This document shows, piece by piece, positions 1-64,000 of a stretch of 64,000 bases of DNA. Positions within the stretch are counted from its first letter, which is position 1; each line of letters opens with the position of its first letter. The notes beneath the pieces were generated by a model. It saw only the letters and a program-made list of their open reading frames with translations. It was not told the origin of the DNA and made no database searches. The DNA is from Oscillospiraceae bacterium (GTDB lineage Bacteria > Bacillota > Clostridia > Oscillospirales > QAMX01): positions 72,653 to 136,652 of the forward strand of contig SVLW01000001.1 of assembly GCA_015067705.1 (NCBI GenBank), given 5' to 3'. Made by a program: the position numbers and the translations under genes.

Positions 1-927
1 GGCCAGCTCTACGCCATTAACCCCGAATATGGCTTCTTCGGCGTTGCCCCCGGCACCAACGAGAAGTCCAACCCCAATGCACTGGCTTCCACCCGTAAGA
101 ACACCATCTTCACCAACGTTGTCAAGACTGCTGACGGCGGCGTTTGGTGGGAAGGCCTCGATAAGAACCCGCCCACCGGTGTTAACAACTGGAAGGGTGA
201 GCCGTGGGATCCGACCGATGGCTCCAAGGGTGCTCATCCCAACTCCCGTTTCACTGCTCCGGCTATCAACTGCCCGTGCATCAGCCCCGAGTTCGAGAAT
301 CCGCAGGGTGTGCCGATCTCCGCTATCATCTTCGGCGGCCGTCGTGCAAAGACCGCTCCGCTGGTTTACGAATCCCGTGACTGGACTCATGGCGTGTTCG
401 TAGGTTCCATCATGGCTTCCGAGACCACTGCTGCCGCTTCCGGCGCTGTTGGTGTTGTCCGTCGTGACCCGATGGCCATGCTGCCGTTCTGCGGCTACAA
501 CATGGGCGACTATTGGCAGCACTGGCTCGACATGGGCAAGAAGATCACCAAGCAGCCCAAGATCTTCAACGTCAACTGGTTCCGTCTTGACGATGAAGGC
601 AACTTCATGTGGCCGGGCTTTGGCGACAACTTCCGTGTCCTGCTGTGGATCCTGGCTCGCTGCGAAGGCAAGATCGGTGCCGACGAGACCGCTATCGGTT
701 ATGTCCCGAAGGCTGAGGATCTCGACCTGACCGACCTGGACTACAATGTCACCAAGGAGCACAAGTTCGATCTCGACGATCTGAAGTCCATTCTGACTGT
801 TGAGAAGGATTGGTGGCTGGAGGATATCGACAGCATCAAGGCATTCTACGGCAAGTTCGCTGAGGGCAAGGTCCCCGCAGAGCTTTACGCAGAGCTTGAT
901 AAGCTGGAGAACAACCTCAAGGCATAA
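1..927 (+). CDS. pckG: Phosphoenolpyruvate carboxykinase (GTP), C-terminal part (truncated by window start)
   Basis: Frame 1 is open from base 1: [27 protein letters not shown]...[18 protein letters not shown]...[15 protein letters not shown], typical of GTP-PEPCK. Confidence 0.95.
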
Positions 928-944
928 GTTCTCTGAAATATTGA

Positions 945-976
945 AGAGGTGTGCAGCAATGCACACCTCTTTTTTT
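945..976 (+). terminator. Intrinsic terminator of pckG
   Basis: AGAGGTGTGC-AGCAAT-GCACACCTCT followed by T-run. Confidence 0.85.
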
Positions 977-1025
977 CATACCGGGATATGAAAAATCCGG
1001 GAGGGGCTTCCCTCCCGGATTAAAC

Positions 1026-1643
1026 TCACGGACGATCGGATGAAAGATTGGTCACATGACCGATTAACTGGTACTTGCTCTGCAGCTTTTCCTGATCGAG
1101 GACTTCCGCGCTTCCGTCCCGCGATACCAGAATCACCACATCGCCCTCACAGCTGACGCGGCGCAGCAGGAAAGCGCCCTCGTGCAGAAGGAGATGAAGC
1201 CGCTGGTTCTGCAGCTGGTCGGATACTTCCACCGTCAGGATATCTCCCCGCTGGATCCGCGGCACCATCAGGTCGGACTCTACCAGGAAGCGGAATACAT
1301 GCATGGCTCTCATGCGCGGAACCGTCGTACTGTCCACCTGGAATTCGCGGAACAGCACATCATAGGCGGGCGGCGGGGAGCGCAGCTGCCAGGACGTTCC
1401 GGAGGAATGAGACGGAATGGGACGGGAACCGGGCTCTATCCCAAAGAGCAAATAGTCCCGGGTGGTGCCCAGAAGCTCCGCAATCTTTTCGATGGTGGAG
1501 GCGGCGATCCGGCGGGTGGAGCCGTTTTCATAACGGAACACCGTAGAGCGATCCACGCCCAGTTCATTGGCCAGCCATACCTGGGAATAGCCGCACGCCT
1601 CGCGGCAGATCCGAATCCGGTCTCCCATGCTCTGCTCGTTCAA
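1026..1643 (-). CDS. XRE-family regulator with S24/LexA-like C-terminal domain
   Basis: HTH region MGDRIRICREACGYSQVWLANELGVDRSTVFRYENGSTRRIAASTIEKIAELLG; C-terminal ESDLMVPRIQRGDILTVE. GGAGGGG lies 7 nt before a TTG at 1643; an internal ATG at 1628 is the alternative start. Confidence 0.75.
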   Translation of the reverse strand: MNEQSMGDRIRICREACGYSQVWLANELGVDRSTVFRYENGSTRRIAASTIEKIAELLGTTRDYLLFGIEPGSRPIPSHSSGTSWQLRSPPPAYDVLFREFQVDSTTVPRMRAMHVFRFLVESDLMVPRIQRGDILTVEVSDQLQNQRLHLLLHEGAFLLRRVSCEGDVVILVSRDGSAEVLDQEKLQSKYQLIGHVTNLSSDRP

Positions 1644-1848
1644 AACCTGTCCCCTCCTTCCGCATTCTTTCCCGTTTATTATACCCAAGGGAAAGTGCTT
1701 ATGCAAGGAAAGGCCGTGCAAACAGTCGCATTATTCATCGTTTTCCTGGAAAAATCCTTATTTTTTTCGCAAAATTGTTGCAAATTGCATTCAACTGACA
1801 TGACTCGCAATGTGCGTATTGTCGCATAATGCAATAGGTTCGGATACA

Positions 1849-2088
1849 AAAAAATGTGCTGCCAAAGGCAGTTCCGAATAAGAAAACATAGATTTTGCCC
1901 CATAAGCATCTGCTTATGGGGCAAAACGCGTCAGCGCCGAAAAAAGAGAGGTTTTCGCCGGAATCGAGGCATTTTCCTGCAGTACTACTTTGTGTAATAC
2001 AAAGGGAAATAACGATGAGGCCGGCGAAAAGATCCTTTTTGCGGGCTATGGTTTCTTGTTCGGGACTGCCAAAGGCAGCACATTTTTT
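1849..2088. repeat. 240-bp nested palindromic (MITE-like) element with 43-bp terminal inverted repeats
   Basis: 1849-1891 matches the reverse complement of 2046-2088 at 37/43 positions; perfect internal inverted repeat 1893-1908/1911-1926; further arms TTTTCGCCGG/CCGGCGAAAA and CTTTGT/ACAAAG. Confidence 0.75.
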
Positions 2089-2929
2089 ATGCAAAGATGA
2101 TCAGGATACCCACCAGCATGCCGACGATGGCGGAGAAGGCGGGGAGCTTGCTGTGGTACATGAGGATGGCCTGGGGCAGGATCTCGCCGAATACCACATA
2201 GAGCATGGCGCCGCTGGCAAAGCCCAGGCTCAGAGCCAGGCCCATGGCGCCGATATCGCCCAGAAGATAGCCCAGGAACGCACCCAGCACCGTGGGCACA
2301 CCGGACAGCGCGGTGATGCAGACGGCCTTGCCTCTGCCCATGCCGCCGCTGATCAGCGGAACGGAGACGGCCATCCCCTCCGGAATATTATGAAGACCAA
2401 TGAGGATGGCAAGAACCAGGGCAGAGCTGCCCAATACGCCGTTATTGCTGGCATAGGCCGCGCCGATGGTCATGCCCTCCGGCACATTATGCAGGGCGAT
2501 GGCGCCGGCCATGACAATGCCCGCCACAAAGAGGGCGAATTTGTTGTCCCGCTGGGACACATGCTGTTCAAAATGGTCGCTGTGGATCAGCTCGTCCAGA
2601 TCATCCGCGGTTTTCGGATGATTTTCATCGATGTGCGGCACCTCCGGATTGGTGCGCCGGTCGATCAGATAATTCAGCACATAGATCACCGCCACGCCAA
2701 GTGCTATGGCAGCAATCACGATCGAGAGACCCACATTCGTTTCAATGGCCTCCGTCACCAGATCAAAGCAGACCACACTGAGCATCACACCGCCTGCAAA
2801 ACTCAGAAGCAAACTGACCGCACGGTTGGAATCCTTCTGGAGCAGGGCGCCCACCAGGCCGCCCACACCGGTTCCCACCACACCGGCCACAGTCGTCAAA
2901 AGCAATAAGGTTTCTATCACGCCCATCAT
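2087..2929 (-). CDS. ZIP-family metal transporter
   Basis: MMGVIETLLLLTTVAGVVGTGVGGL...HNVPEGMTIGAA...GLHNIPEGMAVSVPL...; two HN(V/I)PEG motifs. Confidence 0.92.
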   Translation of the reverse strand: MMGVIETLLLLTTVAGVVGTGVGGLVGALLQKDSNRAVSLLLSFAGGVMLSVVCFDLVTEAIETNVGLSIVIAAIALGVAVIYVLNYLIDRRTNPEVPHIDENHPKTADDLDELIHSDHFEQHVSQRDNKFALFVAGIVMAGAIALHNVPEGMTIGAAYASNNGVLGSSALVLAILIGLHNIPEGMAVSVPLISGGMGRGKAVCITALSGVPTVLGAFLGYLLGDIGAMGLALSLGFASGAMLYVVFGEILPQAILMYHSKLPAFSAIVGMLVGILIIFA

Positions 2930-3149
2930 GTTATCCTTCCTGTTTCCCACAAAATGCAGACGATATCGAACGAATCCTTTTTTCGCCTTCATGATAGCAC
3001 AGGAAGTGACAGAATACAACAGCAAACGACAACAGAATCCGCCGCGTGAGAGCATGGTTTTTTGGCAGAATCCACACGGTTTTGGAAGAATTCGGTTTGC
3101 ATTTTCCTCCGGTTTACGGTACAATGGAAAAAACGTCGGGAGGAATGAA

Positions 3150-3908
3150 ATGACAGAGTTTTTCACCTACTTTTTCGGGATCGGCGACACGCCGGAATTT
3201 TCCCTGTTTTCCCTGGCGCATGTTGCGCCCATCGGGCTGCTGATCGCGGCGATTTTCCTCATCTATCGGTATCGGGAGCAGCTTCGTGCCTCTCGGTATG
3301 AAACCAATCTGCGCTATATTCTGGGATTTGCGCTGGTGATCTGTGATATGTCCTATTACTGGCGCTTTACGGCGCTGCCGGGGATCTCGCCGGGCGTCGT
3401 TGAGACTCTGCCCATTGCGGTGTGCGGCTGGGCGGTGATTTTCTGCGGCTTCATGCTGGTGGGCAAGAGCCGTCGGCTCTTTGACATTGCGTATTTCTGG
3501 CTGCTGTCCGGTTCTTTATTTGCGTTGATCACGCCCACTCCCCTGACCTACTGCGGCCCCACCCGCTTCCGGTATTACCAGTTCTGGCTGGAACACACGC
3601 TGGGATATGTTGCCATCTTCTATATGATCTTCGTCCATGGAATGCGGCCCAACATCCGCTCCATGATCCGCTCCTATGGGGCGCTGCTTGCCATGGCGGG
3701 TCTGGCCGCCTGGGTGAATGCCATGATCCCCGGCGCCAATTATCTCTATATGGCCCGCCCGGAAAGCGCACCCTCTGTGCTGGATCTGCTGCCGCCCAAT
3801 TACGCCCTGCGCGTGACGATCATCGTGGCCGTGATCACGGCCATGTTCCTGCTGGCCTATCTGCCGTGGTATCTGAAAGATCGAAAAACCGGGAAAGCAC
3901 CCGCATAA
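3150..3908 (+). CDS. YwaF/TIGR02206-like integral membrane protein
   Basis: MTEFFTYFFGIGDTPEFSLFSLAHVAPIGLL...; multiple TM segments; SD GGGAGGA. Confidence 0.75.
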   Translation: MTEFFTYFFGIGDTPEFSLFSLAHVAPIGLLIAAIFLIYRYREQLRASRYETNLRYILGFALVICDMSYYWRFTALPGISPGVVETLPIAVCGWAVIFCGFMLVGKSRRLFDIAYFWLLSGSLFALITPTPLTYCGPTRFRYYQFWLEHTLGYVAIFYMIFVHGMRPNIRSMIRSYGALLAMAGLAAWVNAMIPGANYLYMARPESAPSVLDLLPPNYALRVTIIVAVITAMFLLAYLPWYLKDRKTGKAPA

Positions 3909-3915
3909 GTTATAA

Positions 3916-3949
3916 AACCGCCCCGATTTTCTGACGAATCGGGGCGGTT
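3916..3949. terminator. Bidirectional intrinsic terminator between convergent genes
   Basis: AACCGCCCCGATT...AATCGGGGCGGTT perfect stem. Confidence 0.8.
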
Positions 3950-3950
3950 C

Positions 3951-4280
3951 TTATATTCCAAAATGAATGATCCAGCGCTCCCCGGCCTGTGCCATCTGCA
4001 GCAGGTCGCGCAGTTCCTGATATGCTGCGCCGGACGGCATGAGGGCCAGGGCTGTCCCCAGGGACTCCGGCGGGATCAGCGTGACGCCGCAATAGGCAAG
4101 ACCACATCCCGGGACGGCAAGCGTATGCCAGTAGACAGGCAGCCGCTGCCAGCAGGGATCCAGGCGTTCCACCGCCTCATCATCCAGCGCGATACAGTGA
4201 TAACGCTGGGGCTCATATTCGTCATAGCGTTTGTCCGCCGCCGGCGGGGCGGGCATCATCCCGAATTCATGCTTTGCCAT
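3951..4280 (-). CDS. Hypothetical protein (109 aa)
   Basis: MAKHEFGMMPAPPAADKRYDEYEPQRYHCIALDDEAVERL...; 3' of a kinase gene with a 14-nt overlap. Confidence 0.6.
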   Translation of the reverse strand: MAKHEFGMMPAPPAADKRYDEYEPQRYHCIALDDEAVERLDPCWQRLPVYWHTLAVPGCGLAYCGVTLIPPESLGTALALMPSGAAYQELRDLLQMAQAGERWIIHFGI

Positions 4281-4809
4281 GTTCTGTCTCCTCAATGATC
4301 TGCCGGATCTTCTCCACGTTCTCTGCAATGGGACGGGTGCCGTCCACGCGGATCACCGGGCAGGAGAGCGTGTGCACCCAGCGCTCGGCATAGTCGACCG
4401 GGCGTTCCGCCACCAGGCGGAAGAATGCCTCTTCCGATTCATGGAGATCGCCGCCCGGCAGCATCCGCTCTCCGAATTTGCCATAGGAACGGCTGCGGAT
4501 GCGCTGCATCCGGATCTCCTTCGGCACATCGATGAGTACCGCATAGTGATAATAGGGCAGGATCTCCTCTCCGTAGTCGCCCTTTACCGAGGCCAGCACG
4601 AAACTGCCGCATTCCCGCACCCGCTCCCTGATCAGCACTTCCACTTCCGCCCGGGTATGCGTCTGCACATAGGGGTCGGTCTCCGCACTGCGGGAAAAGT
4701 AGAACTGCTCGTTATCAAGATACGGCACTCCCAGCGCCTCCGCCAGTGCCTTTCCCAGTGTACTCTTGCCGCTGCCGTTCATGCCGCAGACGATGATACC
4801 CAGTCCCAT
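4267..4809 (-). CDS. P-loop nucleoside/shikimate-kinase-like protein
   Basis: MGLGIIVCGMNGSGKSTLGKALAEALG (Walker A). Confidence 0.8.
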   Translation of the reverse strand: MGLGIIVCGMNGSGKSTLGKALAEALGVPYLDNEQFYFSRSAETDPYVQTHTRAEVEVLIRERVRECGSFVLASVKGDYGEEILPYYHYAVLIDVPKEIRMQRIRSRSYGKFGERMLPGGDLHESEEAFFRLVAERPVDYAERWVHTLSCPVIRVDGTRPIAENVEKIRQIIEETEHGKA

Positions 4810-4945
4810 GCTGCACCTCCCATTTGTGATAGCCGTATTATCGCACAAAAACCCGCCCGATACAAGAGGACAGATGACCCGGCATTTCTTGACAGGATTC
4901 GTCGGACTGGTATAATAAAAGCAAAGGAAACAGGAGGGATGGCGT

Positions 4946-6544
4946 ATGATCGGCGTATCGATACCGGTCTATTTATTTGAGGAGGAGCATCAGGCAGAGC
5001 TGGCGGAAATGCTCGCCTACCTGAAAGCGGAGGACGTGGAAAGCGTGGAGCTTCGCGCCCTGCGGACGGATCATGATCCCGGCGAAGTACGGCAGATGAT
5101 GGAACGCGTGTGGGATGAGGGCTTTTTACTCACGGTGCATGGTTCCGTGAAGAGCCGGGAGAGCTGTGTTTCGGATATTTTCGAGCCGCTTGCTCAGGCC
5201 TTCCCGCTGCGACAGAAAGCGCTGAACATCACGTTCCACCCCATTGCGGGCGACAATGCGACGGTGCTGTGTGCGCTGGCAGATCATGCGGCGGAGCAGG
5301 GTCTGCCCGTGCGCTTTTCCTTGGAGAACAACCGCCTCCTGCCGGATAATACCGAGGGGGATAGCGTGGCCCTGGTGCTGGACGCTGTGAAGCGGGCAAA
5401 CCGGGAAAACGTGGGCATCTGCTTTGACATGGGGCATTATGCCTATGTGGTGAAGAAGCACTTCTCCGACGCTCCCGACACCCTGCCGCCGGAGGAATTC
5501 TGGCGCCATGTGACCCACACCCATATCCACGCCCTGCGGGGCTACAGCACCCATTACCCTCTGGAGGATCATGAACTTCCTCTCGAGGGGATTTTGGAGA
5601 AACTCAGCTGCGGTTATTACGGCGTTTACAATTTTGAGCCGGATTTCCCCCGTATCCGGGAGGTATTCACGCCCATGGAGGCGCTCAGGAAATCCGTGCC
5701 GTTTCTGAAAAACGCCCTCACCCCGTCGGCGCGGCTTTATGACCGGGTACGCCGGGAATTCGACCGGGACTTTGCCCGGGCCCTGACCGTGCAGGAGCAG
5801 CAGGAAGGCACCTATATGAGTCTGGTGCAGTCCTCGTCCTACTTATTCTCCACAAACGGGTATTTCTGGGGCATGGATCTGGCCTTCCGGGGCTGTTATG
5901 ATCTGGCGGAGACGCCGCACCGGGCGGCGGAACTCTTACGCGAATTGCGGCTGATGGTCATCACCCATGAGCACGAGGATCATTTTGAGGAGCGGACGGT
6001 TCGGGCGCTGGCCGGAAACGAGACCCTGTGGGTGGTGCCGGAGTTCCTAGAAGCACTGGCGCTGGAGCGGGGGATTTCCCGGGAGAAGCTGCTCCTTGCC
6101 CGGCCGGGAGAGACCATAAAGGTGGGGCCGCTGACGATCCTGCCCTTTGAAAGCCGGCATTTCCGCGATGACGGCCGGGGCGTGCCGGAGCTCGGGTATT
6201 TCATCACCGCCGAGGGCCAGCCCTCTCTGGCATTCCCCGGGGATGTGCGCCGCTATCAGGAGCCGGATTTCCCCTTTGAGGCGGCAGATGTCTCGTTCTC
6301 CCACGTCTGGTTCTGCGATGACAATCGCTCGCCGGAGCTGTGCCGCGGTGCGGAGGCCTTTGCGGACTACGCGTTGGCCGCCTCCAGAAAAAAGATCCTG
6401 CTTTCCCATCTCTATGAGACCGGGCGGGAGGACTTCGTCATGTGGCAGTGGGAGCACGCGGAACTGGCAAAAGCGAAGATTCTGGAAAAATCGCCGGAGA
6501 CGGAGGTACGGATCCCCGACTGGGGCGAAGTGATCCGGCTGTAA
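4946..6544 (+). CDS. Fusion: sugar-phosphate isomerase/AP-endonuclease-2-like TIM barrel + metallo-beta-lactamase-fold domain
   Basis: N-terminal SLENN, ICFDMGH, THIHAL, YNFE metal-ligand pattern; C-terminal ITHEHEDHF (HxHxDH) and FPGDV; single 532-aa ORF. Confidence 0.85.
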   Translation: MIGVSIPVYLFEEEHQAELAEMLAYLKAEDVESVELRALRTDHDPGEVRQMMERVWDEGFLLTVHGSVKSRESCVSDIFEPLAQAFPLRQKALNITFHPIAGDNATVLCALADHAAEQGLPVRFSLENNRLLPDNTEGDSVALVLDAVKRANRENVGICFDMGHYAYVVKKHFSDAPDTLPPEEFWRHVTHTHIHALRGYSTHYPLEDHELPLEGILEKLSCGYYGVYNFEPDFPRIREVFTPMEALRKSVPFLKNALTPSARLYDRVRREFDRDFARALTVQEQQEGTYMSLVQSSSYLFSTNGYFWGMDLAFRGCYDLAETPHRAAELLRELRLMVITHEHEDHFEERTVRALAGNETLWVVPEFLEALALERGISREKLLLARPGETIKVGPLTILPFESRHFRDDGRGVPELGYFITAEGQPSLAFPGDVRRYQEPDFPFEAADVSFSHVWFCDDNRSPELCRGAEAFADYALAASRKKILLSHLYETGREDFVMWQWEHAELAKAKILEKSPETEVRIPDWGEVIRL

Positions 6545-6558
6545 CGATCAAAAAAGCA

Positions 6559-6590
6559 CCCCCGGACAGCACGAAAAAGCTGTCCGGGGG
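6559..6590. terminator. Intrinsic terminator between convergent genes
   Basis: CCCCCGGACAGC...GCTGTCCGGGGG. Confidence 0.8.
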
Positions 6591-6607
6591 TTTCCTCATT
6601 GCGTTTT

Positions 6608-7696
6608 TTATTTTCCGGCCTGTTTGTCCATCAGGTCCCAGGCGCCCAGCATGTACATGATGCCGAGAGCCCGGTCATAGAGACCATAGCCGGGACGGAC
6701 GCTGCCGGGACCCTCGCCCCAGAGATGACGGCCGTGGTCGGGGCGGATATAGCCCTCGAAGCCACATTCATGATAGGCGCGGAGGATGTCGATAATGCCG
6801 GTGTCGCCGTCACAGTCGCGGTGGCTGGCCTCGGAGAAGTCGCCGTTTGCGAAGTGCTTCACGTTGCGGATGTGGGCGAAGGCGATGCGGTCGCAGTGTT
6901 TGCGCACGATATCGGCCACGTTATTTTCCGGATTGGCGTTCAGAGAGCCGGAGCAGAGCGTCAGGCAGTTATAGGGATGATCCACCATGCGCAGGAACCG
7001 GTCGATATTCTCCTCATTCACCAGAAGGCGGGGCAGACCGAAGATATCCCAGGGCGGATCGTCCATATGAATGGCCATCTTCACGTCGCACTCCTCACAG
7101 GTGGGCATGATCGCCTCCAGGAAATACTTGAGATTTGCCCAGAGCTTTTCATGATCCACGCCGGCATACTCCCGGAACAGCTCATCCAGCTTTGCCATGC
7201 GCTCGGGCTCCCAGCCGGGGAAGGACATATGATGCCGCTCTGTATAATCCAGAATGTACTGGGCCATGGCGTTATAGTCGTCCTGGATCATGCCCTTTTC
7301 ATAAAAGAGCGCCGTGGAGCCGTCGCCCACCTCATGGAAGAGATTGCTGCGGGTCCAGTCAAAGATGGGCATGAAGTTATAGCAGATGACTTTGACGCCG
7401 AACTTGGAGAGATTGCGGATGCAGGTCTTATAGTTTTCGATGAGGGCGTCACGGGTGGGCTTGCCGATCTTGATATCGTCATGGATGTTGACGGACTCCA
7501 CCACGTCGCCGTTAAAGCCATGGGCGCGGATCTGGGCCATCACCGGGGCAATCTCCGATTCCTCCCAGATTTCGCCGGGCATTTTGTGATGCAGCGCCCA
7601 GACGATGGTGCTGACGCCGGGGATCTGACGGATATCGGAAAGCGAGATGGCATCATTTCCCTCGCCGTACCAACGGAAACCCATTTGCATAGGCAT
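6608..7696 (-). CDS. uxuA: Mannonate dehydratase
   Basis: MPMQMGFRWYGEGNDAISLSDIRQIPGVSTIVWALHHKMPGEIW...; characteristic UxuA N-terminus. Confidence 0.93.
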   Translation of the reverse strand: MPMQMGFRWYGEGNDAISLSDIRQIPGVSTIVWALHHKMPGEIWEESEIAPVMAQIRAHGFNGDVVESVNIHDDIKIGKPTRDALIENYKTCIRNLSKFGVKVICYNFMPIFDWTRSNLFHEVGDGSTALFYEKGMIQDDYNAMAQYILDYTERHHMSFPGWEPERMAKLDELFREYAGVDHEKLWANLKYFLEAIMPTCEECDVKMAIHMDDPPWDIFGLPRLLVNEENIDRFLRMVDHPYNCLTLCSGSLNANPENNVADIVRKHCDRIAFAHIRNVKHFANGDFSEASHRDCDGDTGIIDILRAYHECGFEGYIRPDHGRHLWGEGPGSVRPGYGLYDRALGIMYMLGAWDLMDKQAGK

Positions 7697-7796
7697 AAAC
7701 GATTCCTCCTGTATCAGATAGACTATTTTGGATACATGGTATATTGATTCTAGGATACCACAGAAATAAAACGCTGTAAAGCGGATGAAAAAAGAA

Positions 7797-7824
7797 AAGA
7801 AGCGGGCATCGCTGCCCGCTTCTT
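7797..7824 (-). terminator. Terminator of hflKC operon
   Basis: AAGAAGCGGGCA-TCGC-TGCCCGCTTCTT. Confidence 0.75.
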
Positions 7825-7835
7825 ACTTGAGCTGA

Positions 7836-8717
7836 TTACTGATTCAGAAGGACCTTTGCCAGGGGGGAATCCTTGCCCAGGATCAGGGCCTTTTCCTCGC
7901 CGGCGAGGGATGCCTTCAGGGCGTCCAGCGCCAGATTGAACTCATAGAAATCCTTCTTCTCGTCGGAGTCATAGGCCTCCGCCAGGATCCGCATGTATTC
8001 CTGCTCGCCCTCGGCCTCCAGCTTGGCGGCCTCGGCACGGGCGTTGGAGACGATGATATTCACCTGCTTGTCCACGTCATTGCGGATGATGGATGCCTCG
8101 TATTCGCCGTCGGCGGTGTACTTCTCGGCGATCTGGTTGCGCTCAGAGATCATGCGGGCATAGACGGCCTGCTCATTGGCCTCCGGCAGATCAAAGCGCT
8201 TGATCTTGATATCCACGATGCCGATGCCGTAGGTATCCGCCACTTCCGCCACGTCTGCGGCGATGCCGGCATAGATGTCATTGCGGCCGGTGGCGTCCTC
8301 TTCATTGATGATATCCTTCTGAGCCAGCGTACCCATGACATTTTTCAAGGCGTTATAGGTCAGGGCATCCAGACGCTGTTCGGCGACAGAGGTATTGCCC
8401 AGGGACTGATAGAACTTCAGAGGATCCTCGATCTGCCACAGGATATAGCTGTCCACGGTCATATTCTGCTTGTCGGAGGTGAGCACCTCAGAGGGAGAAA
8501 TGTCGTAGAGCATGGTGGCCTTGGGGAAGCGCTTCACGCCGTCCACAAAGGGCATCTTGAAGTGCAGGCCCGGGGTGTCGGTGGTGTCGATGATTTTCTC
8601 AAAACGTACCACACAGGCGTATTCATTCTCCGCCACGGTATAGAAGGACGAGCCGAGGCAGATCACCAGCGCCAGCACCACGACCAGCGCGATCAGCCAT
8701 TTCATGGTCTTTTTCAT
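7836..8717 (-). CDS. hflC: Protease modulator HflC
   Basis: SPFH/band-7 protein; MKKTMKWLIALVVVLALVICLGSSFYTVAENEYACVVRFEKI...; overlaps hflK stop. Confidence 0.9.
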   Translation of the reverse strand: MKKTMKWLIALVVVLALVICLGSSFYTVAENEYACVVRFEKIIDTTDTPGLHFKMPFVDGVKRFPKATMLYDISPSEVLTSDKQNMTVDSYILWQIEDPLKFYQSLGNTSVAEQRLDALTYNALKNVMGTLAQKDIINEEDATGRNDIYAGIAADVAEVADTYGIGIVDIKIKRFDLPEANEQAVYARMISERNQIAEKYTADGEYEASIIRNDVDKQVNIIVSNARAEAAKLEAEGEQEYMRILAEAYDSDEKKDFYEFNLALDALKASLAGEEKALILGKDSPLAKVLLNQ

Positions 8718-9784
8718 TCAGCGTCGCCTCCTTCCTGCGCGTCATTCAGAATGTCCGGGATGACCGTATCGGACACCGCCGCACCGGCGGTGTCGGCATC
8801 TGTGAAGCTCTCAAGCGGCAGCACCTTGCTGACGCCGCCATCGGACAGGTCGATATAGAGCCGGATGTCCGGGAAGGCCTCGGTGATGGCCTCATAGTAC
8901 ATACGGGAACGGGTGATGGCGGGGTTCTGGGCGTATTCCACATAGCGGGCCTCGAACATGGCCACCTGTTCCAGTGCTTCATTGATACGTTTCTGCTTTA
9001 AGTATTCGGCGTTCTGGATCAGCTTGTCGGCCTCTGCCTCTGCGGCAGGCAGCTCTGCATTCTGATAGGCCATAGCCTGGTTCACCACGGTCTCGGCGCC
9101 CTGCTTGGCCGTCTCCACGTTCTTGAAGGCGGCGGTAACTTCCTCCGTGGGCGGTTCGCTGTCCTGGATCTTGACGTCATTGAGCATCAGGCCAATGTCA
9201 TACTGTTCCAGGGTCTCGATGATCAGTTCCTTCACCTGCATCTGAATGGCTTCCTTACCATCCGTCAGCACGGAGTCAACGTTGGTGGAGCCCACCACGT
9301 TGCGCACCTGGCTCTGCACCAGATTGCGGAGGATATCCTCGGGCTCATAGGAGCTATAGAGATACTTCACCGGGTCGGAGATCTTGTATTCCACAAAGAA
9401 CTCCACATTGACGATATTATAGTCGCCGGTGATCATACTGCTTTCGTCATTCACGACGGTATAGCCCTCATCCTTGGAGGAATCGGTGCGATAGCCCAGC
9501 TCGATCTTCTGATAGACGTTCACGTCCACCTTTTCCACCCGCTGGATGCCCATGGGCAGCTTGAAGTGGATACCGGCCTCGGTCACGTCAGTCACCTTGC
9601 CGAAGGTGGTGACCACGGCCTGCTGCTTCTCGTCTACGGTGTACCAGCAGGAGGAGCCGATGGAGATGGCCAGGAGCAGCACCACCACTGTGAGGAGAAT
9701 CCGCTTCACCTTCCGAAGATCCGGCTTGACGCGGATCGGCTTCGGCGGCGGCGTCGGACGATAGGAGTATTCGTTTTGATCCAT
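8714..9784 (-). CDS. hflK: Protease modulator HflK
   Basis: MDQNEYSYRPTPPPKPIRVKPDLRKVKRILL...VDEKQQAVVTTFGKV; SD GGAAAGAAG upstream. Confidence 0.9.
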   Translation of the reverse strand: MDQNEYSYRPTPPPKPIRVKPDLRKVKRILLTVVVLLLAISIGSSCWYTVDEKQQAVVTTFGKVTDVTEAGIHFKLPMGIQRVEKVDVNVYQKIELGYRTDSSKDEGYTVVNDESSMITGDYNIVNVEFFVEYKISDPVKYLYSSYEPEDILRNLVQSQVRNVVGSTNVDSVLTDGKEAIQMQVKELIIETLEQYDIGLMLNDVKIQDSEPPTEEVTAAFKNVETAKQGAETVVNQAMAYQNAELPAAEAEADKLIQNAEYLKQKRINEALEQVAMFEARYVEYAQNPAITRSRMYYEAITEAFPDIRLYIDLSDGGVSKVLPLESFTDADTAGAAVSDTVIPDILNDAQEGGDAE

Positions 9785-9806
9785 GTTCTTCTTTCCTTTC
9801 TTTTTT

Positions 9807-9900
9807 GGAACATCCCGAAGCTTCCGGGATGTTTCCTTGGCAGTCGGGAACTTTCTCCACCGCGCGGTGTCGGCGGCCTCTGCCGCCCATTCCCCGACTT
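9807..9900 (-). other. GC-rich multi-hairpin 5' leader of hflK (possible structured RNA)
   Basis: Outer helix AGTCGGGAA (9842-9850)/TTCCCCGACT (9890-9899), inner CACCGCGCGGTG (9858-9869) and GGCGGC/GCCGCC (9872-9877/9882-9887), then hairpin 9807-9836. Confidence 0.45.
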
Positions 9901-9990
9901 CCATTATGCAGTATAGCAGACGATTGTGAACCCCGTATAAACAAAATGAGGCGGTGCACGGATTTCCGCGCACCGCCGGGGATCCATTCA

Positions 9991-11619
9991 TCAGGCCTTT
10001 TCAATCAGGATCAGACTGACCGCGTGAGAGGGCATGGAGAAGGAAAGGCTGGCCTCGCCGTCGGTCTCGATGGTTTCGGGGGCAGAGAGCAGCTCGATGC
10101 CGTCTCTTGCCTTGATGGCGGCATACTGGCCCTCATTCGGCCAATCGGGCATGCCCTGCCGCTTCCACTCGGTGCAGGCATTGGAGTGCTCCTCGTCGAT
10201 ACGGTAGTGTTTTACTGTGACGGCGCCCTTCGGGAGGCCCGCCAGGGACAGCGTCACGTCAAAGTTCTCCCGTACATCCCAGTCATCGTGATGGGCAAAG
10301 AGCAAGATCTGGACGCTGTCGTCCTTCCCCACCGTGGCCCATCCGTCGATTTCCGGCCCTTCTGCGGTGCCGTTATTGTCCTGATACTCCAGAGGCTCCA
10401 TAGCGCGGGAGCTTTCGAGCGCCACCCGCTGGGTGCCGAGCTTCGAGTAGAGCTTAAAGAGATTCATCACAGGCTTGTCGATGCCCTGGGTGGAGAAGGT
10501 GCGGGTGCCCTCAAAGCAGCGTTCCCCCTCGAACATAAATGCCCAGGCCAGGGGGCGCAGATCCATACCGATCCGCTCCGCCAGGTCATAAAGATGCTTA
10601 TATCCGGAGGCCACGAAGGAGGCATAGTATTCCGTATTGCGGAAGTTCAGATTGAAGTTATCAAATCTGCCGCCGGCGGCCCAGGCGTCCGGGTCGGTCT
10701 CGCTCATGACGCATTCCAGATCGCCGTAACCCGCCTCGCGGATGACGGTGGACTGAGTCTTTGCGTTATTCACCAGTACCTTGACGGACGGAATCTGCTT
10801 CTTGGCCAGGAGATTCATGTCATAAAGACCGCCCTTGGTGTGGAAAGAAGTGAAGTCCACACGGGTGCCGGTCTTGCCGGAATAGTAGTTGGTGCCGGAC
10901 TTGGTATGCTTCAGGAAGTTTTCGAGGAACAGCGCACCGGCCTCGCCCAGGGTTTCATTACCAGTGGTGGCGGGACCGCCGAAGCGGGCCTCCGGCAGTA
11001 CGGCATGAATGGCAGCCTCGGTGTAGTCATAGAGCTTATGATACTCCTCCGGCGTGCCGCGCCAATAGAAGATATCCGGCTCATTCCACAGTTCAAAATA
11101 CCAGGTTTTCAGTTCTTCTGCGCCGTAGCGGTCCAGAAGATGCTGGGTCAGATTCACGATGAGCTCATACCAGCGGTCGTAATCCTTGGGGGGCATGGCC
11201 CAGCCGGTGCGGCGATAGCTGTCCATGGAATAGCCGCGGGCGGGATCCTCCGCGGCGCGGGTGTCCGCCAGGTCCTTCGGCATAAAGCCGATCTCAAAGA
11301 AGGGCTTGCAATTTGCCTGGAGCCAGATATCCATCATGCGGTCGATGCAGTCATAGTAATAGACCGGGTTGCCCTGCTCGTCCTCAGTGTAGACATTGGT
11401 GGAGCCCCATTTATAGAAGCCGTGCATGATACCCGTGCAGAGCATATGATGGGCGCGCATATAATAGGGCTTTTCGAGTTTTCCGAATTTTTCGATCAGC
11501 GCCATACCGCCGGGGGAATGGGTGTAGTTGCACTCGTCATAGCCCACATAGTTCCAGGTATGCGCGAGTGTGCCCAGCCATTTACCGGCATCCACGCGAA
11601 CAGATATGTTATGATCCAT
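9991..11619 (-). CDS. Glycoside hydrolase family 39 (beta-xylosidase-like)
   Basis: MDHNISVRVDAGKWLGTLAHTWNYVGYDECNYTHSPGG...WYFELWNEPDIFYWRGT (acid/base NEP motif). Confidence 0.85.
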   Translation of the reverse strand: MDHNISVRVDAGKWLGTLAHTWNYVGYDECNYTHSPGGMALIEKFGKLEKPYYMRAHHMLCTGIMHGFYKWGSTNVYTEDEQGNPVYYYDCIDRMMDIWLQANCKPFFEIGFMPKDLADTRAAEDPARGYSMDSYRRTGWAMPPKDYDRWYELIVNLTQHLLDRYGAEELKTWYFELWNEPDIFYWRGTPEEYHKLYDYTEAAIHAVLPEARFGGPATTGNETLGEAGALFLENFLKHTKSGTNYYSGKTGTRVDFTSFHTKGGLYDMNLLAKKQIPSVKVLVNNAKTQSTVIREAGYGDLECVMSETDPDAWAAGGRFDNFNLNFRNTEYYASFVASGYKHLYDLAERIGMDLRPLAWAFMFEGERCFEGTRTFSTQGIDKPVMNLFKLYSKLGTQRVALESSRAMEPLEYQDNNGTAEGPEIDGWATVGKDDSVQILLFAHHDDWDVRENFDVTLSLAGLPKGAVTVKHYRIDEEHSNACTEWKRQGMPDWPNEGQYAAIKARDGIELLSAPETIETDGEASLSFSMPSHAVSLILIEKA

Positions 11620-11630
11620 AAATACCTCTC

Positions 11631-12314
11631 TTACTTGTCCATGGCAAGCAGCATTTCACGGACGCGCTGGAAGCTGGTGCGGCCGCTGTTATAAACCGGC
11701 ACGCGGGGATTCACGAGATCTTTCTCCAAAACGGACATGGAGACCTGAGCCAGCACGATGGCGTCCACCTCGCGGGAAAGCTTGTCGATTTCTTCGAGAA
11801 GCATTTCATTGTGCTTTGCGGGGTTATTCTCCTCGCGGAGCACACGGAAGGCCTCGGCGCAGAGGACAGGCTTCACTTCGATCTCTTTTCCTGCCTCGGC
11901 GGCGGCCTGGCGCAGCAGGCGCTCGGAGGAGGGCATGGTGGAGGGCAGCGTGCCGAGCAGACCGATACGACGGCCGTCCTGCACGGCCAGATCCATCATG
12001 GGACGGTCGATATTCAGCATGGGAATGCTGATCATGGGACGTGAATACTCCACCGCCTGATTGAAGGTGGAGCAGCCCAGCATGATCATGTCACAGCCGG
12101 CTTCCTCCAGGAAACGGGCATAGGTGGCGAACTTGAAGAAATTGACCTTGGGGATGGTGCCTACGGGTGCCTTCAGGTTGTCGCGCTGGACGGTGTCATC
12201 ACCAAAGTGCATGATGGTGACTTCCGGAATGATTTCCTTTGCGTAGGGTTCCACGGTGTTTGCCGTGAACACCGCTGCGTGAATAATACCAAGCGTACGA
12301 TCTTTCAGTGCCAT
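11631..12314 (-). CDS. Aspartate/glutamate racemase superfamily protein
   Basis: MALKDRTLGIIHAAVFTANTVEPY...GCDMIMLGCSTFNQAV... Confidence 0.75.
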   Translation of the reverse strand: MALKDRTLGIIHAAVFTANTVEPYAKEIIPEVTIMHFGDDTVQRDNLKAPVGTIPKVNFFKFATYARFLEEAGCDMIMLGCSTFNQAVEYSRPMISIPMLNIDRPMMDLAVQDGRRIGLLGTLPSTMPSSERLLRQAAAEAGKEIEVKPVLCAEAFRVLREENNPAKHNEMLLEEIDKLSREVDAIVLAQVSMSVLEKDLVNPRVPVYNSGRTSFQRVREMLLAMDK

Positions 12315-12453
12315 AATAATGCTCCTTTTGCAGGTTTATTTTGTTTTGCTGGTTTCACTCTAGCACAGAAGCCGGGTTTTGTAAAGGAAAGATGTTTGAC
12401 AAGCGTTTATTTTCAGAGTAAGATGAAGAAAAGACGTGAATGGAGGGAATGCG

Positions 12454-13269
12454 ATGCGATTTGGCTATTGTGTCAATATGCTGGCGGAGGATCCGGCGGG
12501 CGTCGGATATGACTGGATCGCCCGGCTGGCGGAGCTGGGCTTTGACTATGTGGATCTGCCCATGGCCCAGATGATGGTGCTGTCGGACGAAGAATTTGAA
12601 TCTCTGGTGCTGCGTCCGCTGCGGGAGAGCGGTCTGCCCTGCGTCTGTTCCAACAATCTCTTCCCGGCGAGCCATCTCCTCACCGGCCCGGACGCCGATC
12701 ACGACGCCGCCTATGCCTACTGCGAAAAGGCCTTTTCCCGGGCGGCACAGCTGGGGGCAAGCCGTCTGGTATTTGGTTCCTCCGGTGCCCGCAATGTGCC
12801 CTTTGGCTTCCCGCGGGAGGAAGCCGCGCGCCAGCTAGCGGCGCTCCTGACCCGGCTCTCTCCCTTAGCCCATCAATACGGGCTCACCATGGTACTGGAG
12901 CCCTTAAACCGGGCGGAGAGCAACATCCTCACAAGCATTCGGGAGAGCGTGGCGCTTTGCCGCGCGGTGGATCAGCCGACAGTTCGGATGCTGGTGGACT
13001 CTTATCATATGTCTCTGTCCGGCGAAACTGCCGCAGATGTGGCACAAACGACCGGTATGCTGCAGCATGTCCATATTGCCCGGCCGTTGGGCCGCGGTCT
13101 TCCCTGTGAGGGAGACGGCGAGGACTATCCCGCCTTCTTCCGCGCCCTGCGTGCGGCGGGCTATGACGACGCAGTCAGTATGGAAGCTTATTTGGAAAAC
13201 CAGGCGGCAGACGCCATTGCCGCATCCCTGCGGTATCTGCGGGATTGTGCCGAAGCAAAAGGAGTGTGA
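12454..13269 (+). CDS. Sugar-phosphate isomerase/epimerase (TIM barrel)
   Basis: MRFGYCVNMLAEDPAGVGYDWIARLAELGFDYVDLPM...VLEPLNRAESN...VDSYHMSL...HVHIARPLGR; SD GGAGGG. Confidence 0.85.
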   Translation: MRFGYCVNMLAEDPAGVGYDWIARLAELGFDYVDLPMAQMMVLSDEEFESLVLRPLRESGLPCVCSNNLFPASHLLTGPDADHDAAYAYCEKAFSRAAQLGASRLVFGSSGARNVPFGFPREEAARQLAALLTRLSPLAHQYGLTMVLEPLNRAESNILTSIRESVALCRAVDQPTVRMLVDSYHMSLSGETAADVAQTTGMLQHVHIARPLGRGLPCEGDGEDYPAFFRALRAAGYDDAVSMEAYLENQAADAIAASLRYLRDCAEAKGV

Positions 13270-13274
13270 CTGTT

Positions 13275-13682
13275 ATGAAAATCAATGCCATGATGCATAT
13301 TGCGGTCTATGCAAAGGATATGCAGGTGAGCGCCGATTTCTATTGCCGGGTGCTGGGCGGCGAGATCGTGTTCGACCGCAAGGATGAAAGCGGTGCTTCC
13401 GACATGATGTACATCCGTATGGCCCCGGGACAGTATATCGAAATGTTCCGTGCCGCGCCGGATGCGGAGCGGGTCTCCTCCCCGGTGGGATTCACCCATC
13501 TCTGCCTCACGGTGCCGGATATTGAAGAGGCCGCGGCGGCAGTGCGCGCGGCAGACTGGCCCATCCGGGTGGAGCCCAAGGCCGGACGCTACGGCAATTA
13601 CCAGCTCTGGATCCGGGATCCCGACGGCATGGATATCGAGCTCATGCAGATCCTGCCGAACTTCTTAAACGGTAACGCATAA
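13275..13682 (+). CDS. VOC (glyoxalase/bleomycin-resistance fold) protein
   Basis: MKINAMMHIAVYAKDMQVSADFYCRVLGGEIV...DPDGMDIELMQ. Confidence 0.88.
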   Translation: MKINAMMHIAVYAKDMQVSADFYCRVLGGEIVFDRKDESGASDMMYIRMAPGQYIEMFRAAPDAERVSSPVGFTHLCLTVPDIEEAAAAVRAADWPIRVEPKAGRYGNYQLWIRDPDGMDIELMQILPNFLNGNA

Positions 13683-13693
13683 TAGAAAAACGC

Positions 13694-13730
13694 ATCCCCC
13701 TGATACGGCGACAGGCCGTATCAGGGGGAT
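13694..13730. terminator. Intrinsic terminator (convergent)
   Basis: ATCCCCCTGATACGG...CCGTATCAGGGGGAT-TTTTT. Confidence 0.85.
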
Positions 13731-13733
13731 TTT

Positions 13734-14342
13734 TTACTGGGACTCGATCACACGGATCAGATCCGCCGTCACGTCGGTCTCCTGGATCACAATATCCTTG
13801 ATCTTGGCAACGTCCGAGGCCTGCAGTCCCGCCATCTCCGGCAGCACCACCACGCTGACGCCCGCGTCACTGATCATGGCAACGCAGTCGAGGAAGCCCT
13901 TGGCAGTGACGAGGCTCTCGATCCGGGACTCCGTCACGGAACAGGCGGCGATGGCCGCGATCTGCTCCTCGGCACTGACCCGCATTTCTTCCGTCACGCT
14001 CTCCTGACTCAGGGTATCCTTCAGAATGCTCAGTTCCTGATCTCTTGTGGTCTGGCGCTCCAGGCGCGTCTCATCAAAATAAGCGCCGTGGGCCGCAAGG
14101 CGCGTGGCGGCGGCCTGGGTCACGGTCTGGCCGCCGTCCTCTGCAAGTTCGATCACCCACTGACTCTCCTGAAAGCGTTCCCCGTCGCTGACGGTCTCCT
14201 GTGCTGTGTCGGCGGCCGCGGCATCGGTCTCCACATCCGCCGCATCCTCCCCCACTCGGGAATAATTCCAGTTTAAGTACACCGCCACGCACAAGAGCAG
14301 TACGATCACCGAAATCACCGCGCCGTTTTTCTTGAAATGCAT
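13734..14342 (-). CDS. spoIIIAH: Stage III sporulation protein AH
   Basis: Last gene of spoIIIA operon; N-terminal TM, SpoIIIAH-like sequence. Confidence 0.85.
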   Translation of the reverse strand: MHFKKNGAVISVIVLLLCVAVYLNWNYSRVGEDAADVETDAAAADTAQETVSDGERFQESQWVIELAEDGGQTVTQAAATRLAAHGAYFDETRLERQTTRDQELSILKDTLSQESVTEEMRVSAEEQIAAIAACSVTESRIESLVTAKGFLDCVAMISDAGVSVVVLPEMAGLQASDVAKIKDIVIQETDVTADLIRVIESQ

Positions 14343-14358
14343 ACATGATCCTCCCCGC

Positions 14359-14889
14359 TTATTTCATTTTCATCACAGTGATCCGGTCTGACGAAAGACC
14401 CGTCAGCGCGCTCACCGCGTTGATGACTGTTAATCGGACACTTGCCTGATCGGCGCCGTCGCACACCACGACCGCGCCCTGATACACCGGACTGCGCCGG
14501 GTGCGCAGAACCGGTGCTTCGCCGCCGTCCTCCTGCCGCAGAGCAGGATAGCGCAGACTCTCCTCTAAAGAGGTCTCCGTCACGGCGGATTCCGTACCCC
14601 GGGCATCCCGGGATGTGGTGCGTTCCTCCAGGTAAAGATACTCCGCCTCCTGCAGGATCGTCAGCATCACCTCTACCCGGCCCACACCCGCGGCCTGTGC
14701 AAGCAGTGCGGAGAGACGTGCCTCGGTCTCCCCGCTGGCTTCCGCCGCCGGCTCGGGCGATTCTGCCGCCTGCACGGTCTCCCCTTCCCCTGAGGGCCAG
14801 CACAGCAGCAGCACGCCCACCGCCGCCACAAGCAGCACAGGCCAGTACCTTTGCAGGATATGCCGCAGCTTTTCGGAATAGACCTGCAT
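14359..14889 (-). CDS. spoIIIAG: Stage III sporulation protein AG
   Basis: VEVMLTILQEAEYLYLEERTT...YQGAVVVCDGADQASVRLTVINAVSALTGLSSDRITVMKMK. Confidence 0.88.
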   Translation of the reverse strand: MQVYSEKLRHILQRYWPVLLVAAVGVLLLCWPSGEGETVQAAESPEPAAEASGETEARLSALLAQAAGVGRVEVMLTILQEAEYLYLEERTTSRDARGTESAVTETSLEESLRYPALRQEDGGEAPVLRTRRSPVYQGAVVVCDGADQASVRLTVINAVSALTGLSSDRITVMKMK

Positions 14890-14895
14890 ATCCCC

Positions 14896-15375
14896 TCACT
14901 CCTTTTGGATCGTGATTTGATCGGTGCCCAGCATCTGCCGCAGGGTATCGCACAGGGCCTCCGCCTGTTCCGCCGGAACTTCCCCGGCAAAGAGCCGGCA
15001 GGACAGCGGGACAGGGATGCCATCCCGGAATTCCAGTTCTATCCGGGCGGAGCAGGCGATCCCCTGCTCCGCCGCCAGGGCGACGGCCTGTTCCTCCAGG
15101 GCAGTCCGGACTGCCTGTTCATATTGCCGGGTACCCGCCGCCTGTACCGCCGCGAGTTCAGTCTGAAAAACCGCGTCCCAGTCCCGGTATGCCCGGCGAA
15201 GCAGGGCGTCCCCATCCTGTTTCCAGGGAAGCAGCACACTGAGCAGCAGGAGCAGCGCACCGACCAGCCGCACCATGCGCCGGAGCGGTCCCTCTCCCGC
15301 CAGTGCACTTACCGCACTCACCGTCAACGATACCGCCACAATGCCCAGAACCCAGTTGCGCAGGAATTCCGTCAT
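14896..15375 (-). CDS. spoIIIAF: Stage III sporulation protein AF
   Basis: MTEFLRNWVLGIVAVSLTVSAVSALAGEGPLRRMVRLVGALLLLLSVL. Confidence 0.85.
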   Translation of the reverse strand: MTEFLRNWVLGIVAVSLTVSAVSALAGEGPLRRMVRLVGALLLLLSVLLPWKQDGDALLRRAYRDWDAVFQTELAAVQAAGTRQYEQAVRTALEEQAVALAAEQGIACSARIELEFRDGIPVPLSCRLFAGEVPAEQAEALCDTLRQMLGTDQITIQKE

Positions 15376-16463
15376 ACCCTCACCCCCGCCGCCGCGGCAA
15401 ATATCCCGATCAGAAGCAGGGCGGAGGCCGTGCCCACCAATGCCAGCATCAGGGAGAACACCTCGCCCATGCCCTCGAGAATGGGTTCCAGTTCATCTGC
15501 TCCCGCCACCACGGAGAGCAGCGCCGCCCCGCGATAGGCCAGATACTGCATCCCCAGACGCAGAAACGGTAAAATCGCCGTGGCCAGTACGCCCAGAATG
15601 CCGAAAATCCCGGTGACGCTGCGCACAATACCGGCCCCAGCCACCACGGCTTCCGCCGCATCCGCCAGAAATCCGCCGGCCACCGGGATCATACTGGACA
15701 CCGCCAGGCGCACCGTCTTGACCGTCAGGGCATCCGCCGTGCCTGAGATGACTCCTGCCACCATGAGATATCCGGTAAACACGCCCAGGATCAATTTCAG
15801 AGAAAGGGTCACGCCGTTTTTCAGCGCCCGGGCCAGCTTCGTCAGGCCGTGATTCTCCGTGATGCTGCCCGCGGTCAGAAGCGCCGCATCCGCCCAGACC
15901 AGAGGGATCATCAGTTCCGCAAAGAGCGACACCAGCAGATCGATCACAAACATCACGGCGAGATATACCGTGCCGGAGGCGGTCAGACTGCCGCTGGCCA
16001 CAGATGCCGCAGCCAGCACCGGCATCAGCACCTTGCCAAAGGCGGCAAGATCCGTCATCATCGTGCTGCCGAGACCCAGAAGCGTATGCAGATCCCCCAT
16101 GGTCAGGGCCACCACCGCCAGCGTTCCCGCCACGCGCACCATGGGCTGCATCCGCGTACTGCAGGCCGCCGCCACCGCACAGAATAGCGCCGCCGCCAGG
16201 ATCCGGGCCGTCCCGCCCAGAGCGCCGCGCAGATCCGCCTTCGCGGCGTCCACCGCCCGCTGCCACAGCCGGGAAATGGCGGCGGCAAAGTCCAGATCGG
16301 TATCGAGCGCTGTATCGGAGAGCAGTTCTCTGGCCTCCCCCGGAAGGGCGTCCTCCACGGCCTGCGGATCGATATAGGACTCCAGATCCGTCGCGGCCGC
16401 CGGACTCGTGCAAATCAGAACCGACAGGCAGCAAAGCAGCAGCACGCGCAGTCCCCTTCGCAT
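15372..16463 (-). CDS. spoIIIAE: Stage III sporulation protein AE
   Basis: Multi-TM protein in conserved order; ATG at 16463; overlaps AF start. Confidence 0.88.
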   Translation of the reverse strand: MRRGLRVLLLCCLSVLICTSPAAATDLESYIDPQAVEDALPGEARELLSDTALDTDLDFAAAISRLWQRAVDAAKADLRGALGGTARILAAALFCAVAAACSTRMQPMVRVAGTLAVVALTMGDLHTLLGLGSTMMTDLAAFGKVLMPVLAAASVASGSLTASGTVYLAVMFVIDLLVSLFAELMIPLVWADAALLTAGSITENHGLTKLARALKNGVTLSLKLILGVFTGYLMVAGVISGTADALTVKTVRLAVSSMIPVAGGFLADAAEAVVAGAGIVRSVTGIFGILGVLATAILPFLRLGMQYLAYRGAALLSVVAGADELEPILEGMGEVFSLMLALVGTASALLLIGIFAAAAGVRV

Positions 16464-16855
16464 CAGAGCATCCCTCCGATCAGTTCCAATACTGCCTCTG
16501 CCAGAGGCAGCGCCGCCAACAGGCAGGCCGTCACGCCCAGAAGCTCCACCTTTTCCGCCAGTGCGTTTTGGCCCGCATCCCGGCACAGGGCGGCGGAGAG
16601 GCGACTGATGACCGAGATGCCCGCCGCCTTGTAAAGCGGCGTCAGCAGGGCATCCCCGGCGGGAAACGCGGCAGCCAGCGCCGCAACACGATCCATGGCG
16701 GCGCCGATTTTCTCCGCCGCCGCCAGAAGCAGCAGCAGCGAACAGGCCGCCGCCGTGAGGAAGGCGTATTCCGGCGTATGCTTTTTCAGGATCAGGGCCA
16801 GCATCGCCCCGCAGAGCGCCAGGGCGCAGAGTTTTCCCATCCATTCCATCTTCAA
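16463..16855 (-). CDS. spoIIIAD: Stage III sporulation protein AD
   Basis: MKMEWMGKLCALALCGAMLALILKKHTPEYAFLTAAACSLLLLL; operon position. Confidence 0.87.
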   Translation of the reverse strand: MKMEWMGKLCALALCGAMLALILKKHTPEYAFLTAAACSLLLLLAAAEKIGAAMDRVAALAAAFPAGDALLTPLYKAAGISVISRLSAALCRDAGQNALAEKVELLGVTACLLAALPLAEAVLELIGGML

Positions 16856-17046
16856 AACCCAAAGGTCTGTTTCACCACGGCAAACAGCCGCTCGATCTCG
16901 CCGATTAGGATCATCAGCACGACGATCACCCCGGCCAGCGTGGTCATCATGGCCTGTTCCTCCCGACCGGAGCGCACCAGCAGTTGGTTCAGCACCGCCA
17001 CCACGATGCCGATGGCCGCGATTTTGAAGATCAGATCCACTTCCAT
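16852..17046 (-). CDS. spoIIIAC: Stage III sporulation protein AC
   Basis: MEVDLIFKIAAIGIVVAVLNQLLVRSGREEQAMMTTLAGVIVVLMILIGEIERLFAVVKQTFGF. Confidence 0.9.
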   Translation of the reverse strand: MEVDLIFKIAAIGIVVAVLNQLLVRSGREEQAMMTTLAGVIVVLMILIGEIERLFAVVKQTFGF

Positions 17047-17062
17047 ATCGATCTCTCCTTCG

Positions 17063-17575
17063 TCAAATGAGGCATACCGCCGCGAGAATCCCGCCCGCCA
17101 CGCCCAATCTGCGCCAGAGCTGTCCGTCCCGGGCAGAAAGCGCGTCGGCCCGGCGATACTCCTCCTCCAGTGCTGCGCAGGCGGCGTCGATGGCGGCGCA
17201 CTCCGCCGCCGCATCATAACAGCCCAGTGCCGTACCCAGATGGATCAACTGCTCCCGGGCAGGAGAAGGCGGAAACGCCGCTTCCGCGTGCATACGCCAG
17301 AGGACGGAGAGCGGTTCCTCCGTTCCCGCGTCCAGAGCTGCGGCCAGCGCCGCAAAGAAGGCGCGGCAGACGCCGGACTCCTGAGAAAGGCTGCGGAACA
17401 GCTCCGGCATAGGGGTCAGGCGCTGGGCAATCTCGCGCCGCATTGAGGCGAGACAGCGCAGCATCTCCTCACATTCCCGCACCCGGCGGGCATAGACCCG
17501 TGCCCGGGCCATGCCCAGAAGCGTCCCCGCCGTCACCACACAGGCGGCGCCCAGAAACTTGGTCATCAGGATCAT
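17063..17575 (-). CDS. spoIIIAB: Stage III sporulation protein AB
   Basis: Operon position; SpoIIIAB-like helical protein with N-terminal TM. Confidence 0.85.
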   Translation of the reverse strand: MILMTKFLGAACVVTAGTLLGMARARVYARRVRECEEMLRCLASMRREIAQRLTPMPELFRSLSQESGVCRAFFAALAAALDAGTEEPLSVLWRMHAEAAFPPSPAREQLIHLGTALGCYDAAAECAAIDAACAALEEEYRRADALSARDGQLWRRLGVAGGILAAVCLI

Positions 17576-18468
17576 GACGCCTCCTCCACCCGGTATCGCC
17601 GCACGCCATCCTCCACGGTGATCACCACCACCCGCGGAAAAAGCCGCCGCGCCGCCAATGGCGCGAAGAGCGGCCGTGCGGCCGCCTCCCCGTAAGCGGC
17701 GGCGTGCATTGTGGCCAGCAGGGCCGTGCCGCAGTCGGCGATCTGTTCCGCCGCCCGGATATCGCCTGGGGCGCTGATCTCGTCAAGAGCAATCACCTGG
17801 GGGGTCATGGCCCGCAGAAGCAGCGTGGCGGCCTGAGCCTTTGGCATACCGGTGAGCACATCCGTCCGGGGACCCAGGGAAAACCCCGGCATCCCGCCGG
17901 ACATTCCGGCAATCTCGCCCCGCTCATCCGCCACGGATACCCGATATCCCCGGCAGGACAACCCACGGATCAGATCCCGCAGCAGCGTAGTCTTTCCCAC
18001 GCCCGGCGGGGAGAGCAGCAGCGTATTCCGGAACCCCTCCCGGCACAGCCTGTCCAGAATCGGCAGGGCGATGCCGGGATGATCCCGCGCCACTCGAATC
18101 GCCAGAGAGGACACTTCCCGCATGGTGACGATCTCCCCGTGTTCCATGGCCGCCATGCCGCATACGCCAATGCGGCAGCCGCCGGGCGCCGGGAGAAATC
18201 CCTGCCGCAGGCTGTCCGCCGCGGCATGATAGGAGGATGCGGTGGCCCGTTCGAGTACCTGCCGCAAAAGCGGCGGCGTCACAGGAGGGAGACCCGAAAG
18301 CGGCGTTTCTCCCAGTATCGTGCTCAGTGCCGCGGCCTGTCCCGCACGCAGGCGGATCTCCTCCACCGGGTGCGTCGTCCGCTCCGCCAGTACCGCCGCC
18401 CGGTAGGGCGCGGGCAGCAGTGCCGCCGCCCGGGACAGAGCCTCGTCCCGATGATGTGCGTCCTGCAT
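17572..18468 (-). CDS. spoIIIAA: Stage III sporulation protein AA (ATPase)
   Basis: LLSPPGVGKTTLLRDLIRGLSCRGYRVSVADERGEIAG; first gene of operon; ATG at 18468. Confidence 0.9.
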   Translation of the reverse strand: MQDAHHRDEALSRAAALLPAPYRAAVLAERTTHPVEEIRLRAGQAAALSTILGETPLSGLPPVTPPLLRQVLERATASSYHAAADSLRQGFLPAPGGCRIGVCGMAAMEHGEIVTMREVSSLAIRVARDHPGIALPILDRLCREGFRNTLLLSPPGVGKTTLLRDLIRGLSCRGYRVSVADERGEIAGMSGGMPGFSLGPRTDVLTGMPKAQAATLLLRAMTPQVIALDEISAPGDIRAAEQIADCGTALLATMHAAAYGEAAARPLFAPLAARRLFPRVVVITVEDGVRRYRVEEAS

Positions 18469-18598
18469 TGGCTCCCCTCCTCTCCGTATGCCCCATTCTA
18501 TGGGCGGAGCGGCGCAGATATGCATGACGGAATTGCGTTTCGCCGCGGGCTGTGCTATACTGAATGGCAGGATACGGAAAGTGGTGAGTACATTGTCG

Positions 18599-19234
18599 AT
18601 GGGAAAACGCTGCCTGATCTTTGGCGCAGGCGATTTCGAAGGACTATACGGCCCTGTGCGGGAGGATGATTTCCTCATTGCGGCGGACGGCGGCTATCGG
18701 TACGCCGTGGAGCAGGGACTTTTTCCCCATCTGGTGCTGGGGGATTTTGATTCTCTGGGCAGTGTGCCGCAGCATCCGCATGTGGTGCAGGTACCCGTTG
18801 AGAAGGACGACACCGACATGATGCTGGCGGTGAAGCTGGCGCTGGAGCGCGGGTATCGTCATATGGTGCTCTATGGAGGCCTGGGCGGTGCGCGAATCGA
18901 CCATACGCTGGCCAATCTCCAGACGCTTCTCTATGCCGCAAGACGCGGCGCCGCGGCATATCTGGTGGGTCGGGGCGCGGTGATCACCGCGGTATCGGGT
19001 GGAACGCTTTCGTTCCCGTCGGGTTTCGCCGGGTATCTCTCCGTCTTTGCCATGGGCCCGGACGCGGAGGGCGTAACGCTGCGGGGGCTCAAGTACGAAC
19101 TTCATAACGGCAGTCTCAGTGCCGGATTCCCCCTGGGGGTCAGCAATGAGTTCACCGGCCGCGCGGCGGAGATCTCTGTGGCCCAGGGCGATCTGCTTGT
19201 GACCTGGAGCCTTGAGAATCCCGTTATTTTCTAA
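18599..19234 (+). CDS. thiN: Thiamine pyrophosphokinase
   Basis: CLIFGAGDFEGLYG...LIAADGGYRYAVEQG..PHLVLGDFDSLG...VEKDDTDMMLAVKLAL..GGLGGARIDHTLANLQTL. Confidence 0.92.
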   Translation: MGKRCLIFGAGDFEGLYGPVREDDFLIAADGGYRYAVEQGLFPHLVLGDFDSLGSVPQHPHVVQVPVEKDDTDMMLAVKLALERGYRHMVLYGGLGGARIDHTLANLQTLLYAARRGAAAYLVGRGAVITAVSGGTLSFPSGFAGYLSVFAMGPDAEGVTLRGLKYELHNGSLSAGFPLGVSNEFTGRAAEISVAQGDLLVTWSLENPVIF

Positions 19235-19244
19235 AAATGCAAAA

Positions 19245-19279
19245 AACCACCCCGGAATCCAACCGATTCCGGGGTGGTT
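19245..19279. terminator. Intrinsic terminator (convergent)
   Basis: AACCACCCCGGAATC-caacc-GATTCCGGGGTGGTT. Confidence 0.85.
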
Positions 19280-19282
19280 CGT

Positions 19283-19849
19283 TTATTCTTCGATTTCGTC
19301 CTCTTCAAAAGCACCGTACTGATTCAGCAGGACGCAGATCATGCCGTCGTACATTTCCTCCGCGTGGGCGCGGAAGTTTTTCTCGAAAAGCTGTGCCTGG
19401 GCTTCGTTGGGCACCATGATCTCAAAGGAGAAAACCGGGGTTTTATCATCCATCAGGGCCAGACGCACCGCCATAGTGCCGTCCTCCCGGGTGAAATGAC
19501 CGGCGGAAATCACGGAGCGGCGGCGGATGCGGGCAAACACCCGGGCGGCAGAGCGCCCCGCCTCCAATCGTACCGAAGAGGGAATGCGGCGGGAGAATGC
19601 CTCCGCCGCCTGATGACCGGTTTCTGTGAGAAGATAGCGTTTTTCGCCCGCCTCCTCCGTCACCTGAATATGTCCCAACCGGATCAGCTCTGCCATGGCG
19701 TCGGAAAACTCAAAGTATCCGAAGCCGCCGTCGCAGATGGCCATGTCGGCCAGATCCTCATAGCGGATGGACGATTTTAAGAAGGTCATCACATATAAAA
19801 TCAGGTATTCGATCTCATTTTTTTCGCGGATCAGGCCGATTCGTTTCAT
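19283..19849 (-). CDS. DUF4364-family protein
   Basis: MKRIGLIREKNEIEYLILYVMTFLKSSIRYEDLADMAICDGGFGYFEFSDAMAELIRLGHI. Confidence 0.8.
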   Translation of the reverse strand: MKRIGLIREKNEIEYLILYVMTFLKSSIRYEDLADMAICDGGFGYFEFSDAMAELIRLGHIQVTEEAGEKRYLLTETGHQAAEAFSRRIPSSVRLEAGRSAARVFARIRRRSVISAGHFTREDGTMAVRLALMDDKTPVFSFEIMVPNEAQAQLFEKNFRAHAEEMYDGMICVLLNQYGAFEEDEIEE

Positions 19850-19866
19850 GCAGGCTGTCCTCCGCG

Positions 19867-20610
19867 TCAGTCATTCAGGCTCTGCAGGATTTCCTCCAGG
19901 CGCGCGATATTGCGGCGCATCTCCTGATAGAGGGAATTGGACTCCACGATGCCGGCCTCGGCGCTCTGGCGGGCGCGCTCAATGCGGCGGCGATAGTCCG
20001 CCACTTCGCCCTGAGGCGCGGTCTTCTGGTTCCGCACGCGGTTCATCAGATCGGCGCTGCCCACGGTGCTGCGGCGGCGGGAGGGATCCACGTCGCGGGA
20101 GGGCTGTGCCTTTTCTGCGGCATCCAGTGCGGCCTTCAATGCCGCAATCTCCTGATCCCGCAGGGCAAGCGTTTCCTCCGCCCGGGCAAGAGCCGCGGGA
20201 TCGGCCGCCGGCACGGCGGCCTGTTCCGCCAGTTTTTCCTGCAGTTCCGCCACCTGGGCGGAAAGGGTTTCATTCGCGGCAGACAGCTCCGCATTGGCGG
20301 ATTTCAGGGTGGTGAGTTCCATTTCCCGCTCGTCCCAGGAATTGCGCATCACAAACACTTCGTTATTCAGTTCCGCGGTCTGGGTGCGCAGATGAGAAAG
20401 CTCCTGCGTCATCTGGGTACGCTCTTCCTCCAGACTGCGGATATGGGCGCTGTAGCGCTCGGCATCGCGGCGGCGGTCGCGGGCCATGCGCTCTATATAA
20501 TTGGTCACATCCTGTCGATGGAAGCCGCGGACCGCGCTGCGGAACAGCTTGCCCACTTCGCCATCGGAGGGCGCCACGTTATTCTCTGCCTGATACTGGG
20601 TATTCTCCAT
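19867..20610 (-). CDS. DivIVA-like coiled-coil protein
   Basis: N-terminal KLFRSAVRGFHRQDVTNYIERM then long coiled coil. Confidence 0.75.
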   Translation of the reverse strand: MENTQYQAENNVAPSDGEVGKLFRSAVRGFHRQDVTNYIERMARDRRRDAERYSAHIRSLEEERTQMTQELSHLRTQTAELNNEVFVMRNSWDEREMELTTLKSANAELSAANETLSAQVAELQEKLAEQAAVPAADPAALARAEETLALRDQEIAALKAALDAAEKAQPSRDVDPSRRRSTVGSADLMNRVRNQKTAPQGEVADYRRRIERARQSAEAGIVESNSLYQEMRRNIARLEEILQSLND

Positions 20611-20736
20611 AAGTCAATCACCTTTCTCTTGCGGGCATTGCCCGCCTATCGGGTCATATAGAAATATTATATCGTTTTTTTGCGGGTAAGTAAAGGGGAT
20701 TTGGCAGATCGTGGCGAAATATCGAATCATTTCTGC

Positions 20737-22017
<1,281 letters not shown>

Positions 22018-22029
22018 AGGAAACCTCCG

Positions 22030-22130
22030 ATGTTTACCATAACAAGATTTACAATATTTATGTTAACAAGATTATTCTAAACAATTCTATAGGTTACAAT
22101 TTCTTTGTTTACAATAATCTTGTTACCGTA
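22030..22130. promoter_or_regulatory. AT-rich region upstream of folC with three copies of TAACAAGATT (two direct, one inverted)
   Basis: TAACAAGATT at 22040-22049 and 22064-22073; AATCTTGTTA at 22116-22125, extending to a shared TAACAAGATTATTnTAAAC in two copies. Confidence 0.5.
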
Positions 22131-22146
22131 ACACTGATAAGAAACG

Positions 22147-22175
22147 CTATGGGCGCACGAAATGTGCGCCCATAG
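22147..22175 (-). terminator. Terminator of valS
   Basis: CTATGGGCGCAC-gaaat-GTGCGCCCATAG. Confidence 0.8.
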
Positions 22176-22190
22176 ACGGTCATACGGATT

Positions 22191-24821
22191 TTACTTGCCC
22201 AGTGCCTTGATGCTCTCGTCGATATTGACGATGAGCTCACGGAGACGCTCGGCCTTGCGGCGCTCCTGCTCCACGATATTGGCGGGAGCCTTGGAGGTGA
22301 AGCCCACGTTATTCAGCTTGCCCTCGGTGCGCTGGAGGTCTGCCTCGGCATTCTTGCGTTCCTTGGCAAGACGTGCCAGCTCGGCCTCGATGTCCACCAG
22401 CTCGCGGAGCGGCAGATACATGGTGGCGGCATCGGTGACGATGATGACCTCGCCGTCGGTGTTTTCGGGGGCCTTATCCACGATCTCCAGTTCGGAGGCG
22501 GAGGCCAGACGCATGATATAAGCGCGGCCTGCCTCGAAGATCGCGGGCTGGGAGGTGGCGATGGTGAGGCGTGCGCGGCGGGACGGGGCAACGCCCATCT
22601 CGGCGCGGCGGTTACGGATGGCGCGGATGGCGGCCATCACGGTCTCCATGGCGGCCTCATCCTCGGCGAAGTTCAGATCCTCACGATACTCCGGCCATGC
22701 GGAAATCATGATGCTCTCGCCTTCGTGGGGCAGAGCCTGCCAAACTTCCTCAGTGATGAAGGGCATGAAGGGATGCAGCAGCTTCAGGGTGTTGGACAGG
22801 ACATAAGCCAGCACACGCTGTGCGCCCTCACGGGCAGCGGCATCTTCCTTATTATTGAGACGGGTCTTGGTCAGCTCAATATACCAGTCGCAGAAGCTGT
22901 CCCAGATGAAGTCATAGAGGTTACCGGCGGCAACGCCCAGCTCATAGGCATCGATGTTACCGGTGACTTCACGGACGAGGGTGTTGAACTTACTGAGAAT
23001 CCAGCGATCCTCCAGCTCCAGCTTTTCAGGCAGCTCCAGATCGTCGATCTCCAGATTCATCAGCACGAAACGGGCTGCATTCCAAATCTTGTTGGCAAAG
23101 TTGCGGTTGGCCTCCACGCGCTCGATATAGAAGCGCATATCGTTGCCGGGGCTGTTGCCGGTGATCAGGGAGAAGCGCAGGGCGTCTGCGCCGTACTGGT
23201 CGATGATCTCCAGGGGATCCACGCCGTTGCCCAGGGACTTGGACATCTTACGGCCCTGGCTGTCACGGACGAGGCCGTGGATCAGGACGGTATCAAAGGG
23301 ACGCTCCTTCATCTGCTCCATACCGGAGAAGATCATACGAGAGACCCAGAAGGTGATGATGTCATAACCGGTGACCAGCACACTGGTGGGATAGAAGTAA
23401 TCAAGCTCGGCGGTCTTTTCCGGCCAGCCCAGCGTGGAGAAGGGCCACAGGGCGGAGGAGAACCAGGTGTCCAGCACGTCCTCATCCTGATGGATATGCT
23501 GAGAGCCGCACTTCGGGCAGGTGTCGATATCGGTGCGGGACACGGTCATCTCGCCGCAGTCGTCGCAGTACCAGGCGGGGATCCGATGGCCCCACCACAG
23601 CTGACGGGAAATGCACCAGTCATGGAGATTTTCCATCCAGCGGATATAGTTCTTGGAAAAACGATCCGGCACGAACTTCAGCTCGCCGGATTCCACCACG
23701 TCAATGGCCGGGCCGGTCAGCGGGCCCATCTTCACAAACCACTGTGCGGAGGTGATGGGTTCCACGGTGGTGCCGCAGCGATAGCACTGGCCCACGTTGT
23801 GGACATGATCCTCGATCTTCACGAGATAGCCCTGCTCCTCGAGATCGGCCACGATGGCCTTGCGGGCCTCATAACGGTCCATGCCGTTATACTTGCCGCC
23901 GTTGATGATCTTGGCGTCGCCGTCCATGATGAGGATCTCCTCGAGATCATGGCGCTTGCCCACTTCAAAGTCGTTGGGGTCGTGGCAGGGCGTGATCTTC
24001 ACGCAGCCGGTACCGAAGTCCTTCTCGACGTACTCATCGGCGATGACAGGGATCTCACGGCCCACCAGCGGCAGGATCAGCTTTTTGCCCACCAGATGGG
24101 TATAGCGCTCGTCCTCGGGATTGACGGCCACGGCGCTGTCGCCCAGCATAGTCTCGGGACGAGTGGTGGCGATGATGACATATTCGCCTTCGCTGTCCTT
24201 CACGGGATAGCGGATGTGCCAGAAATGGCCGGGCTGTTCGGTATATTCGACTTCTGCATCAGAAAGAGCCGTGGTGCAGTTGGGGCACCAGTTGATGATG
24301 CGGCTGCCCTTATAAATCAGGCCCTTTTCGTAGAGGTTCACGAACACCTCACGGACGGCGCGGGACAGGCCCTCGTCCATGGTGAAGCGCTCACGGCGCC
24401 AGTCGCAGGAGGAACCCAAGGTCTTCAGCTGCTGGATAATGCGGTTGCCGTAAAGGGTCTTCCACTCCCAGACTTTCTCTAAGAACTTCTCACGGCCCAG
24501 GTCATAACGGGTCAGGCCGGATTTCCGTAGTTCCTCTTCCACCTTAATCTGGGTGGCGATACCGGCGTGGTCGGTGCCGGGCATCCACAGAGTGGCATAG
24601 CCCTGCATCCGCTTGGTGCGGATCAGGATATCCTGCAGGGTCTCGTCAAAAGCATGGCCCATGTGGAGCTGACCGGTGACATTGGGGGGCGGGATCACGA
24701 TGGTAAAGGGTTTCTTGTTGGGATCGATCTCGGCATTGAAATAGCCCTTGGATTCCCAGGTCTCATAGAGACGTTTTTCGGTCTGTTTCGGGTCATAGAC
24801 CTTGGGCAGTTCTCTCTTCAT
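22191..24821 (-). CDS. valS: Valyl-tRNA synthetase
   Basis: [23 protein letters not shown]...[27 protein letters not shown]. Confidence 0.97.
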
Positions 24822-24836
24822 AGTGTCTTTTCTCCT

Positions 24837-25388
24837 TTATATCCTGTTGAGTCTCATCATACGAATTTCGTCATGGAAGGTACCGTCCGTAAAGCGAATG
24901 GCATCGGGCAGTGTGGCAACGACGCGGAAGCCCATCTTTTCATAAAGTGCTCTGGCGCGGACATTTTCCGCCACCACGTCCAGTTCGGTCTGGCGCACGC
25001 CCCGGCGCTCCGCTTCTGCCAGAAGCTCTCCAAGCAGCGCGGTGCCGATCCCGAGTCCCCAGAATTTCTTTTTCAGCGCGATGGCGATACTGGAGCGGTG
25101 GGCGACTTTCCATTTGCCCTGGAAATTGATCTGGCAGTTTCCGGCGATCTCTCCCTCCACCTCCGCCACCAGGCAAAGATCCTGCGGCGACTGTACCAGC
25201 CGCTCAATGTAGGAAATCTCCTGCTCCATGGTGGGGAAAGGCTCCAACGACGTCCAGAGAATGTACTCGCTTTCTCCTGCGATCGTCTTCAGATAGTCGA
25301 TCAGCGCCCCGGCGTCCTCTGCCCGCGGCGCGCGCAGGATGCAGGTTCTGCCATCCCGCAGAAGGACTTCTTTTGCTGTAAAGTTCAT
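24837..25388 (-). CDS. GNAT-family N-acetyltransferase
   Basis: MNFTAKEVLLRDGRTCILRAPRAEDAGALIDYL...SIAIALKKKFWGLGIGTALLGELLAEAERRGV. Confidence 0.88.
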   Translation of the reverse strand: MNFTAKEVLLRDGRTCILRAPRAEDAGALIDYLKTIAGESEYILWTSLEPFPTMEQEISYIERLVQSPQDLCLVAEVEGEIAGNCQINFQGKWKVAHRSSIAIALKKKFWGLGIGTALLGELLAEAERRGVRQTELDVVAENVRARALYEKMGFRVVATLPDAIRFTDGTFHDEIRMMRLNRI

Positions 25389-25426
25389 CGTGTCAGTCTC
25401 CTTTCATTGCCGGGCAGGCAAATGAG

Positions 25427-25710
25427 AAACAAAAAACCTTCGCCCCGATCACAGGGCGAAGGCATTCTTCGCGGTACCACCTGATTTGAACGCAGATTGC
25501 GTCCCACTCAAACGAAGCACTATCATGCTTCTGCCCCGATAACGGTGGGCATCCGGCAGAGTCTACTGACCAAATGGCGTTCGGTCTGCGGCTCCAAGGC
25601 TACCTTCACGCTTCCCCTCACGAGGTCTTACACCAAACGACCCCTCTCTCGGCTTCCGGAAAACGCTACTCCTCCTCATCAACGCCTGCACGATTTGAAC
25701 TTTTCTTTAT
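25427..25710 (-). promoter_or_regulatory. T-box leader (predicted valine-responsive)
   Basis: Minus strand has GATGAGGAGGAGTAGCG (Stem I start), antiterminator motif AGGTGGTACCGCG (25470-25482), and terminator CCTTCGCCC..GGGGCGAAGGTTTTTT. Confidence 0.92.
25431..25463 (-). terminator. T-box terminator hairpin
   Basis: GCCTTCGCCCTGTGATCGGGGCGAAGGTTTTTT on minus strand. Confidence 0.9.
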
Positions 25711-25848
25711 TATATGCGACGGCATTCTTCTTGTCAAGTATCAATTTCCACCAGAATGCATCCATTATCCCGCGCATTCTTGCGCTTTTCATAAAAGCAT
25801 ATTATAATAAGAACCAGATTCCCATTCTTTCAAATGCGAGGAACCATC

Positions 25849-26976
25849 ATGGCAAAAGTCAGTATTACCCCCTGTGCAGTCTATGAACCCGAAGAAGTGC
25901 GTCGGGCGCTGATCGCGGCGCTCTCACCTCTTGGCGGGCTTTCTTTTATCAAACCCGGGATGCGCATCGGCATCAAAATGAATCTCATCACCCTGAAGCA
26001 ATACCAGTCCGCCGCCACCACTCACCCCGTTGTGCTTGCGGAGCTTTCCCGGTTGATCCGGGAGCAGGGCGCCACGCCGGTGATCGGCGACAGTCCCGGC
26101 GGCCCCTTTACGGGAGCCTTCCTGCGTTCCTGCTATGGCCCCACCGGTCTGAAACTGGCGGAGGAGGCGGGTGCAGAGCTGAACCTCAATACAGAGGTGA
26201 GCGAGGCGGCATTCCCGGAGGGAAAGGTGCTGAAGCGCGTTACGCACACGGCGTGGCTGGATGACTGCGACGCAGTGATCACCTGTGCCAAGCTGAAAAC
26301 CCACGGAATGCTGGGCATGACGGGCGCCACGAAGAACCAGTTCGGTATCATCCCGGGACTTATGAAGCCGGAATACCACTCCCTTTACCCGGAAGTGCAG
26401 GATTTCTGCGATATGCTCATCGACCTGAACGAATACCTGAAGCCCCGTCTCGCCATCATTGACGGCGTCATTTGCATGGAGGGCAACGGCCCCACCGCAG
26501 GTACGCCCCGGGAGATCGGCTGTCTCATTGCCTCGGACTCCGTCTATCATGCGGATGTGGCCATGGCGCACATCATGGGGCTCTCCCCCGCCTCCATGCC
26601 GCTGATCCATGCGGCGTATCTGCGGGGCCTTGCACCGGAGCGCGTGGAGGAACTGGAGATTGTGGGAGACCCGGAAAAATACCGCATGACAGATTTCCGG
26701 AATATCGAGATCCACGGCGTGCAGTTCGGCGGCCGTCGGGACAGCGTACTGCAGCAGCTGGTAAATCAGGTACTGGCCCGGCATCCGCAGGTGGACGCGA
26801 AAAAGTGTGTCAACTGCGGCATCTGTGCCCGCACCTGCCCTAAGGACGCCATTACCATCCGTCGCAAACCGAAATTCAACCTGCAGGCCTGCATTCGCTG
26901 CTTCTGCTGTCAGGAGATGTGCCCCAAGGAGGCGATTTCCGTCAAAACAACCTGGGTGTCAAAACTGCTGAAATAA
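25849..26976 (+). CDS. DUF362 domain / 2x[4Fe-4S] ferredoxin protein
   Basis: MAKVSITPCAVYEPEEVRRAL...CVNCGICARTCPKDAI...CIRCFCCQEMCPKEAI. Confidence 0.88.
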   Translation: MAKVSITPCAVYEPEEVRRALIAALSPLGGLSFIKPGMRIGIKMNLITLKQYQSAATTHPVVLAELSRLIREQGATPVIGDSPGGPFTGAFLRSCYGPTGLKLAEEAGAELNLNTEVSEAAFPEGKVLKRVTHTAWLDDCDAVITCAKLKTHGMLGMTGATKNQFGIIPGLMKPEYHSLYPEVQDFCDMLIDLNEYLKPRLAIIDGVICMEGNGPTAGTPREIGCLIASDSVYHADVAMAHIMGLSPASMPLIHAAYLRGLAPERVEELEIVGDPEKYRMTDFRNIEIHGVQFGGRRDSVLQQLVNQVLARHPQVDAKKCVNCGICARTCPKDAITIRRKPKFNLQACIRCFCCQEMCPKEAISVKTTWVSKLLK

Positions 26977-26983
26977 GACGCAA

Positions 26984-27017
26984 AAAGCCCCTGAAGCATA
27001 TGCTTCAGGAGCTTTTT
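26984..27017. terminator. Intrinsic terminator (convergent)
   Basis: AAAGCCCCTGAAGCATATGCTTCAGGAGCTTTTTTT. Confidence 0.8.
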
Positions 27018-27032
27018 TTAGTAGATTATGAC

Positions 27033-28775
27033 TTAATAAATCTTTCTCTCCACATAAGTGGTGTGCAGCAGCTCGTGAGCCTTGTGGCTGCCGGGCTGGC
27101 CGAGGAAGGTGTCATAGATCTCCTTGACAACGGGATTCTCATGGCTCTTACGCAGAGTCATAGCAGCATCCTCGCTATAGAGAGCCTTTGCACGCTCAGC
27201 ACGCACGTCAACAAAGTTACGGACATAGCCGGGAACATCAGGCTGACCACCACCGTTGACACAGCCGCCGGGGCAGCCCATGACCTCGATGAAGTGGTAG
27301 TTCTTCTCGCCGGACTTGACGCTGTCCAGAAGCTTTGCAGCATTGGCCAGGCCGGAGGTAACAGCAACGTTCACTTCCATGCCGCCGATGTTGTAGGTAG
27401 CTTCCTTGATGTCCTTGGTGCCGCGAACCTCGGTGTAATCCACGGAGGGAGCGGTCTCACCGGTGACGACTTCATAAACCGTACGCAGAGCAGCCTCCAT
27501 AACGCCGCCGGTGGCGCCGAAGATGTGGCCTGCACCGGATGCAACGCCGAATGCCGGGTCAAACTCTTCGTCCGGGAGAGCGGTGAACTGCAGACCGGCG
27601 CGCTTGATCATGCTGGCCAGCTCGACAGTGGTGATGGAAACATCGATATCGGCATAACCGGAAGCATTCTGGTTGTCACGGCCGATCTCGAACTTCTTTG
27701 CGGTACAGGGCATGACGGACACAACGAAGATATCCTTAGGATCAATGCCGGCCTTCTCGGCATAGTAGGTCTTCATGAGAGCGCCGTACATCTGCTGCGG
27801 GGACTTGCAGGAGGAGATGTTCGGAATGAACTCCGGATAATAGGTCTCGGCAAAGCGGACCCAACCGGGGGAGCAGGAGGTGATCAGAGGCAGCTGACCG
27901 CCGTTCTTGATGCGCTCCAGAAGCTCGGTGCCTTCTTCCATGATGGTGACGTCAGCAGCGGTGTCCACATCAAAGACCTTGTCAAAGCCCAGGCGGCGGA
28001 GAGCAGCAACCATCTTGCCTTCCACGTTGGTGCCCATGGGCATGCCGAAGCACTCACCCAGCTGTGCACGGACGGAAGGAGCGGGACCGACGACCACATG
28101 CTTGGTCGGGTCAGCCAGAGCGTCCCAAACCTTAGCGGTATCATCCTTGGGAGTCAGAGCGCCAACCGGGCAAACGGTGATGCACTGGCCGCAGTTGATA
28201 CAAGCGGTCTCGTTGAGGCCCATCTCAAAGGCGGAGCCGATATGGGTCTTGAAGCCACGCTCGTTCGCGCCGATGACGCCAACAAACTGGCTCTTTGCGC
28301 AGACAGCCTCGCAGCGACGGCAGAGGATGCACTTGGAATTATCACGGATCAGGTGCGGAGCGGAGGTATCCAGTTCCACCGGGATGTCGCGGCCGTTGCC
28401 GTACTTGTACTGGTCAACGCCATACTCGTTGGCGAGGGTGGCCAGTTCGCAGTTGCCGTTACGCGGGCAGGACAGGCAGTCCATGCGGTGGTTGGAAAGG
28501 ATCAGCTCCAGAGTGGTCTTTCTTGCCTTACGCAGGGCGGGCGTGTTGGTGAACACTTCCATACCGTTGGTGACAGGATAGACACAGGCAGCGGCCAGAG
28601 CGCGGGCGCCCTTGACCTCAACAAGGCACATACGGCAGGCGCCGATGGCGTTGATTTCCTTCATGTAGCAGAGAGTCGGAATGCGAATTCCGAGCTTATG
28701 AGCGGCTTCCAGAATCGTAGAACCAGCAGGAACCTCGACTTCCAGGCCGTTGATTTTCAGCTGAACGGTATCCAT
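27033..28775 (-). CDS. hydA: [FeFe] hydrogenase catalytic subunit (HydA of HydABC type)
   Basis: N-terminal 2Fe-2S and 4Fe-4S domains; L1 TSCSPGW, L2 MPCTAKKFE, L3 EVMGCPGGCVNGGGQ. Confidence 0.94.
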   Translation of the reverse strand: MDTVQLKINGLEVEVPAGSTILEAAHKLGIRIPTLCYMKEINAIGACRMCLVEVKGARALAAACVYPVTNGMEVFTNTPALRKARKTTLELILSNHRMDCLSCPRNGNCELATLANEYGVDQYKYGNGRDIPVELDTSAPHLIRDNSKCILCRRCEAVCAKSQFVGVIGANERGFKTHIGSAFEMGLNETACINCGQCITVCPVGALTPKDDTAKVWDALADPTKHVVVGPAPSVRAQLGECFGMPMGTNVEGKMVAALRRLGFDKVFDVDTAADVTIMEEGTELLERIKNGGQLPLITSCSPGWVRFAETYYPEFIPNISSCKSPQQMYGALMKTYYAEKAGIDPKDIFVVSVMPCTAKKFEIGRDNQNASGYADIDVSITTVELASMIKRAGLQFTALPDEEFDPAFGVASGAGHIFGATGGVMEAALRTVYEVVTGETAPSVDYTEVRGTKDIKEATYNIGGMEVNVAVTSGLANAAKLLDSVKSGEKNYHFIEVMGCPGGCVNGGGQPDVPGYVRNFVDVRAERAKALYSEDAAMTLRKSHENPVVKEIYDTFLGQPGSHKAHELLHTTYVERKIY

Positions 28776-28789
28776 TTGTGTGGGCCTCC

Positions 28790-30595
28790 TTACTTCTTGT
28801 AAATTGCGTCGAACTTACACTTCTCGATACAAGCGCCGCACTTGATGCACTTCAGGGTATCGATGACGTGGGGTTCTCTGACCTTACCGGAAATAGCACC
28901 GGCCGGGCAGACACGGGCGCAGGCGGTGCAGCCGCGGCACTTGTCCGGATCGATGACATACTTCAGCAGGCTCTTACAGACGCCGGCCGGGCAGGTCTTA
29001 TCAACAACGTGAGCAATATACTCATCGCGGAAATACTTCAGAGTGGACAGAACGGGGTTCGGAGCAGTCTGGCCAAGGCCGCACAGGGAGTTGGTCTTGA
29101 CGTGGTTGCACAGATCCTCCAGAGTGTCGATATCCTCAAGAGTACCCTTACCCTCGGTGATCTTCTCCAGCATCTCATAGATACGCTTGGTGCCGATACG
29201 GCAGGGAGCGCACTTACCGCAGGACTCTTCCACGGTGAACTCCAGGAAGAACTTTGCGATGTCGACCATACAGTCGGTCTCGTCCATAACGATCAGACCG
29301 CCGGAACCAACGATGGAGCCGATGGCTGCCATGCTTTCATAGTCCAGGGGAGTGTCGATGAGGGAAGCCGGGATGCAGCCGCCGGAAGGACCGCCGGTCT
29401 GAGCAGCCTTGAACTTCTTGCCGCCGGGGATACCGCCGCCGATCTCTTCGATGACCTGGCGCAGGGGCATACCCATGGGAACCTCAACGAGGCCGGTGTT
29501 GGTGATCTTGCCGCCCAGTGCGAAGACCTTGGTGCCCTTGGACTTTTCAGTACCCATGGAGGCAAACCAGTCAGCGCCGTTTAAGAGGATCTGGGGGATG
29601 TTTGCATAAGTTTCGACGTTATTCAAAAGAGAGGGCTTGCCGAAGAGACCCTTCTCAGCGGGGAACGGAGGACGGGGACGCGGCTCACCGCGGTTGCCCT
29701 CGATGGAGGTCATCAGAGCAGTCTCTTCGCCGCAGACGAATGCGCCGGCGCCGAGACGCAGGTCGATGTCAAACTTAAAGCCGGTGCCGAGGATGTCGTC
29801 GCCCAGGAGGCCGTACTCACGAGCCTGATTGATGGCGATTCTCAGACGCTGAACAGCGATGGGGTACTCAGCACGGACATAGATGTAGCCCTGGGTAGCA
29901 CCGACGGTGTAACCGGCGATGGTCATAGCCTCGAGGACTGCATGGGGGTCGCCTTCCAGGATGGAACGATCCATGAATGCGCCGGGGTCGCCTTCGTCGG
30001 CGTTACAGGCAACATACTTCTGGTCGTCATGATAACCCATGGCGAACTTCCACTTCAGACCGGTGGGGAAGCCTGCGCCGCCGCGGCCGCGGAGGCCGGA
30101 AGCCAGCAGGGTGTCCACGATCTGGGCGGGCTCGGTCTTTTCGGTGAGGATCTTGGCCAGAGCCATATAACCGTCACGGGCGATATACTCGTCGATGACT
30201 TCGGGGTTGATGACACCGCAGTTACGCAGTGCAACACGCTTCTGGGAACGATAGAAGTTGGTGTCGTTCAGAGAAGAAGCAACATGCTCCTCAACGACTT
30301 CCTTGCCGGCGCCGTCATTATAGACCAGACGCTCAACAACACGGCCCTTCAGCAGGTGCTCTTCCACGATTTCGGTAACGTCCTCGTCGGTAACACGGCT
30401 ATAGAAGGTGCCTTCCGGATAAACGATCATAATGGGACCGAGAGCGCAGAGACCGAAACAACCGGTCTGAACAACCTTAATTTCCTCTGCGAGGCCCTTT
30501 GCTTCCAGTTCTTTTTCGAGGTGGGCTCTGATGTTCTGGCTGCCGGAAGAAGTACAGCCGGTACCACCGCAAATCAATACATGCGAACGAATCAT
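28790..30595 (-). CDS. hydB: NuoF-like hydrogenase subunit (HydB)
   Basis: GLRGRGGAGFPTGLKW...CNADEGDPGAFMDRSI...ESCGKCAPCRIGTKR; C-terminal 2x[4Fe-4S]. Confidence 0.94.
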   Translation of the reverse strand: MIRSHVLICGGTGCTSSGSQNIRAHLEKELEAKGLAEEIKVVQTGCFGLCALGPIMIVYPEGTFYSRVTDEDVTEIVEEHLLKGRVVERLVYNDGAGKEVVEEHVASSLNDTNFYRSQKRVALRNCGVINPEVIDEYIARDGYMALAKILTEKTEPAQIVDTLLASGLRGRGGAGFPTGLKWKFAMGYHDDQKYVACNADEGDPGAFMDRSILEGDPHAVLEAMTIAGYTVGATQGYIYVRAEYPIAVQRLRIAINQAREYGLLGDDILGTGFKFDIDLRLGAGAFVCGEETALMTSIEGNRGEPRPRPPFPAEKGLFGKPSLLNNVETYANIPQILLNGADWFASMGTEKSKGTKVFALGGKITNTGLVEVPMGMPLRQVIEEIGGGIPGGKKFKAAQTGGPSGGCIPASLIDTPLDYESMAAIGSIVGSGGLIVMDETDCMVDIAKFFLEFTVEESCGKCAPCRIGTKRIYEMLEKITEGKGTLEDIDTLEDLCNHVKTNSLCGLGQTAPNPVLSTLKYFRDEYIAHVVDKTCPAGVCKSLLKYVIDPDKCRGCTACARVCPAGAISGKVREPHVIDTLKCIKCGACIEKCKFDAIYKK

Positions 30596-30613
30596 GTTGG
30601 TTTTCCCTCCAAA

Positions 30614-30985
30614 TTAGTTCTGAGCAGCGCCGATGGTGTACTCGGTCACGACCTTACCGTTCTTGATGTGCTCTTCAACAACACGGCGGGCCTTGTCGGC
30701 GGTCATCTTGACATAGGTGACCTTTTCCTTGCCTGCTTCGAAGATCTCCACAACGGGCTCATACTGGCAGATGCCGATGCAGCCGGTCTGGGTGACAGTA
30801 GCCTTATCGCCGAGGCCCTGATTGCTGACTTCCTCAACGAAAGCGCTCAGCACAGGACGAGCGCCTGCTGCGATACCGCAGGTTGCCATACCGACAACAA
30901 CACGCATACCGGACATACCCTCGCGCAGGGAGACCTTGTCCTTCATGCTGTCACGGATTGCCTGGAGTTCCGCTAAAGTTTTCAT
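30614..30985 (-). CDS. Thioredoxin-like [2Fe-2S] ferredoxin protein
   Basis: MKTLAELQAIRDSMKDKVSLREG..RVVVGMATCGIAAGA...TQTGCIGICQYEP. Confidence 0.88.
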   Translation of the reverse strand: MKTLAELQAIRDSMKDKVSLREGMSGMRVVVGMATCGIAAGARPVLSAFVEEVSNQGLGDKATVTQTGCIGICQYEPVVEIFEAGKEKVTYVKMTADKARRVVEEHIKNGKVVTEYTIGAAQN

Positions 30986-31012
30986 AGTTTTTTCCTTCCC
31001 TCTTGATTTATA

Positions 31013-31552
31013 TTAGGTTTCATTGGTAAACGGTTCATTCAAAGACTCCGTCACCCACATGAGCACCTCGGGGGTGTCCAGGGGGACGTCGCCCAGGATC
31101 TCACGCATCTCGATGGTTGAGAGGAACTTCTCCCCCGCCGCAGTTCGGTATGTAAAGACGAAGTCAATCTCCGGGCTGCCCTGGATCAGGGCGGCCATGG
31201 TACTGGCCACATCTCCCACCGGCACACAGTCCAGATGATCGATCCGGAAAGTGGCCGTCACGGTGGTGCCGTGTCCCTCGCCCTGCTGGGAGCGGATGGT
31301 CATGTCGCCCTCGGCCTGCTCTGCGGCAAGCTTTAATAGCGGCAGACCCATGCCCACGGGGCGGGTCGTGCGGGTGGTGGTAAACGGATCGGTCACCCGG
31401 GAAAGAAACTCGGGACTCATGCCGCAGCCATCGTCCGCGATCGTCAGGGTTCTCACACCGTTTTCCTCGATAATGGAGATATCGATCCGCGTCGCCTCTG
31501 CTTTCACAGAGTTCTTCGCGATATCGAGAATATTCAGCGACAATTCCTTCAT
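31013..31552 (-). CDS. Histidine-kinase-like ATPase (HATPase) without HisKA or sensor domain
   Basis: LNILDIAKNSVKAEATRIDISI..TIADDGCGMSPEFL..GMGLPLLKLAAEQAEGDMTIRS. Confidence 0.85.
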   Translation of the reverse strand: MKELSLNILDIAKNSVKAEATRIDISIIEENGVRTLTIADDGCGMSPEFLSRVTDPFTTTRTTRPVGMGLPLLKLAAEQAEGDMTIRSQQGEGHGTTVTATFRIDHLDCVPVGDVASTMAALIQGSPEIDFVFTYRTAAGEKFLSTIEMREILGDVPLDTPEVLMWVTESLNEPFTNET

Positions 31553-32286
31553 GTCGTTTCTCCCCGCAGCCATGCGATCAGCGACTGGCGCACCTTTGCG
31601 CTGGAATAGGGTTCGTCGTCCAGTTCCAGGGTGTGCTCCCCCTCCTGGATGGTCCAGAGATTGTGGGAGTCCGACGAACAGACGAAGTGACGGCCGGAGA
31701 GGCCGTATTTCTCCGTATATGCCTCGCGGTTTGCCCCGTCCCGCAGCTCAACCGCCGAAAAGAGCGGCTCCTCCGGCATGGAACCCAGGATGGCAATGAT
31801 GCCATTGGAGTCCCGGTCGATATGGGCGGGATAGGCCGCGCCGCCATAGCGCAGCACCAGCTGGTAAGCATCCTCAAGCGGAAGATCGGTGGCCGAGATC
31901 AGAAGGATCTCTTCTTCTCCCAGCACGTCATCCTGCTCGTTTACAAAGAATTGATTGCCGAAAACCTCCGGTTTGTTTCGGATGGGCATGAGATGTGCCC
32001 GCACTTCCTGATTAAAAGCCATCGCAGACTCTAAATCCGGGAAGAGGCAAACCATATGGATTTCTTCGGCAGTGGTCAGCTCCATGCCGGGCACCGGCAC
32101 AATTCCATACTGACGGCAGGCCGTCATAAAGGCGGGACAGTTGCCGCAGGAATTATGATCGGTAAGGGCAAGAAGCTGGAGGCCATTGAGTGAGGCCATG
32201 CCTGCGATATTGGCAGGCGTCATATCGTCATCCGCACAGGGCGAAAGACAGGAATGGATATGCAGATCGTACGCATAGCGCGTCAT
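31549..32286 (-). CDS. PHP-domain metallophosphoesterase
   Basis: MTRYAYDLHIHSCLSPCADDDMTPANIAGMASLNGLQLLALTDHNSCGNC. Confidence 0.88.
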   Translation of the reverse strand: MTRYAYDLHIHSCLSPCADDDMTPANIAGMASLNGLQLLALTDHNSCGNCPAFMTACRQYGIVPVPGMELTTAEEIHMVCLFPDLESAMAFNQEVRAHLMPIRNKPEVFGNQFFVNEQDDVLGEEEILLISATDLPLEDAYQLVLRYGGAAYPAHIDRDSNGIIAILGSMPEEPLFSAVELRDGANREAYTEKYGLSGRHFVCSSDSHNLWTIQEGEHTLELDDEPYSSAKVRQSLIAWLRGETT

Positions 32287-32609
32287 AGGATCGCCGCGAT
32301 CTTTCCGCTGAGCCGGAAGGAATCCAGCTCGCTGCCGTAAAGATTGATGCCGCGCGCCTTTGCCGCCGCGATCACGTCCTCCTCCGGCATCACGCCCTCG
32401 GACAGCACGATCACTGCCGTATCGGCCAGAGTGGCCACCGCGACGATGTTGGAGTTGGTCATAATGGTCACCCAGGCGTCGCCCGCCTGTGCACGGCCCA
32501 TGACCCAGGAAAGCAGGTCGCCGGTATAGCCGCCCGTGACCTCACGGTCCGGTTCGGCCTCTACGATCGGCGTGAGAGAGAGCCGTTCTGCCAGTTCTTT
32601 TACTGTCAT
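32283..32609 (-). CDS. DRTGG-domain-like protein
   Basis: MTVKELAERLSLTPIVEAEPDREVTGGYTGDLLSWVMGRA. Confidence 0.75.
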   Translation of the reverse strand: MTVKELAERLSLTPIVEAEPDREVTGGYTGDLLSWVMGRAQAGDAWVTIMTNSNIVAVATLADTAVIVLSEGVMPEEDVIAAAKARGINLYGSELDSFRLSGKIAAIL

Positions 32610-33904
32610 TTGCCTTCCTCCCCTTGCTTTTCCCAGATGGCGCGCAGTCTTTCACGCATATAGACCACGCATTCCTCGATCTTGCATTCTCCCTTGACGA
32701 CATCCTCGGCAAAGGCCCGACATGTGGGCGCGCCGCAGGAGCCGCAATCTATTTCAGGAAGCAGTTCATATACTTTTTCGATATCCGACATCATCTGCAT
32801 GGCGATGCCGCGGTTGGCGTTCAGCCGCATGGCAGGGGCATAGGTGATGGGGGAATCGAGCTGCATATGATCCGGTACATAATCGTCCGGCTCATCATTT
32901 TTTTCCAGTCGGTTCTGTGAAATCGGCAGATACCGGCGGAGGGTCTGCAGTCGGACCCGGGCGATATAGGGATTTTCCACCGTCGCGGCGCCGCCAACAC
33001 AGCCGCCGGGACAGGCGTTCAGCTCTACAAACTCCAGATACGGGAAATTACCCGTCTCGATCTCGTCGAGCACCTTAATCGCATTATCAATGCCGTCAGC
33101 CGCAAGATACCGGTCGTTGAAGAGCGCCGAGGATTCGCCGCCGGAGCTGGCCCAGCTGATACCAATGGTACCGGAGGTGCTGGTGATCTCGGGGTTCTCC
33201 ACCGCCTTCATGGCGCCGATCAGCTTGAAATACATCTCGCTCATGGACACCACATAGTCAATGCTGCTGGCATTCTGGGAAATACCGTTTTTGACATAGC
33301 TGGCCTTCGCGGGGCACGGAGAGATGAACACCGTGCAGATTTCATCCGGCGAAAGCTCCGGGTGGGCCTTTTGTGCATTTTCCTTTGCCATGCGGCTGGC
33401 CACTTCAACAGGGGGCAGGATCGGCATGACATTATCACAGAGATACGGGAAACGCAGGCGGATCAGTCGGACAATCGTGGGACAGGCGGAACTGATGACC
33501 GGGCGCTGGACGTCCTTTTTGCGCATATAGCGGCGCGTATACTCGGATACGATTTCCGCTGCGCGGGAGACCTCAAACACCTCATCGAATCCGCATTCCA
33601 GAAGTCCCTGCAGGACATAATCCAGATCGTCCAGATTCTCGAACTGACCGTATAAAGACGGCGCGGGCAGCGCGATCTTCCACTTATATTTCGGCGCTAT
33701 GTCTTCCAGTTTATCGAATATCGCTTTTTTTGCCTTGTGCGGGCAAACACGAATGCATTCACCACAATCGATACAGATCTCCGAATTGATTACGGCTCTG
33801 CCGTCGCGGATTCGGATGGCTTCCGTAGGACAGTGTTTGAGGCACATCGTACAGCCTTTGCACTTCTCAGGTTCCAGCGATACCGAGTGCTTATAGACAG
33901 CCAT
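32606..33904 (-). CDS. [FeFe]-hydrogenase-like protein (large-subunit C-terminal domain) with N-terminal ferredoxin and C-terminal FeS domains; candidate sensor
   Basis: N-term CKGCTMCLKHCP, CIDCGECIRVCP; SSACPT, ISPCPAKASY, NACPGGCVGG; C-term EIDCGSCGAPTCRAFAEDVV. Confidence 0.88.
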   Translation of the reverse strand: MAVYKHSVSLEPEKCKGCTMCLKHCPTEAIRIRDGRAVINSEICIDCGECIRVCPHKAKKAIFDKLEDIAPKYKWKIALPAPSLYGQFENLDDLDYVLQGLLECGFDEVFEVSRAAEIVSEYTRRYMRKKDVQRPVISSACPTIVRLIRLRFPYLCDNVMPILPPVEVASRMAKENAQKAHPELSPDEICTVFISPCPAKASYVKNGISQNASSIDYVVSMSEMYFKLIGAMKAVENPEITSTSGTIGISWASSGGESSALFNDRYLAADGIDNAIKVLDEIETGNFPYLEFVELNACPGGCVGGAATVENPYIARVRLQTLRRYLPISQNRLEKNDEPDDYVPDHMQLDSPITYAPAMRLNANRGIAMQMMSDIEKVYELLPEIDCGSCGAPTCRAFAEDVVKGECKIEECVVYMRERLRAIWEKQGEEGK

Positions 33905-33914
33905 GGATCCTCTC

Positions 33915-34340
33915 CTACTGAACGTTCACTACCATCGTGATCTTTGTGCCGACGCCAACGGTCGACTCGATTGTCATTTCTTCGGTATAACGCTTCATGT
34001 TCGGCAGGCCCATGCCTGCACCGAAGCCCAAAGAACGGACACTGTCCGGGGCAGTGGAGTATCCCTCCTGCATTGCCAGTTCCACGTCGGCAATACCGGG
34101 ACCCTGGTCCTCCAGTATGATCTCGATGCGGTCGGGATGGACCAGCACGTCTGCGTCACCGCCGCGGGCATGAATCACCATATTGATCTCGCCCTCGTAC
34201 ATGGCAATGGACACACGGCGTATGACATCCGGCGGGAAACCAAGCTGGCGCAGTTTTTTCTTCACCTGCACCGAGGCTTCACCGGCAGAGGTGAAATTCT
34301 CTCCGTCGATGTCATAATGGAATCTCAACACATCGCTCAT
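33915..34340 (-). CDS. RsbW-like anti-sigma-factor-type ATPase
   Basis: VSIAMYEGEINMVIHARGG...IILEDQGPGIADVELAMQEGYSTAP...GFGAGMGLPNMKRYTE. Confidence 0.85.
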   Translation of the reverse strand: MSDVLRFHYDIDGENFTSAGEASVQVKKKLRQLGFPPDVIRRVSIAMYEGEINMVIHARGGDADVLVHPDRIEIILEDQGPGIADVELAMQEGYSTAPDSVRSLGFGAGMGLPNMKRYTEEMTIESTVGVGTKITMVVNVQ

Positions 34341-34344
34341 ACCA

Positions 34345-34689
34345 TTATTCCCCCCCAGACAGATGATTCACATACAGTCTGCCGCAGGCCTCGTACATAC
34401 GGACCTTGGTAGAGAGCAGAACGATGTGATTTTCTTCCGCCAGTTCGATCATTTCGGGAGTGGGATTCTTTCCGCGCACGAAAACGATGCAGCGCATATC
34501 CACCATCATGGCGGTACGCACGACCTGAGGATTGACAAGACCGGTCAAAAGTGCGGTCTGATCCTTGACAAATGCCAGCACATCGCTCATCATATCGCTG
34601 CCGCAGGCATTGGCCACAACCGTGTCGAGTGCATCTTCGCAGCAGAGCACTTCTGCTTCCAGAAGCTCGGCAACATCGCGAATGGTCAT
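34345..34689 (-). CDS. DRTGG-domain-like protein
   Basis: MTIRDVAELLEAEVLCCEDALDTVVANACGSDMMSDVLAFV. Confidence 0.75.
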   Translation of the reverse strand: MTIRDVAELLEAEVLCCEDALDTVVANACGSDMMSDVLAFVKDQTALLTGLVNPQVVRTAMMVDMRCIVFVRGKNPTPEMIELAEENHIVLLSTKVRMYEACGRLYVNHLSGGE

Positions 34690-34722
34690 ACGAATTTCTC
34701 CCTTCGAAAAACGGCGAAAAGC

Positions 34723-35217
34723 TTAGTTATACTTTTCGAGAATACCTGCGACGTCATCCGGACCGATACGGCCGTAAACGTCCTCGTTGATCATCATAAC
34801 AGGAGCCAGACCGCAGGCACCAACGCAGCGGCAGGAATCCAGAGAGAACTTACCGTCGGGAGTGCAGCCGCCCTCGCCGATGCCCAGAATCTCGGACAGC
34901 TTGTCAAACAGCTGGCGGGAACCCTTGACGTAGCAGGCAGTACCCAGGCAGACGGAGATGCGGTACTTACCCTTGGGCTGGAGGGTGAACTGTGCATAGA
35001 AGGTGGCAACGCCGTAAATCTTTTCCATGGGGATGCCGGTGCCTTCGGCGATCATGGTCTGGACTTCAATCGGCAGATAGCCATAGATTTCCTGCGCCTT
35101 CTGCAGAATGGGCATCAGAGCGCCCTGCTGATCCTTGTGCGCAGCAATAAAGTCGAGAAGCTGCTGCTTCTGCTCTTCAGTACCGGCGAACGGCACTGAT
35201 GCGATTACTTTTGCCAT
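34723..35217 (-). CDS. hydC: NuoE-like hydrogenase subunit (HydC)
   Basis: VCLGTACYVKGSRQLFDKLSEIL...SLDSCRCVGACGLAPVMMINEDVYGRI. Confidence 0.93.
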   Translation of the reverse strand: MAKVIASVPFAGTEEQKQQLLDFIAAHKDQQGALMPILQKAQEIYGYLPIEVQTMIAEGTGIPMEKIYGVATFYAQFTLQPKGKYRISVCLGTACYVKGSRQLFDKLSEILGIGEGGCTPDGKFSLDSCRCVGACGLAPVMMINEDVYGRIGPDDVAGILEKYN

Positions 35218-35294
35218 ACAAATCCTCCTCGTGCCGGGTGCTTGTTTTCAAACGTTGCGCCCCGGGTTTCGTCATGGTTTACATGTACTGAGAT

Positions 35295-35323
35295 ATTATA
35301 GCACATCTTTTCCAAACTGGAAA
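35295..35323 (-). promoter_or_regulatory. Putative hyd operon promoter with TTTCCAGTTTGGAAA palindrome
   Basis: TATAAT (minus, 35300-35295) 17 nt from TTTCCA; perfect TTTCC/GGAAA inverted repeat 35309-35323. Confidence 0.5.
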
Positions 35324-35472
35324 GAGGGTGACGAGAAAATTCCGTCGATTTTTACAGATATAATCCGTCAAATTGCCCGAACCCAAGAGTATCTTACTAT
35401 TCCGCCGGGCTTCTTGTCAATTCATAATGTGTTCCACCCTTTCCGCACGATGGTTCTTGTGGAAAATGAGAC

Positions 35473-35501
35473 TGTACAAACTGGAAATAATCAGGTATAA
35501 T
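35473..35501 (+). promoter_or_regulatory. Putative degV promoter
   Basis: TGTACA-N17-TATAAT; spacer contains CAAACTGGAAA. Confidence 0.55.
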
Positions 35502-35551
35502 ACCCATATCATCTCTCTTCTATCTATTTTCTTTGGAAAGGTGTGTCAAAA

Positions 35552-36394
35552 ATGACAATCAGAATCTCCTCCGACAGCACCCTGGATTTGTCGCCGGAGT
35601 TGATTGACAGGTATGAGGTATCTGTCGTATCGCTGACCGTATCAAAGGACGGAAAGTATTATAAGGATATGCTGGAGATCCAGCCCGACGAAATATTTGC
35701 GCATGTCGCCGCCGGCGGCGATCTGTGCACCACCTCCGCCGCCAACGTGGCGGACTATATCGAGCATTTTACCGAGCTCAGAAAGACCTGCGACGCAGTC
35801 ATTCATGTGAATCTGAGCGCTGATTTCTCCGCCTGTTACCGCAACGCCTGTCTGGCCGCCGAGGAAGTGGACGGCGTCTATGTGGTGGACTCCCGCAATC
35901 TCTCCACCGGCCACGGTCTGGTGGTGATCGAGGCCGCCAACATGGTGCGTGAGGGCCTTGCCCCCGACGTCATCGCAGAGCGCCTTCGTGAGCTCACGTC
36001 CCGGGTGGAAGCAAGCTTTATTCTGGACCAGCTGGCCTATCTGAAAAAGGGCGGCCGCTGTTCCGCCGTCGCCGCCTTCGGCGCCAATCTTTTCAATCTC
36101 AAGCCCTGCATCAGCGTGGTGAACGGCAAGATGGACGTCACCAAGAAGTACCGCGGTTCCTTTGAAAAGTGCCTGCGGGAATATGTGAAGGATCGTCTGG
36201 AGGGCCGTGAGGATCTGGTGCTTGACCGGATCTTCGTCACCCACACCGCAGTCGCCGACGGCATTGCCGAACTGGTGATCGAGGAAATCAAAAAATATGC
36301 TCCCTTTGCAGAAATTCTCGAAACCACTGCCGGCTGCACCATTTCCTGCCACTGCGGCCCCAACACTTTGGGCATTCTTTTCATTCATCAGTAA
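35552..36394 (+). CDS. DegV-family (fatty-acid-binding) protein
   Basis: MTIRISSDSTLDLSPELIDRYEVSVVSLTVSKDGKYYKDMLEI... Confidence 0.9.
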   Translation: MTIRISSDSTLDLSPELIDRYEVSVVSLTVSKDGKYYKDMLEIQPDEIFAHVAAGGDLCTTSAANVADYIEHFTELRKTCDAVIHVNLSADFSACYRNACLAAEEVDGVYVVDSRNLSTGHGLVVIEAANMVREGLAPDVIAERLRELTSRVEASFILDQLAYLKKGGRCSAVAAFGANLFNLKPCISVVNGKMDVTKKYRGSFEKCLREYVKDRLEGREDLVLDRIFVTHTAVADGIAELVIEEIKKYAPFAEILETTAGCTISCHCGPNTLGILFIHQ

Positions 36395-36399
36395 TCAAA

Positions 36400-36434
36400 A
36401 AAACCGGTCTGTGATTCCTCACAGACCGGTTTTT
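36400..36434. terminator. Intrinsic terminator (convergent)
   Basis: AAACCGGTCTGTGA-ttcc-TCACAGACCGGTTTTT. Confidence 0.85.
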
Positions 36435-36442
36435 ATGTGCAT

Positions 36443-36883
36443 TTATTCCACCACAAATTCTGTCCAGTCGATTTGATTGTACTGCATGACGTCCTTTGCC
36501 TTCTTCATGCCTAACTTTTCATAGAATGGAACCGCGTTCTCATTGGCAATCAGATATACCGCGATATCCCGCTCACCGCCCGCCAGTTCATGGGCGGTTT
36601 TCATGAGACGGCGGCCGATCCCCCGGCCGGTATAGGCTCTGTCAACGCCCAGATCCGTTACATAGAGCCAATAGGCGTAGTCCGTCAATCCGAACAGTAC
36701 CCCCACAATCAGATTGTCTGCATTGCGGGCAACCAAACTGATACTGACGGTTTTCACCAGTTTGGCGATCCGCTCGCAAAAACGCTCCTTCGGGTATTGC
36801 GCGCCCAGTTCCGTCCGTTTTAAAAAATCGATGTATTCCTGTGCGGAAATCCGCTCTTCCTGTATGTTGACAAGCTCTTTCAT
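36443..36883 (-). CDS. GNAT-family N-acetyltransferase
   Basis: YWLYVTDLGVDRAYTGRGIGRRLMKTAHELAG. Confidence 0.85.
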   Translation of the reverse strand: MKELVNIQEERISAQEYIDFLKRTELGAQYPKERFCERIAKLVKTVSISLVARNADNLIVGVLFGLTDYAYWLYVTDLGVDRAYTGRGIGRRLMKTAHELAGGERDIAVYLIANENAVPFYEKLGMKKAKDVMQYNQIDWTEFVVE

Positions 36884-36916
36884 ATCAGCCTCTGTTTTCA
36901 AGCAGACCCGAACCAT

Positions 36917-37786
36917 TCATTTCTTCGGCATATTCTCATGCATCCGGCGAAGGTATTCCACGCTGCCCGCCTCTTCGCTTTCGAGATAGGGATAGCCCAG
37001 CATCCTGCCTGTTTCCCGGGCAAGCTCACTGAAGAGCTCACAGGCGGTGAACACCGCCTCCCAGATGGCCTCCGGCTCCGCCTTGGGATAGGTGGCGAGA
37101 TAGCGGGCATACTGATCGGCGGAGAGATATTTTTCAAAATACTTGCCGAACATACCGGTATTCACCCGAAAATCGTACTGCGCGGCGATATACCATGCCG
37201 TCATGCGCTCCAGCTGCAGACACACGATCTCCCGGAACATCCGCATCACATAGGGGATCTGGCCGCGCACCAGGCCCTTGCCCACATTATTGAGGCACCA
37301 CCAGAATTCATTGGCGGAATTCTGATAGATCCGCTCCGCCGGGCGAGTCACATAATAGCCCACGTCATCGGAAGGCGGCAGCGCCGGCAGGATGCCGTCC
37401 TTATCCAGCAGCGGCACCGTCAGGCTGTCGTCGCCATAATGCTCCTGCATCACAGAAACCGTTTCCATGTGGAGATCGATGCGGTTGCCGTCCCGGAAAA
37501 GCATGAGCCAGGTGTAGGAACGGTCAAAGTCCATGGGCTCTCCCCGATCCGCGTCCATGCGGTCCGGTTCCTGCACGATGGCGATCTCGCCGAAGCGGGC
37601 GGGCCAGGCGGGATCCTCCACATAGGGCCGGGTCTCCGTCACCACAAACACCGCGTCATAGTCCCGCCAGGGATCCTTCGCCACATGGGGATTGGCGCGG
37701 GAACCATTGAGATACACCGCACGCACCCGTTCCTCCGACCGGGCAATCCCCAGAATGAGATCCAGCATTTCCTGTTCTGTCCGCAT
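36917..37786 (-). CDS. Aminoglycoside 6-adenylyltransferase-like protein
   Basis: MRTEQEMLDLILGIARSEERVRAVYLNGSRANPHVAKDPWRDYDAVFVV (GSR...DYD nucleotidyltransferase motif). Confidence 0.85.
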   Translation of the reverse strand: MRTEQEMLDLILGIARSEERVRAVYLNGSRANPHVAKDPWRDYDAVFVVTETRPYVEDPAWPARFGEIAIVQEPDRMDADRGEPMDFDRSYTWLMLFRDGNRIDLHMETVSVMQEHYGDDSLTVPLLDKDGILPALPPSDDVGYYVTRPAERIYQNSANEFWWCLNNVGKGLVRGQIPYVMRMFREIVCLQLERMTAWYIAAQYDFRVNTGMFGKYFEKYLSADQYARYLATYPKAEPEAIWEAVFTACELFSELARETGRMLGYPYLESEEAGSVEYLRRMHENMPKK

Positions 37787-37850
37787 AAGTCCGCCTCCTG
37801 CATTCTTTTTCTTCAGTATAACACAAGATACGGCCTTTTGCACCATAAAT

Positions 37851-38381
37851 TCATGCTCCCGCGGAATCCCGGCGGCACTTTTCCCGGGCCGCCGACAATG
37901 CCTCCCACTCCAGATCGTGCATACGATCCATCACCCAGCGGCTGTAGTCGCTTTCATACTGCCCCTGCGCCCACTGTTTCCGCGCGCCTGCCTCTCCGCA
38001 GTTATAGCACATCAGGGCCATATGATAGTCAAGATACCGGGCGATGTAATCCGACAGCATAGAGATCCCCGCCTCCACGTTCTGATACGGGTCCGTCAGA
38101 TCGGAAAGCCCCAGCTCCCGCTGCAGGCTCCCGAAATTCATCTCATGAATCTGCATCAGTCCATGACAGTTTCCGTCCGCATTCACTGCCCCGGCGTTCC
38201 AGCTGCTTTCCCTGTCGATCACCGCATGCACCAACAGCTCCGGCACGCCGTATTCCTCGCAGAGCGCCGCAATGTGGCGGTGCAGCGCCTCGTCTCCCTG
38301 TCTGTCATCACAGGCATACGCCGTGCTCCCGCCAAGCAGCAGAAGCGCCAGAAGCCCGATCATCCATCTTTTCCACATCAT
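37851..38381 (-). CDS. Lytic transglycosylase (SLT domain), secreted
   Basis: Signal peptide MMWKRWMIGLLALLLLGGSTAYA; AVIDRESSWNAGAV..CHGLMQIHEMNF. Confidence 0.87.
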   Translation of the reverse strand: MMWKRWMIGLLALLLLGGSTAYACDDRQGDEALHRHIAALCEEYGVPELLVHAVIDRESSWNAGAVNADGNCHGLMQIHEMNFGSLQRELGLSDLTDPYQNVEAGISMLSDYIARYLDYHMALMCYNCGEAGARKQWAQGQYESDYSRWVMDRMHDLEWEALSAAREKCRRDSAGA

Positions 38382-38520
38382 TCTCTGATCCTCTCTCTTT
38401 TTTTGATGACAGCAGTTTACCATTTATTTCCAATTTATTCCGTCGAATTCCGTCTGTCTGGTATAAAAGTCTGCATCCCGTCACATTCTATAGCCGCATC
38501 ACAAGAAAAGAGGATCAAAT

Positions 38521-39255
38521 ATGAGAAAAAAGTACCATTTTCGCGGAGGAGTGCTGGTGTTGGCTCTGGCGCTGCTGATGACGCTTGCCGCGCCGGTTTC
38601 CGCCGCAAACAAGCGGGATCTGCCCATTTACGCCGTGGGGCGGGACGACCATGTGGTGTCCCTGTCCTTTGATGCCGCCTGGGGCAACGAGGACACGGAG
38701 GAGCTCATCGCAATTCTGGGGAAGTACGGCATTCGCGCCACCTTTTTCGTAGTGGGCGAATGGGTGGACAAATACCCGGAATCTGTGAAAGCGCTTCATG
38801 ACGCCGGGCACGAGATCATGAACCATTCCGACACCCACCCCCATTTCACGGCGCTCTCTCCGGAAGAGATGACAGCGGAAGTGAAGGCCTGTTCCGATAA
38901 GATCGAGGCCATCACCGGCGTGCGGCCGGAGCTGTTCCGTCCGCCCTACGGCGACTATAACGACGCCGTGGTGTCCACCCTGCGGCGCGAGGGGTATTAC
39001 ACCATCCAGTGGGATGTGGACAGCCTGGACTGGAAAAATCCCGGTTCGGATGCGATTGTAAAGCGCGTGCTGGAAAAAACGGTGTCCGGTTCCATCCTGC
39101 TGTTCCACAATGCCGCGGAGCAGACGCCCGCCGCCCTGCCCGCCATCATCGAGGGACTTCAGGCAAAGGGCTTCTCCTTTGCGCCGATCTCCGAACTGAT
39201 CTACCGGGAGAATTTTGAGATCGACCACGCCGGCGTTCAGCAGAAAACGACCTGA
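38521..39255 (+). CDS. Polysaccharide deacetylase (PdaB-like)
   Basis: Signal peptide; VVSLSFDAAWGNEDTEELIAILGKYGIRATFFVVGEWVDKYPE..MNHSDTHPHF. Confidence 0.9.
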   Translation: MRKKYHFRGGVLVLALALLMTLAAPVSAANKRDLPIYAVGRDDHVVSLSFDAAWGNEDTEELIAILGKYGIRATFFVVGEWVDKYPESVKALHDAGHEIMNHSDTHPHFTALSPEEMTAEVKACSDKIEAITGVRPELFRPPYGDYNDAVVSTLRREGYYTIQWDVDSLDWKNPGSDAIVKRVLEKTVSGSILLFHNAAEQTPAALPAIIEGLQAKGFSFAPISELIYRENFEIDHAGVQQKTT

Positions 39256-39296
39256 AAAAACCGCGTACAGTCAAAAACGGACTGTACGCGGTTTTT
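39255..39296. terminator. Intrinsic terminator
   Basis: AAAAAACCGCGTACAGTC-aaaaac-GGACTGTACGCGGTTTTT. Confidence 0.85.
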
Positions 39297-39302
39297 CTGG
39301 TT

Positions 39303-39449
39303 TCAGTTCTGTTCTTTTGCCTTTTCTGCCTTCATGATGGGATACCACTCGCCGAATGCGGTGATGAGAGAGAAGAACAGGCAAATGGGAGAGAAGATAA
39401 GGCAGTTGATAAATTCTTTTCGGGCAGCCAGATATGCTTCACTGTGCAT
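39303..39449 (-). CDS. Small (48-aa) predicted membrane protein, absent from supplied ORF track
   Basis: ATG at 39449 preceded by GGAGGAATCCATC; MHSEAYLAARKEFINCLIFSPICLFFSLITAFGEWYPIMKAEKAKEQN*. Confidence 0.65.
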   Translation of the reverse strand: MHSEAYLAARKEFINCLIFSPICLFFSLITAFGEWYPIMKAEKAKEQN

Positions 39450-39667
39450 GATGGATTCCTCCGCTTTTCTGAATCGGTAAGTCGGGCCGCATGAGCGGTC
39501 CCGGCAAAAAGTCCGGAGTCAGTATAGCATAGATGACCGTTAACAATCCGGAAAGGGATCGCTAAGGATCCGGAAAGAAACATCTTTCCGGACGCGGCCG
39601 GACTTCCATTGCGGGGGCAGATCATGGTATACTATACTGGGATTTCATGGAAAAGGAAGCATAAGAG

Positions 39668-40729
39668 ATGAAACGCTTATTTTCGCATCAACTAATCCGG
39701 CAGTTTTTACTCACGGCGGCGGTGTTTATCGTCTGCATTCTGATCTGTCATCTGTTGTCTTTGATTCATTCCGACAACAATCCCTTCGCCGTTCCGATCT
39801 TTATTCTGGGCGTTGCTCTGATTTCCCGTCTGACGTCCGGATATCTCTGGGGAATTGCGGCGTCGATTCTGGGGGTTGTCTGTGTCAATTATATGTTCAC
39901 CTATCCCTTCTGGGAGTTTGATCTGACGCTTTCCGGCTATCCGCTCACGTTTACAGTGATGCTTCTGGTGTCTTTGATCGTCAGCACGCTGACCACCCAG
40001 GTCAAGCGGCAGCAGCAGATGATGTACGATGCCCAGAGCGAGAGTATGCGGGCCAATCTGCTGCGGGCCATTTCCCACGATATCCGCACACCCCTGGCCT
40101 CCATTCTGGGCAGCAGCTCTGCCCTGCTGGAGCAGAAGGAGATGGCGGAGCAGGACAGAGACGAACTCCTGCGCAGCATTGCAAAGGATGCGCGCTGGCT
40201 GACCCGCGTGACGGAGAATCTCTTGTCAGTGACGAAATTCAGTACGGAGGGCGTCCGGCTTCATCTGACGGAGGAAGTGGTGGAGGAGATCGTCGGCAGC
40301 GCCATCCACAAATTCCGGAAAACCGATCCCGCGATCGCCATTCAGGTAGAGCGGCCGGACGAGATCCTGCTGGTGCCCATGGAGGCCACCCTGATCGAGC
40401 AGGTACTGTTGAATCTGTTGGAAAACGTGGTACACCACGGCGGCGGCGCCACGAAGATCACACTGCAGTTTGACGAGGAAGACGGGCGCATCTGCTTCCG
40501 GGTGCGGGACAATGGCCGCGGGATCGATCCCGCCAGACTCCCCTATTTATTTGACGGCAGCCTTCTGGGGCAGGACGGCAGAGGCAACGACGGCCGCCGC
40601 AACATGGGCATCGGTCTATCCGTCTGTCACACCATCATTGCTGCCCATGGCGGCGAAATGTCCGCCAGAAATCCCGATGACGGCGGCGCAGAAATCCTCT
40701 TCTGGCTGCCCATGACCCAGACCATGTAA
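39668..40729 (+). CDS. Sensor histidine kinase, KdpD C-terminal-like (DUF4118 + HisKA/HATPase)
   Basis: LLRAISHDIRTPLASILGSSSALLEQ...; N-terminal four-TM region; no N-terminal KdpD/Usp domains. Confidence 0.88.
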   Translation: MKRLFSHQLIRQFLLTAAVFIVCILICHLLSLIHSDNNPFAVPIFILGVALISRLTSGYLWGIAASILGVVCVNYMFTYPFWEFDLTLSGYPLTFTVMLLVSLIVSTLTTQVKRQQQMMYDAQSESMRANLLRAISHDIRTPLASILGSSSALLEQKEMAEQDRDELLRSIAKDARWLTRVTENLLSVTKFSTEGVRLHLTEEVVEEIVGSAIHKFRKTDPAIAIQVERPDEILLVPMEATLIEQVLLNLLENVVHHGGGATKITLQFDEEDGRICFRVRDNGRGIDPARLPYLFDGSLLGQDGRGNDGRRNMGIGLSVCHTIIAAHGGEMSARNPDDGGAEILFWLPMTQTM

Positions 40730-40745
40730 AAAAGGAGGCATCTTT

Positions 40746-41462
40746 ATGCAGATCAAAGATAAAATCCTGATTGTAGAGGATGACGAGGGCATTCTCCGAT
40801 ATCTGCACACCACGCTTCTGGCAAACGGCTATCAGGCGATTGTGGCCGCGGACGGCAGATCCGCCCTGGCGCTGGCCGCATCTCATTGCCCCACCTGTAT
40901 TCTTTTGGATCTGGGTCTGCCGGATATAGACGGCGGAGAGGTGATCCGGCAGATCAGACAGTGGAGCACCACGCCCATCATCGTCATCTCCGCCCGCAGC
41001 ACCGAGACCGACAAGGCAGAGGCTCTGGACACCGGCGCGGACGATTATCTCACAAAGCCTTTCGGCACCGTGGAGCTTCTGGCGCGCATCCGCACGGCCA
41101 TCCGTCATTCCAACAGTATGTCGGACCAGAACAGCATTGCACTCACCGGCACCTATGAGGTGGGCGAGCTTTTCATCGACTTCCGCAAGCACCGGGTCAG
41201 TCTGGGCAGTAAGGACATCAATCTGACCCCCAATGAATTCCGGATCGTTGCGTTGCTGGCCCGTCATGCGGGCCAGGTGCTGACCTATAAATCCATGCTG
41301 CACGAGCTCTGGGGTCCTGCCGCCAGCTCTGACAACAAGATCCTGCGGGTGCATATGGCCAATATCCGCCGGAAACTGGAGCCCAATCCCGATGAACCCC
41401 GGTACATTTTCACAGAAATCGGCGTCGGCTATCGCATGGCCGACAGCGAGGATCATATGTAA
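40746..41462 (+). CDS. Response regulator, KdpE/OmpR family
   Basis: MQIKDKILIVEDDEGILRYLHTTLLANGYQAIVAADGRSAL...LDLGLPDIDGGEVI. Confidence 0.92.
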   Translation: MQIKDKILIVEDDEGILRYLHTTLLANGYQAIVAADGRSALALAASHCPTCILLDLGLPDIDGGEVIRQIRQWSTTPIIVISARSTETDKAEALDTGADDYLTKPFGTVELLARIRTAIRHSNSMSDQNSIALTGTYEVGELFIDFRKHRVSLGSKDINLTPNEFRIVALLARHAGQVLTYKSMLHELWGPAASSDNKILRVHMANIRRKLEPNPDEPRYIFTEIGVGYRMADSEDHM

Positions 41463-41468
41463 AAAATT

Positions 41469-41494
41469 TGCCCCGCGGCAGATGCCGCGGGGCA
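41469..41494. terminator. Intrinsic terminator
   Basis: TGCCCCGCGGCA-GA-TGCCGCGGGGCA. Confidence 0.8.
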
Positions 41495-41502
41495 TTTTCC
41501 GA

Positions 41503-42093
41503 TCAAAGCATCGTGATTTTGATTTCCTTGCGGGGCAGCGGGGTGCGGTTCGGCAGGCCGTCGGGGGTATCGGCATAGCCCAGCGACAGGGCGCCGCAGA
41601 TGGTCTCGTCGCGGCCGAGACCCTTTGCCTCCAGACAGGCGCGGATGGTGGGATCCTCGTCCAGCCAGTGAAGCTGGTTGATCCAGCAGCTGCCCAGATC
41701 CAGGGCATTTGCCATAAGCATCATATTTTCCAGTGCGCAGGCGCTGTCCACCAGGGCATTGCCATACCCTTTTCGATTGGCCACCACGATCAAAACCGGT
41801 GCGTCATAATGGAACACATAGCCGCCCTTTTTGGACTGGCGGATCGAGTTGACCAGAGAGCTGTAGGTGGTCTCGTCGTACTCCATGGCGGCAAAGGCCC
41901 GCTCTGTCAGATCCCGGAGTTCGTCCAAAAGTACCTTATCCCGAATCACCAGAAAGTGCCAGCTCTGGTTATTGCCGCCGCTGGGCGCATGACAGGCGGC
42001 ATCCAGCACCGCATTCAGTTTTTCCTCCTCCACCGGTCGATCGGCAAAGCGCCGGGTGGAGCGGCGGGACTTGATAAACTGCAGCATATCCAT
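41503..42093 (-). CDS. Nitroreductase-family protein
   Basis: MDMLQFIKSRRSTRRFADRPVEEEKLNAVLDAACHAPSGGNNQSWHFLVI. Confidence 0.92.
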   Translation of the reverse strand: MDMLQFIKSRRSTRRFADRPVEEEKLNAVLDAACHAPSGGNNQSWHFLVIRDKVLLDELRDLTERAFAAMEYDETTYSSLVNSIRQSKKGGYVFHYDAPVLIVVANRKGYGNALVDSACALENMMLMANALDLGSCWINQLHWLDEDPTIRACLEAKGLGRDETICGALSLGYADTPDGLPNRTPLPRKEIKITML

Positions 42094-42248
42094 AGAGGAT
42101 TCTCCTTTTCCTTTTTTCTCATGATAGCAAAAAGCGTCCCGATTGTAAAGAAAAAGAACGTATGCGGATCAAAAACCGCATACGTTCTTTATTTCCCTTC
42201 TCTTGGATGTCTCTTCGTTCTATCCTGCAAGAAACCGTTACGGCGGAA

Positions 42249-43187
42249 TTATTTGCCCATAAATGCCAGAGCGGTCTCCTCGATGCCCTCTGCATCCAGC
42301 TTATAGTAGTGCAGCAGTTCATCATAGGGGCCGGAAGTGGCATACTCCTTGGGAACACCATGCATCTTCATGGGAACCGGATAATTCTCGGCGCAGACCT
42401 CTGCCACCAGAGTACCCAGACCGCCATGGACATAATGCTCTTCAACGGTCATGATGCGGCCGGTCTTCTTGGCGGCCATCAGGACGATCTCCTCGTCGAT
42501 GGGGCAGACGGTGGGCATACCGATGACCATAACGGAGACGCCCTTGGCCTCCATGGCCTCGGCGGCCTTCAGTGCCTCCACGGTGGTGGAACCGGTGGAG
42601 ATGATGGTCAGGTCGGTGCCGTCACGCAGCAGCTGGCCCTTGCCGATTTCGAACTCACGCTCGCCGTCCCAGAGTTCCGGGATGGGCGGGTTGCCGATCC
42701 GCATATAGACGGGGCCTTCGTGCTTCATCATGGCGACGGAAGCAGCGCGGATCTCATCCGGAGACTGGGGAGCCAGCACCACGACGCCGGGGATCATACG
42801 CATGATGGCATAGTCCTCCAGGGAGTGATGGGTAGCGCCCAGATCGGAATAGGTGAAACCGCCGTTACGGCCGACGATCTTCACGTTCTGGCGCATATAG
42901 CCCAGATCGTTACGGAACATCTCGTAGTTACGGCAGGTGACAAAGGGGGCGATGGCGCAGAACACCGGGATCTTGCCGGTGGTGGCCATACCGGCTGCAA
43001 CACCGGTGACACCCTGTTCCATGATACCAAACTCAAAATAACGCTCCGGATGTGCCTTGGCAAAATCCTTAAAGCCGGAGCTGCCGCCGCTGTCGGCGGA
43101 AAGAATGACAATACGCTCGTCGGTTTCGGCGATATCGGAAACGGCCTTACCGAATGCTTTTCTCGGATCCTTCAGTTCGCCTTTCAT
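42249..43187 (-). CDS. Transketolase, C-terminal (pyrimidine-binding) subunit
   Basis: AFGKAVSDIAETDERIVILSADSGGSSGF...FCAIAPFVTCRNYEMFRNDLGY; overlaps N-terminal subunit stop. Confidence 0.92.
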   Translation of the reverse strand: MKGELKDPRKAFGKAVSDIAETDERIVILSADSGGSSGFKDFAKAHPERYFEFGIMEQGVTGVAAGMATTGKIPVFCAIAPFVTCRNYEMFRNDLGYMRQNVKIVGRNGGFTYSDLGATHHSLEDYAIMRMIPGVVVLAPQSPDEIRAASVAMMKHEGPVYMRIGNPPIPELWDGEREFEIGKGQLLRDGTDLTIISTGSTTVEALKAAEAMEAKGVSVMVIGMPTVCPIDEEIVLMAAKKTGRIMTVEEHYVHGGLGTLVAEVCAENYPVPMKMHGVPKEYATSGPYDELLHYYKLDAEGIEETALAFMGK

Positions 43188-44044
43188 TCTGCCGCCTCCT
43201 CTACTTCTTTCTCAAGTTTTGCAATGGATGCATCCACTTCGGCGATCGCCGCGGCCAGTTCGTCGGCCTTGGGGGTCCAGTAGTGGTATGCTGCCTTATT
43301 CTCGGCGAAGGAAACGCCCTTGGACTTAACGGTGTGGGCAACGATGAGATTCGGCTTGCCCTTTTCAAGAGGCAGGGAATCAAGGGTCGCCACAACTTCT
43401 TCCATGTTGTTGCCGTCGATATCACGCACAGCCCAACCGAAAGCAGCGAAATGCTCGGCAATGGGGGTGAAGTTCATGACTTCTTCCACCTTACCGCTGA
43501 TCTGCAGACCGTTGAAGTCCACAAAAACCACCAGGTTGTCAAGGCCGTAATGAGCGGCCACAGCAGCAGCCTCCCAGTTGGAGCCTTCTGCCAGTTCGCC
43601 GTCGCCCATGACCACGAACACGCGGGAATCCTTGCCGTCGGCGCGCAGAGCCAGCGCCATACCGGAGGCGATGGACAGACCATGGCCCAGAGCGCCGGTG
43701 TTGGCCTCAACACCGGGGAGCTTATACATATCCGGATGGCCCGGGATCTTGGTCTTCAGGCTGCCATAGGTGTCCAGAACGGACTTGTCAAAGAAGCCTT
43801 TTTCTGCCAGCACGGCATACTGCACCATGCACTTATGACCGGCGGACAGGAGGAAACGGTCACGGTCGGCCCACTTGGGGTCTTCCGGACGCACCTTCAT
43901 GGTGTGGAAATAAAGAGCCGTCACGATGTCCAGGCAGGACATGGCACCGCCCAGGTGACCATGATCGCTGGCCTCCACCATACGCAGCACGTTGCGGCGG
44001 CTGCGGGCGGCCTGGAGCTCCAGAGTTTTAATGGCCTTGCTCAT
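43184..44044 (-). CDS. Transketolase, N-terminal (TPP-binding) subunit
   Basis: MVEASDHGHLGGAMSCLDIVTALYFHTM...GALGHGLSIASGMALAL...VVMGDGELAEGSNWEA. Confidence 0.93.
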   Translation of the reverse strand: MSKAIKTLELQAARSRRNVLRMVEASDHGHLGGAMSCLDIVTALYFHTMKVRPEDPKWADRDRFLLSAGHKCMVQYAVLAEKGFFDKSVLDTYGSLKTKIPGHPDMYKLPGVEANTGALGHGLSIASGMALALRADGKDSRVFVVMGDGELAEGSNWEAAAVAAHYGLDNLVVFVDFNGLQISGKVEEVMNFTPIAEHFAAFGWAVRDIDGNNMEEVVATLDSLPLEKGKPNLIVAHTVKSKGVSFAENKAAYHYWTPKADELAAAIAEVDASIAKLEKEVEEAAE

Positions 44045-44487
44045 TTCTGAGTAGCCTCCTTCTCATAATCATAGATGCGCTGGATCTTCGGCAGGGATCT
44101 GGACTGCGGATCGAAGGTGCAGCCGAGATACTCGTCCACCATCATCTTGGCCACTTCGATGCCGGTGACCTGTGCGCCCATGGTGATGATGTTGGCGCTG
44201 TTGGAGAGCTGTGCGCGCTGTGCCTGATAGACATTGTTCACGAGAGCGGCATAAGCGCCCGGAACCTTGTTGGCGGCGATGCAGACGCCGATACCGGTGC
44301 CGCAGAAGAGCATACCGCGCTCGCAGACGCCGGCGGCCACTTCCTCAGCCACCTTGATGGCGACGTTGGCATAGATGGGGTCGTCGCTGCCGTAGTCCAC
44401 GCACTCGTGGCCCTTGGCCTTTACATACTCCATAATGGTTGCCTTGAAAGCAGTAGCGTTGGGATCGCATCCGAATGCAATTTTCAT
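44041..44487 (-). CDS. RpiB/LacA/LacB-family sugar-phosphate isomerase (GCDPNA variant)
   Basis: MKIAFGCDPNATAFKATIMEYVKAKGHECVDYGSDDPIYANVAIKVAEEVAAG..GMLFCGTGIGVCIAANKV. Confidence 0.9.
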   Translation of the reverse strand: MKIAFGCDPNATAFKATIMEYVKAKGHECVDYGSDDPIYANVAIKVAEEVAAGVCERGMLFCGTGIGVCIAANKVPGAYAALVNNVYQAQRAQLSNSANIITMGAQVTGIEVAKMMVDEYLGCTFDPQSRSLPKIQRIYDYEKEATQK

Positions 44488-44540
44488 AAGAAAACCCCTC
44501 CAGTTCAGAAATATTTTATGGTTTGAAAAAACAACAGTTC

Positions 44541-44556
44541 ACTTGTATATACAAGT
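44541..44556. promoter_or_regulatory. Perfect 16-bp operator-like palindrome ACTTGTATATACAAGT
   Basis: Lies just downstream of a minus-strand promoter TTTACA-N17-TATGAT driving the rpiB-like/transketolase operon. Confidence 0.75.
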
Positions 44557-44753
44557 ATCTTTATCATAGCATACGCCGTCATATTTGTAAAGGGTTTTGG
44601 GGGAGAACGATAAAGATTTCCTGCTTTGGCTGCAAGTTTAAAAAGAGAAACTTGCAGAGACGGAAAACCGATTGACAGCGGGAAAAAAGATTGTTATCAT
44701 ATACTTATATATAGTGGCGGAATGTGATTCCGCAGAAAGGTGAGGACTTCCGT

Positions 44754-46076
44754 ATGCTGTTTCTGTCTATCGATTTCGGCACCTCTGCAGTGAAGCTTTC
44801 CATCGTGGATGAAAACGGGGAAACCCGCTGCTGGGCGAAAGAGAATTATCCGTATATCCTGCTCCCGGGTGAAAAGGTGGAGATGAATAAAAACGAGGTC
44901 TGGCGTGCCCTCTTTGCCGCCGCGGCCAAGCTGGATCCGGAGCTGCGCGCCAAGGTGGAGTATCTGTGCTATGACACCTTCTCCCCCTCCCCCGTGTTCT
45001 TAGACAAGGACGGCGATCTGGTGTATGAAAATATCATCACCCATATGGACCGCCGCAGCCGTCCCCAGACCGCCTTTATCGACCAGGTGGTTGGCAAGGA
45101 CAATTACATGAACATCTCCGGTATTTATCCCTTCCCCGGCGGATGCTCTGCCATGACCTATATCTGGTTCCTGCAGAATGAGCCGGATGTCTATAAGACC
45201 ACATACCGCGTGGGTCATATGCCCACCTATATTCACAAGCAGCTCACCGGCGAATGGATGGTGGACCTGGTGAACGCCTCCATGATGGGTCTTTATGAGA
45301 CCACCACCCAGAAGGGCTGGAGCGACGAGCTGATTCGTGAGTTCGGTCTGGACCGTTCCCTCTTTGGCGAGATCTATAACCCCGGCACCCGCCACGGTTC
45401 CCTGTTGCCCGAGATCGCAGAAAAGCTGGGCGTGAAGGCCGGCATCCCTGTGGCCGTGGGCACCAATGACGTGGCCGCCGCACAGATGGGCGCCCATAAC
45501 TCCAAGGCCGGTGAGATGATGAACACCACCGGTTCCAGCGAGATGGTCTCCATCCTGACGGACAAGCCCATCGTGAACCCCGAGTATTATCTCCGCAATT
45601 CCGCTCTCCCCGGCATCTGGCAGATCTATGCCACCACCGCCGGCGGCTTCGCCATCGACTGGTTCTATGACCAGCTGTGCCGCGAAATGACCAAGAAGGA
45701 ATTCTACGCTTATGTGGACCGCGTCATCGAGGAGTGCATGGACGATTATTCCGTCACCTTCGATCCCTACATGACCGGCGACCGTCAGAGTCTCGAGAAG
45801 AAGACCGGCGCATGGCACGGCCTGACGCTGGAGGCCACCCGCGACAAGATGCTGGCATCCATGCTCCGCAGCATGCAGGGCGTTCTCAAGAAGGCCATCG
45901 ACCAGGCCGCAGAGGTGCAGAAGCTTTCTTCCACCATCAAGATCTCCGGTGGTATGTCTACGCCCACTTACATCAAGCTGAAGCAGCATGAGATCCCGGG
46001 CTTTGACTTCGAGGTCGTGGACGACTGCCCGATCCTCGGCAACGTGGAACTTGTGAAGTACTATATGAACAAGTAA
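44754..46076 (+). CDS. FGGY-family carbohydrate kinase (xylulokinase-like)
   Basis: MLFLSIDFGTSAVKLSIVDENGETRCWAKENYP...GTNDVAAAQMGAHNSKAGEMMNTTGSSEM. Confidence 0.9.
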   Translation: MLFLSIDFGTSAVKLSIVDENGETRCWAKENYPYILLPGEKVEMNKNEVWRALFAAAAKLDPELRAKVEYLCYDTFSPSPVFLDKDGDLVYENIITHMDRRSRPQTAFIDQVVGKDNYMNISGIYPFPGGCSAMTYIWFLQNEPDVYKTTYRVGHMPTYIHKQLTGEWMVDLVNASMMGLYETTTQKGWSDELIREFGLDRSLFGEIYNPGTRHGSLLPEIAEKLGVKAGIPVAVGTNDVAAAQMGAHNSKAGEMMNTTGSSEMVSILTDKPIVNPEYYLRNSALPGIWQIYATTAGGFAIDWFYDQLCREMTKKEFYAYVDRVIEECMDDYSVTFDPYMTGDRQSLEKKTGAWHGLTLEATRDKMLASMLRSMQGVLKKAIDQAAEVQKLSSTIKISGGMSTPTYIKLKQHEIPGFDFEVVDDCPILGNVELVKYYMNK

Positions 46077-46091
46077 ATTCCGAAAACGCAT

Positions 46092-46135
46092 CCGCCTGTA
46101 TGAAGCAGAAATTGTCTTCATACAGGCGGTTTTGT
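46092..46135 (+). terminator. Intrinsic terminator of kinase gene
   Basis: CCGCCTGTATGAA...TTCATACAGGCGG-TTTTG. Confidence 0.8.
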
Positions 46136-46218
46136 TGTCATGATTTCCGGTATTTCCCCGAAAAACAGAAATCGTTCACAAAAAATTAACCATTTGTTCG
46201 GTATGGCGTGCTATGCTG

Positions 46219-46259
46219 AAACTCCCCTTTCCCCAGCTCACGGGGGCAAGGGGAGTTTT
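46219..46259 (+). terminator. Terminator-like hairpin in the ABC-transporter 5' region (possible attenuator)
   Basis: AAACTCCCCTTTCCCCAGCTCACGGGGGCAAGGGGAGTTTT. Confidence 0.6.
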
Positions 46260-46374
46260 GTTTCTGCCCGGCGCCTTTCTCACGGGGTATCCGGGACAAT
46301 CTTTGCTTCCCCTCCTCATCTCACGGAGGCCGGGATTTCTTTGCATATCCAAAAGGTTTTTGAAGGAGGCACAG

Positions 46375-47349
46375 ATGATTACACTGGAACATATCGAAAA
46401 AACATACCGTGTCGCCCGCCGCAACGCCGGCATGGGCGAGGCACTCCGCGCGCTCTTCCATCGGGAATACACCCTGATCCCCGCGCTGCAGGACGTTTCC
46501 TTTCAGGTGGCGGACGGGGAGATGGTGGGCTATATCGGCCCAAACGGCGCGGGCAAGAGCAGCACCATTAAGATCATGAGCGGCATCCTCCATCCCGACG
46601 GCGGAACGTGCGTCATTGACGGTCTGACGCCGTGGAAGAACCGGCGGGAGCACGTGCGGAATATCGGCGTGGTGTTCGGCCAGCGCTCCCAGCTCTGGTG
46701 GGATGTGCCGGTGATCGACTCGTTCGAGCTGATCCGGGATATCTATCAGGTGGACGCCGCGGCCTACCGCCGCAGTTATGAGGAACTGGTGACACTTCTG
46801 GGTCTGGGCGATATCGTACGCACCCCGGCACGACAGCTGAGTCTGGGACAGCGGATGCGCTGTGAGATCGCGGCCAGTCTCCTGCACGAGCCCAGGATCC
46901 TCTTCCTGGATGAGCCCACCATCGGCCTGGATGCCGTGTCAAAGCTGGCGGTGCGGGACTTTATCCGCAAAATCAATCAGGAGCGGGGCACCACCGTCAT
47001 TCTCACCACCCATGATATGCAGGATATCGAGGCTCTGACGGAACGGGTGCTTCTGATCGGCAAAGGAAAGATCCTCCTGGACGATACCCTGGATGCCCTG
47101 AAGGCCCGCAGTTCCCACACAAGACGGCTGCAGATCCGCTATACCGGCGCGCTTGCCGCCTGCCCGGCGGGTACGACGTTGGTGAGCCAGGAGGCGGGAC
47201 AGGCCGCCTTCTCCGTGGATACGGATGTCTGCCCGGTGTCCCGGGCCATTGAGGCGCTATCCCGACAGGTGGAGATCACCGACCTCACCGTGGAGAATAT
47301 CTCTGCGGAGGAACTGGTGGTATCCCTTTATGAGGAGTACGCCATATGA
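46375..47349 (+). CDS. ABC transporter ATP-binding protein
   Basis: GYIGPNGAGKSSTIKIMSGIL...LSLGQRMRCEIAASLLHEPRILFLDEPTIGLD. Confidence 0.93.
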   Translation: MITLEHIEKTYRVARRNAGMGEALRALFHREYTLIPALQDVSFQVADGEMVGYIGPNGAGKSSTIKIMSGILHPDGGTCVIDGLTPWKNRREHVRNIGVVFGQRSQLWWDVPVIDSFELIRDIYQVDAAAYRRSYEELVTLLGLGDIVRTPARQLSLGQRMRCEIAASLLHEPRILFLDEPTIGLDAVSKLAVRDFIRKINQERGTTVILTTHDMQDIEALTERVLLIGKGKILLDDTLDALKARSSHTRRLQIRYTGALAACPAGTTLVSQEAGQAAFSVDTDVCPVSRAIEALSRQVEITDLTVENISAEELVVSLYEEYAI

Positions 47350-48158
47350 AAGCCCTCGCTGCATACGGCAGCCTCTTCCGCATCCGCTTCAACTCCGGCA
47401 TTCAATACCGGGCGGCGGCTCTGGGCGGTGTGGCCACGCAGTTCGCCTGGGGATTTTTGAACATTCTTCTATACATGACCTTTTACCGGGAAAATCCGGA
47501 GGCATTCCCCATGTCGCTTGCCTCGGTGGTATCCTATATGTGGCTGCGGCAGGCATTTCTGATGCTTTTCGAGACCTGGCGCACAGAGCCGCAGATCATG
47601 GCCGCCATTCAGGACGGCGGCGTGGCATACGAGCTGGCACGGCCCATGGGGATCTATGGCGCGTGGTACACGCGGATCCTCTCCTCCCGCATTTCCGGGA
47701 TGCTTCTGCGGGCATGGCCGCTTTTACTGGTGGCATTTTGTCTGCCTGCGCCCTGGGGCATGACCCTGCCGGTGAGTCTTTCGGCGTTTGGCCTGTTTCT
47801 GCTGTCCCTGGTGCTGGGCACACTTTGTGCCGCGGCACTTGTGACGCTGATCCATGTACTGACGCTGGTGACCATGCAGCCACAGGGTGTACGCATGGCG
47901 TTTAATTCTCTGGCAGAGCTTTTAAGCGGTGCGTTGATTCCCCTCCCCTTCTTTCCGCCGGTCATCGCCCGCGTATTGGCGCTGACGCCCTTTGCCACCA
48001 CCATCAATGCGCCGCTGCGGATCTATAGCGGCGACCTGGCGGGCGCGGCCGCAGGACAGGCCATCGGATTACAGGCGTTCTGGCTGGTGGTGATGCTGGC
48101 GCTGGGGCATCTTTTGCTGCGGCGGGCACTGCGCCGCACGGTGATACAGGGAGGTTGA
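47346..48158 (+). CDS. ABC-2 type permease (DUF990-like)
   Basis: Polytopic membrane protein, coupled to ATPase stop. Confidence 0.85.
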   Translation: MKALAAYGSLFRIRFNSGIQYRAAALGGVATQFAWGFLNILLYMTFYRENPEAFPMSLASVVSYMWLRQAFLMLFETWRTEPQIMAAIQDGGVAYELARPMGIYGAWYTRILSSRISGMLLRAWPLLLVAFCLPAPWGMTLPVSLSAFGLFLLSLVLGTLCAAALVTLIHVLTLVTMQPQGVRMAFNSLAELLSGALIPLPFFPPVIARVLALTPFATTINAPLRIYSGDLAGAAAGQAIGLQAFWLVVMLALGHLLLRRALRRTVIQGG

Positions 48159-48161
48159 AGC

Positions 48162-48938
48162 ATGAGATTATACGGACGATACATTCTCATGCATCTGAAA
48201 AGCCAGATGCAGTATAAGGGATCTTTCTTCCTCCTGATCTTCAGTCAGTTCCTCACGGCCTTTTCCGCGCTGGCCTCGGTTTACTTTCTCATGCAGCGTT
48301 TCCACCGCATTGACGAATTCAGCTTTCAGGAGGTGCTCCTCTGCTTTGCCATTGTGCTGATGGCCTTCTCGCTGGCGGAGTGCTTTGCCCGGGGCTTTGA
48401 CCGCTTCCCGGCGGTTCTGGCAAACGGCGGATTCGACCGCATTCTGGTGCGGCCCCGCAGTACGGTATTACAGGTGCTGGGCAGTCAGGTGGAGTTCACC
48501 CGACTGGGCAGACTCTGTCAGGCCACGCTGGTATTCTGCTATGCCATTCCTGCCAGCGATGTGGTGTGGACGGCGGACCGGGTGCTTTTGCTGATCCTCA
48601 TGATCCTCTCCGGCGCCCTGGTATTCTTCGGGCTCTTCCTGATCTTCGCCGGGCTTTGCTTCTTCACGACGGAGGGGCTTGAGTTCATCAACATCTTCAC
48701 CGACGGCGGCCGGGAATTCGGCGCGTACCCGCTGTCGGTCTACGGGGACGGCGTTTTGAAATTCTTCACCTTTGTGATCCCGCTGGCCCTGGTGCAGTAT
48801 TACCCGCTTTTATATCTCACAGGCCGCAGCGATTCGCTGCTTCACGCCCTGTCGCCGCTCTTTGCGGGGGTATTCCTGCTCCCCTGTTTCCTGCTCTGGC
48901 GCATCGGCATCCGGCATTACCGCTCTACCGGATCGTAA
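48162..48938 (+). CDS. ABC-2 type permease (DUF990-like)
   Basis: MRLYGRYILMHLKSQMQYKGSFFLLIFSQFLTAF...; polytopic, adjacent to first permease. Confidence 0.85.
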   Translation: MRLYGRYILMHLKSQMQYKGSFFLLIFSQFLTAFSALASVYFLMQRFHRIDEFSFQEVLLCFAIVLMAFSLAECFARGFDRFPAVLANGGFDRILVRPRSTVLQVLGSQVEFTRLGRLCQATLVFCYAIPASDVVWTADRVLLLILMILSGALVFFGLFLIFAGLCFFTTEGLEFINIFTDGGREFGAYPLSVYGDGVLKFFTFVIPLALVQYYPLLYLTGRSDSLLHALSPLFAGVFLLPCFLLWRIGIRHYRSTGS

Positions 48939-48939
48939 G

Positions 48940-48976
48940 AAAAAAGAGCCCCGTTTTTTCAAAACGGGGCTCTTTT
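48940..48976. terminator. Intrinsic terminator (convergent)
   Basis: AAAAAGAGCCCCGTTTT-ttc-AAAACGGGGCTCTTTTT. Confidence 0.85.
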
Positions 48977-48984
48977 TCACACAC

Positions 48985-49881
48985 TTACTTGTTCTGTTCT
49001 TCTTTTTCCTTGCGGCGCTGATAGCGCATTTCCTCGATCTTCTTGCGCTCGTCGTCTTCGTTATAGTTTTCCACCAGATCCTTGATCTCATAGATGCGGA
49101 ACAGGTCGCCCATGTTGTCGGCGACGCCGGGGACGGAGAGACCGCCGTCGGCGCGGATCACCTGACCGGTGATGTAGTCGGCCTTATCGGAGACCAGCAG
49201 GGACACCACGTTGCCCATGTCAACGGGACGGCCTACGCGGCGCAGGGGGATATAGCGCCAATGATCGCGGAACCACATGCTGTCGCGGGAATCCTGATCC
49301 TCAGGAGTTTTCACGTCGATAACACCGGGGGAGAAGCCGTTGACGCGGATGCCGTACGGGCCCAGGTCAATGGCGAAGGACTCGATGGCGCGGTTCAGAC
49401 CCGCCTTCAGACCGGCATACACGGCGTCGCTGGTATGCGGGGAGAAGGAGCGGATGGAGGTATTGAAGAGAATGACGCCAGGAATCTTGTTGGGCACCAT
49501 GTAGTTGGCGGCTGCCTTGGCACAGAGGATCATGCCGCGGAAGTCCAGCTGATACAGAAGATCCATGGTCTCGGGCTTGATCTCCCGCAGATCTTCAAAA
49601 CGGGTGACGCCGGCGTTATTGATGAGCACGTCGAGACGGCCCAGTTTTTCCACGCATTCCTTCACCAGACGACCCGGCACTTCCACATCCGTCAGGTTGC
49701 CGCTGAGCAGGCAGCCATTGACGCCTTCGGCCAGAACCTTCTCAAGGACAGCCTCGCCGGCTTCCTTGGAGCTGGAATAATGTACTGCGATATCATAGCC
49801 GTCTTTTGCCAGCTGGCGGGCGACAGCTGCACCGATACCGGTGGAAGAACCGGTGACAAGTGCGACTTTTCCGTTTCTCAT
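48985..49881 (-). CDS. SDR-family oxidoreductase with charged C-terminal tail
   Basis: VALVTGSSTGIGAAVARQLA..INNAG..YAGLKAG; tail DERKKIEEMRYQRRKEKEEQNK. Confidence 0.92.
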   Translation of the reverse strand: MRNGKVALVTGSSTGIGAAVARQLAKDGYDIAVHYSSSKEAGEAVLEKVLAEGVNGCLLSGNLTDVEVPGRLVKECVEKLGRLDVLINNAGVTRFEDLREIKPETMDLLYQLDFRGMILCAKAAANYMVPNKIPGVILFNTSIRSFSPHTSDAVYAGLKAGLNRAIESFAIDLGPYGIRVNGFSPGVIDVKTPEDQDSRDSMWFRDHWRYIPLRRVGRPVDMGNVVSLLVSDKADYITGQVIRADGGLSVPGVADNMGDLFRIYEIKDLVENYNEDDERKKIEEMRYQRRKEKEEQNK

Positions 49882-49973
49882 AAATTTCCCTCTCTTTTTT
49901 TCTTTCTCTTATGAAGTAAAATCTGCCGATCCCTCAGAATCCGCAAAGGATCCTGAGGGATTTTATGACTGGT

Positions 49974-50681
49974 TTATTCGCCCAGAATGGTCTCCAGCGG
50001 ATACTCCACGCCGGTCTCCATGACGAAGGTGCGGATCTCGGGGGCGATGCGGGCCATGGCGTCGGTGAATTCCTTGGGGTTCTCAGTGTTGTGACGGATC
50101 AGGTCATAATGAGTGGGGATGCCCACCTTGGTCTTTAAGACCTTGCAGTAGCGGGCAGCCTCGAAATAGTTCATATTGCCCAGCTTACCGTTGATGCAGA
50201 TGAAGGTGGCATCGGGCTCCATACCGGCGTTGGGTACGATGGTGGTGGTGGTGAAGAGCGCGTCGCCGCTGAAATAGAGCTTGCGGCCTTCCACTTCCAC
50301 GACATAGCCCACACTGTCGATATCATGATCGGCGGGCACGGCAGTAATAACGAAGCCGTTTTTTTCCAGCTTCTGGCCGCGGTCCAGCTGGATGCCCTCG
50401 ATGGCAAGACCGGACTTCTCGAGGGCCTTCATGCAGGTGCCGGGGCCCACGATGGTCTGGGGGATGACGTAATCCGCATAGGTCTCGGGGTCAAAATGAT
50501 CCCAATGGGCATGAGTGGAGAGCACCATGTCCACATGCACGCTGCCCTTCTCGATGAAAGGCGGGTAAATACGCTCGGAATTGCCCTTGGCAGTACCGCA
50601 GAACGGGTCTACGGAGAGAGAGCCTGCATCAGTCTTCAGGATAAAACCGGCCTGGCCGATCCACATAATGGTTGCGCCCAT
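49974..50681 (-). CDS. Metallo-beta-lactamase-fold hydrolase (UlaG-like)
   Basis: MGATIMWIGQAGFILKTDAGSLSVDPF...STHAHWDHFDPETY...PADHDIDSVGYVVEVEGRKLYFSGD. Confidence 0.88.
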   Translation of the reverse strand: MGATIMWIGQAGFILKTDAGSLSVDPFCGTAKGNSERIYPPFIEKGSVHVDMVLSTHAHWDHFDPETYADYVIPQTIVGPGTCMKALEKSGLAIEGIQLDRGQKLEKNGFVITAVPADHDIDSVGYVVEVEGRKLYFSGDALFTTTTIVPNAGMEPDATFICINGKLGNMNYFEAARYCKVLKTKVGIPTHYDLIRHNTENPKEFTDAMARIAPEIRTFVMETGVEYPLETILGE

Positions 50682-50705
50682 TTTTCAAGTCCTCCTTAAT
50701 CGTAT

Positions 50706-51458
50706 TTAAGTACCGCTGTAGTTATAGGTGTTGGTGATTTCCAGTTTGATACGGTCGCCGCGGAAGAGCACGGAGGCATACTCCATGGGCTCGTTTTCCG
50801 GGCTGTAGATGAGATTTTCCACATGGATCAGCGGATAATTCTTCCGCACGCCCAGATGGGCGGCCTCAGCGTTGCCGGCCTGGGCGATCTCCAGAGTCTC
50901 CACGACCTTGCTTTTGACCACGCCATAGGCGTCCCGCAGGATATCACAGAGCTGTGCCACCTCAAAGTTGTGGCCCACCTCCAGCATATCGGGGCAGAGC
51001 TTCTTCGGGATATAGGAGACGTGCAGACTCAACGGCGAACCCTTGGCGGTACGCACGCGCACGATGTGGAAGATGGGGGTGCCCTCCGGGATCCCCATGC
51101 GGGTGGCCACGGCCAGGGGCGCGGCGATCTCCCGCGCCTCGATCAGTTTCGTCTCGCTCTCGACGCCCTGCTGGTCCAGCTGTTCCCGGATGCCCATATG
51201 GGACAAAGGGCGGGACAGGAGCTTATTGACGCTGACAAAGGTTCCCTTGCCGGGCACGCGATATAAAAGTCCCTCCTGCGCCAGACGCAGGATCACAGAA
51301 CGTACCGTCATACGGCTCAGGCCGTATTCCCGGCTCAGTTCATTTTCCGACGGGATCCGCGAATTTTCGGACCAGTCGCCATTGATAATCTTGCCCCGGA
51401 TGATTTCCTCAAGCTGGGTATGCAGCGGCTTCGGGCTCTGCGGATCCAAAATACTCAT
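50706..51458 (-). CDS. GntR-family (HutC/UTRA) transcriptional regulator
   Basis: PLHTQLEEIIRGKIINGDWSENSRIPSENELSREYGLSRMTVRSVILRLAQEGLLYRVPGKGTFV + UTRA domain. Confidence 0.93.
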   Translation of the reverse strand: MSILDPQSPKPLHTQLEEIIRGKIINGDWSENSRIPSENELSREYGLSRMTVRSVILRLAQEGLLYRVPGKGTFVSVNKLLSRPLSHMGIREQLDQQGVESETKLIEAREIAAPLAVATRMGIPEGTPIFHIVRVRTAKGSPLSLHVSYIPKKLCPDMLEVGHNFEVAQLCDILRDAYGVVKSKVVETLEIAQAGNAEAAHLGVRKNYPLIHVENLIYSPENEPMEYASVLFRGDRIKLEITNTYNYSGT

Positions 51459-51499
51459 GTGGAATGTTCTCCTTCAAAGCAGATATGATGGGGATTTTT

Positions 51500-52399
51500 T
51501 CAGGAAATAAAGCCGGCATCCAGAAGGGCCTGCTTCATTTCGGCCTCCAGTTCCTGGGAAATGGGCTGGACGGGCTTTCTGGGCACGCCGCCCTTGAGGC
51601 CCATGAGGTTCATGGTGCACTTGACACCGGCCACGCTGCCGCGGGCGCCGGTCTTTTTGATGACCTCGTTTAAGACCGTATAATACTCCCATGCCTTCTC
51701 GCGGCCTTCCTCCTGATAGAGGCGCACCACCTCGGCGCACTGTGCCGGGAAGTAGTTACTGGCAGAGACCACGCCGCCCTTGCCGCCGCGATCCATGCAG
51801 GTGAACACGCTGCTCATAGAGCCGGACACGATCTCGAAATCGTCACGGCCGCCTGCGGCGTCCATATAGGCGTTCATCATGTTCTTGGAGGTATCCTTGA
51901 TGCCGTGGATATTGGGATGATCGGCCAGGATCCGCACCACTTCGGCGGAAATAGTTACTTCGTTGGAGAAGGCCGGTGCGCAGTACAGCAGGATCGGGAT
52001 CTTGCTGTAATCTGCGATCTTGGTGTAATACTCCACCAGGGCAGCATCGGTCATGAGGCCCTTGAAGTAATGGGGCGTCAGGACGGAGAGATAGTCGATG
52101 GGGAGATTCTCGGCCTGGACACGGTCGATAAAGCGGAGAGTCTGGTAAAGAGACTCGCGGCCCACACCGGCGATAAAGCACTTATCGGGATCGGCATAGG
52201 AAGAGGCGGCGCGAATCACTTCCAGAGCCTCGTCGTCGGAGAGCATCCGGAACTCGCCGTTGCTGCCCAGGCACATAAAGCCGTTGACAGCGGTTTTGTT
52301 CCACTGCTCATAGTTATACTGCAGCATATCAAAACGGATCTCGCCGTTTTCGTCAAAGGGTGTGACGGTGGGGATGATAATACCGGATAAATTACGCAT
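51500..52399 (-). CDS. DapA/NanA-family aldolase
   Basis: MRNLSGIIIPTVTPFDENGEIRFDML..GSNGEFRML...PILLYCAPAF...IHGIKDTSKN (Schiff-base Lys). Confidence 0.9.
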   Translation of the reverse strand: MRNLSGIIIPTVTPFDENGEIRFDMLQYNYEQWNKTAVNGFMCLGSNGEFRMLSDDEALEVIRAASSYADPDKCFIAGVGRESLYQTLRFIDRVQAENLPIDYLSVLTPHYFKGLMTDAALVEYYTKIADYSKIPILLYCAPAFSNEVTISAEVVRILADHPNIHGIKDTSKNMMNAYMDAAGGRDDFEIVSGSMSSVFTCMDRGGKGGVVSASNYFPAQCAEVVRLYQEEGREKAWEYYTVLNEVIKKTGARGSVAGVKCTMNLMGLKGGVPRKPVQPISQELEAEMKQALLDAGFIS

Positions 52400-52441
52400 A
52401 CTGATCGGTTCTCCTCTCTCTTTTCGGGGGCCGGACGGCCC

Positions 52442-52457
52442 ATCTATACATACGAGT
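52442..52457 (-). promoter_or_regulatory. Degenerate operator-like site ACTCGTATGTATAGAT directly after TTTACA-N17-TAAAAT
   Basis: 11/16 match to ACTTGTATATACAAGT at the same offset from a promoter. Confidence 0.5.
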
Positions 52458-52552
52458 ATTTTATCACAGCCCGGGATTCTTGTAAATCAATTTGCTCGCA
52501 TTTGCGTAAAAATGCACGAATCTTCCGGGCTTTTCGCAAAACTGCGATTTGA

Positions 52553-55021
52553 TTACTTCTTGCGGAACAGCAGCACGTTTACGGAACAGGCGGGCACCAC
52601 ATGGGAGAAGCTGCGTCCGGCGCCCGAGAGCGTCAGCGTCTGATCGCAGAGAGCACGGGGCTCCTCCAGGGTGTTCTTCGCTTCCAGATCGCCGGTGAAA
52701 AGCTCCACGGTATAGTCGCTTTCCACATCACAGTCGAAGGAGAACGCCACGGTCTCCTCGCCGCCCACGTTTGCGATTTTGACGATGATCTCGTCGCCGC
52801 CCTCCAGCGCGGCGGCACGGATGGAGGGATAGTGCGGCACGTCGATCCGGGCGGCCAGCTGGTCATTGATGTAGCAGGAGAGCACTTCGCCGTCGGACTC
52901 CATACGGAAGCGATGATAGGCGCCGTAGTTCAGGGGAGTCGGCAGCGGGATGGGATCCGCCACCTTCACGGCGCGGAGACCCACGCCCTCATAGAAGGTG
53001 CTGACACCGTTTTCCACCACCCAGCGAACCGGAGTGACGGAGCGGACGTTCCAGGGGAAGCCGGCGGGATCATTGAAGGGATGGCCCTGGGGTGCCACGC
53101 GGCCGCAGTACATGCCGACGCCTACCTGCTGACCCTCCTGCACCAGCGCTTCCATCTCAAAGACGCCGGATCGGGATTCCTCGTCCTCGCCCATCACAAT
53201 GAGCGCACAGTTGGCAACGCCCTGGCTCACCATATATGCCGGCATTTTGAGGAGATCCTCCGGCGTGCAGGGCACGGTGCGGAATCCGTCGGCAGTCGCC
53301 TCCATATGACCGATGATCTCATGGGTGGGCAGTACCGCCTCGCCGTTCCAGCGGATATTGCGGTATTCCATGCCGATGCTGCCGAGCACCGCGGCACCGC
53401 CGCGCATCACGGGAGAATGCATCTCCGGGGCATCGAATTCGGATTCCAGGAGATAGTTGCCGCGATGGCTGCCGAAGAGCTTCCAGGGATAATAGGACGG
53501 GATCGGCGCACTGCGGAGATTGTCGAACTGGATCAGGTTGGGGCTCCAGGCGCGGTAATGGACATTTTCAAAAAGCGGGGCATAGGCGGAGAGCTTCACG
53601 ATATCCTGATTCTGCTCAAAGCCCAGCATGAACATAGCCTCACAAACTGCCGGATACAGGGTACGCATGGGGCCGCTGGTGACGGCGAACTCGCCCAGGA
53701 AGATATCGGGGCCGTTTCTGTCATAGTCGTCATACACATTGGCATGCGCGGCGAACCAGTCGGAGGGATTATAGAAATGCTCATCGGCGATATTGAGGGG
53801 CAATCCGTCCCGCTCCACATGGATATTGGCAATGATGATGAGGTCAGGGTATTTGGCCAGCAGCGCTTTCCGGAACAGCTCATAGCGCGTAAGATATTCG
53901 TCGCCCAGGTTCTCGTTGCCGATTTCCAGATAGCGCAGAGGGAAGGGCTCCGGATGGCCCATCTCGGCGCGCAGTGCGCCCCACTTCGTGGTGACGTCGC
54001 CGCGGGCGTATTCCAGTGCATCCAGTGCGTCCTGCAGAGCGGCATCCAGGGTCTCGCCCTCCATGACGGCGCCGCGGCGGCCCTGGCAGGTCATGCCGCA
54101 GTTGCAGACATAAAGGGGCGCGGCGCTCAGATCCTCGGCAAGCTGTAAAAATTCATGGAAGCCCAGGCCGTCCGTGGCGCGATAACCCCAGACATTCAGG
54201 TGTCCCGGGCGCTGCCAGACAGGGCCCACGGTGGTGCGGAACCAGATGGCCGTCTCGGGAGACAGACCTTCCACCACACAGCCGCCGGGGAAGCGCAGGA
54301 ACCCGGGATGCATGGCCGCCAGATGTTCGGCCAGATCCTTCCGCAGACCGTGACCCAGGAAAGTCTCCTCCGGCATCAGGGAGGTGAAGCCAAAGGTCAC
54401 CTCGCCGCCGTCCGGGGCAGTGATGACAAAGCGGGCGTCTCCTGCGGTGGCGGCGGCAGTGAGCAGGGCGTCATAGCGGGTATATGCGCCGCCGGAAACG
54501 GTCAGTTCGGCTTCCGCCAGAACTTCGTCCCCCCGACGAATGGAGAGTGACAGCCGAACGGGCTTTTCCGCGCGGGCAAAGGTATAGAAGCGATAGGACT
54601 CCCCTGCCTTCGCCGGGACGCCCACATAACCGATATTATAGAGCACGCCGCCGGGGGCAAACTGCACCCGCAGGGCATAGGCGCGGTTTTCGTGGAGGGT
54701 GTCCGTGCTGTCCAGCGTCATTTCGGCATTCTCCGTATACCAGGCCGGGACCGGCGTGGGAGCGATGCCATGCTGACGGATCCAGTATTCAGAGCCCTCG
54801 CCGTTATAGAAGGAGAAGGGCCAGCCGGTAGGACTATAGAGGGTATCTCCCTCCTGCCCCAGATCGGTGGGCACCGCGCTGTCGTCAAAGGCGCGGTTGC
54901 GCAGCATTTCGGGATAGAGTCCGCTGTCACCGGCGCGGTTGATATCTTCAAAGAACACGCCGTAAAGATGCGGTGCCGTGGGGAAACGCTTTTTCTCTGT
55001 AAAAATCTTCAGTTCAGACAT
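52553..55021 (-). CDS. GH51 alpha-L-arabinofuranosidase-like (paralog 1)
   Basis: LYGVFFEDINRAGDSGLYPEMLRNRAFDD...MHPGFLRFPGGCVVEG...LRYLEIGNENLGDEY. Confidence 0.92.
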   Translation of the reverse strand: MSELKIFTEKKRFPTAPHLYGVFFEDINRAGDSGLYPEMLRNRAFDDSAVPTDLGQEGDTLYSPTGWPFSFYNGEGSEYWIRQHGIAPTPVPAWYTENAEMTLDSTDTLHENRAYALRVQFAPGGVLYNIGYVGVPAKAGESYRFYTFARAEKPVRLSLSIRRGDEVLAEAELTVSGGAYTRYDALLTAAATAGDARFVITAPDGGEVTFGFTSLMPEETFLGHGLRKDLAEHLAAMHPGFLRFPGGCVVEGLSPETAIWFRTTVGPVWQRPGHLNVWGYRATDGLGFHEFLQLAEDLSAAPLYVCNCGMTCQGRRGAVMEGETLDAALQDALDALEYARGDVTTKWGALRAEMGHPEPFPLRYLEIGNENLGDEYLTRYELFRKALLAKYPDLIIIANIHVERDGLPLNIADEHFYNPSDWFAAHANVYDDYDRNGPDIFLGEFAVTSGPMRTLYPAVCEAMFMLGFEQNQDIVKLSAYAPLFENVHYRAWSPNLIQFDNLRSAPIPSYYPWKLFGSHRGNYLLESEFDAPEMHSPVMRGGAAVLGSIGMEYRNIRWNGEAVLPTHEIIGHMEATADGFRTVPCTPEDLLKMPAYMVSQGVANCALIVMGEDEESRSGVFEMEALVQEGQQVGVGMYCGRVAPQGHPFNDPAGFPWNVRSVTPVRWVVENGVSTFYEGVGLRAVKVADPIPLPTPLNYGAYHRFRMESDGEVLSCYINDQLAARIDVPHYPSIRAAALEGGDEIIVKIANVGGEETVAFSFDCDVESDYTVELFTGDLEAKNTLEEPRALCDQTLTLSGAGRSFSHVVPACSVNVLLFRKK

Positions 55022-55184
55022 AGTGCTTCTCCTTTTTTCAATCAGTATGCTTTCATTTTTCCACACTCTGCCCTTCCTGTCAAGCGCTCTCCGTCCGTTC
55101 CGGGAAGATTTTTTGTAAAAAACACCGCCCGGAGGGCGGTGTTTTCAGATCGGTCACAGTCCCGGGAAGCGGGTCTCGGGATGC

Positions 55185-57638
55185 TTATGCTTTTTTGAGG
55201 ATCAGGACGCTGACGGAATAGGCGGGAGCGCGATAGACGAAGCGGCGGGCAGCACCGGTACGTTCATAGCGCTTGTCGCAGATATTCAGCGGTTCGTCCA
55301 GAGAGTTGCGGCCATCGGGATCACCGGTGAGGATCTCCTCAATATAGGCAGACTCCACGTCGCAGTCCAGATCGATCTCCACATCCTGATCGCAGTCGGC
55401 AATATTGGCCAGCTTCACGATCACGCCGTCGCCGTCATCCAGCGCAACGGCCTGCACGGCGGGATAGGTCGGAATGGCCACCTCTGCCACCAGCTCGTCA
55501 TTGACAAAGCAGCGCAGCGTTTCGCCGTCCGTCTCCATCCGCAGGCGGTTATACTCGCCATAGCGCAGGGCGGTGGGGATGTTCTCCACAAGGTTCACGG
55601 GACGCCAGCCGACGCCGTCATTCACAGAGCTCATGCCATCTTCAATGACCCAGCTCATGGGCTTGACGCTGCGGGCATCCCAGGGGTCGCCGTGGTCATC
55701 GCCGAAGAACTGCGGCGTCAGGCGGCGGCAGTACATACCGATGCCCACCTTCTGGCCTTCTTCTACCAGAGCCTCCATCTCAAAGACGCCCTGACGGGAT
55801 TCCTCGTCCTCGCCCATGACGACCAGCGTGGGCGGCACGATTCCCCGGCGCTTGAGGGGTGCCGGGATCTGCTTCTCCTCCGGCGCCACCAGGAGGAAGC
55901 CGTCGTCACCGGCCTGGACGCTGCCGGTGATCTCATGGGTGGGAACCGCGGCCTCGCCGTTCCACTTGGCGCCGCGGATAGCAACGCCCGCAGAACCCAG
56001 AACCGATGCAGAGCCGCGATACAGCGGGGAATGGAGCTCCGGCCCGGTCATGCTGCTTTCCACCACTTCCTTGCCGCGGTGGGAGCTGAAGAGCTTCCAG
56101 GGATAGAAGGACGGAATGGCACAGCTGCGCAGATTATCAAAGGCGATCAGATTGGGGTTCCAGCTTCTGTAATGGACATTTTCAAAGAGCGGCGCATAGG
56201 CCTCCAGCTTGACGATATCCTGATTCCGCTCCATGCCGATCATAAACATGGCCTCGCCAATGGCGGGATACAGGGTACGCACCGGGCCGGTGACCACGGC
56301 GAACTCGCCCACGAAGATATCGGGGCCGGAACGGTCGTAGTCGTTATAAAGCTCCGTGCTCTTGGCAAACCACTCGGTCTGGTTATAATAATGCTCGTCG
56401 GCGATATCAAGCGGCAAGCCGTCCTTTTCCACATGGGTGTTGGCGATGATCACCAGATCCGGCCAACGTTCCAGTACGGCCTTGCGGATGCTCTCATACC
56501 GTTCGTTATATTCGGGACCATGGTTTTCGTTGCCGATTTCCAGATATCGCAGGGCAAAGGGCTCCGGATGGCCCATCTTCGCGCGCAGGGCACCCCACTT
56601 CGTGGTCACGTCGCCGCGGGCGTATTCCAGCGCATCCAGTACTTCCTGAAGCGCCATCCGGGTGTCCTCCTCGTTCATGGCGCCGCCGCCGGGACGACCC
56701 TGGCAGGTCATGCCGCAGTTACAGACATAGAGCGCCACCGCGCCCATGTCTTCGGCAAACTGCAGATATTCATGAAAGCCCAGGCCATCGGTGGTGCGAT
56801 AGCCCCAGATATTATAGTGACCGGGACGCTCCCAGACGGGGCCTACGGTCTTCGAGAAGCGGATCATGGTGGAGACCGTCATGCCTTCCACCACACAGCC
56901 GCCGGGGAAACGCAGGAAGCCGGGGCGCATGGAATCCATAATTTCCGCCAGATCCTTACGCAGGCCATGGCCGCGGAAGGTCTCGGCAGGCATCAGGGAG
57001 GCAAAACCGAAGGTCACTTCGCCGCCCTCCGGCGCAGTGATGACGAACTCGCCCTTTGCCACGGTGGCGTCTGCCGTCAGGTCTGCATCATAGCGGGTAT
57101 ACTCGCCGCCGCTGACGGTGATGGCCGCGGACGCCACGACCTTCCCTTCTGCACGGATCGAGAGCTGCAGCGGCACGGTGCCGTCTGCCTTGGCAAATAC
57201 ATAGAAATGATAGGTCTTTCCGGCCTCCGCCGCAATGCCCACATAGCCCACGTTATAGAGCTCGCCGCCGGGGACAAACTTTGCTTCCAGCGCAAACACG
57301 CGGGCATCGTTCAAGGTGTTTTTGTCCGTCAGGGCCATTTCGGCGTCCTTCGTGTACCATGCGGGCACAGGCGTGGGGGCCAGGCCATGCTTTTCTCTCC
57401 AATGGGGTGCGCCCTCGCCTCCGGCGAAGCCGATGCCCCAGCCGGTTTTGATGCGCATAATATCACCTTCCACGGTAAAGCCTTCCGGCACTTCGCCGTC
57501 ATCAAAGGCGCGGTTGCGCAGCATCTCCGGGTAAAGGCCGCTGTCCGCGGCGCGGTTGATATCTTCAAAGAAGAAGCCATAAAGATCCGGAGCAATGGGG
57601 AAACGTTTTTTCTCGGTGTTGATGGTAAGCTTTGGCAT
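55185..57638 (-). CDS. GH51 alpha-L-arabinofuranosidase-like (paralog 2)
   Basis: LYGFFFEDINRAADSGLYPEMLRNRAFDD...MRPGFLRFPGGCVVEG...LRYLEIGNENHGPEY. Confidence 0.92.
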   Translation of the reverse strand: MPKLTINTEKKRFPIAPDLYGFFFEDINRAADSGLYPEMLRNRAFDDGEVPEGFTVEGDIMRIKTGWGIGFAGGEGAPHWREKHGLAPTPVPAWYTKDAEMALTDKNTLNDARVFALEAKFVPGGELYNVGYVGIAAEAGKTYHFYVFAKADGTVPLQLSIRAEGKVVASAAITVSGGEYTRYDADLTADATVAKGEFVITAPEGGEVTFGFASLMPAETFRGHGLRKDLAEIMDSMRPGFLRFPGGCVVEGMTVSTMIRFSKTVGPVWERPGHYNIWGYRTTDGLGFHEYLQFAEDMGAVALYVCNCGMTCQGRPGGGAMNEEDTRMALQEVLDALEYARGDVTTKWGALRAKMGHPEPFALRYLEIGNENHGPEYNERYESIRKAVLERWPDLVIIANTHVEKDGLPLDIADEHYYNQTEWFAKSTELYNDYDRSGPDIFVGEFAVVTGPVRTLYPAIGEAMFMIGMERNQDIVKLEAYAPLFENVHYRSWNPNLIAFDNLRSCAIPSFYPWKLFSSHRGKEVVESSMTGPELHSPLYRGSASVLGSAGVAIRGAKWNGEAAVPTHEITGSVQAGDDGFLLVAPEEKQIPAPLKRRGIVPPTLVVMGEDEESRQGVFEMEALVEEGQKVGIGMYCRRLTPQFFGDDHGDPWDARSVKPMSWVIEDGMSSVNDGVGWRPVNLVENIPTALRYGEYNRLRMETDGETLRCFVNDELVAEVAIPTYPAVQAVALDDGDGVIVKLANIADCDQDVEIDLDCDVESAYIEEILTGDPDGRNSLDEPLNICDKRYERTGAARRFVYRAPAYSVSVLILKKA

Positions 57639-57812
57639 AGTGATTCTCCTTTCTCGTTGGGTTCTGTCTGTACGTTCATTTTTTCATATCCGGGCCAACT
57701 TGTCAACGCATTGCCCACAACACGGATAGGATATCATAATTCTGTTCAGCATTGCTAAGTATGATAGAAAATATTGTCCGGATTCTATTGTATTCTTACA
57801 AAAATTGGTAAA

Positions 57813-57849
57813 AAGGACGCTCTGCCTAAAACTGCAGAGCGTCCTTTTT
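57813..57849. terminator. Intrinsic terminator
   Basis: AAAGGACGCTCTGC...GCAGAGCGTCCTTTTTT. Confidence 0.8.
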
Positions 57850-57855
57850 TGATTC

Positions 57856-58971
57856 TTACTGTTCTGCGGCGGAGCCGTCTTTGCGATAGCGGGCGGGATA
57901 CTGATAATCCCGGAAGGGATAGGCGGCAAATGCCTCCTCGTCCAGTTCCACGCCGAGGCCGGGACGGTCGGAAATTTTGAAATACCCGTCCACGGGCTTT
58001 AAGTCGATGTCATAGAGCGACTCACGCGCATAGGTGGCCTGGGAGAATTCCAGAATGTCGAAGTTCTGCATAGCGGCGCAGACCTGGATGGTGGCGGCGG
58101 TGGCAACCGGGCCATTGGGATTGTGGGGCGCGAACTTGATGAGATAAGGCTCTGCCATATAGGCGATCTTGCGGATCTCGGAGATGCCGCCGCAGTGGCA
58201 GATATCCGGCTGGATCACATCAAGAAGCCGGTCGGAGATCACCTCCCGGTAATCATAGCGGCTGTAGAGCCGCTCGCCGGCGGCGATGGGGACATTATAG
58301 GGATTCCCGATCAATTTGCCGTAAAGACCGCTGTTCTCCGGCGGGATGGGCTCTTCAAAGAAGTGGAGGTCATAGTCCTTTGCCGCCTCCAAAAGAGACA
58401 TGGCATCTCTCGGGGTGCTGTCGCCGTGGTGGTCGATGGCGATGATGTGATCGTCGCCGATGATTCTGCGGATGGCGTCCAGCTTGGCGGCGAATTTCTT
58501 TGCCGCGCCATAGCGGTCGTCGCCCACTTCCTCCGGCACCGTGCCGGTCTTGACGCCGGCGAAGCCCTTGGCGATGATCTCCGCTGCCAGTTCCGGGCCG
58601 CCGTGGGTATAAGTGCGGATCCGGTCGCGGACCTTGCCGCCCAGAAGTTCGTATACCGGCACCCCCAAGGCCTTGCCCTTGATATCCCACAGAGCCATAT
58701 CAATGCCGGAAATAGCGCTCTGGTACACAAATCCGCTCTTCCAGAAGCCGTGGCGATACATTTTCTGCCAGACATAGTCCACATTCCGGGGATCCTCGCC
58801 GATGACGCTGCGCTGGGCCAGCACATGAATGGCCGCGTCCACCATGAGCTCCAGCCCCTCAATGCTGGCCTCGCCCCAGCCATAGATGCCCTCGTCGGTC
58901 AGTACCTTCACAAAGATCCAGTTCTGACGCTCTGCAAATACCAAAAACGTTTTCACGTCGGTGACTTTCAT
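57856..58971 (-). CDS. Enolase-superfamily (mandelate racemase/galactonate dehydratase-like) protein, paralog 1
   Basis: MKVTDVKTFLVFAERQNWIFVKVLTDEGIYGWGEASIEG..IAIDHHGDST...FFEEPIPPEN..PIAAGERLYSR..QPDICHCGGISE. Confidence 0.9.
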   Translation of the reverse strand: MKVTDVKTFLVFAERQNWIFVKVLTDEGIYGWGEASIEGLELMVDAAIHVLAQRSVIGEDPRNVDYVWQKMYRHGFWKSGFVYQSAISGIDMALWDIKGKALGVPVYELLGGKVRDRIRTYTHGGPELAAEIIAKGFAGVKTGTVPEEVGDDRYGAAKKFAAKLDAIRRIIGDDHIIAIDHHGDSTPRDAMSLLEAAKDYDLHFFEEPIPPENSGLYGKLIGNPYNVPIAAGERLYSRYDYREVISDRLLDVIQPDICHCGGISEIRKIAYMAEPYLIKFAPHNPNGPVATAATIQVCAAMQNFDILEFSQATYARESLYDIDLKPVDGYFKISDRPGLGVELDEEAFAAYPFRDYQYPARYRKDGSAAEQ

Positions 58972-59065
58972 AAAAGGCTCCCTCCTGTACTCATTTCCCT
59001 TATTATACCATATTATTTCAGTCTGCCACGGTTCGATCTGAAAACGCGGATAATTTCCGCATGAA

Positions 59066-59094
59066 AAAGCCCGCCTCATAAGAGGCGGGCTTTT
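59066..59094. terminator. Intrinsic terminator
   Basis: AAAGCCCGCCTC-ATAA-GAGGCGGGCTTTT. Confidence 0.8.
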
Positions 59095-59105
59095 GGAATC
59101 GAAGC

Positions 59106-60224
59106 TTAGATCTCTGCAACAGAGCCGTCTGCACGATAGCGGGGCTTGTACTGGATGTTCTCGTAGGGATATGCCTTGAGAGCTTCTTCGTCCAGTTCGA
59201 TACCAAGACCGGGCTTGGTCGGGATCTTGAAGTAACCATCAACGGGCTTGAGGTCGATGTCATAGATCTCAGGACGGAGGTAAACAGTCTGAGCAAACTC
59301 CAGAATGTCGAAGTTCTGCATAGCGGCAGCAACCTGGATGGAGGCAGCGGTAGCAACCGGGCCATTCGGGCTGTGGGGAGCGAACTTAATGAGATACGGT
59401 TCTGCCATATAGGCGATCTTGCGGATCTCGGAAATACCGCCGCAGTGGCAGATATCCGGCTGGATAATGTCGAGCCACTGGTTGGCAATGATCTCACGGA
59501 AGTCGAAGCGGCTGTAAAGACGCTCGCCGGCTGCGATCGGCACATTGTATGCGTTATCGTGGATGGTGCGATAAAGCTGTGCATTTTCGGGAGTGATGGG
59601 CTCCTCGAAGAAGTGGAGGTTATAGTCCTGTGCAGCTTCGATCAGAGCCATAGCGTCGCGGACGGTGCTCTGGCCGTGATGGTCAACAGCGATGATGTGA
59701 TCGTCGCCGATGATCTTGCGGGTCTCTTCCAGAACCTTGGCGAAAGCCTTGGCAGCAGCATAGCGGTCGTTTGCAACCTCAATGCCCGGGCCGATACCGG
59801 TCTTAATGCCGGCAAAGCCCATCTCGATGCACTGTGCAGCATTCTGCGGGCCGCCGTGGGTGTAAGTACGGATCTTATCACGGACCTTGCCGCCCAGGAG
59901 CTCATAAACCGGCACGCCAAGAGCCTTGCCCTTGATGTCCCACAGAGCCTGGTCGATACCGGAAATCGCGGTGTTATAAATGAAGCCGCTCTTCCAGAAG
60001 CCGTGGCGATACATCTTCTGCCAGATGTAGTCTACATTTCTGGGATCCTCGCCGATGACGCTGCGCTCTGCCAGCACATGGATCGCAGCCTCAGCAGCCA
60101 GTTCCTGGCCCTCTACGCTGGCTTCGCCCCAGCCATAGATGCCTTCATCCGTCATAACCTTAACAAAGATCCAGTTCTGTCTTTTCGCGTTTACCAGATA
60201 AGTTTTTACTTCAGTAACCTTCAT
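59106..60224 (-). CDS. Enolase-superfamily dehydratase-like protein, paralog 2
   Basis: MKVTEVKTYLVNAKRQNWIFVKVMTDEGIYGWGEASVEG..IAVDHHGQST..FFEEPITPEN..PIAAGERLYSR..QPDICHCGGISE. Confidence 0.9.
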   Translation of the reverse strand: MKVTEVKTYLVNAKRQNWIFVKVMTDEGIYGWGEASVEGQELAAEAAIHVLAERSVIGEDPRNVDYIWQKMYRHGFWKSGFIYNTAISGIDQALWDIKGKALGVPVYELLGGKVRDKIRTYTHGGPQNAAQCIEMGFAGIKTGIGPGIEVANDRYAAAKAFAKVLEETRKIIGDDHIIAVDHHGQSTVRDAMALIEAAQDYNLHFFEEPITPENAQLYRTIHDNAYNVPIAAGERLYSRFDFREIIANQWLDIIQPDICHCGGISEIRKIAYMAEPYLIKFAPHSPNGPVATAASIQVAAAMQNFDILEFAQTVYLRPEIYDIDLKPVDGYFKIPTKPGLGIELDEEALKAYPYENIQYKPRYRADGSVAEI

Positions 60225-60391
60225 GGTATATACTCCTTCCCGTTAACAGGTTGACCGAACAGTACGGTTTTGTATATTATATCACAAAACCCAAACTTGT
60301 ACATGATCTTTTTGGAATAAGGTAATAAATTCAATATCCCGCATTGAAAAAAAGAACGACCCGCAGAACATTCTGCGGGTCGCATAGATAC

Positions 60392-61561
60392 TCAGTCGCA
60401 AAGACCCTTGAGGTCGTCAATGGTCTCGAAGGGATAAACGAAGTTTGCGCGCTTGCGCATTTCGTCGGCGATGGAGATCAGGAGCAGAGTCTCCTCCGGC
60501 GTGACCTGCGGGCAGGTCTTGAGACCGGCGCGATAGCACTCCTGCACCACTTCGGCCTCGAACTGGAAGCCAGACTTGCGGTACGGGAACTCCATGGTCA
60601 CGGTGTCCTGACCGTTCATACGGCGCTGGCTGATGGGCAGAACATCCATGGAATGGTAATAATCACGCTGGGTATGTGCCGGATACTTCTCGGCACGCTC
60701 CTTGGCCTTTGCCTCCTGCTCGGGGGTCAGGCGCGGCCACTCGGCGCGTTCCTTGATCACGATCTTGTCCGGGTTACGGTTCACCGGGATGCTGATGTGA
60801 CCCTTTTCGCAGATGATCTTGCACTCCATGTCGCGGCGATGGAGACTGCTGGACAGATGAGCCACCATACCGTCCTCAAACTTCAGGATCATGTCGTTGT
60901 CGCCGTCCACACCGGTCACTTCAAAGTCCATGGTGGAGAACATCTCAACGGGCTTGTCGAACTTGCCGCGGATACGGGACATGGCTGCCAGGGAATAGAT
61001 ACCGGCATCCAGCAGGGCGCCGCCGGCCAGCTTCGGGCTGTGAATACGATCATCGGGATCCACATGATCATTGTTGCGGGGGCCGCCCCAACCGGTGCAG
61101 CAGTAAACGGCGTCCACGCGGCCGAAACGGCCGGAATCCAGTTCCTCGCGCACGTACTGCCATGCCGGGAAGAAACGGGACCAGAGGCCCTCCATCAGGA
61201 AGACGTCGTTCTTCTTTGCCACTTCAAACATCCGCTCTGCCTGGCTGCGGTTTACGGCAAAGGGCTTTTCGCAGAGGATGGCCTTACCGGCGTTGGCGGC
61301 CAGCGTGACGTGTGCCTCGTGCATGGGATGGGGCGTGGCGACATAAACGATATCCACGTCGGGATCGTTCACCATTTCCTCATAGCTGCCGTATGCCTTG
61401 CCGCCGTACATATCGGCAAATGCCTGGCTGCGCTCCAGAGAACGGGAACCGACCGCTGCTACATATGCATCCGGCAGTTCCTGCAGACAATCGCAGAACT
61501 GATGTGCAATCTTACCGGGGCCCAGAATACCCCAACCGATTTTGTCTTTTTTGATCTCCAT
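60392..61561 (-). CDS. Gfo/Idh/MocA oxidoreductase, paralog 1
   Basis: MEIKKDKIGWGILGPGKIAHQFCDCLQELPDAYVAAVGSRS...CEKPFAVN. Confidence 0.92.
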   Translation of the reverse strand: MEIKKDKIGWGILGPGKIAHQFCDCLQELPDAYVAAVGSRSLERSQAFADMYGGKAYGSYEEMVNDPDVDIVYVATPHPMHEAHVTLAANAGKAILCEKPFAVNRSQAERMFEVAKKNDVFLMEGLWSRFFPAWQYVREELDSGRFGRVDAVYCCTGWGGPRNNDHVDPDDRIHSPKLAGGALLDAGIYSLAAMSRIRGKFDKPVEMFSTMDFEVTGVDGDNDMILKFEDGMVAHLSSSLHRRDMECKIICEKGHISIPVNRNPDKIVIKERAEWPRLTPEQEAKAKERAEKYPAHTQRDYYHSMDVLPISQRRMNGQDTVTMEFPYRKSGFQFEAEVVQECYRAGLKTCPQVTPEETLLLISIADEMRKRANFVYPFETIDDLKGLCD

Positions 61562-61765
61562 ATCGGTACCTCCATACCTTTCCTTCGACCGGAAATTCCG
61601 GCCTCCGAGCGAAATCCTATCGAGACATATTATATACCCATACATCCGCAAATGCAATTTGTCAAATCGTAAAATACCACGGAAGATATCCGCATTTTAC
61701 ACCATCAATAGTGATAAAGAGGGCGCGGACCGTTGGGCCCGCCCCCTCTCATAAAAGCAATCTGA

Positions 61766-62824
61766 TCAGCCCTCAAAGGGATACTTGAAGCCATGCTTGG
61801 CGCGGATCTCGTCGCAGATGCCGATGAGGGTGAGAGTCTCATCCTGGGGAACCTGCGGGCACTCCTGCCAGCCGTTTCTCAGGCACTCATGCACAGCGGC
61901 GGCCTGGAACTGGAAGCCGGTACGGAGATACGGGAACTCCAGCGTGCGGGTTTCCGTGGTATCGCGCAGATGACCGGCGGCACCGCGGGCGCCGCTGGGG
62001 ATCCGCTTGGTCACGGTGACCTGACGGGGATTGCGGTGCATGGGCAGATAGATCTTGCCGTTTTCACAATAGATGGTGCACTCATGGTTGCGGCGGTGGA
62101 GGCTGCAGACCAGGTGGGCGGTGACGCCGTCGTCAAGCTCCAGGAGCATATCGGTGTCAGAGTCGACGCCGCTTTCTTCAAAGCGCATGGTGCTGAAGAT
62201 CTCCTTGGGGCGATGGGTCATGCCGCCGATGGCCACGGAAGTGGCGGCCAGCACATAGATACCGGCGTCCAGCAGAGCACCGCCGGCCAGATTGGGATCG
62301 ATGCGGCGGTCATCCGGCGGGAAGCCGGTTTCGTCGCGGGGTGCGCCCCAGCAGGTAGCGGCATCGATGGAGATCAGACGGCCCAGCTCACCGGACTGCA
62401 CGACCTTTTTCGCATACTGCCATGCCGGGAAGAAACGGGACCAGAGACCCTCCATGATGAACACGCCGGCCTCATTGGCTGCGTCGAACATCCGCTGGGC
62501 GGAGGCACGGTTCACGGCAAAGGGCTTTTCGCAGAGGATGTGCTTGCCGTACTTGGCGGCCATCTTCACGTTTTCCTCGTGCATCATATGGGGGGTGGCG
62601 ATATAAACGATATCCACATTGGGATCCTGCATCATTTCTTCATAGCTGCCATAGGGCGTGCCGCCGTAGACATCGGTAAAGCGCTTTGCGCTCTCCATGG
62701 TGCGGGAGCCAACCGCCGCAATATAGCAGTCATCCATCAGCTGCAGGCATTCTGCAAAATCCTTGGCAATGCGGCCCGTGGCCACAAAGCCCCATCCGAT
62801 CTTTTCTTTGGTAATAGGTTTCAT
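61766..62824 (-). CDS. Gfo/Idh/MocA oxidoreductase, paralog 2
   Basis: MKPITKEKIGWGFVATGRIAKDFAECLQLMDDCYIAAVGSRT...CEKPFAVN. Confidence 0.92.
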   Translation of the reverse strand: MKPITKEKIGWGFVATGRIAKDFAECLQLMDDCYIAAVGSRTMESAKRFTDVYGGTPYGSYEEMMQDPNVDIVYIATPHMMHEENVKMAAKYGKHILCEKPFAVNRASAQRMFDAANEAGVFIMEGLWSRFFPAWQYAKKVVQSGELGRLISIDAATCWGAPRDETGFPPDDRRIDPNLAGGALLDAGIYVLAATSVAIGGMTHRPKEIFSTMRFEESGVDSDTDMLLELDDGVTAHLVCSLHRRNHECTIYCENGKIYLPMHRNPRQVTVTKRIPSGARGAAGHLRDTTETRTLEFPYLRTGFQFQAAAVHECLRNGWQECPQVPQDETLTLIGICDEIRAKHGFKYPFEG

Positions 62825-62860
62825 GTGTCTCTCCCCTATTCTCATCATAAACTATACAGG

Positions 62861-62897
62861 AAAACCTGCGGGCCAGAGGCGACCCGCAGGTTTTTTA
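62861..62897. terminator. Intrinsic terminator
   Basis: AAAACCTGCGGG...CCCGCAGGTTTTTT. Confidence 0.8.
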
Positions 62898-62936
62898 GAA
62901 ACGGACTGAATGAAGAAATATACCGATCTTCGTGAC

Positions 62937-64000
62937 TTACAGCCAGATGCGGTCGCGGCTCTGCCAGAAGTCCCACTCGTCGGTGTCCTGCCAGACCTTG
63001 CCGTGAGCAGACGGAGCCAGATGAGCCTCAAGCCACTCGTCGTTCAGAGCGAGGATACCGATACCCGGCTCGTTCGGAACCTTGATCACGCCGTTGTTGA
63101 CGATGGGGTTCTCGCGGGTCACGACCATGTCGGACCAATCCGGATAATCGTTGTGATGGAATTCCTGAGCGAAGAAGTTCTCGGTGCAGGCAGCAACGTT
63201 GGCGGCGGCCATACCGGCAATGGGGGTCTCATTCATATGAATGACCATGTTGATGCCGTAGTCCTGAGCCATGTCGCCGACCTTCTTGCACTCGTAGATA
63301 CCGCCGACGGAGATGACGTCCGGATGGACAAGGCGGATTGCACGCTTCTCGAAGAGGTCCTTATAGTTTTCCTTCAGGTAAATATCTTCACCGGTGCAGA
63401 GCTGTGCGGTGGTGTTGCGCTGGATCTCGGCCATATCGTCGGCCTGCATCCACGGCACCATATCCTCGAGCCATGCCAGGTTGTACTTTTCAAGGCGCTT
63501 TGCCAGCTGGATACAAGAGCCAATGCTGATCGGGCCGAAGTGGTCAGTAGCGATCGGAACCTGCATACCAACAACGTCACGAACCTGCTTGACATACTCT
63601 TCCATGATGTCAAGGCCCTTCTCGGTCAGGTGGATACCACGCTGGTTGCCCGGGAAGCACTCACGATAGACGATGTCGTTGCGGATCTTGATGATCTCTG
63701 CGCGCTCTTCCTTGGAGAGCTCGTCGAGCTTTTCAATGCCTCTCCACTGGAGTGCACGCTTCTCGGCATCTTCTTCCATCTTCTTCAGAACGTCGGTGGG
63801 CATGGTGGTTGCGCCCGGAACCTCGAAGCACAGCTCGTCAGCGGAAAGGTCCATCTTGACGATGTTGTAGCCGCGGGTCTCAATACGCTCCTTCAGCACC
63901 TTACCCATGGTGGTGCCGTCATGCTTGCCGTGAATGTCGGTGTCGCAGTAAACGCGGATCTCATCGCGGAACTTGCCGCCCAGCATCTGCCAGACAGGCA
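62937..64000 (-). CDS. Enolase-superfamily protein, divergent third member (truncated at window end)
   Basis: MLGGKFRDEIRVYCDTD...IATDHFGPISIG...WLEDMVPW..LCTGEDIYL..HPDVISVGGIYECKK; frame open to the window edge. Confidence 0.87.
   Translation of the reverse strand, partial: PVWQMLGGKFRDEIRVYCDTDIHGKHDGTTMGKVLKERIETRGYNIVKMDLSADELCFEVPGATTMPTDVLKKMEEDAEKRALQWRGIEKLDELSKEERAEIIKIRNDIVYRECFPGNQRGIHLTEKGLDIMEEYVKQVRDVVGMQVPIATDHFGPISIGSCIQLAKRLEKYNLAWLEDMVPWMQADDMAEIQRNTTAQLCTGEDIYLKENYKDLFEKRAIRLVHPDVISVGGIYECKKVGDMAQDYGINMVIHMNETPIAGMAAANVAACTENFFAQEFHHNDYPDWSDMVVTRENPIVNNGVIKVPNEPGIGILALNDEWLEAHLAPSAHGKVWQDTDEWDFWQSRDRIWL

Follow-up and report, generated by a model that had tools for sequence, protein, structure and literature searches.

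HydS, a 432-aa protein encoded in the window (the whole stretch of DNA that was analysed, 64,000 nucleotides), can be assigned firmly from its sequence to group D (M2e, TamHydS-type), the putative sensory [FeFe]-hydrogenases. We consider it likely that this putative sensor belongs to a ten-gene operon with an electron-bifurcating-type HydABC and signals via a five-gene cassette. The cassette and an apparent gap in the maturases of the genome are the parts that go beyond known group D traits and are worth following.

The hydS gene is the fourth of ten tightly spaced minus-strand genes, which are given below from hydC to hydA together with the sites flanking them.

35295-35323, minus strand: promoter-like site upstream of hydC, TTTCCA-17-TATAAT with TG ahead of the second hexamer (consensus match only)
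34723-35217, minus strand: hydC, NuoE-like 2Fe-2S thioredoxin
34345-34689, minus strand: DRTGG1, DRTGG-domain protein, 114 aa
33915-34340, minus strand: HATPase1, GHKL ATPase of the SpoIIAB/RsbW kind, 141 aa
32606-33904, minus strand: hydS, group D [FeFe]-hydrogenase, 432 aa, H-domain at residues 77-306
33482-33487, minus strand: codons of A140 and C141 in hydS (L1 ISSACP), computed from residue numbering; Ala at the CpI C299 site, Cys at the CpI C300 site
32283-32609, minus strand: DRTGG2, second DRTGG-like protein, 108 aa (weak Pfam match, below the cut-off)
31549-32286, minus strand: PHP phosphoesterase-like protein, 245 aa
31013-31573, minus strand: HATPase2, histidine-kinase-like ATPase, 186 aa, accompanying hydABC
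30614-30985, minus strand: small NuoE-like 2Fe-2S ferredoxin
28790-30595, minus strand: hydB, NuoF-like diaphorase
27033-28775, minus strand: hydA, group A6 NADH-dependent hydrogenase (NF040763, 897.8 bits against a cut-off of 765)
26982-27017, minus strand: terminator-like hairpin directly after hydA, 16 pairs with a T-rich arm (consensus match only)

Rfam gave no match at the gathering score in the operon region. Across the terminator-like hairpin, a convergent plus-strand gene (25834-26976 of the window) encodes a product that looks DUF362-like by eye and bears two 4Fe-4S motifs at its C-terminus. The L1 motif of the operon HydA reads TSCSPGW, placing Ser at CpI C300, a [4Fe-4S]H ligand position. 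TSCSP was seen in all 41 HydA proteins adjoining hydS and also in HydA1 of Acetobacterium woodii (7q4v). It was rejected as a mark of maturase loss, since the 41 proteins carry it with or without maturases.

Domain structure and group assignment of HydS

The hydS reading frame begins with ATG, and the plus strand across the same interval is interrupted by stops. Pfam identified two N-terminal 4Fe-4S sites, Fe_hyd_lg_C (PF02906, 1.1e-32) and an FeS domain (PF04060, 4.8e-14), and no PAS domain was among the matches. The residues for two N-terminal [4Fe-4S] clusters are C15/18/21/25/44/47/50/54, and those for the C-terminal [4Fe-4S] cluster are C387/390/395/412, in the pattern Cx2Cx4Cx16C (C-terminal sequence EIDCGSCGAPTCRAF), which confirmed the C-terminal FeS domain named in a preliminary description of this DNA. 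That description had also reported an alanine in L1 with the other motif cysteines kept, and the minus-strand gene indeed reads ISSACPT in L1 (A140, C141), ISPCPAK in L2 (C197) and ELNACPGGC in L3 (C298, C302). None of the four H-cluster ligands is missing, and C141, C197, C298 and C302 were all kept in 37/37 relatives in an alignment. The A140 column holds Ala in 36 of the 37 relatives and Lys in one, and a second sample, which overlaps partly with the first, has Ala in 41/41 operons; Ala140 is therefore neither accidental nor a sequencing artefact. A divergent group D member, L032 (genome G056), has Lys replacing Ala (SSKCP), and the L3 motif of locus L047 is EGSSC. An AF2 model of HydS has a mean pLDDT of 82.7, and its best PDB matches are all [FeFe]-hydrogenases (best E 1.2e-19).

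Group D is characterized by the lack of PAS together with a C-terminal Cx2Cx4Cx16C cluster, and group C has the same cluster plus PAS (PMC8163306, PMC10407848). In group D another residue, mostly Ala, takes the place of C299; H-cluster binding, slow H2 turnover and CO-tolerant states are further traits of the group. The preliminary classification as a HydS-type putative sensory hydrogenase was thus well placed, given the group D traits and the complete set of Cys ligands. It had called the protein unlike HydS for having no PAS; the absence stands but the contrast does not, because this very combination defines group D. HydS is a further member of the group, whose L1 Ala, PAS absence and C-terminal cluster are already published traits.

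TamHydS of Thermoanaerobacter mathranii (group D, M2e) was compared via published traits and residue positions. The two proteins share the domain order, the absence of PAS and the Cx2Cx4Cx16C C-terminal cluster (PMC8163306, PMC10407848, PMC13104023, PMC11803613). They also share Ala for C299, Ser for CpI M353 and the Glu252/Glu289/Ser249/Asp265 path, and each gene has genes for a bifurcating hydrogenase and a histidine-kinase-like ATPase in its neighbourhood. TamHydS E252, S249 (Ser or Thr in the group), D265 and E289 correspond to HydS E257, S254, D270 and E294, with the numbering shifted by 5 throughout, and E257, D270 and E294 are invariant among the 37 relatives. Nearly every group D trait tested was found in HydS. 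The exception is the CpI M497 position, where TamHydS has Leu291 and HydS has Asn296 (Asn in 33/37 relatives), but Leu is not known to define the group. The surroundings also differ: for the TamHydS gene only an adjoining ATPase and AraC regulator have been named (PMC8163306), as opposed to the five-gene cassette here, and searches for maturases in the window's genome were negative.

TmHydS of Thermotoga maritima (group C, M2f) resembles HydS in its N-terminal clusters, H-domain, C-terminal cluster, Ala for C299 and an operon shared with another hydrogenase (PMC10055695). Unlike HydS, it has PAS, Gly/Ser at the two Met sites (Ser/Asn in HydS) and no E252 equivalent. Group C was ruled out for HydS since no PAS follows the C-terminal cluster. 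The group A enzymes (CpI, DdHydAB and bifurcating HydA) share the H-domain fold and the H-cluster cysteines, but they differ in having the C299 proton path, two pocket Met residues and a small-subunit domain and in lacking a C-terminal FeS domain. Group A was ruled out by A140 at the relay-Cys site and the lack of the small-subunit domain (PF02256). In the tree, the HydS rows form a single clade separate from groups A and C with support of 100/99, and the group C rows stand apart from it. A first tree that included L064 was discarded, as one extreme branch broke up group D, which became one clade once L064 was left out. Group B was ruled out by a score of 136.8 bits for TIGR04105 (FeFe_hydrog_B1) against a cut-off of 450.

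Meaning of the L1 alanine

Group A enzymes relay protons through the L1 cysteine and turn over very poorly without it. The relay proposed for group D is E252 of TamHydS, and E252 variants lose H2 oxidation (PMC10407848). TamHydS turns over slowly (0.25 U/mg), and restoring the cysteine does not help: the A137C variant keeps about 10% of H2 evolution and about 25% of H2 oxidation activity (PMC11803613). TmHydS A131C is likewise less active (PMC10055695). Judged by its residues, Ala140 is a normal group D residue and no mark of a broken enzyme, because the group D substitute proton path is intact. The poor turnover suggested for this protein in the preliminary description is in line with the slow turnover of its best-studied relative, TamHydS. 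Ala is an unlikely cause of it, since A137C and A131C lowered activity and a substitute path is present.

The loss of the L1 cysteine, together with the failure to find maturases, could also be read as the decay of a hydrogenase that has lost its function, with Ala as part of the decay. The conservation data largely refute this, and we give it hardly any credence: Ala is family-wide, all cluster ligands are kept and the cassette is invariant. In addition, hydS is under strong purifying selection, with a dN/dS of ~0.06 (dN 0.079, dS 1.29) between the window and locus L034, within a genus lacking the maturases.

The apparent maturase gap

HydE, HydF and HydG, the maturases that assemble the active site of [FeFe]-hydrogenases, were not found over cut-off by profile searches of the window's genome (G000, 94% complete), so a complete H-cluster in HydS cannot be assumed. 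The earlier suggestion that the protein could bind an H-cluster keeps the support of its four Cys ligands but is less certain for this reason. The gap matters because a hydG deletion in C. thermocellum abolishes all [FeFe]-hydrogenase activity (PMC4355364). Some acetogens are reported to have lost only HydG (PMC9431212).

Three kinds of candidates in G000 were rejected. The HydG-like match (contig C18) is ThiH instead (510.9 bits, cut-off 380), the HydE-like match (contig C66) reached 169.7 bits and is under the curated cut-off of 254.6, and the best HydF-like matches are GTPases, read from sequence as EngA and MnmE, none of which reaches the cut-off. The HydE-like radical SAM protein (G000:C66:30127-31050, L067) lies near an ABC-transporter-permease-like gene and also occurs in G002 and G004.

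HydF and HydG over cut-off were also not found in two genus relatives of G000 and in many other genomes. Those without them include G001, G002, G004, G007, G023 and G175, all with hydS and hydABC present, and there was no HydE over cut-off where it was searched for. The sample of the order comprised 346 genomes, of at least 95% completeness except for the window's own, which was included. Group D HydS occurred in 140 of these: 71 with both HydF and HydG, 12 with HydF only and 57 with neither. HydE over cut-off was absent from 24/24 genomes tested from the maturase-negative group (three genomes, each belonging to the same family as the window's, have the sub-cut-off paralogue) and present in 4/4 tested from the maturase-positive group. 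Separately, HydF over cut-off without HydG was noted in 21 genomes, including G036, G050, G087, G099, G110, G163, G193, G195, G206, G211, G269, G305 and G366.

Fragmented genomes were rejected as the cause of the gap. The share without HydF and HydG, by rising contig number, was 4/7, 5/12, 15/40, 22/52 and 11/29, which shows no trend. Maturase absence follows genus, with a pair concordance of 0.72 compared to 0.52 when shuffled, and 1 of 5000 shuffles was as high. G175, which carries hydS and hydABC, is assembled in 3 contigs and is 99% complete; tblastn over ~97% of the genome found no HydE, HydF or HydG and profile searches of the whole assembly found none over cut-off. G191 and G241, which belong to the same genus, carry maturases at a site that one contig of G175 reads through without any.

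The absence of maturases raises the alternative that HydS here holds [4Fe-4S] clusters only, with no [2Fe]H, and senses redox state instead of H2. The negative searches in G000, its genus relatives and many other genomes speak for this, as do the 57 HydS genomes out of 140 with neither HydF nor HydG, almost all of a completeness of 95% or more, and the nearly closed G175 without maturases at the syntenic site. Genomes with only two H-domain genes are also more often without maturases (20/57 compared to 7/71, uncorrected for kinship). However, the pocket and the group D proton path, which are of use only with [2Fe], are equally invariant with or without maturases; the HydA pocket is likewise no less conserved without them, and mean column entropy is 1.27 against 1.21. 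We regard a [4Fe-4S]-only redox sensor as unlikely, and a putative H2 sensor remains the preferred reading.

The gap is a computational finding. It may be explained by unknown maturases, by H-domain proteins used without [2Fe] or by a systematic assembly gap. It is possible, though we hold this tentatively, that much of the order keeps the HydS cassette and HydABC without HydE, HydF and HydG, either obtaining [2Fe] via an unknown route or having H-domain proteins that work without it. A search of the open-licence literature gave no direct precedent for genomes without HydEFG, and precedent elsewhere is possible. Should the gap prove real, organisms that have HydS and HydABC and lack HydEFG would provide a test of alternative H-cluster assembly versus cluster-free action.

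The cassette as a candidate output pathway

The genes DRTGG1-HATPase1-HydS-DRTGG2-PHP were found together and in the same order in 41/41 sampled loci and in 10/10 group D loci of a second, named set. hydABC adjoins the cassette in all 41 loci, on the same strand or divergently, and at the loci with divergent hydABC (L139, L038, L041 and L065) the cassette genes still share one strand and their usual order. HATPase1 has a conserved N box (E49..N53), G1 (DxGPGI) and G2 (GFGAGMGLPN) in the 41 operons. The likely metal-site residues of PHP (H9, H11, D19, H44, E69, H77, H155, D206 and H208) are conserved as well.

Since hydS always adjoins hydABC in the sample, and its N-terminal ferredoxin-like clusters could pass electrons, HydS might be an extra slow catalytic subunit or an electron entry point of HydABC and not a sensor. 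This is quite improbable in light of the unchanged cassette at the four divergent loci and of the accompanying ATPase, DRTGG and PHP genes, which have no electron-transfer role. Work on TamHydS, moreover, has used the isolated enzyme on its own (PMC11803613).

The cassette is instead a candidate output pathway for a sensor lacking PAS. This sensor model builds on what the sequences show: the identity of HydS, its ligands and alternative proton route, purifying selection, and a cassette that does not vary and retains its ATP- and metal-site residues. Protons would travel along E257-E294-S254-D270 in place of the group A cysteine path, and HydS would equilibrate slowly with H2, the presumed signal, and with the pool of low-potential electrons. 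The SpoIIAB/RsbW-like HATPase1, through contact with HydS, and the two DRTGG proteins could then read the altered state or conformation of HydS. Phosphorylation may be involved, with the PHP phosphoesterase as an opposing or resetting enzyme, and the output would adjust the expression or activity of HydABC, its probable target. For TamHydS, H2 sensing is still called putative, and its C-terminal cluster gave no response to H2 (PMC13104023).

Group D enzymes have been studied as putative H2 sensors, for which we found no known output pathway, and the cassette, whose ATPase is of the anti-sigma type, supplies named, deletable candidates. In the open-licence literature, no paper joining DRTGG, a PHP domain and a hydrogenase was found, and precedent elsewhere is possible. 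At L038:1824-15086 and at L065, hydABC, the group D cassette and a group C-like gene (577 aa) lie side by side, and L038 additionally has an H-domain gene of the group B type.
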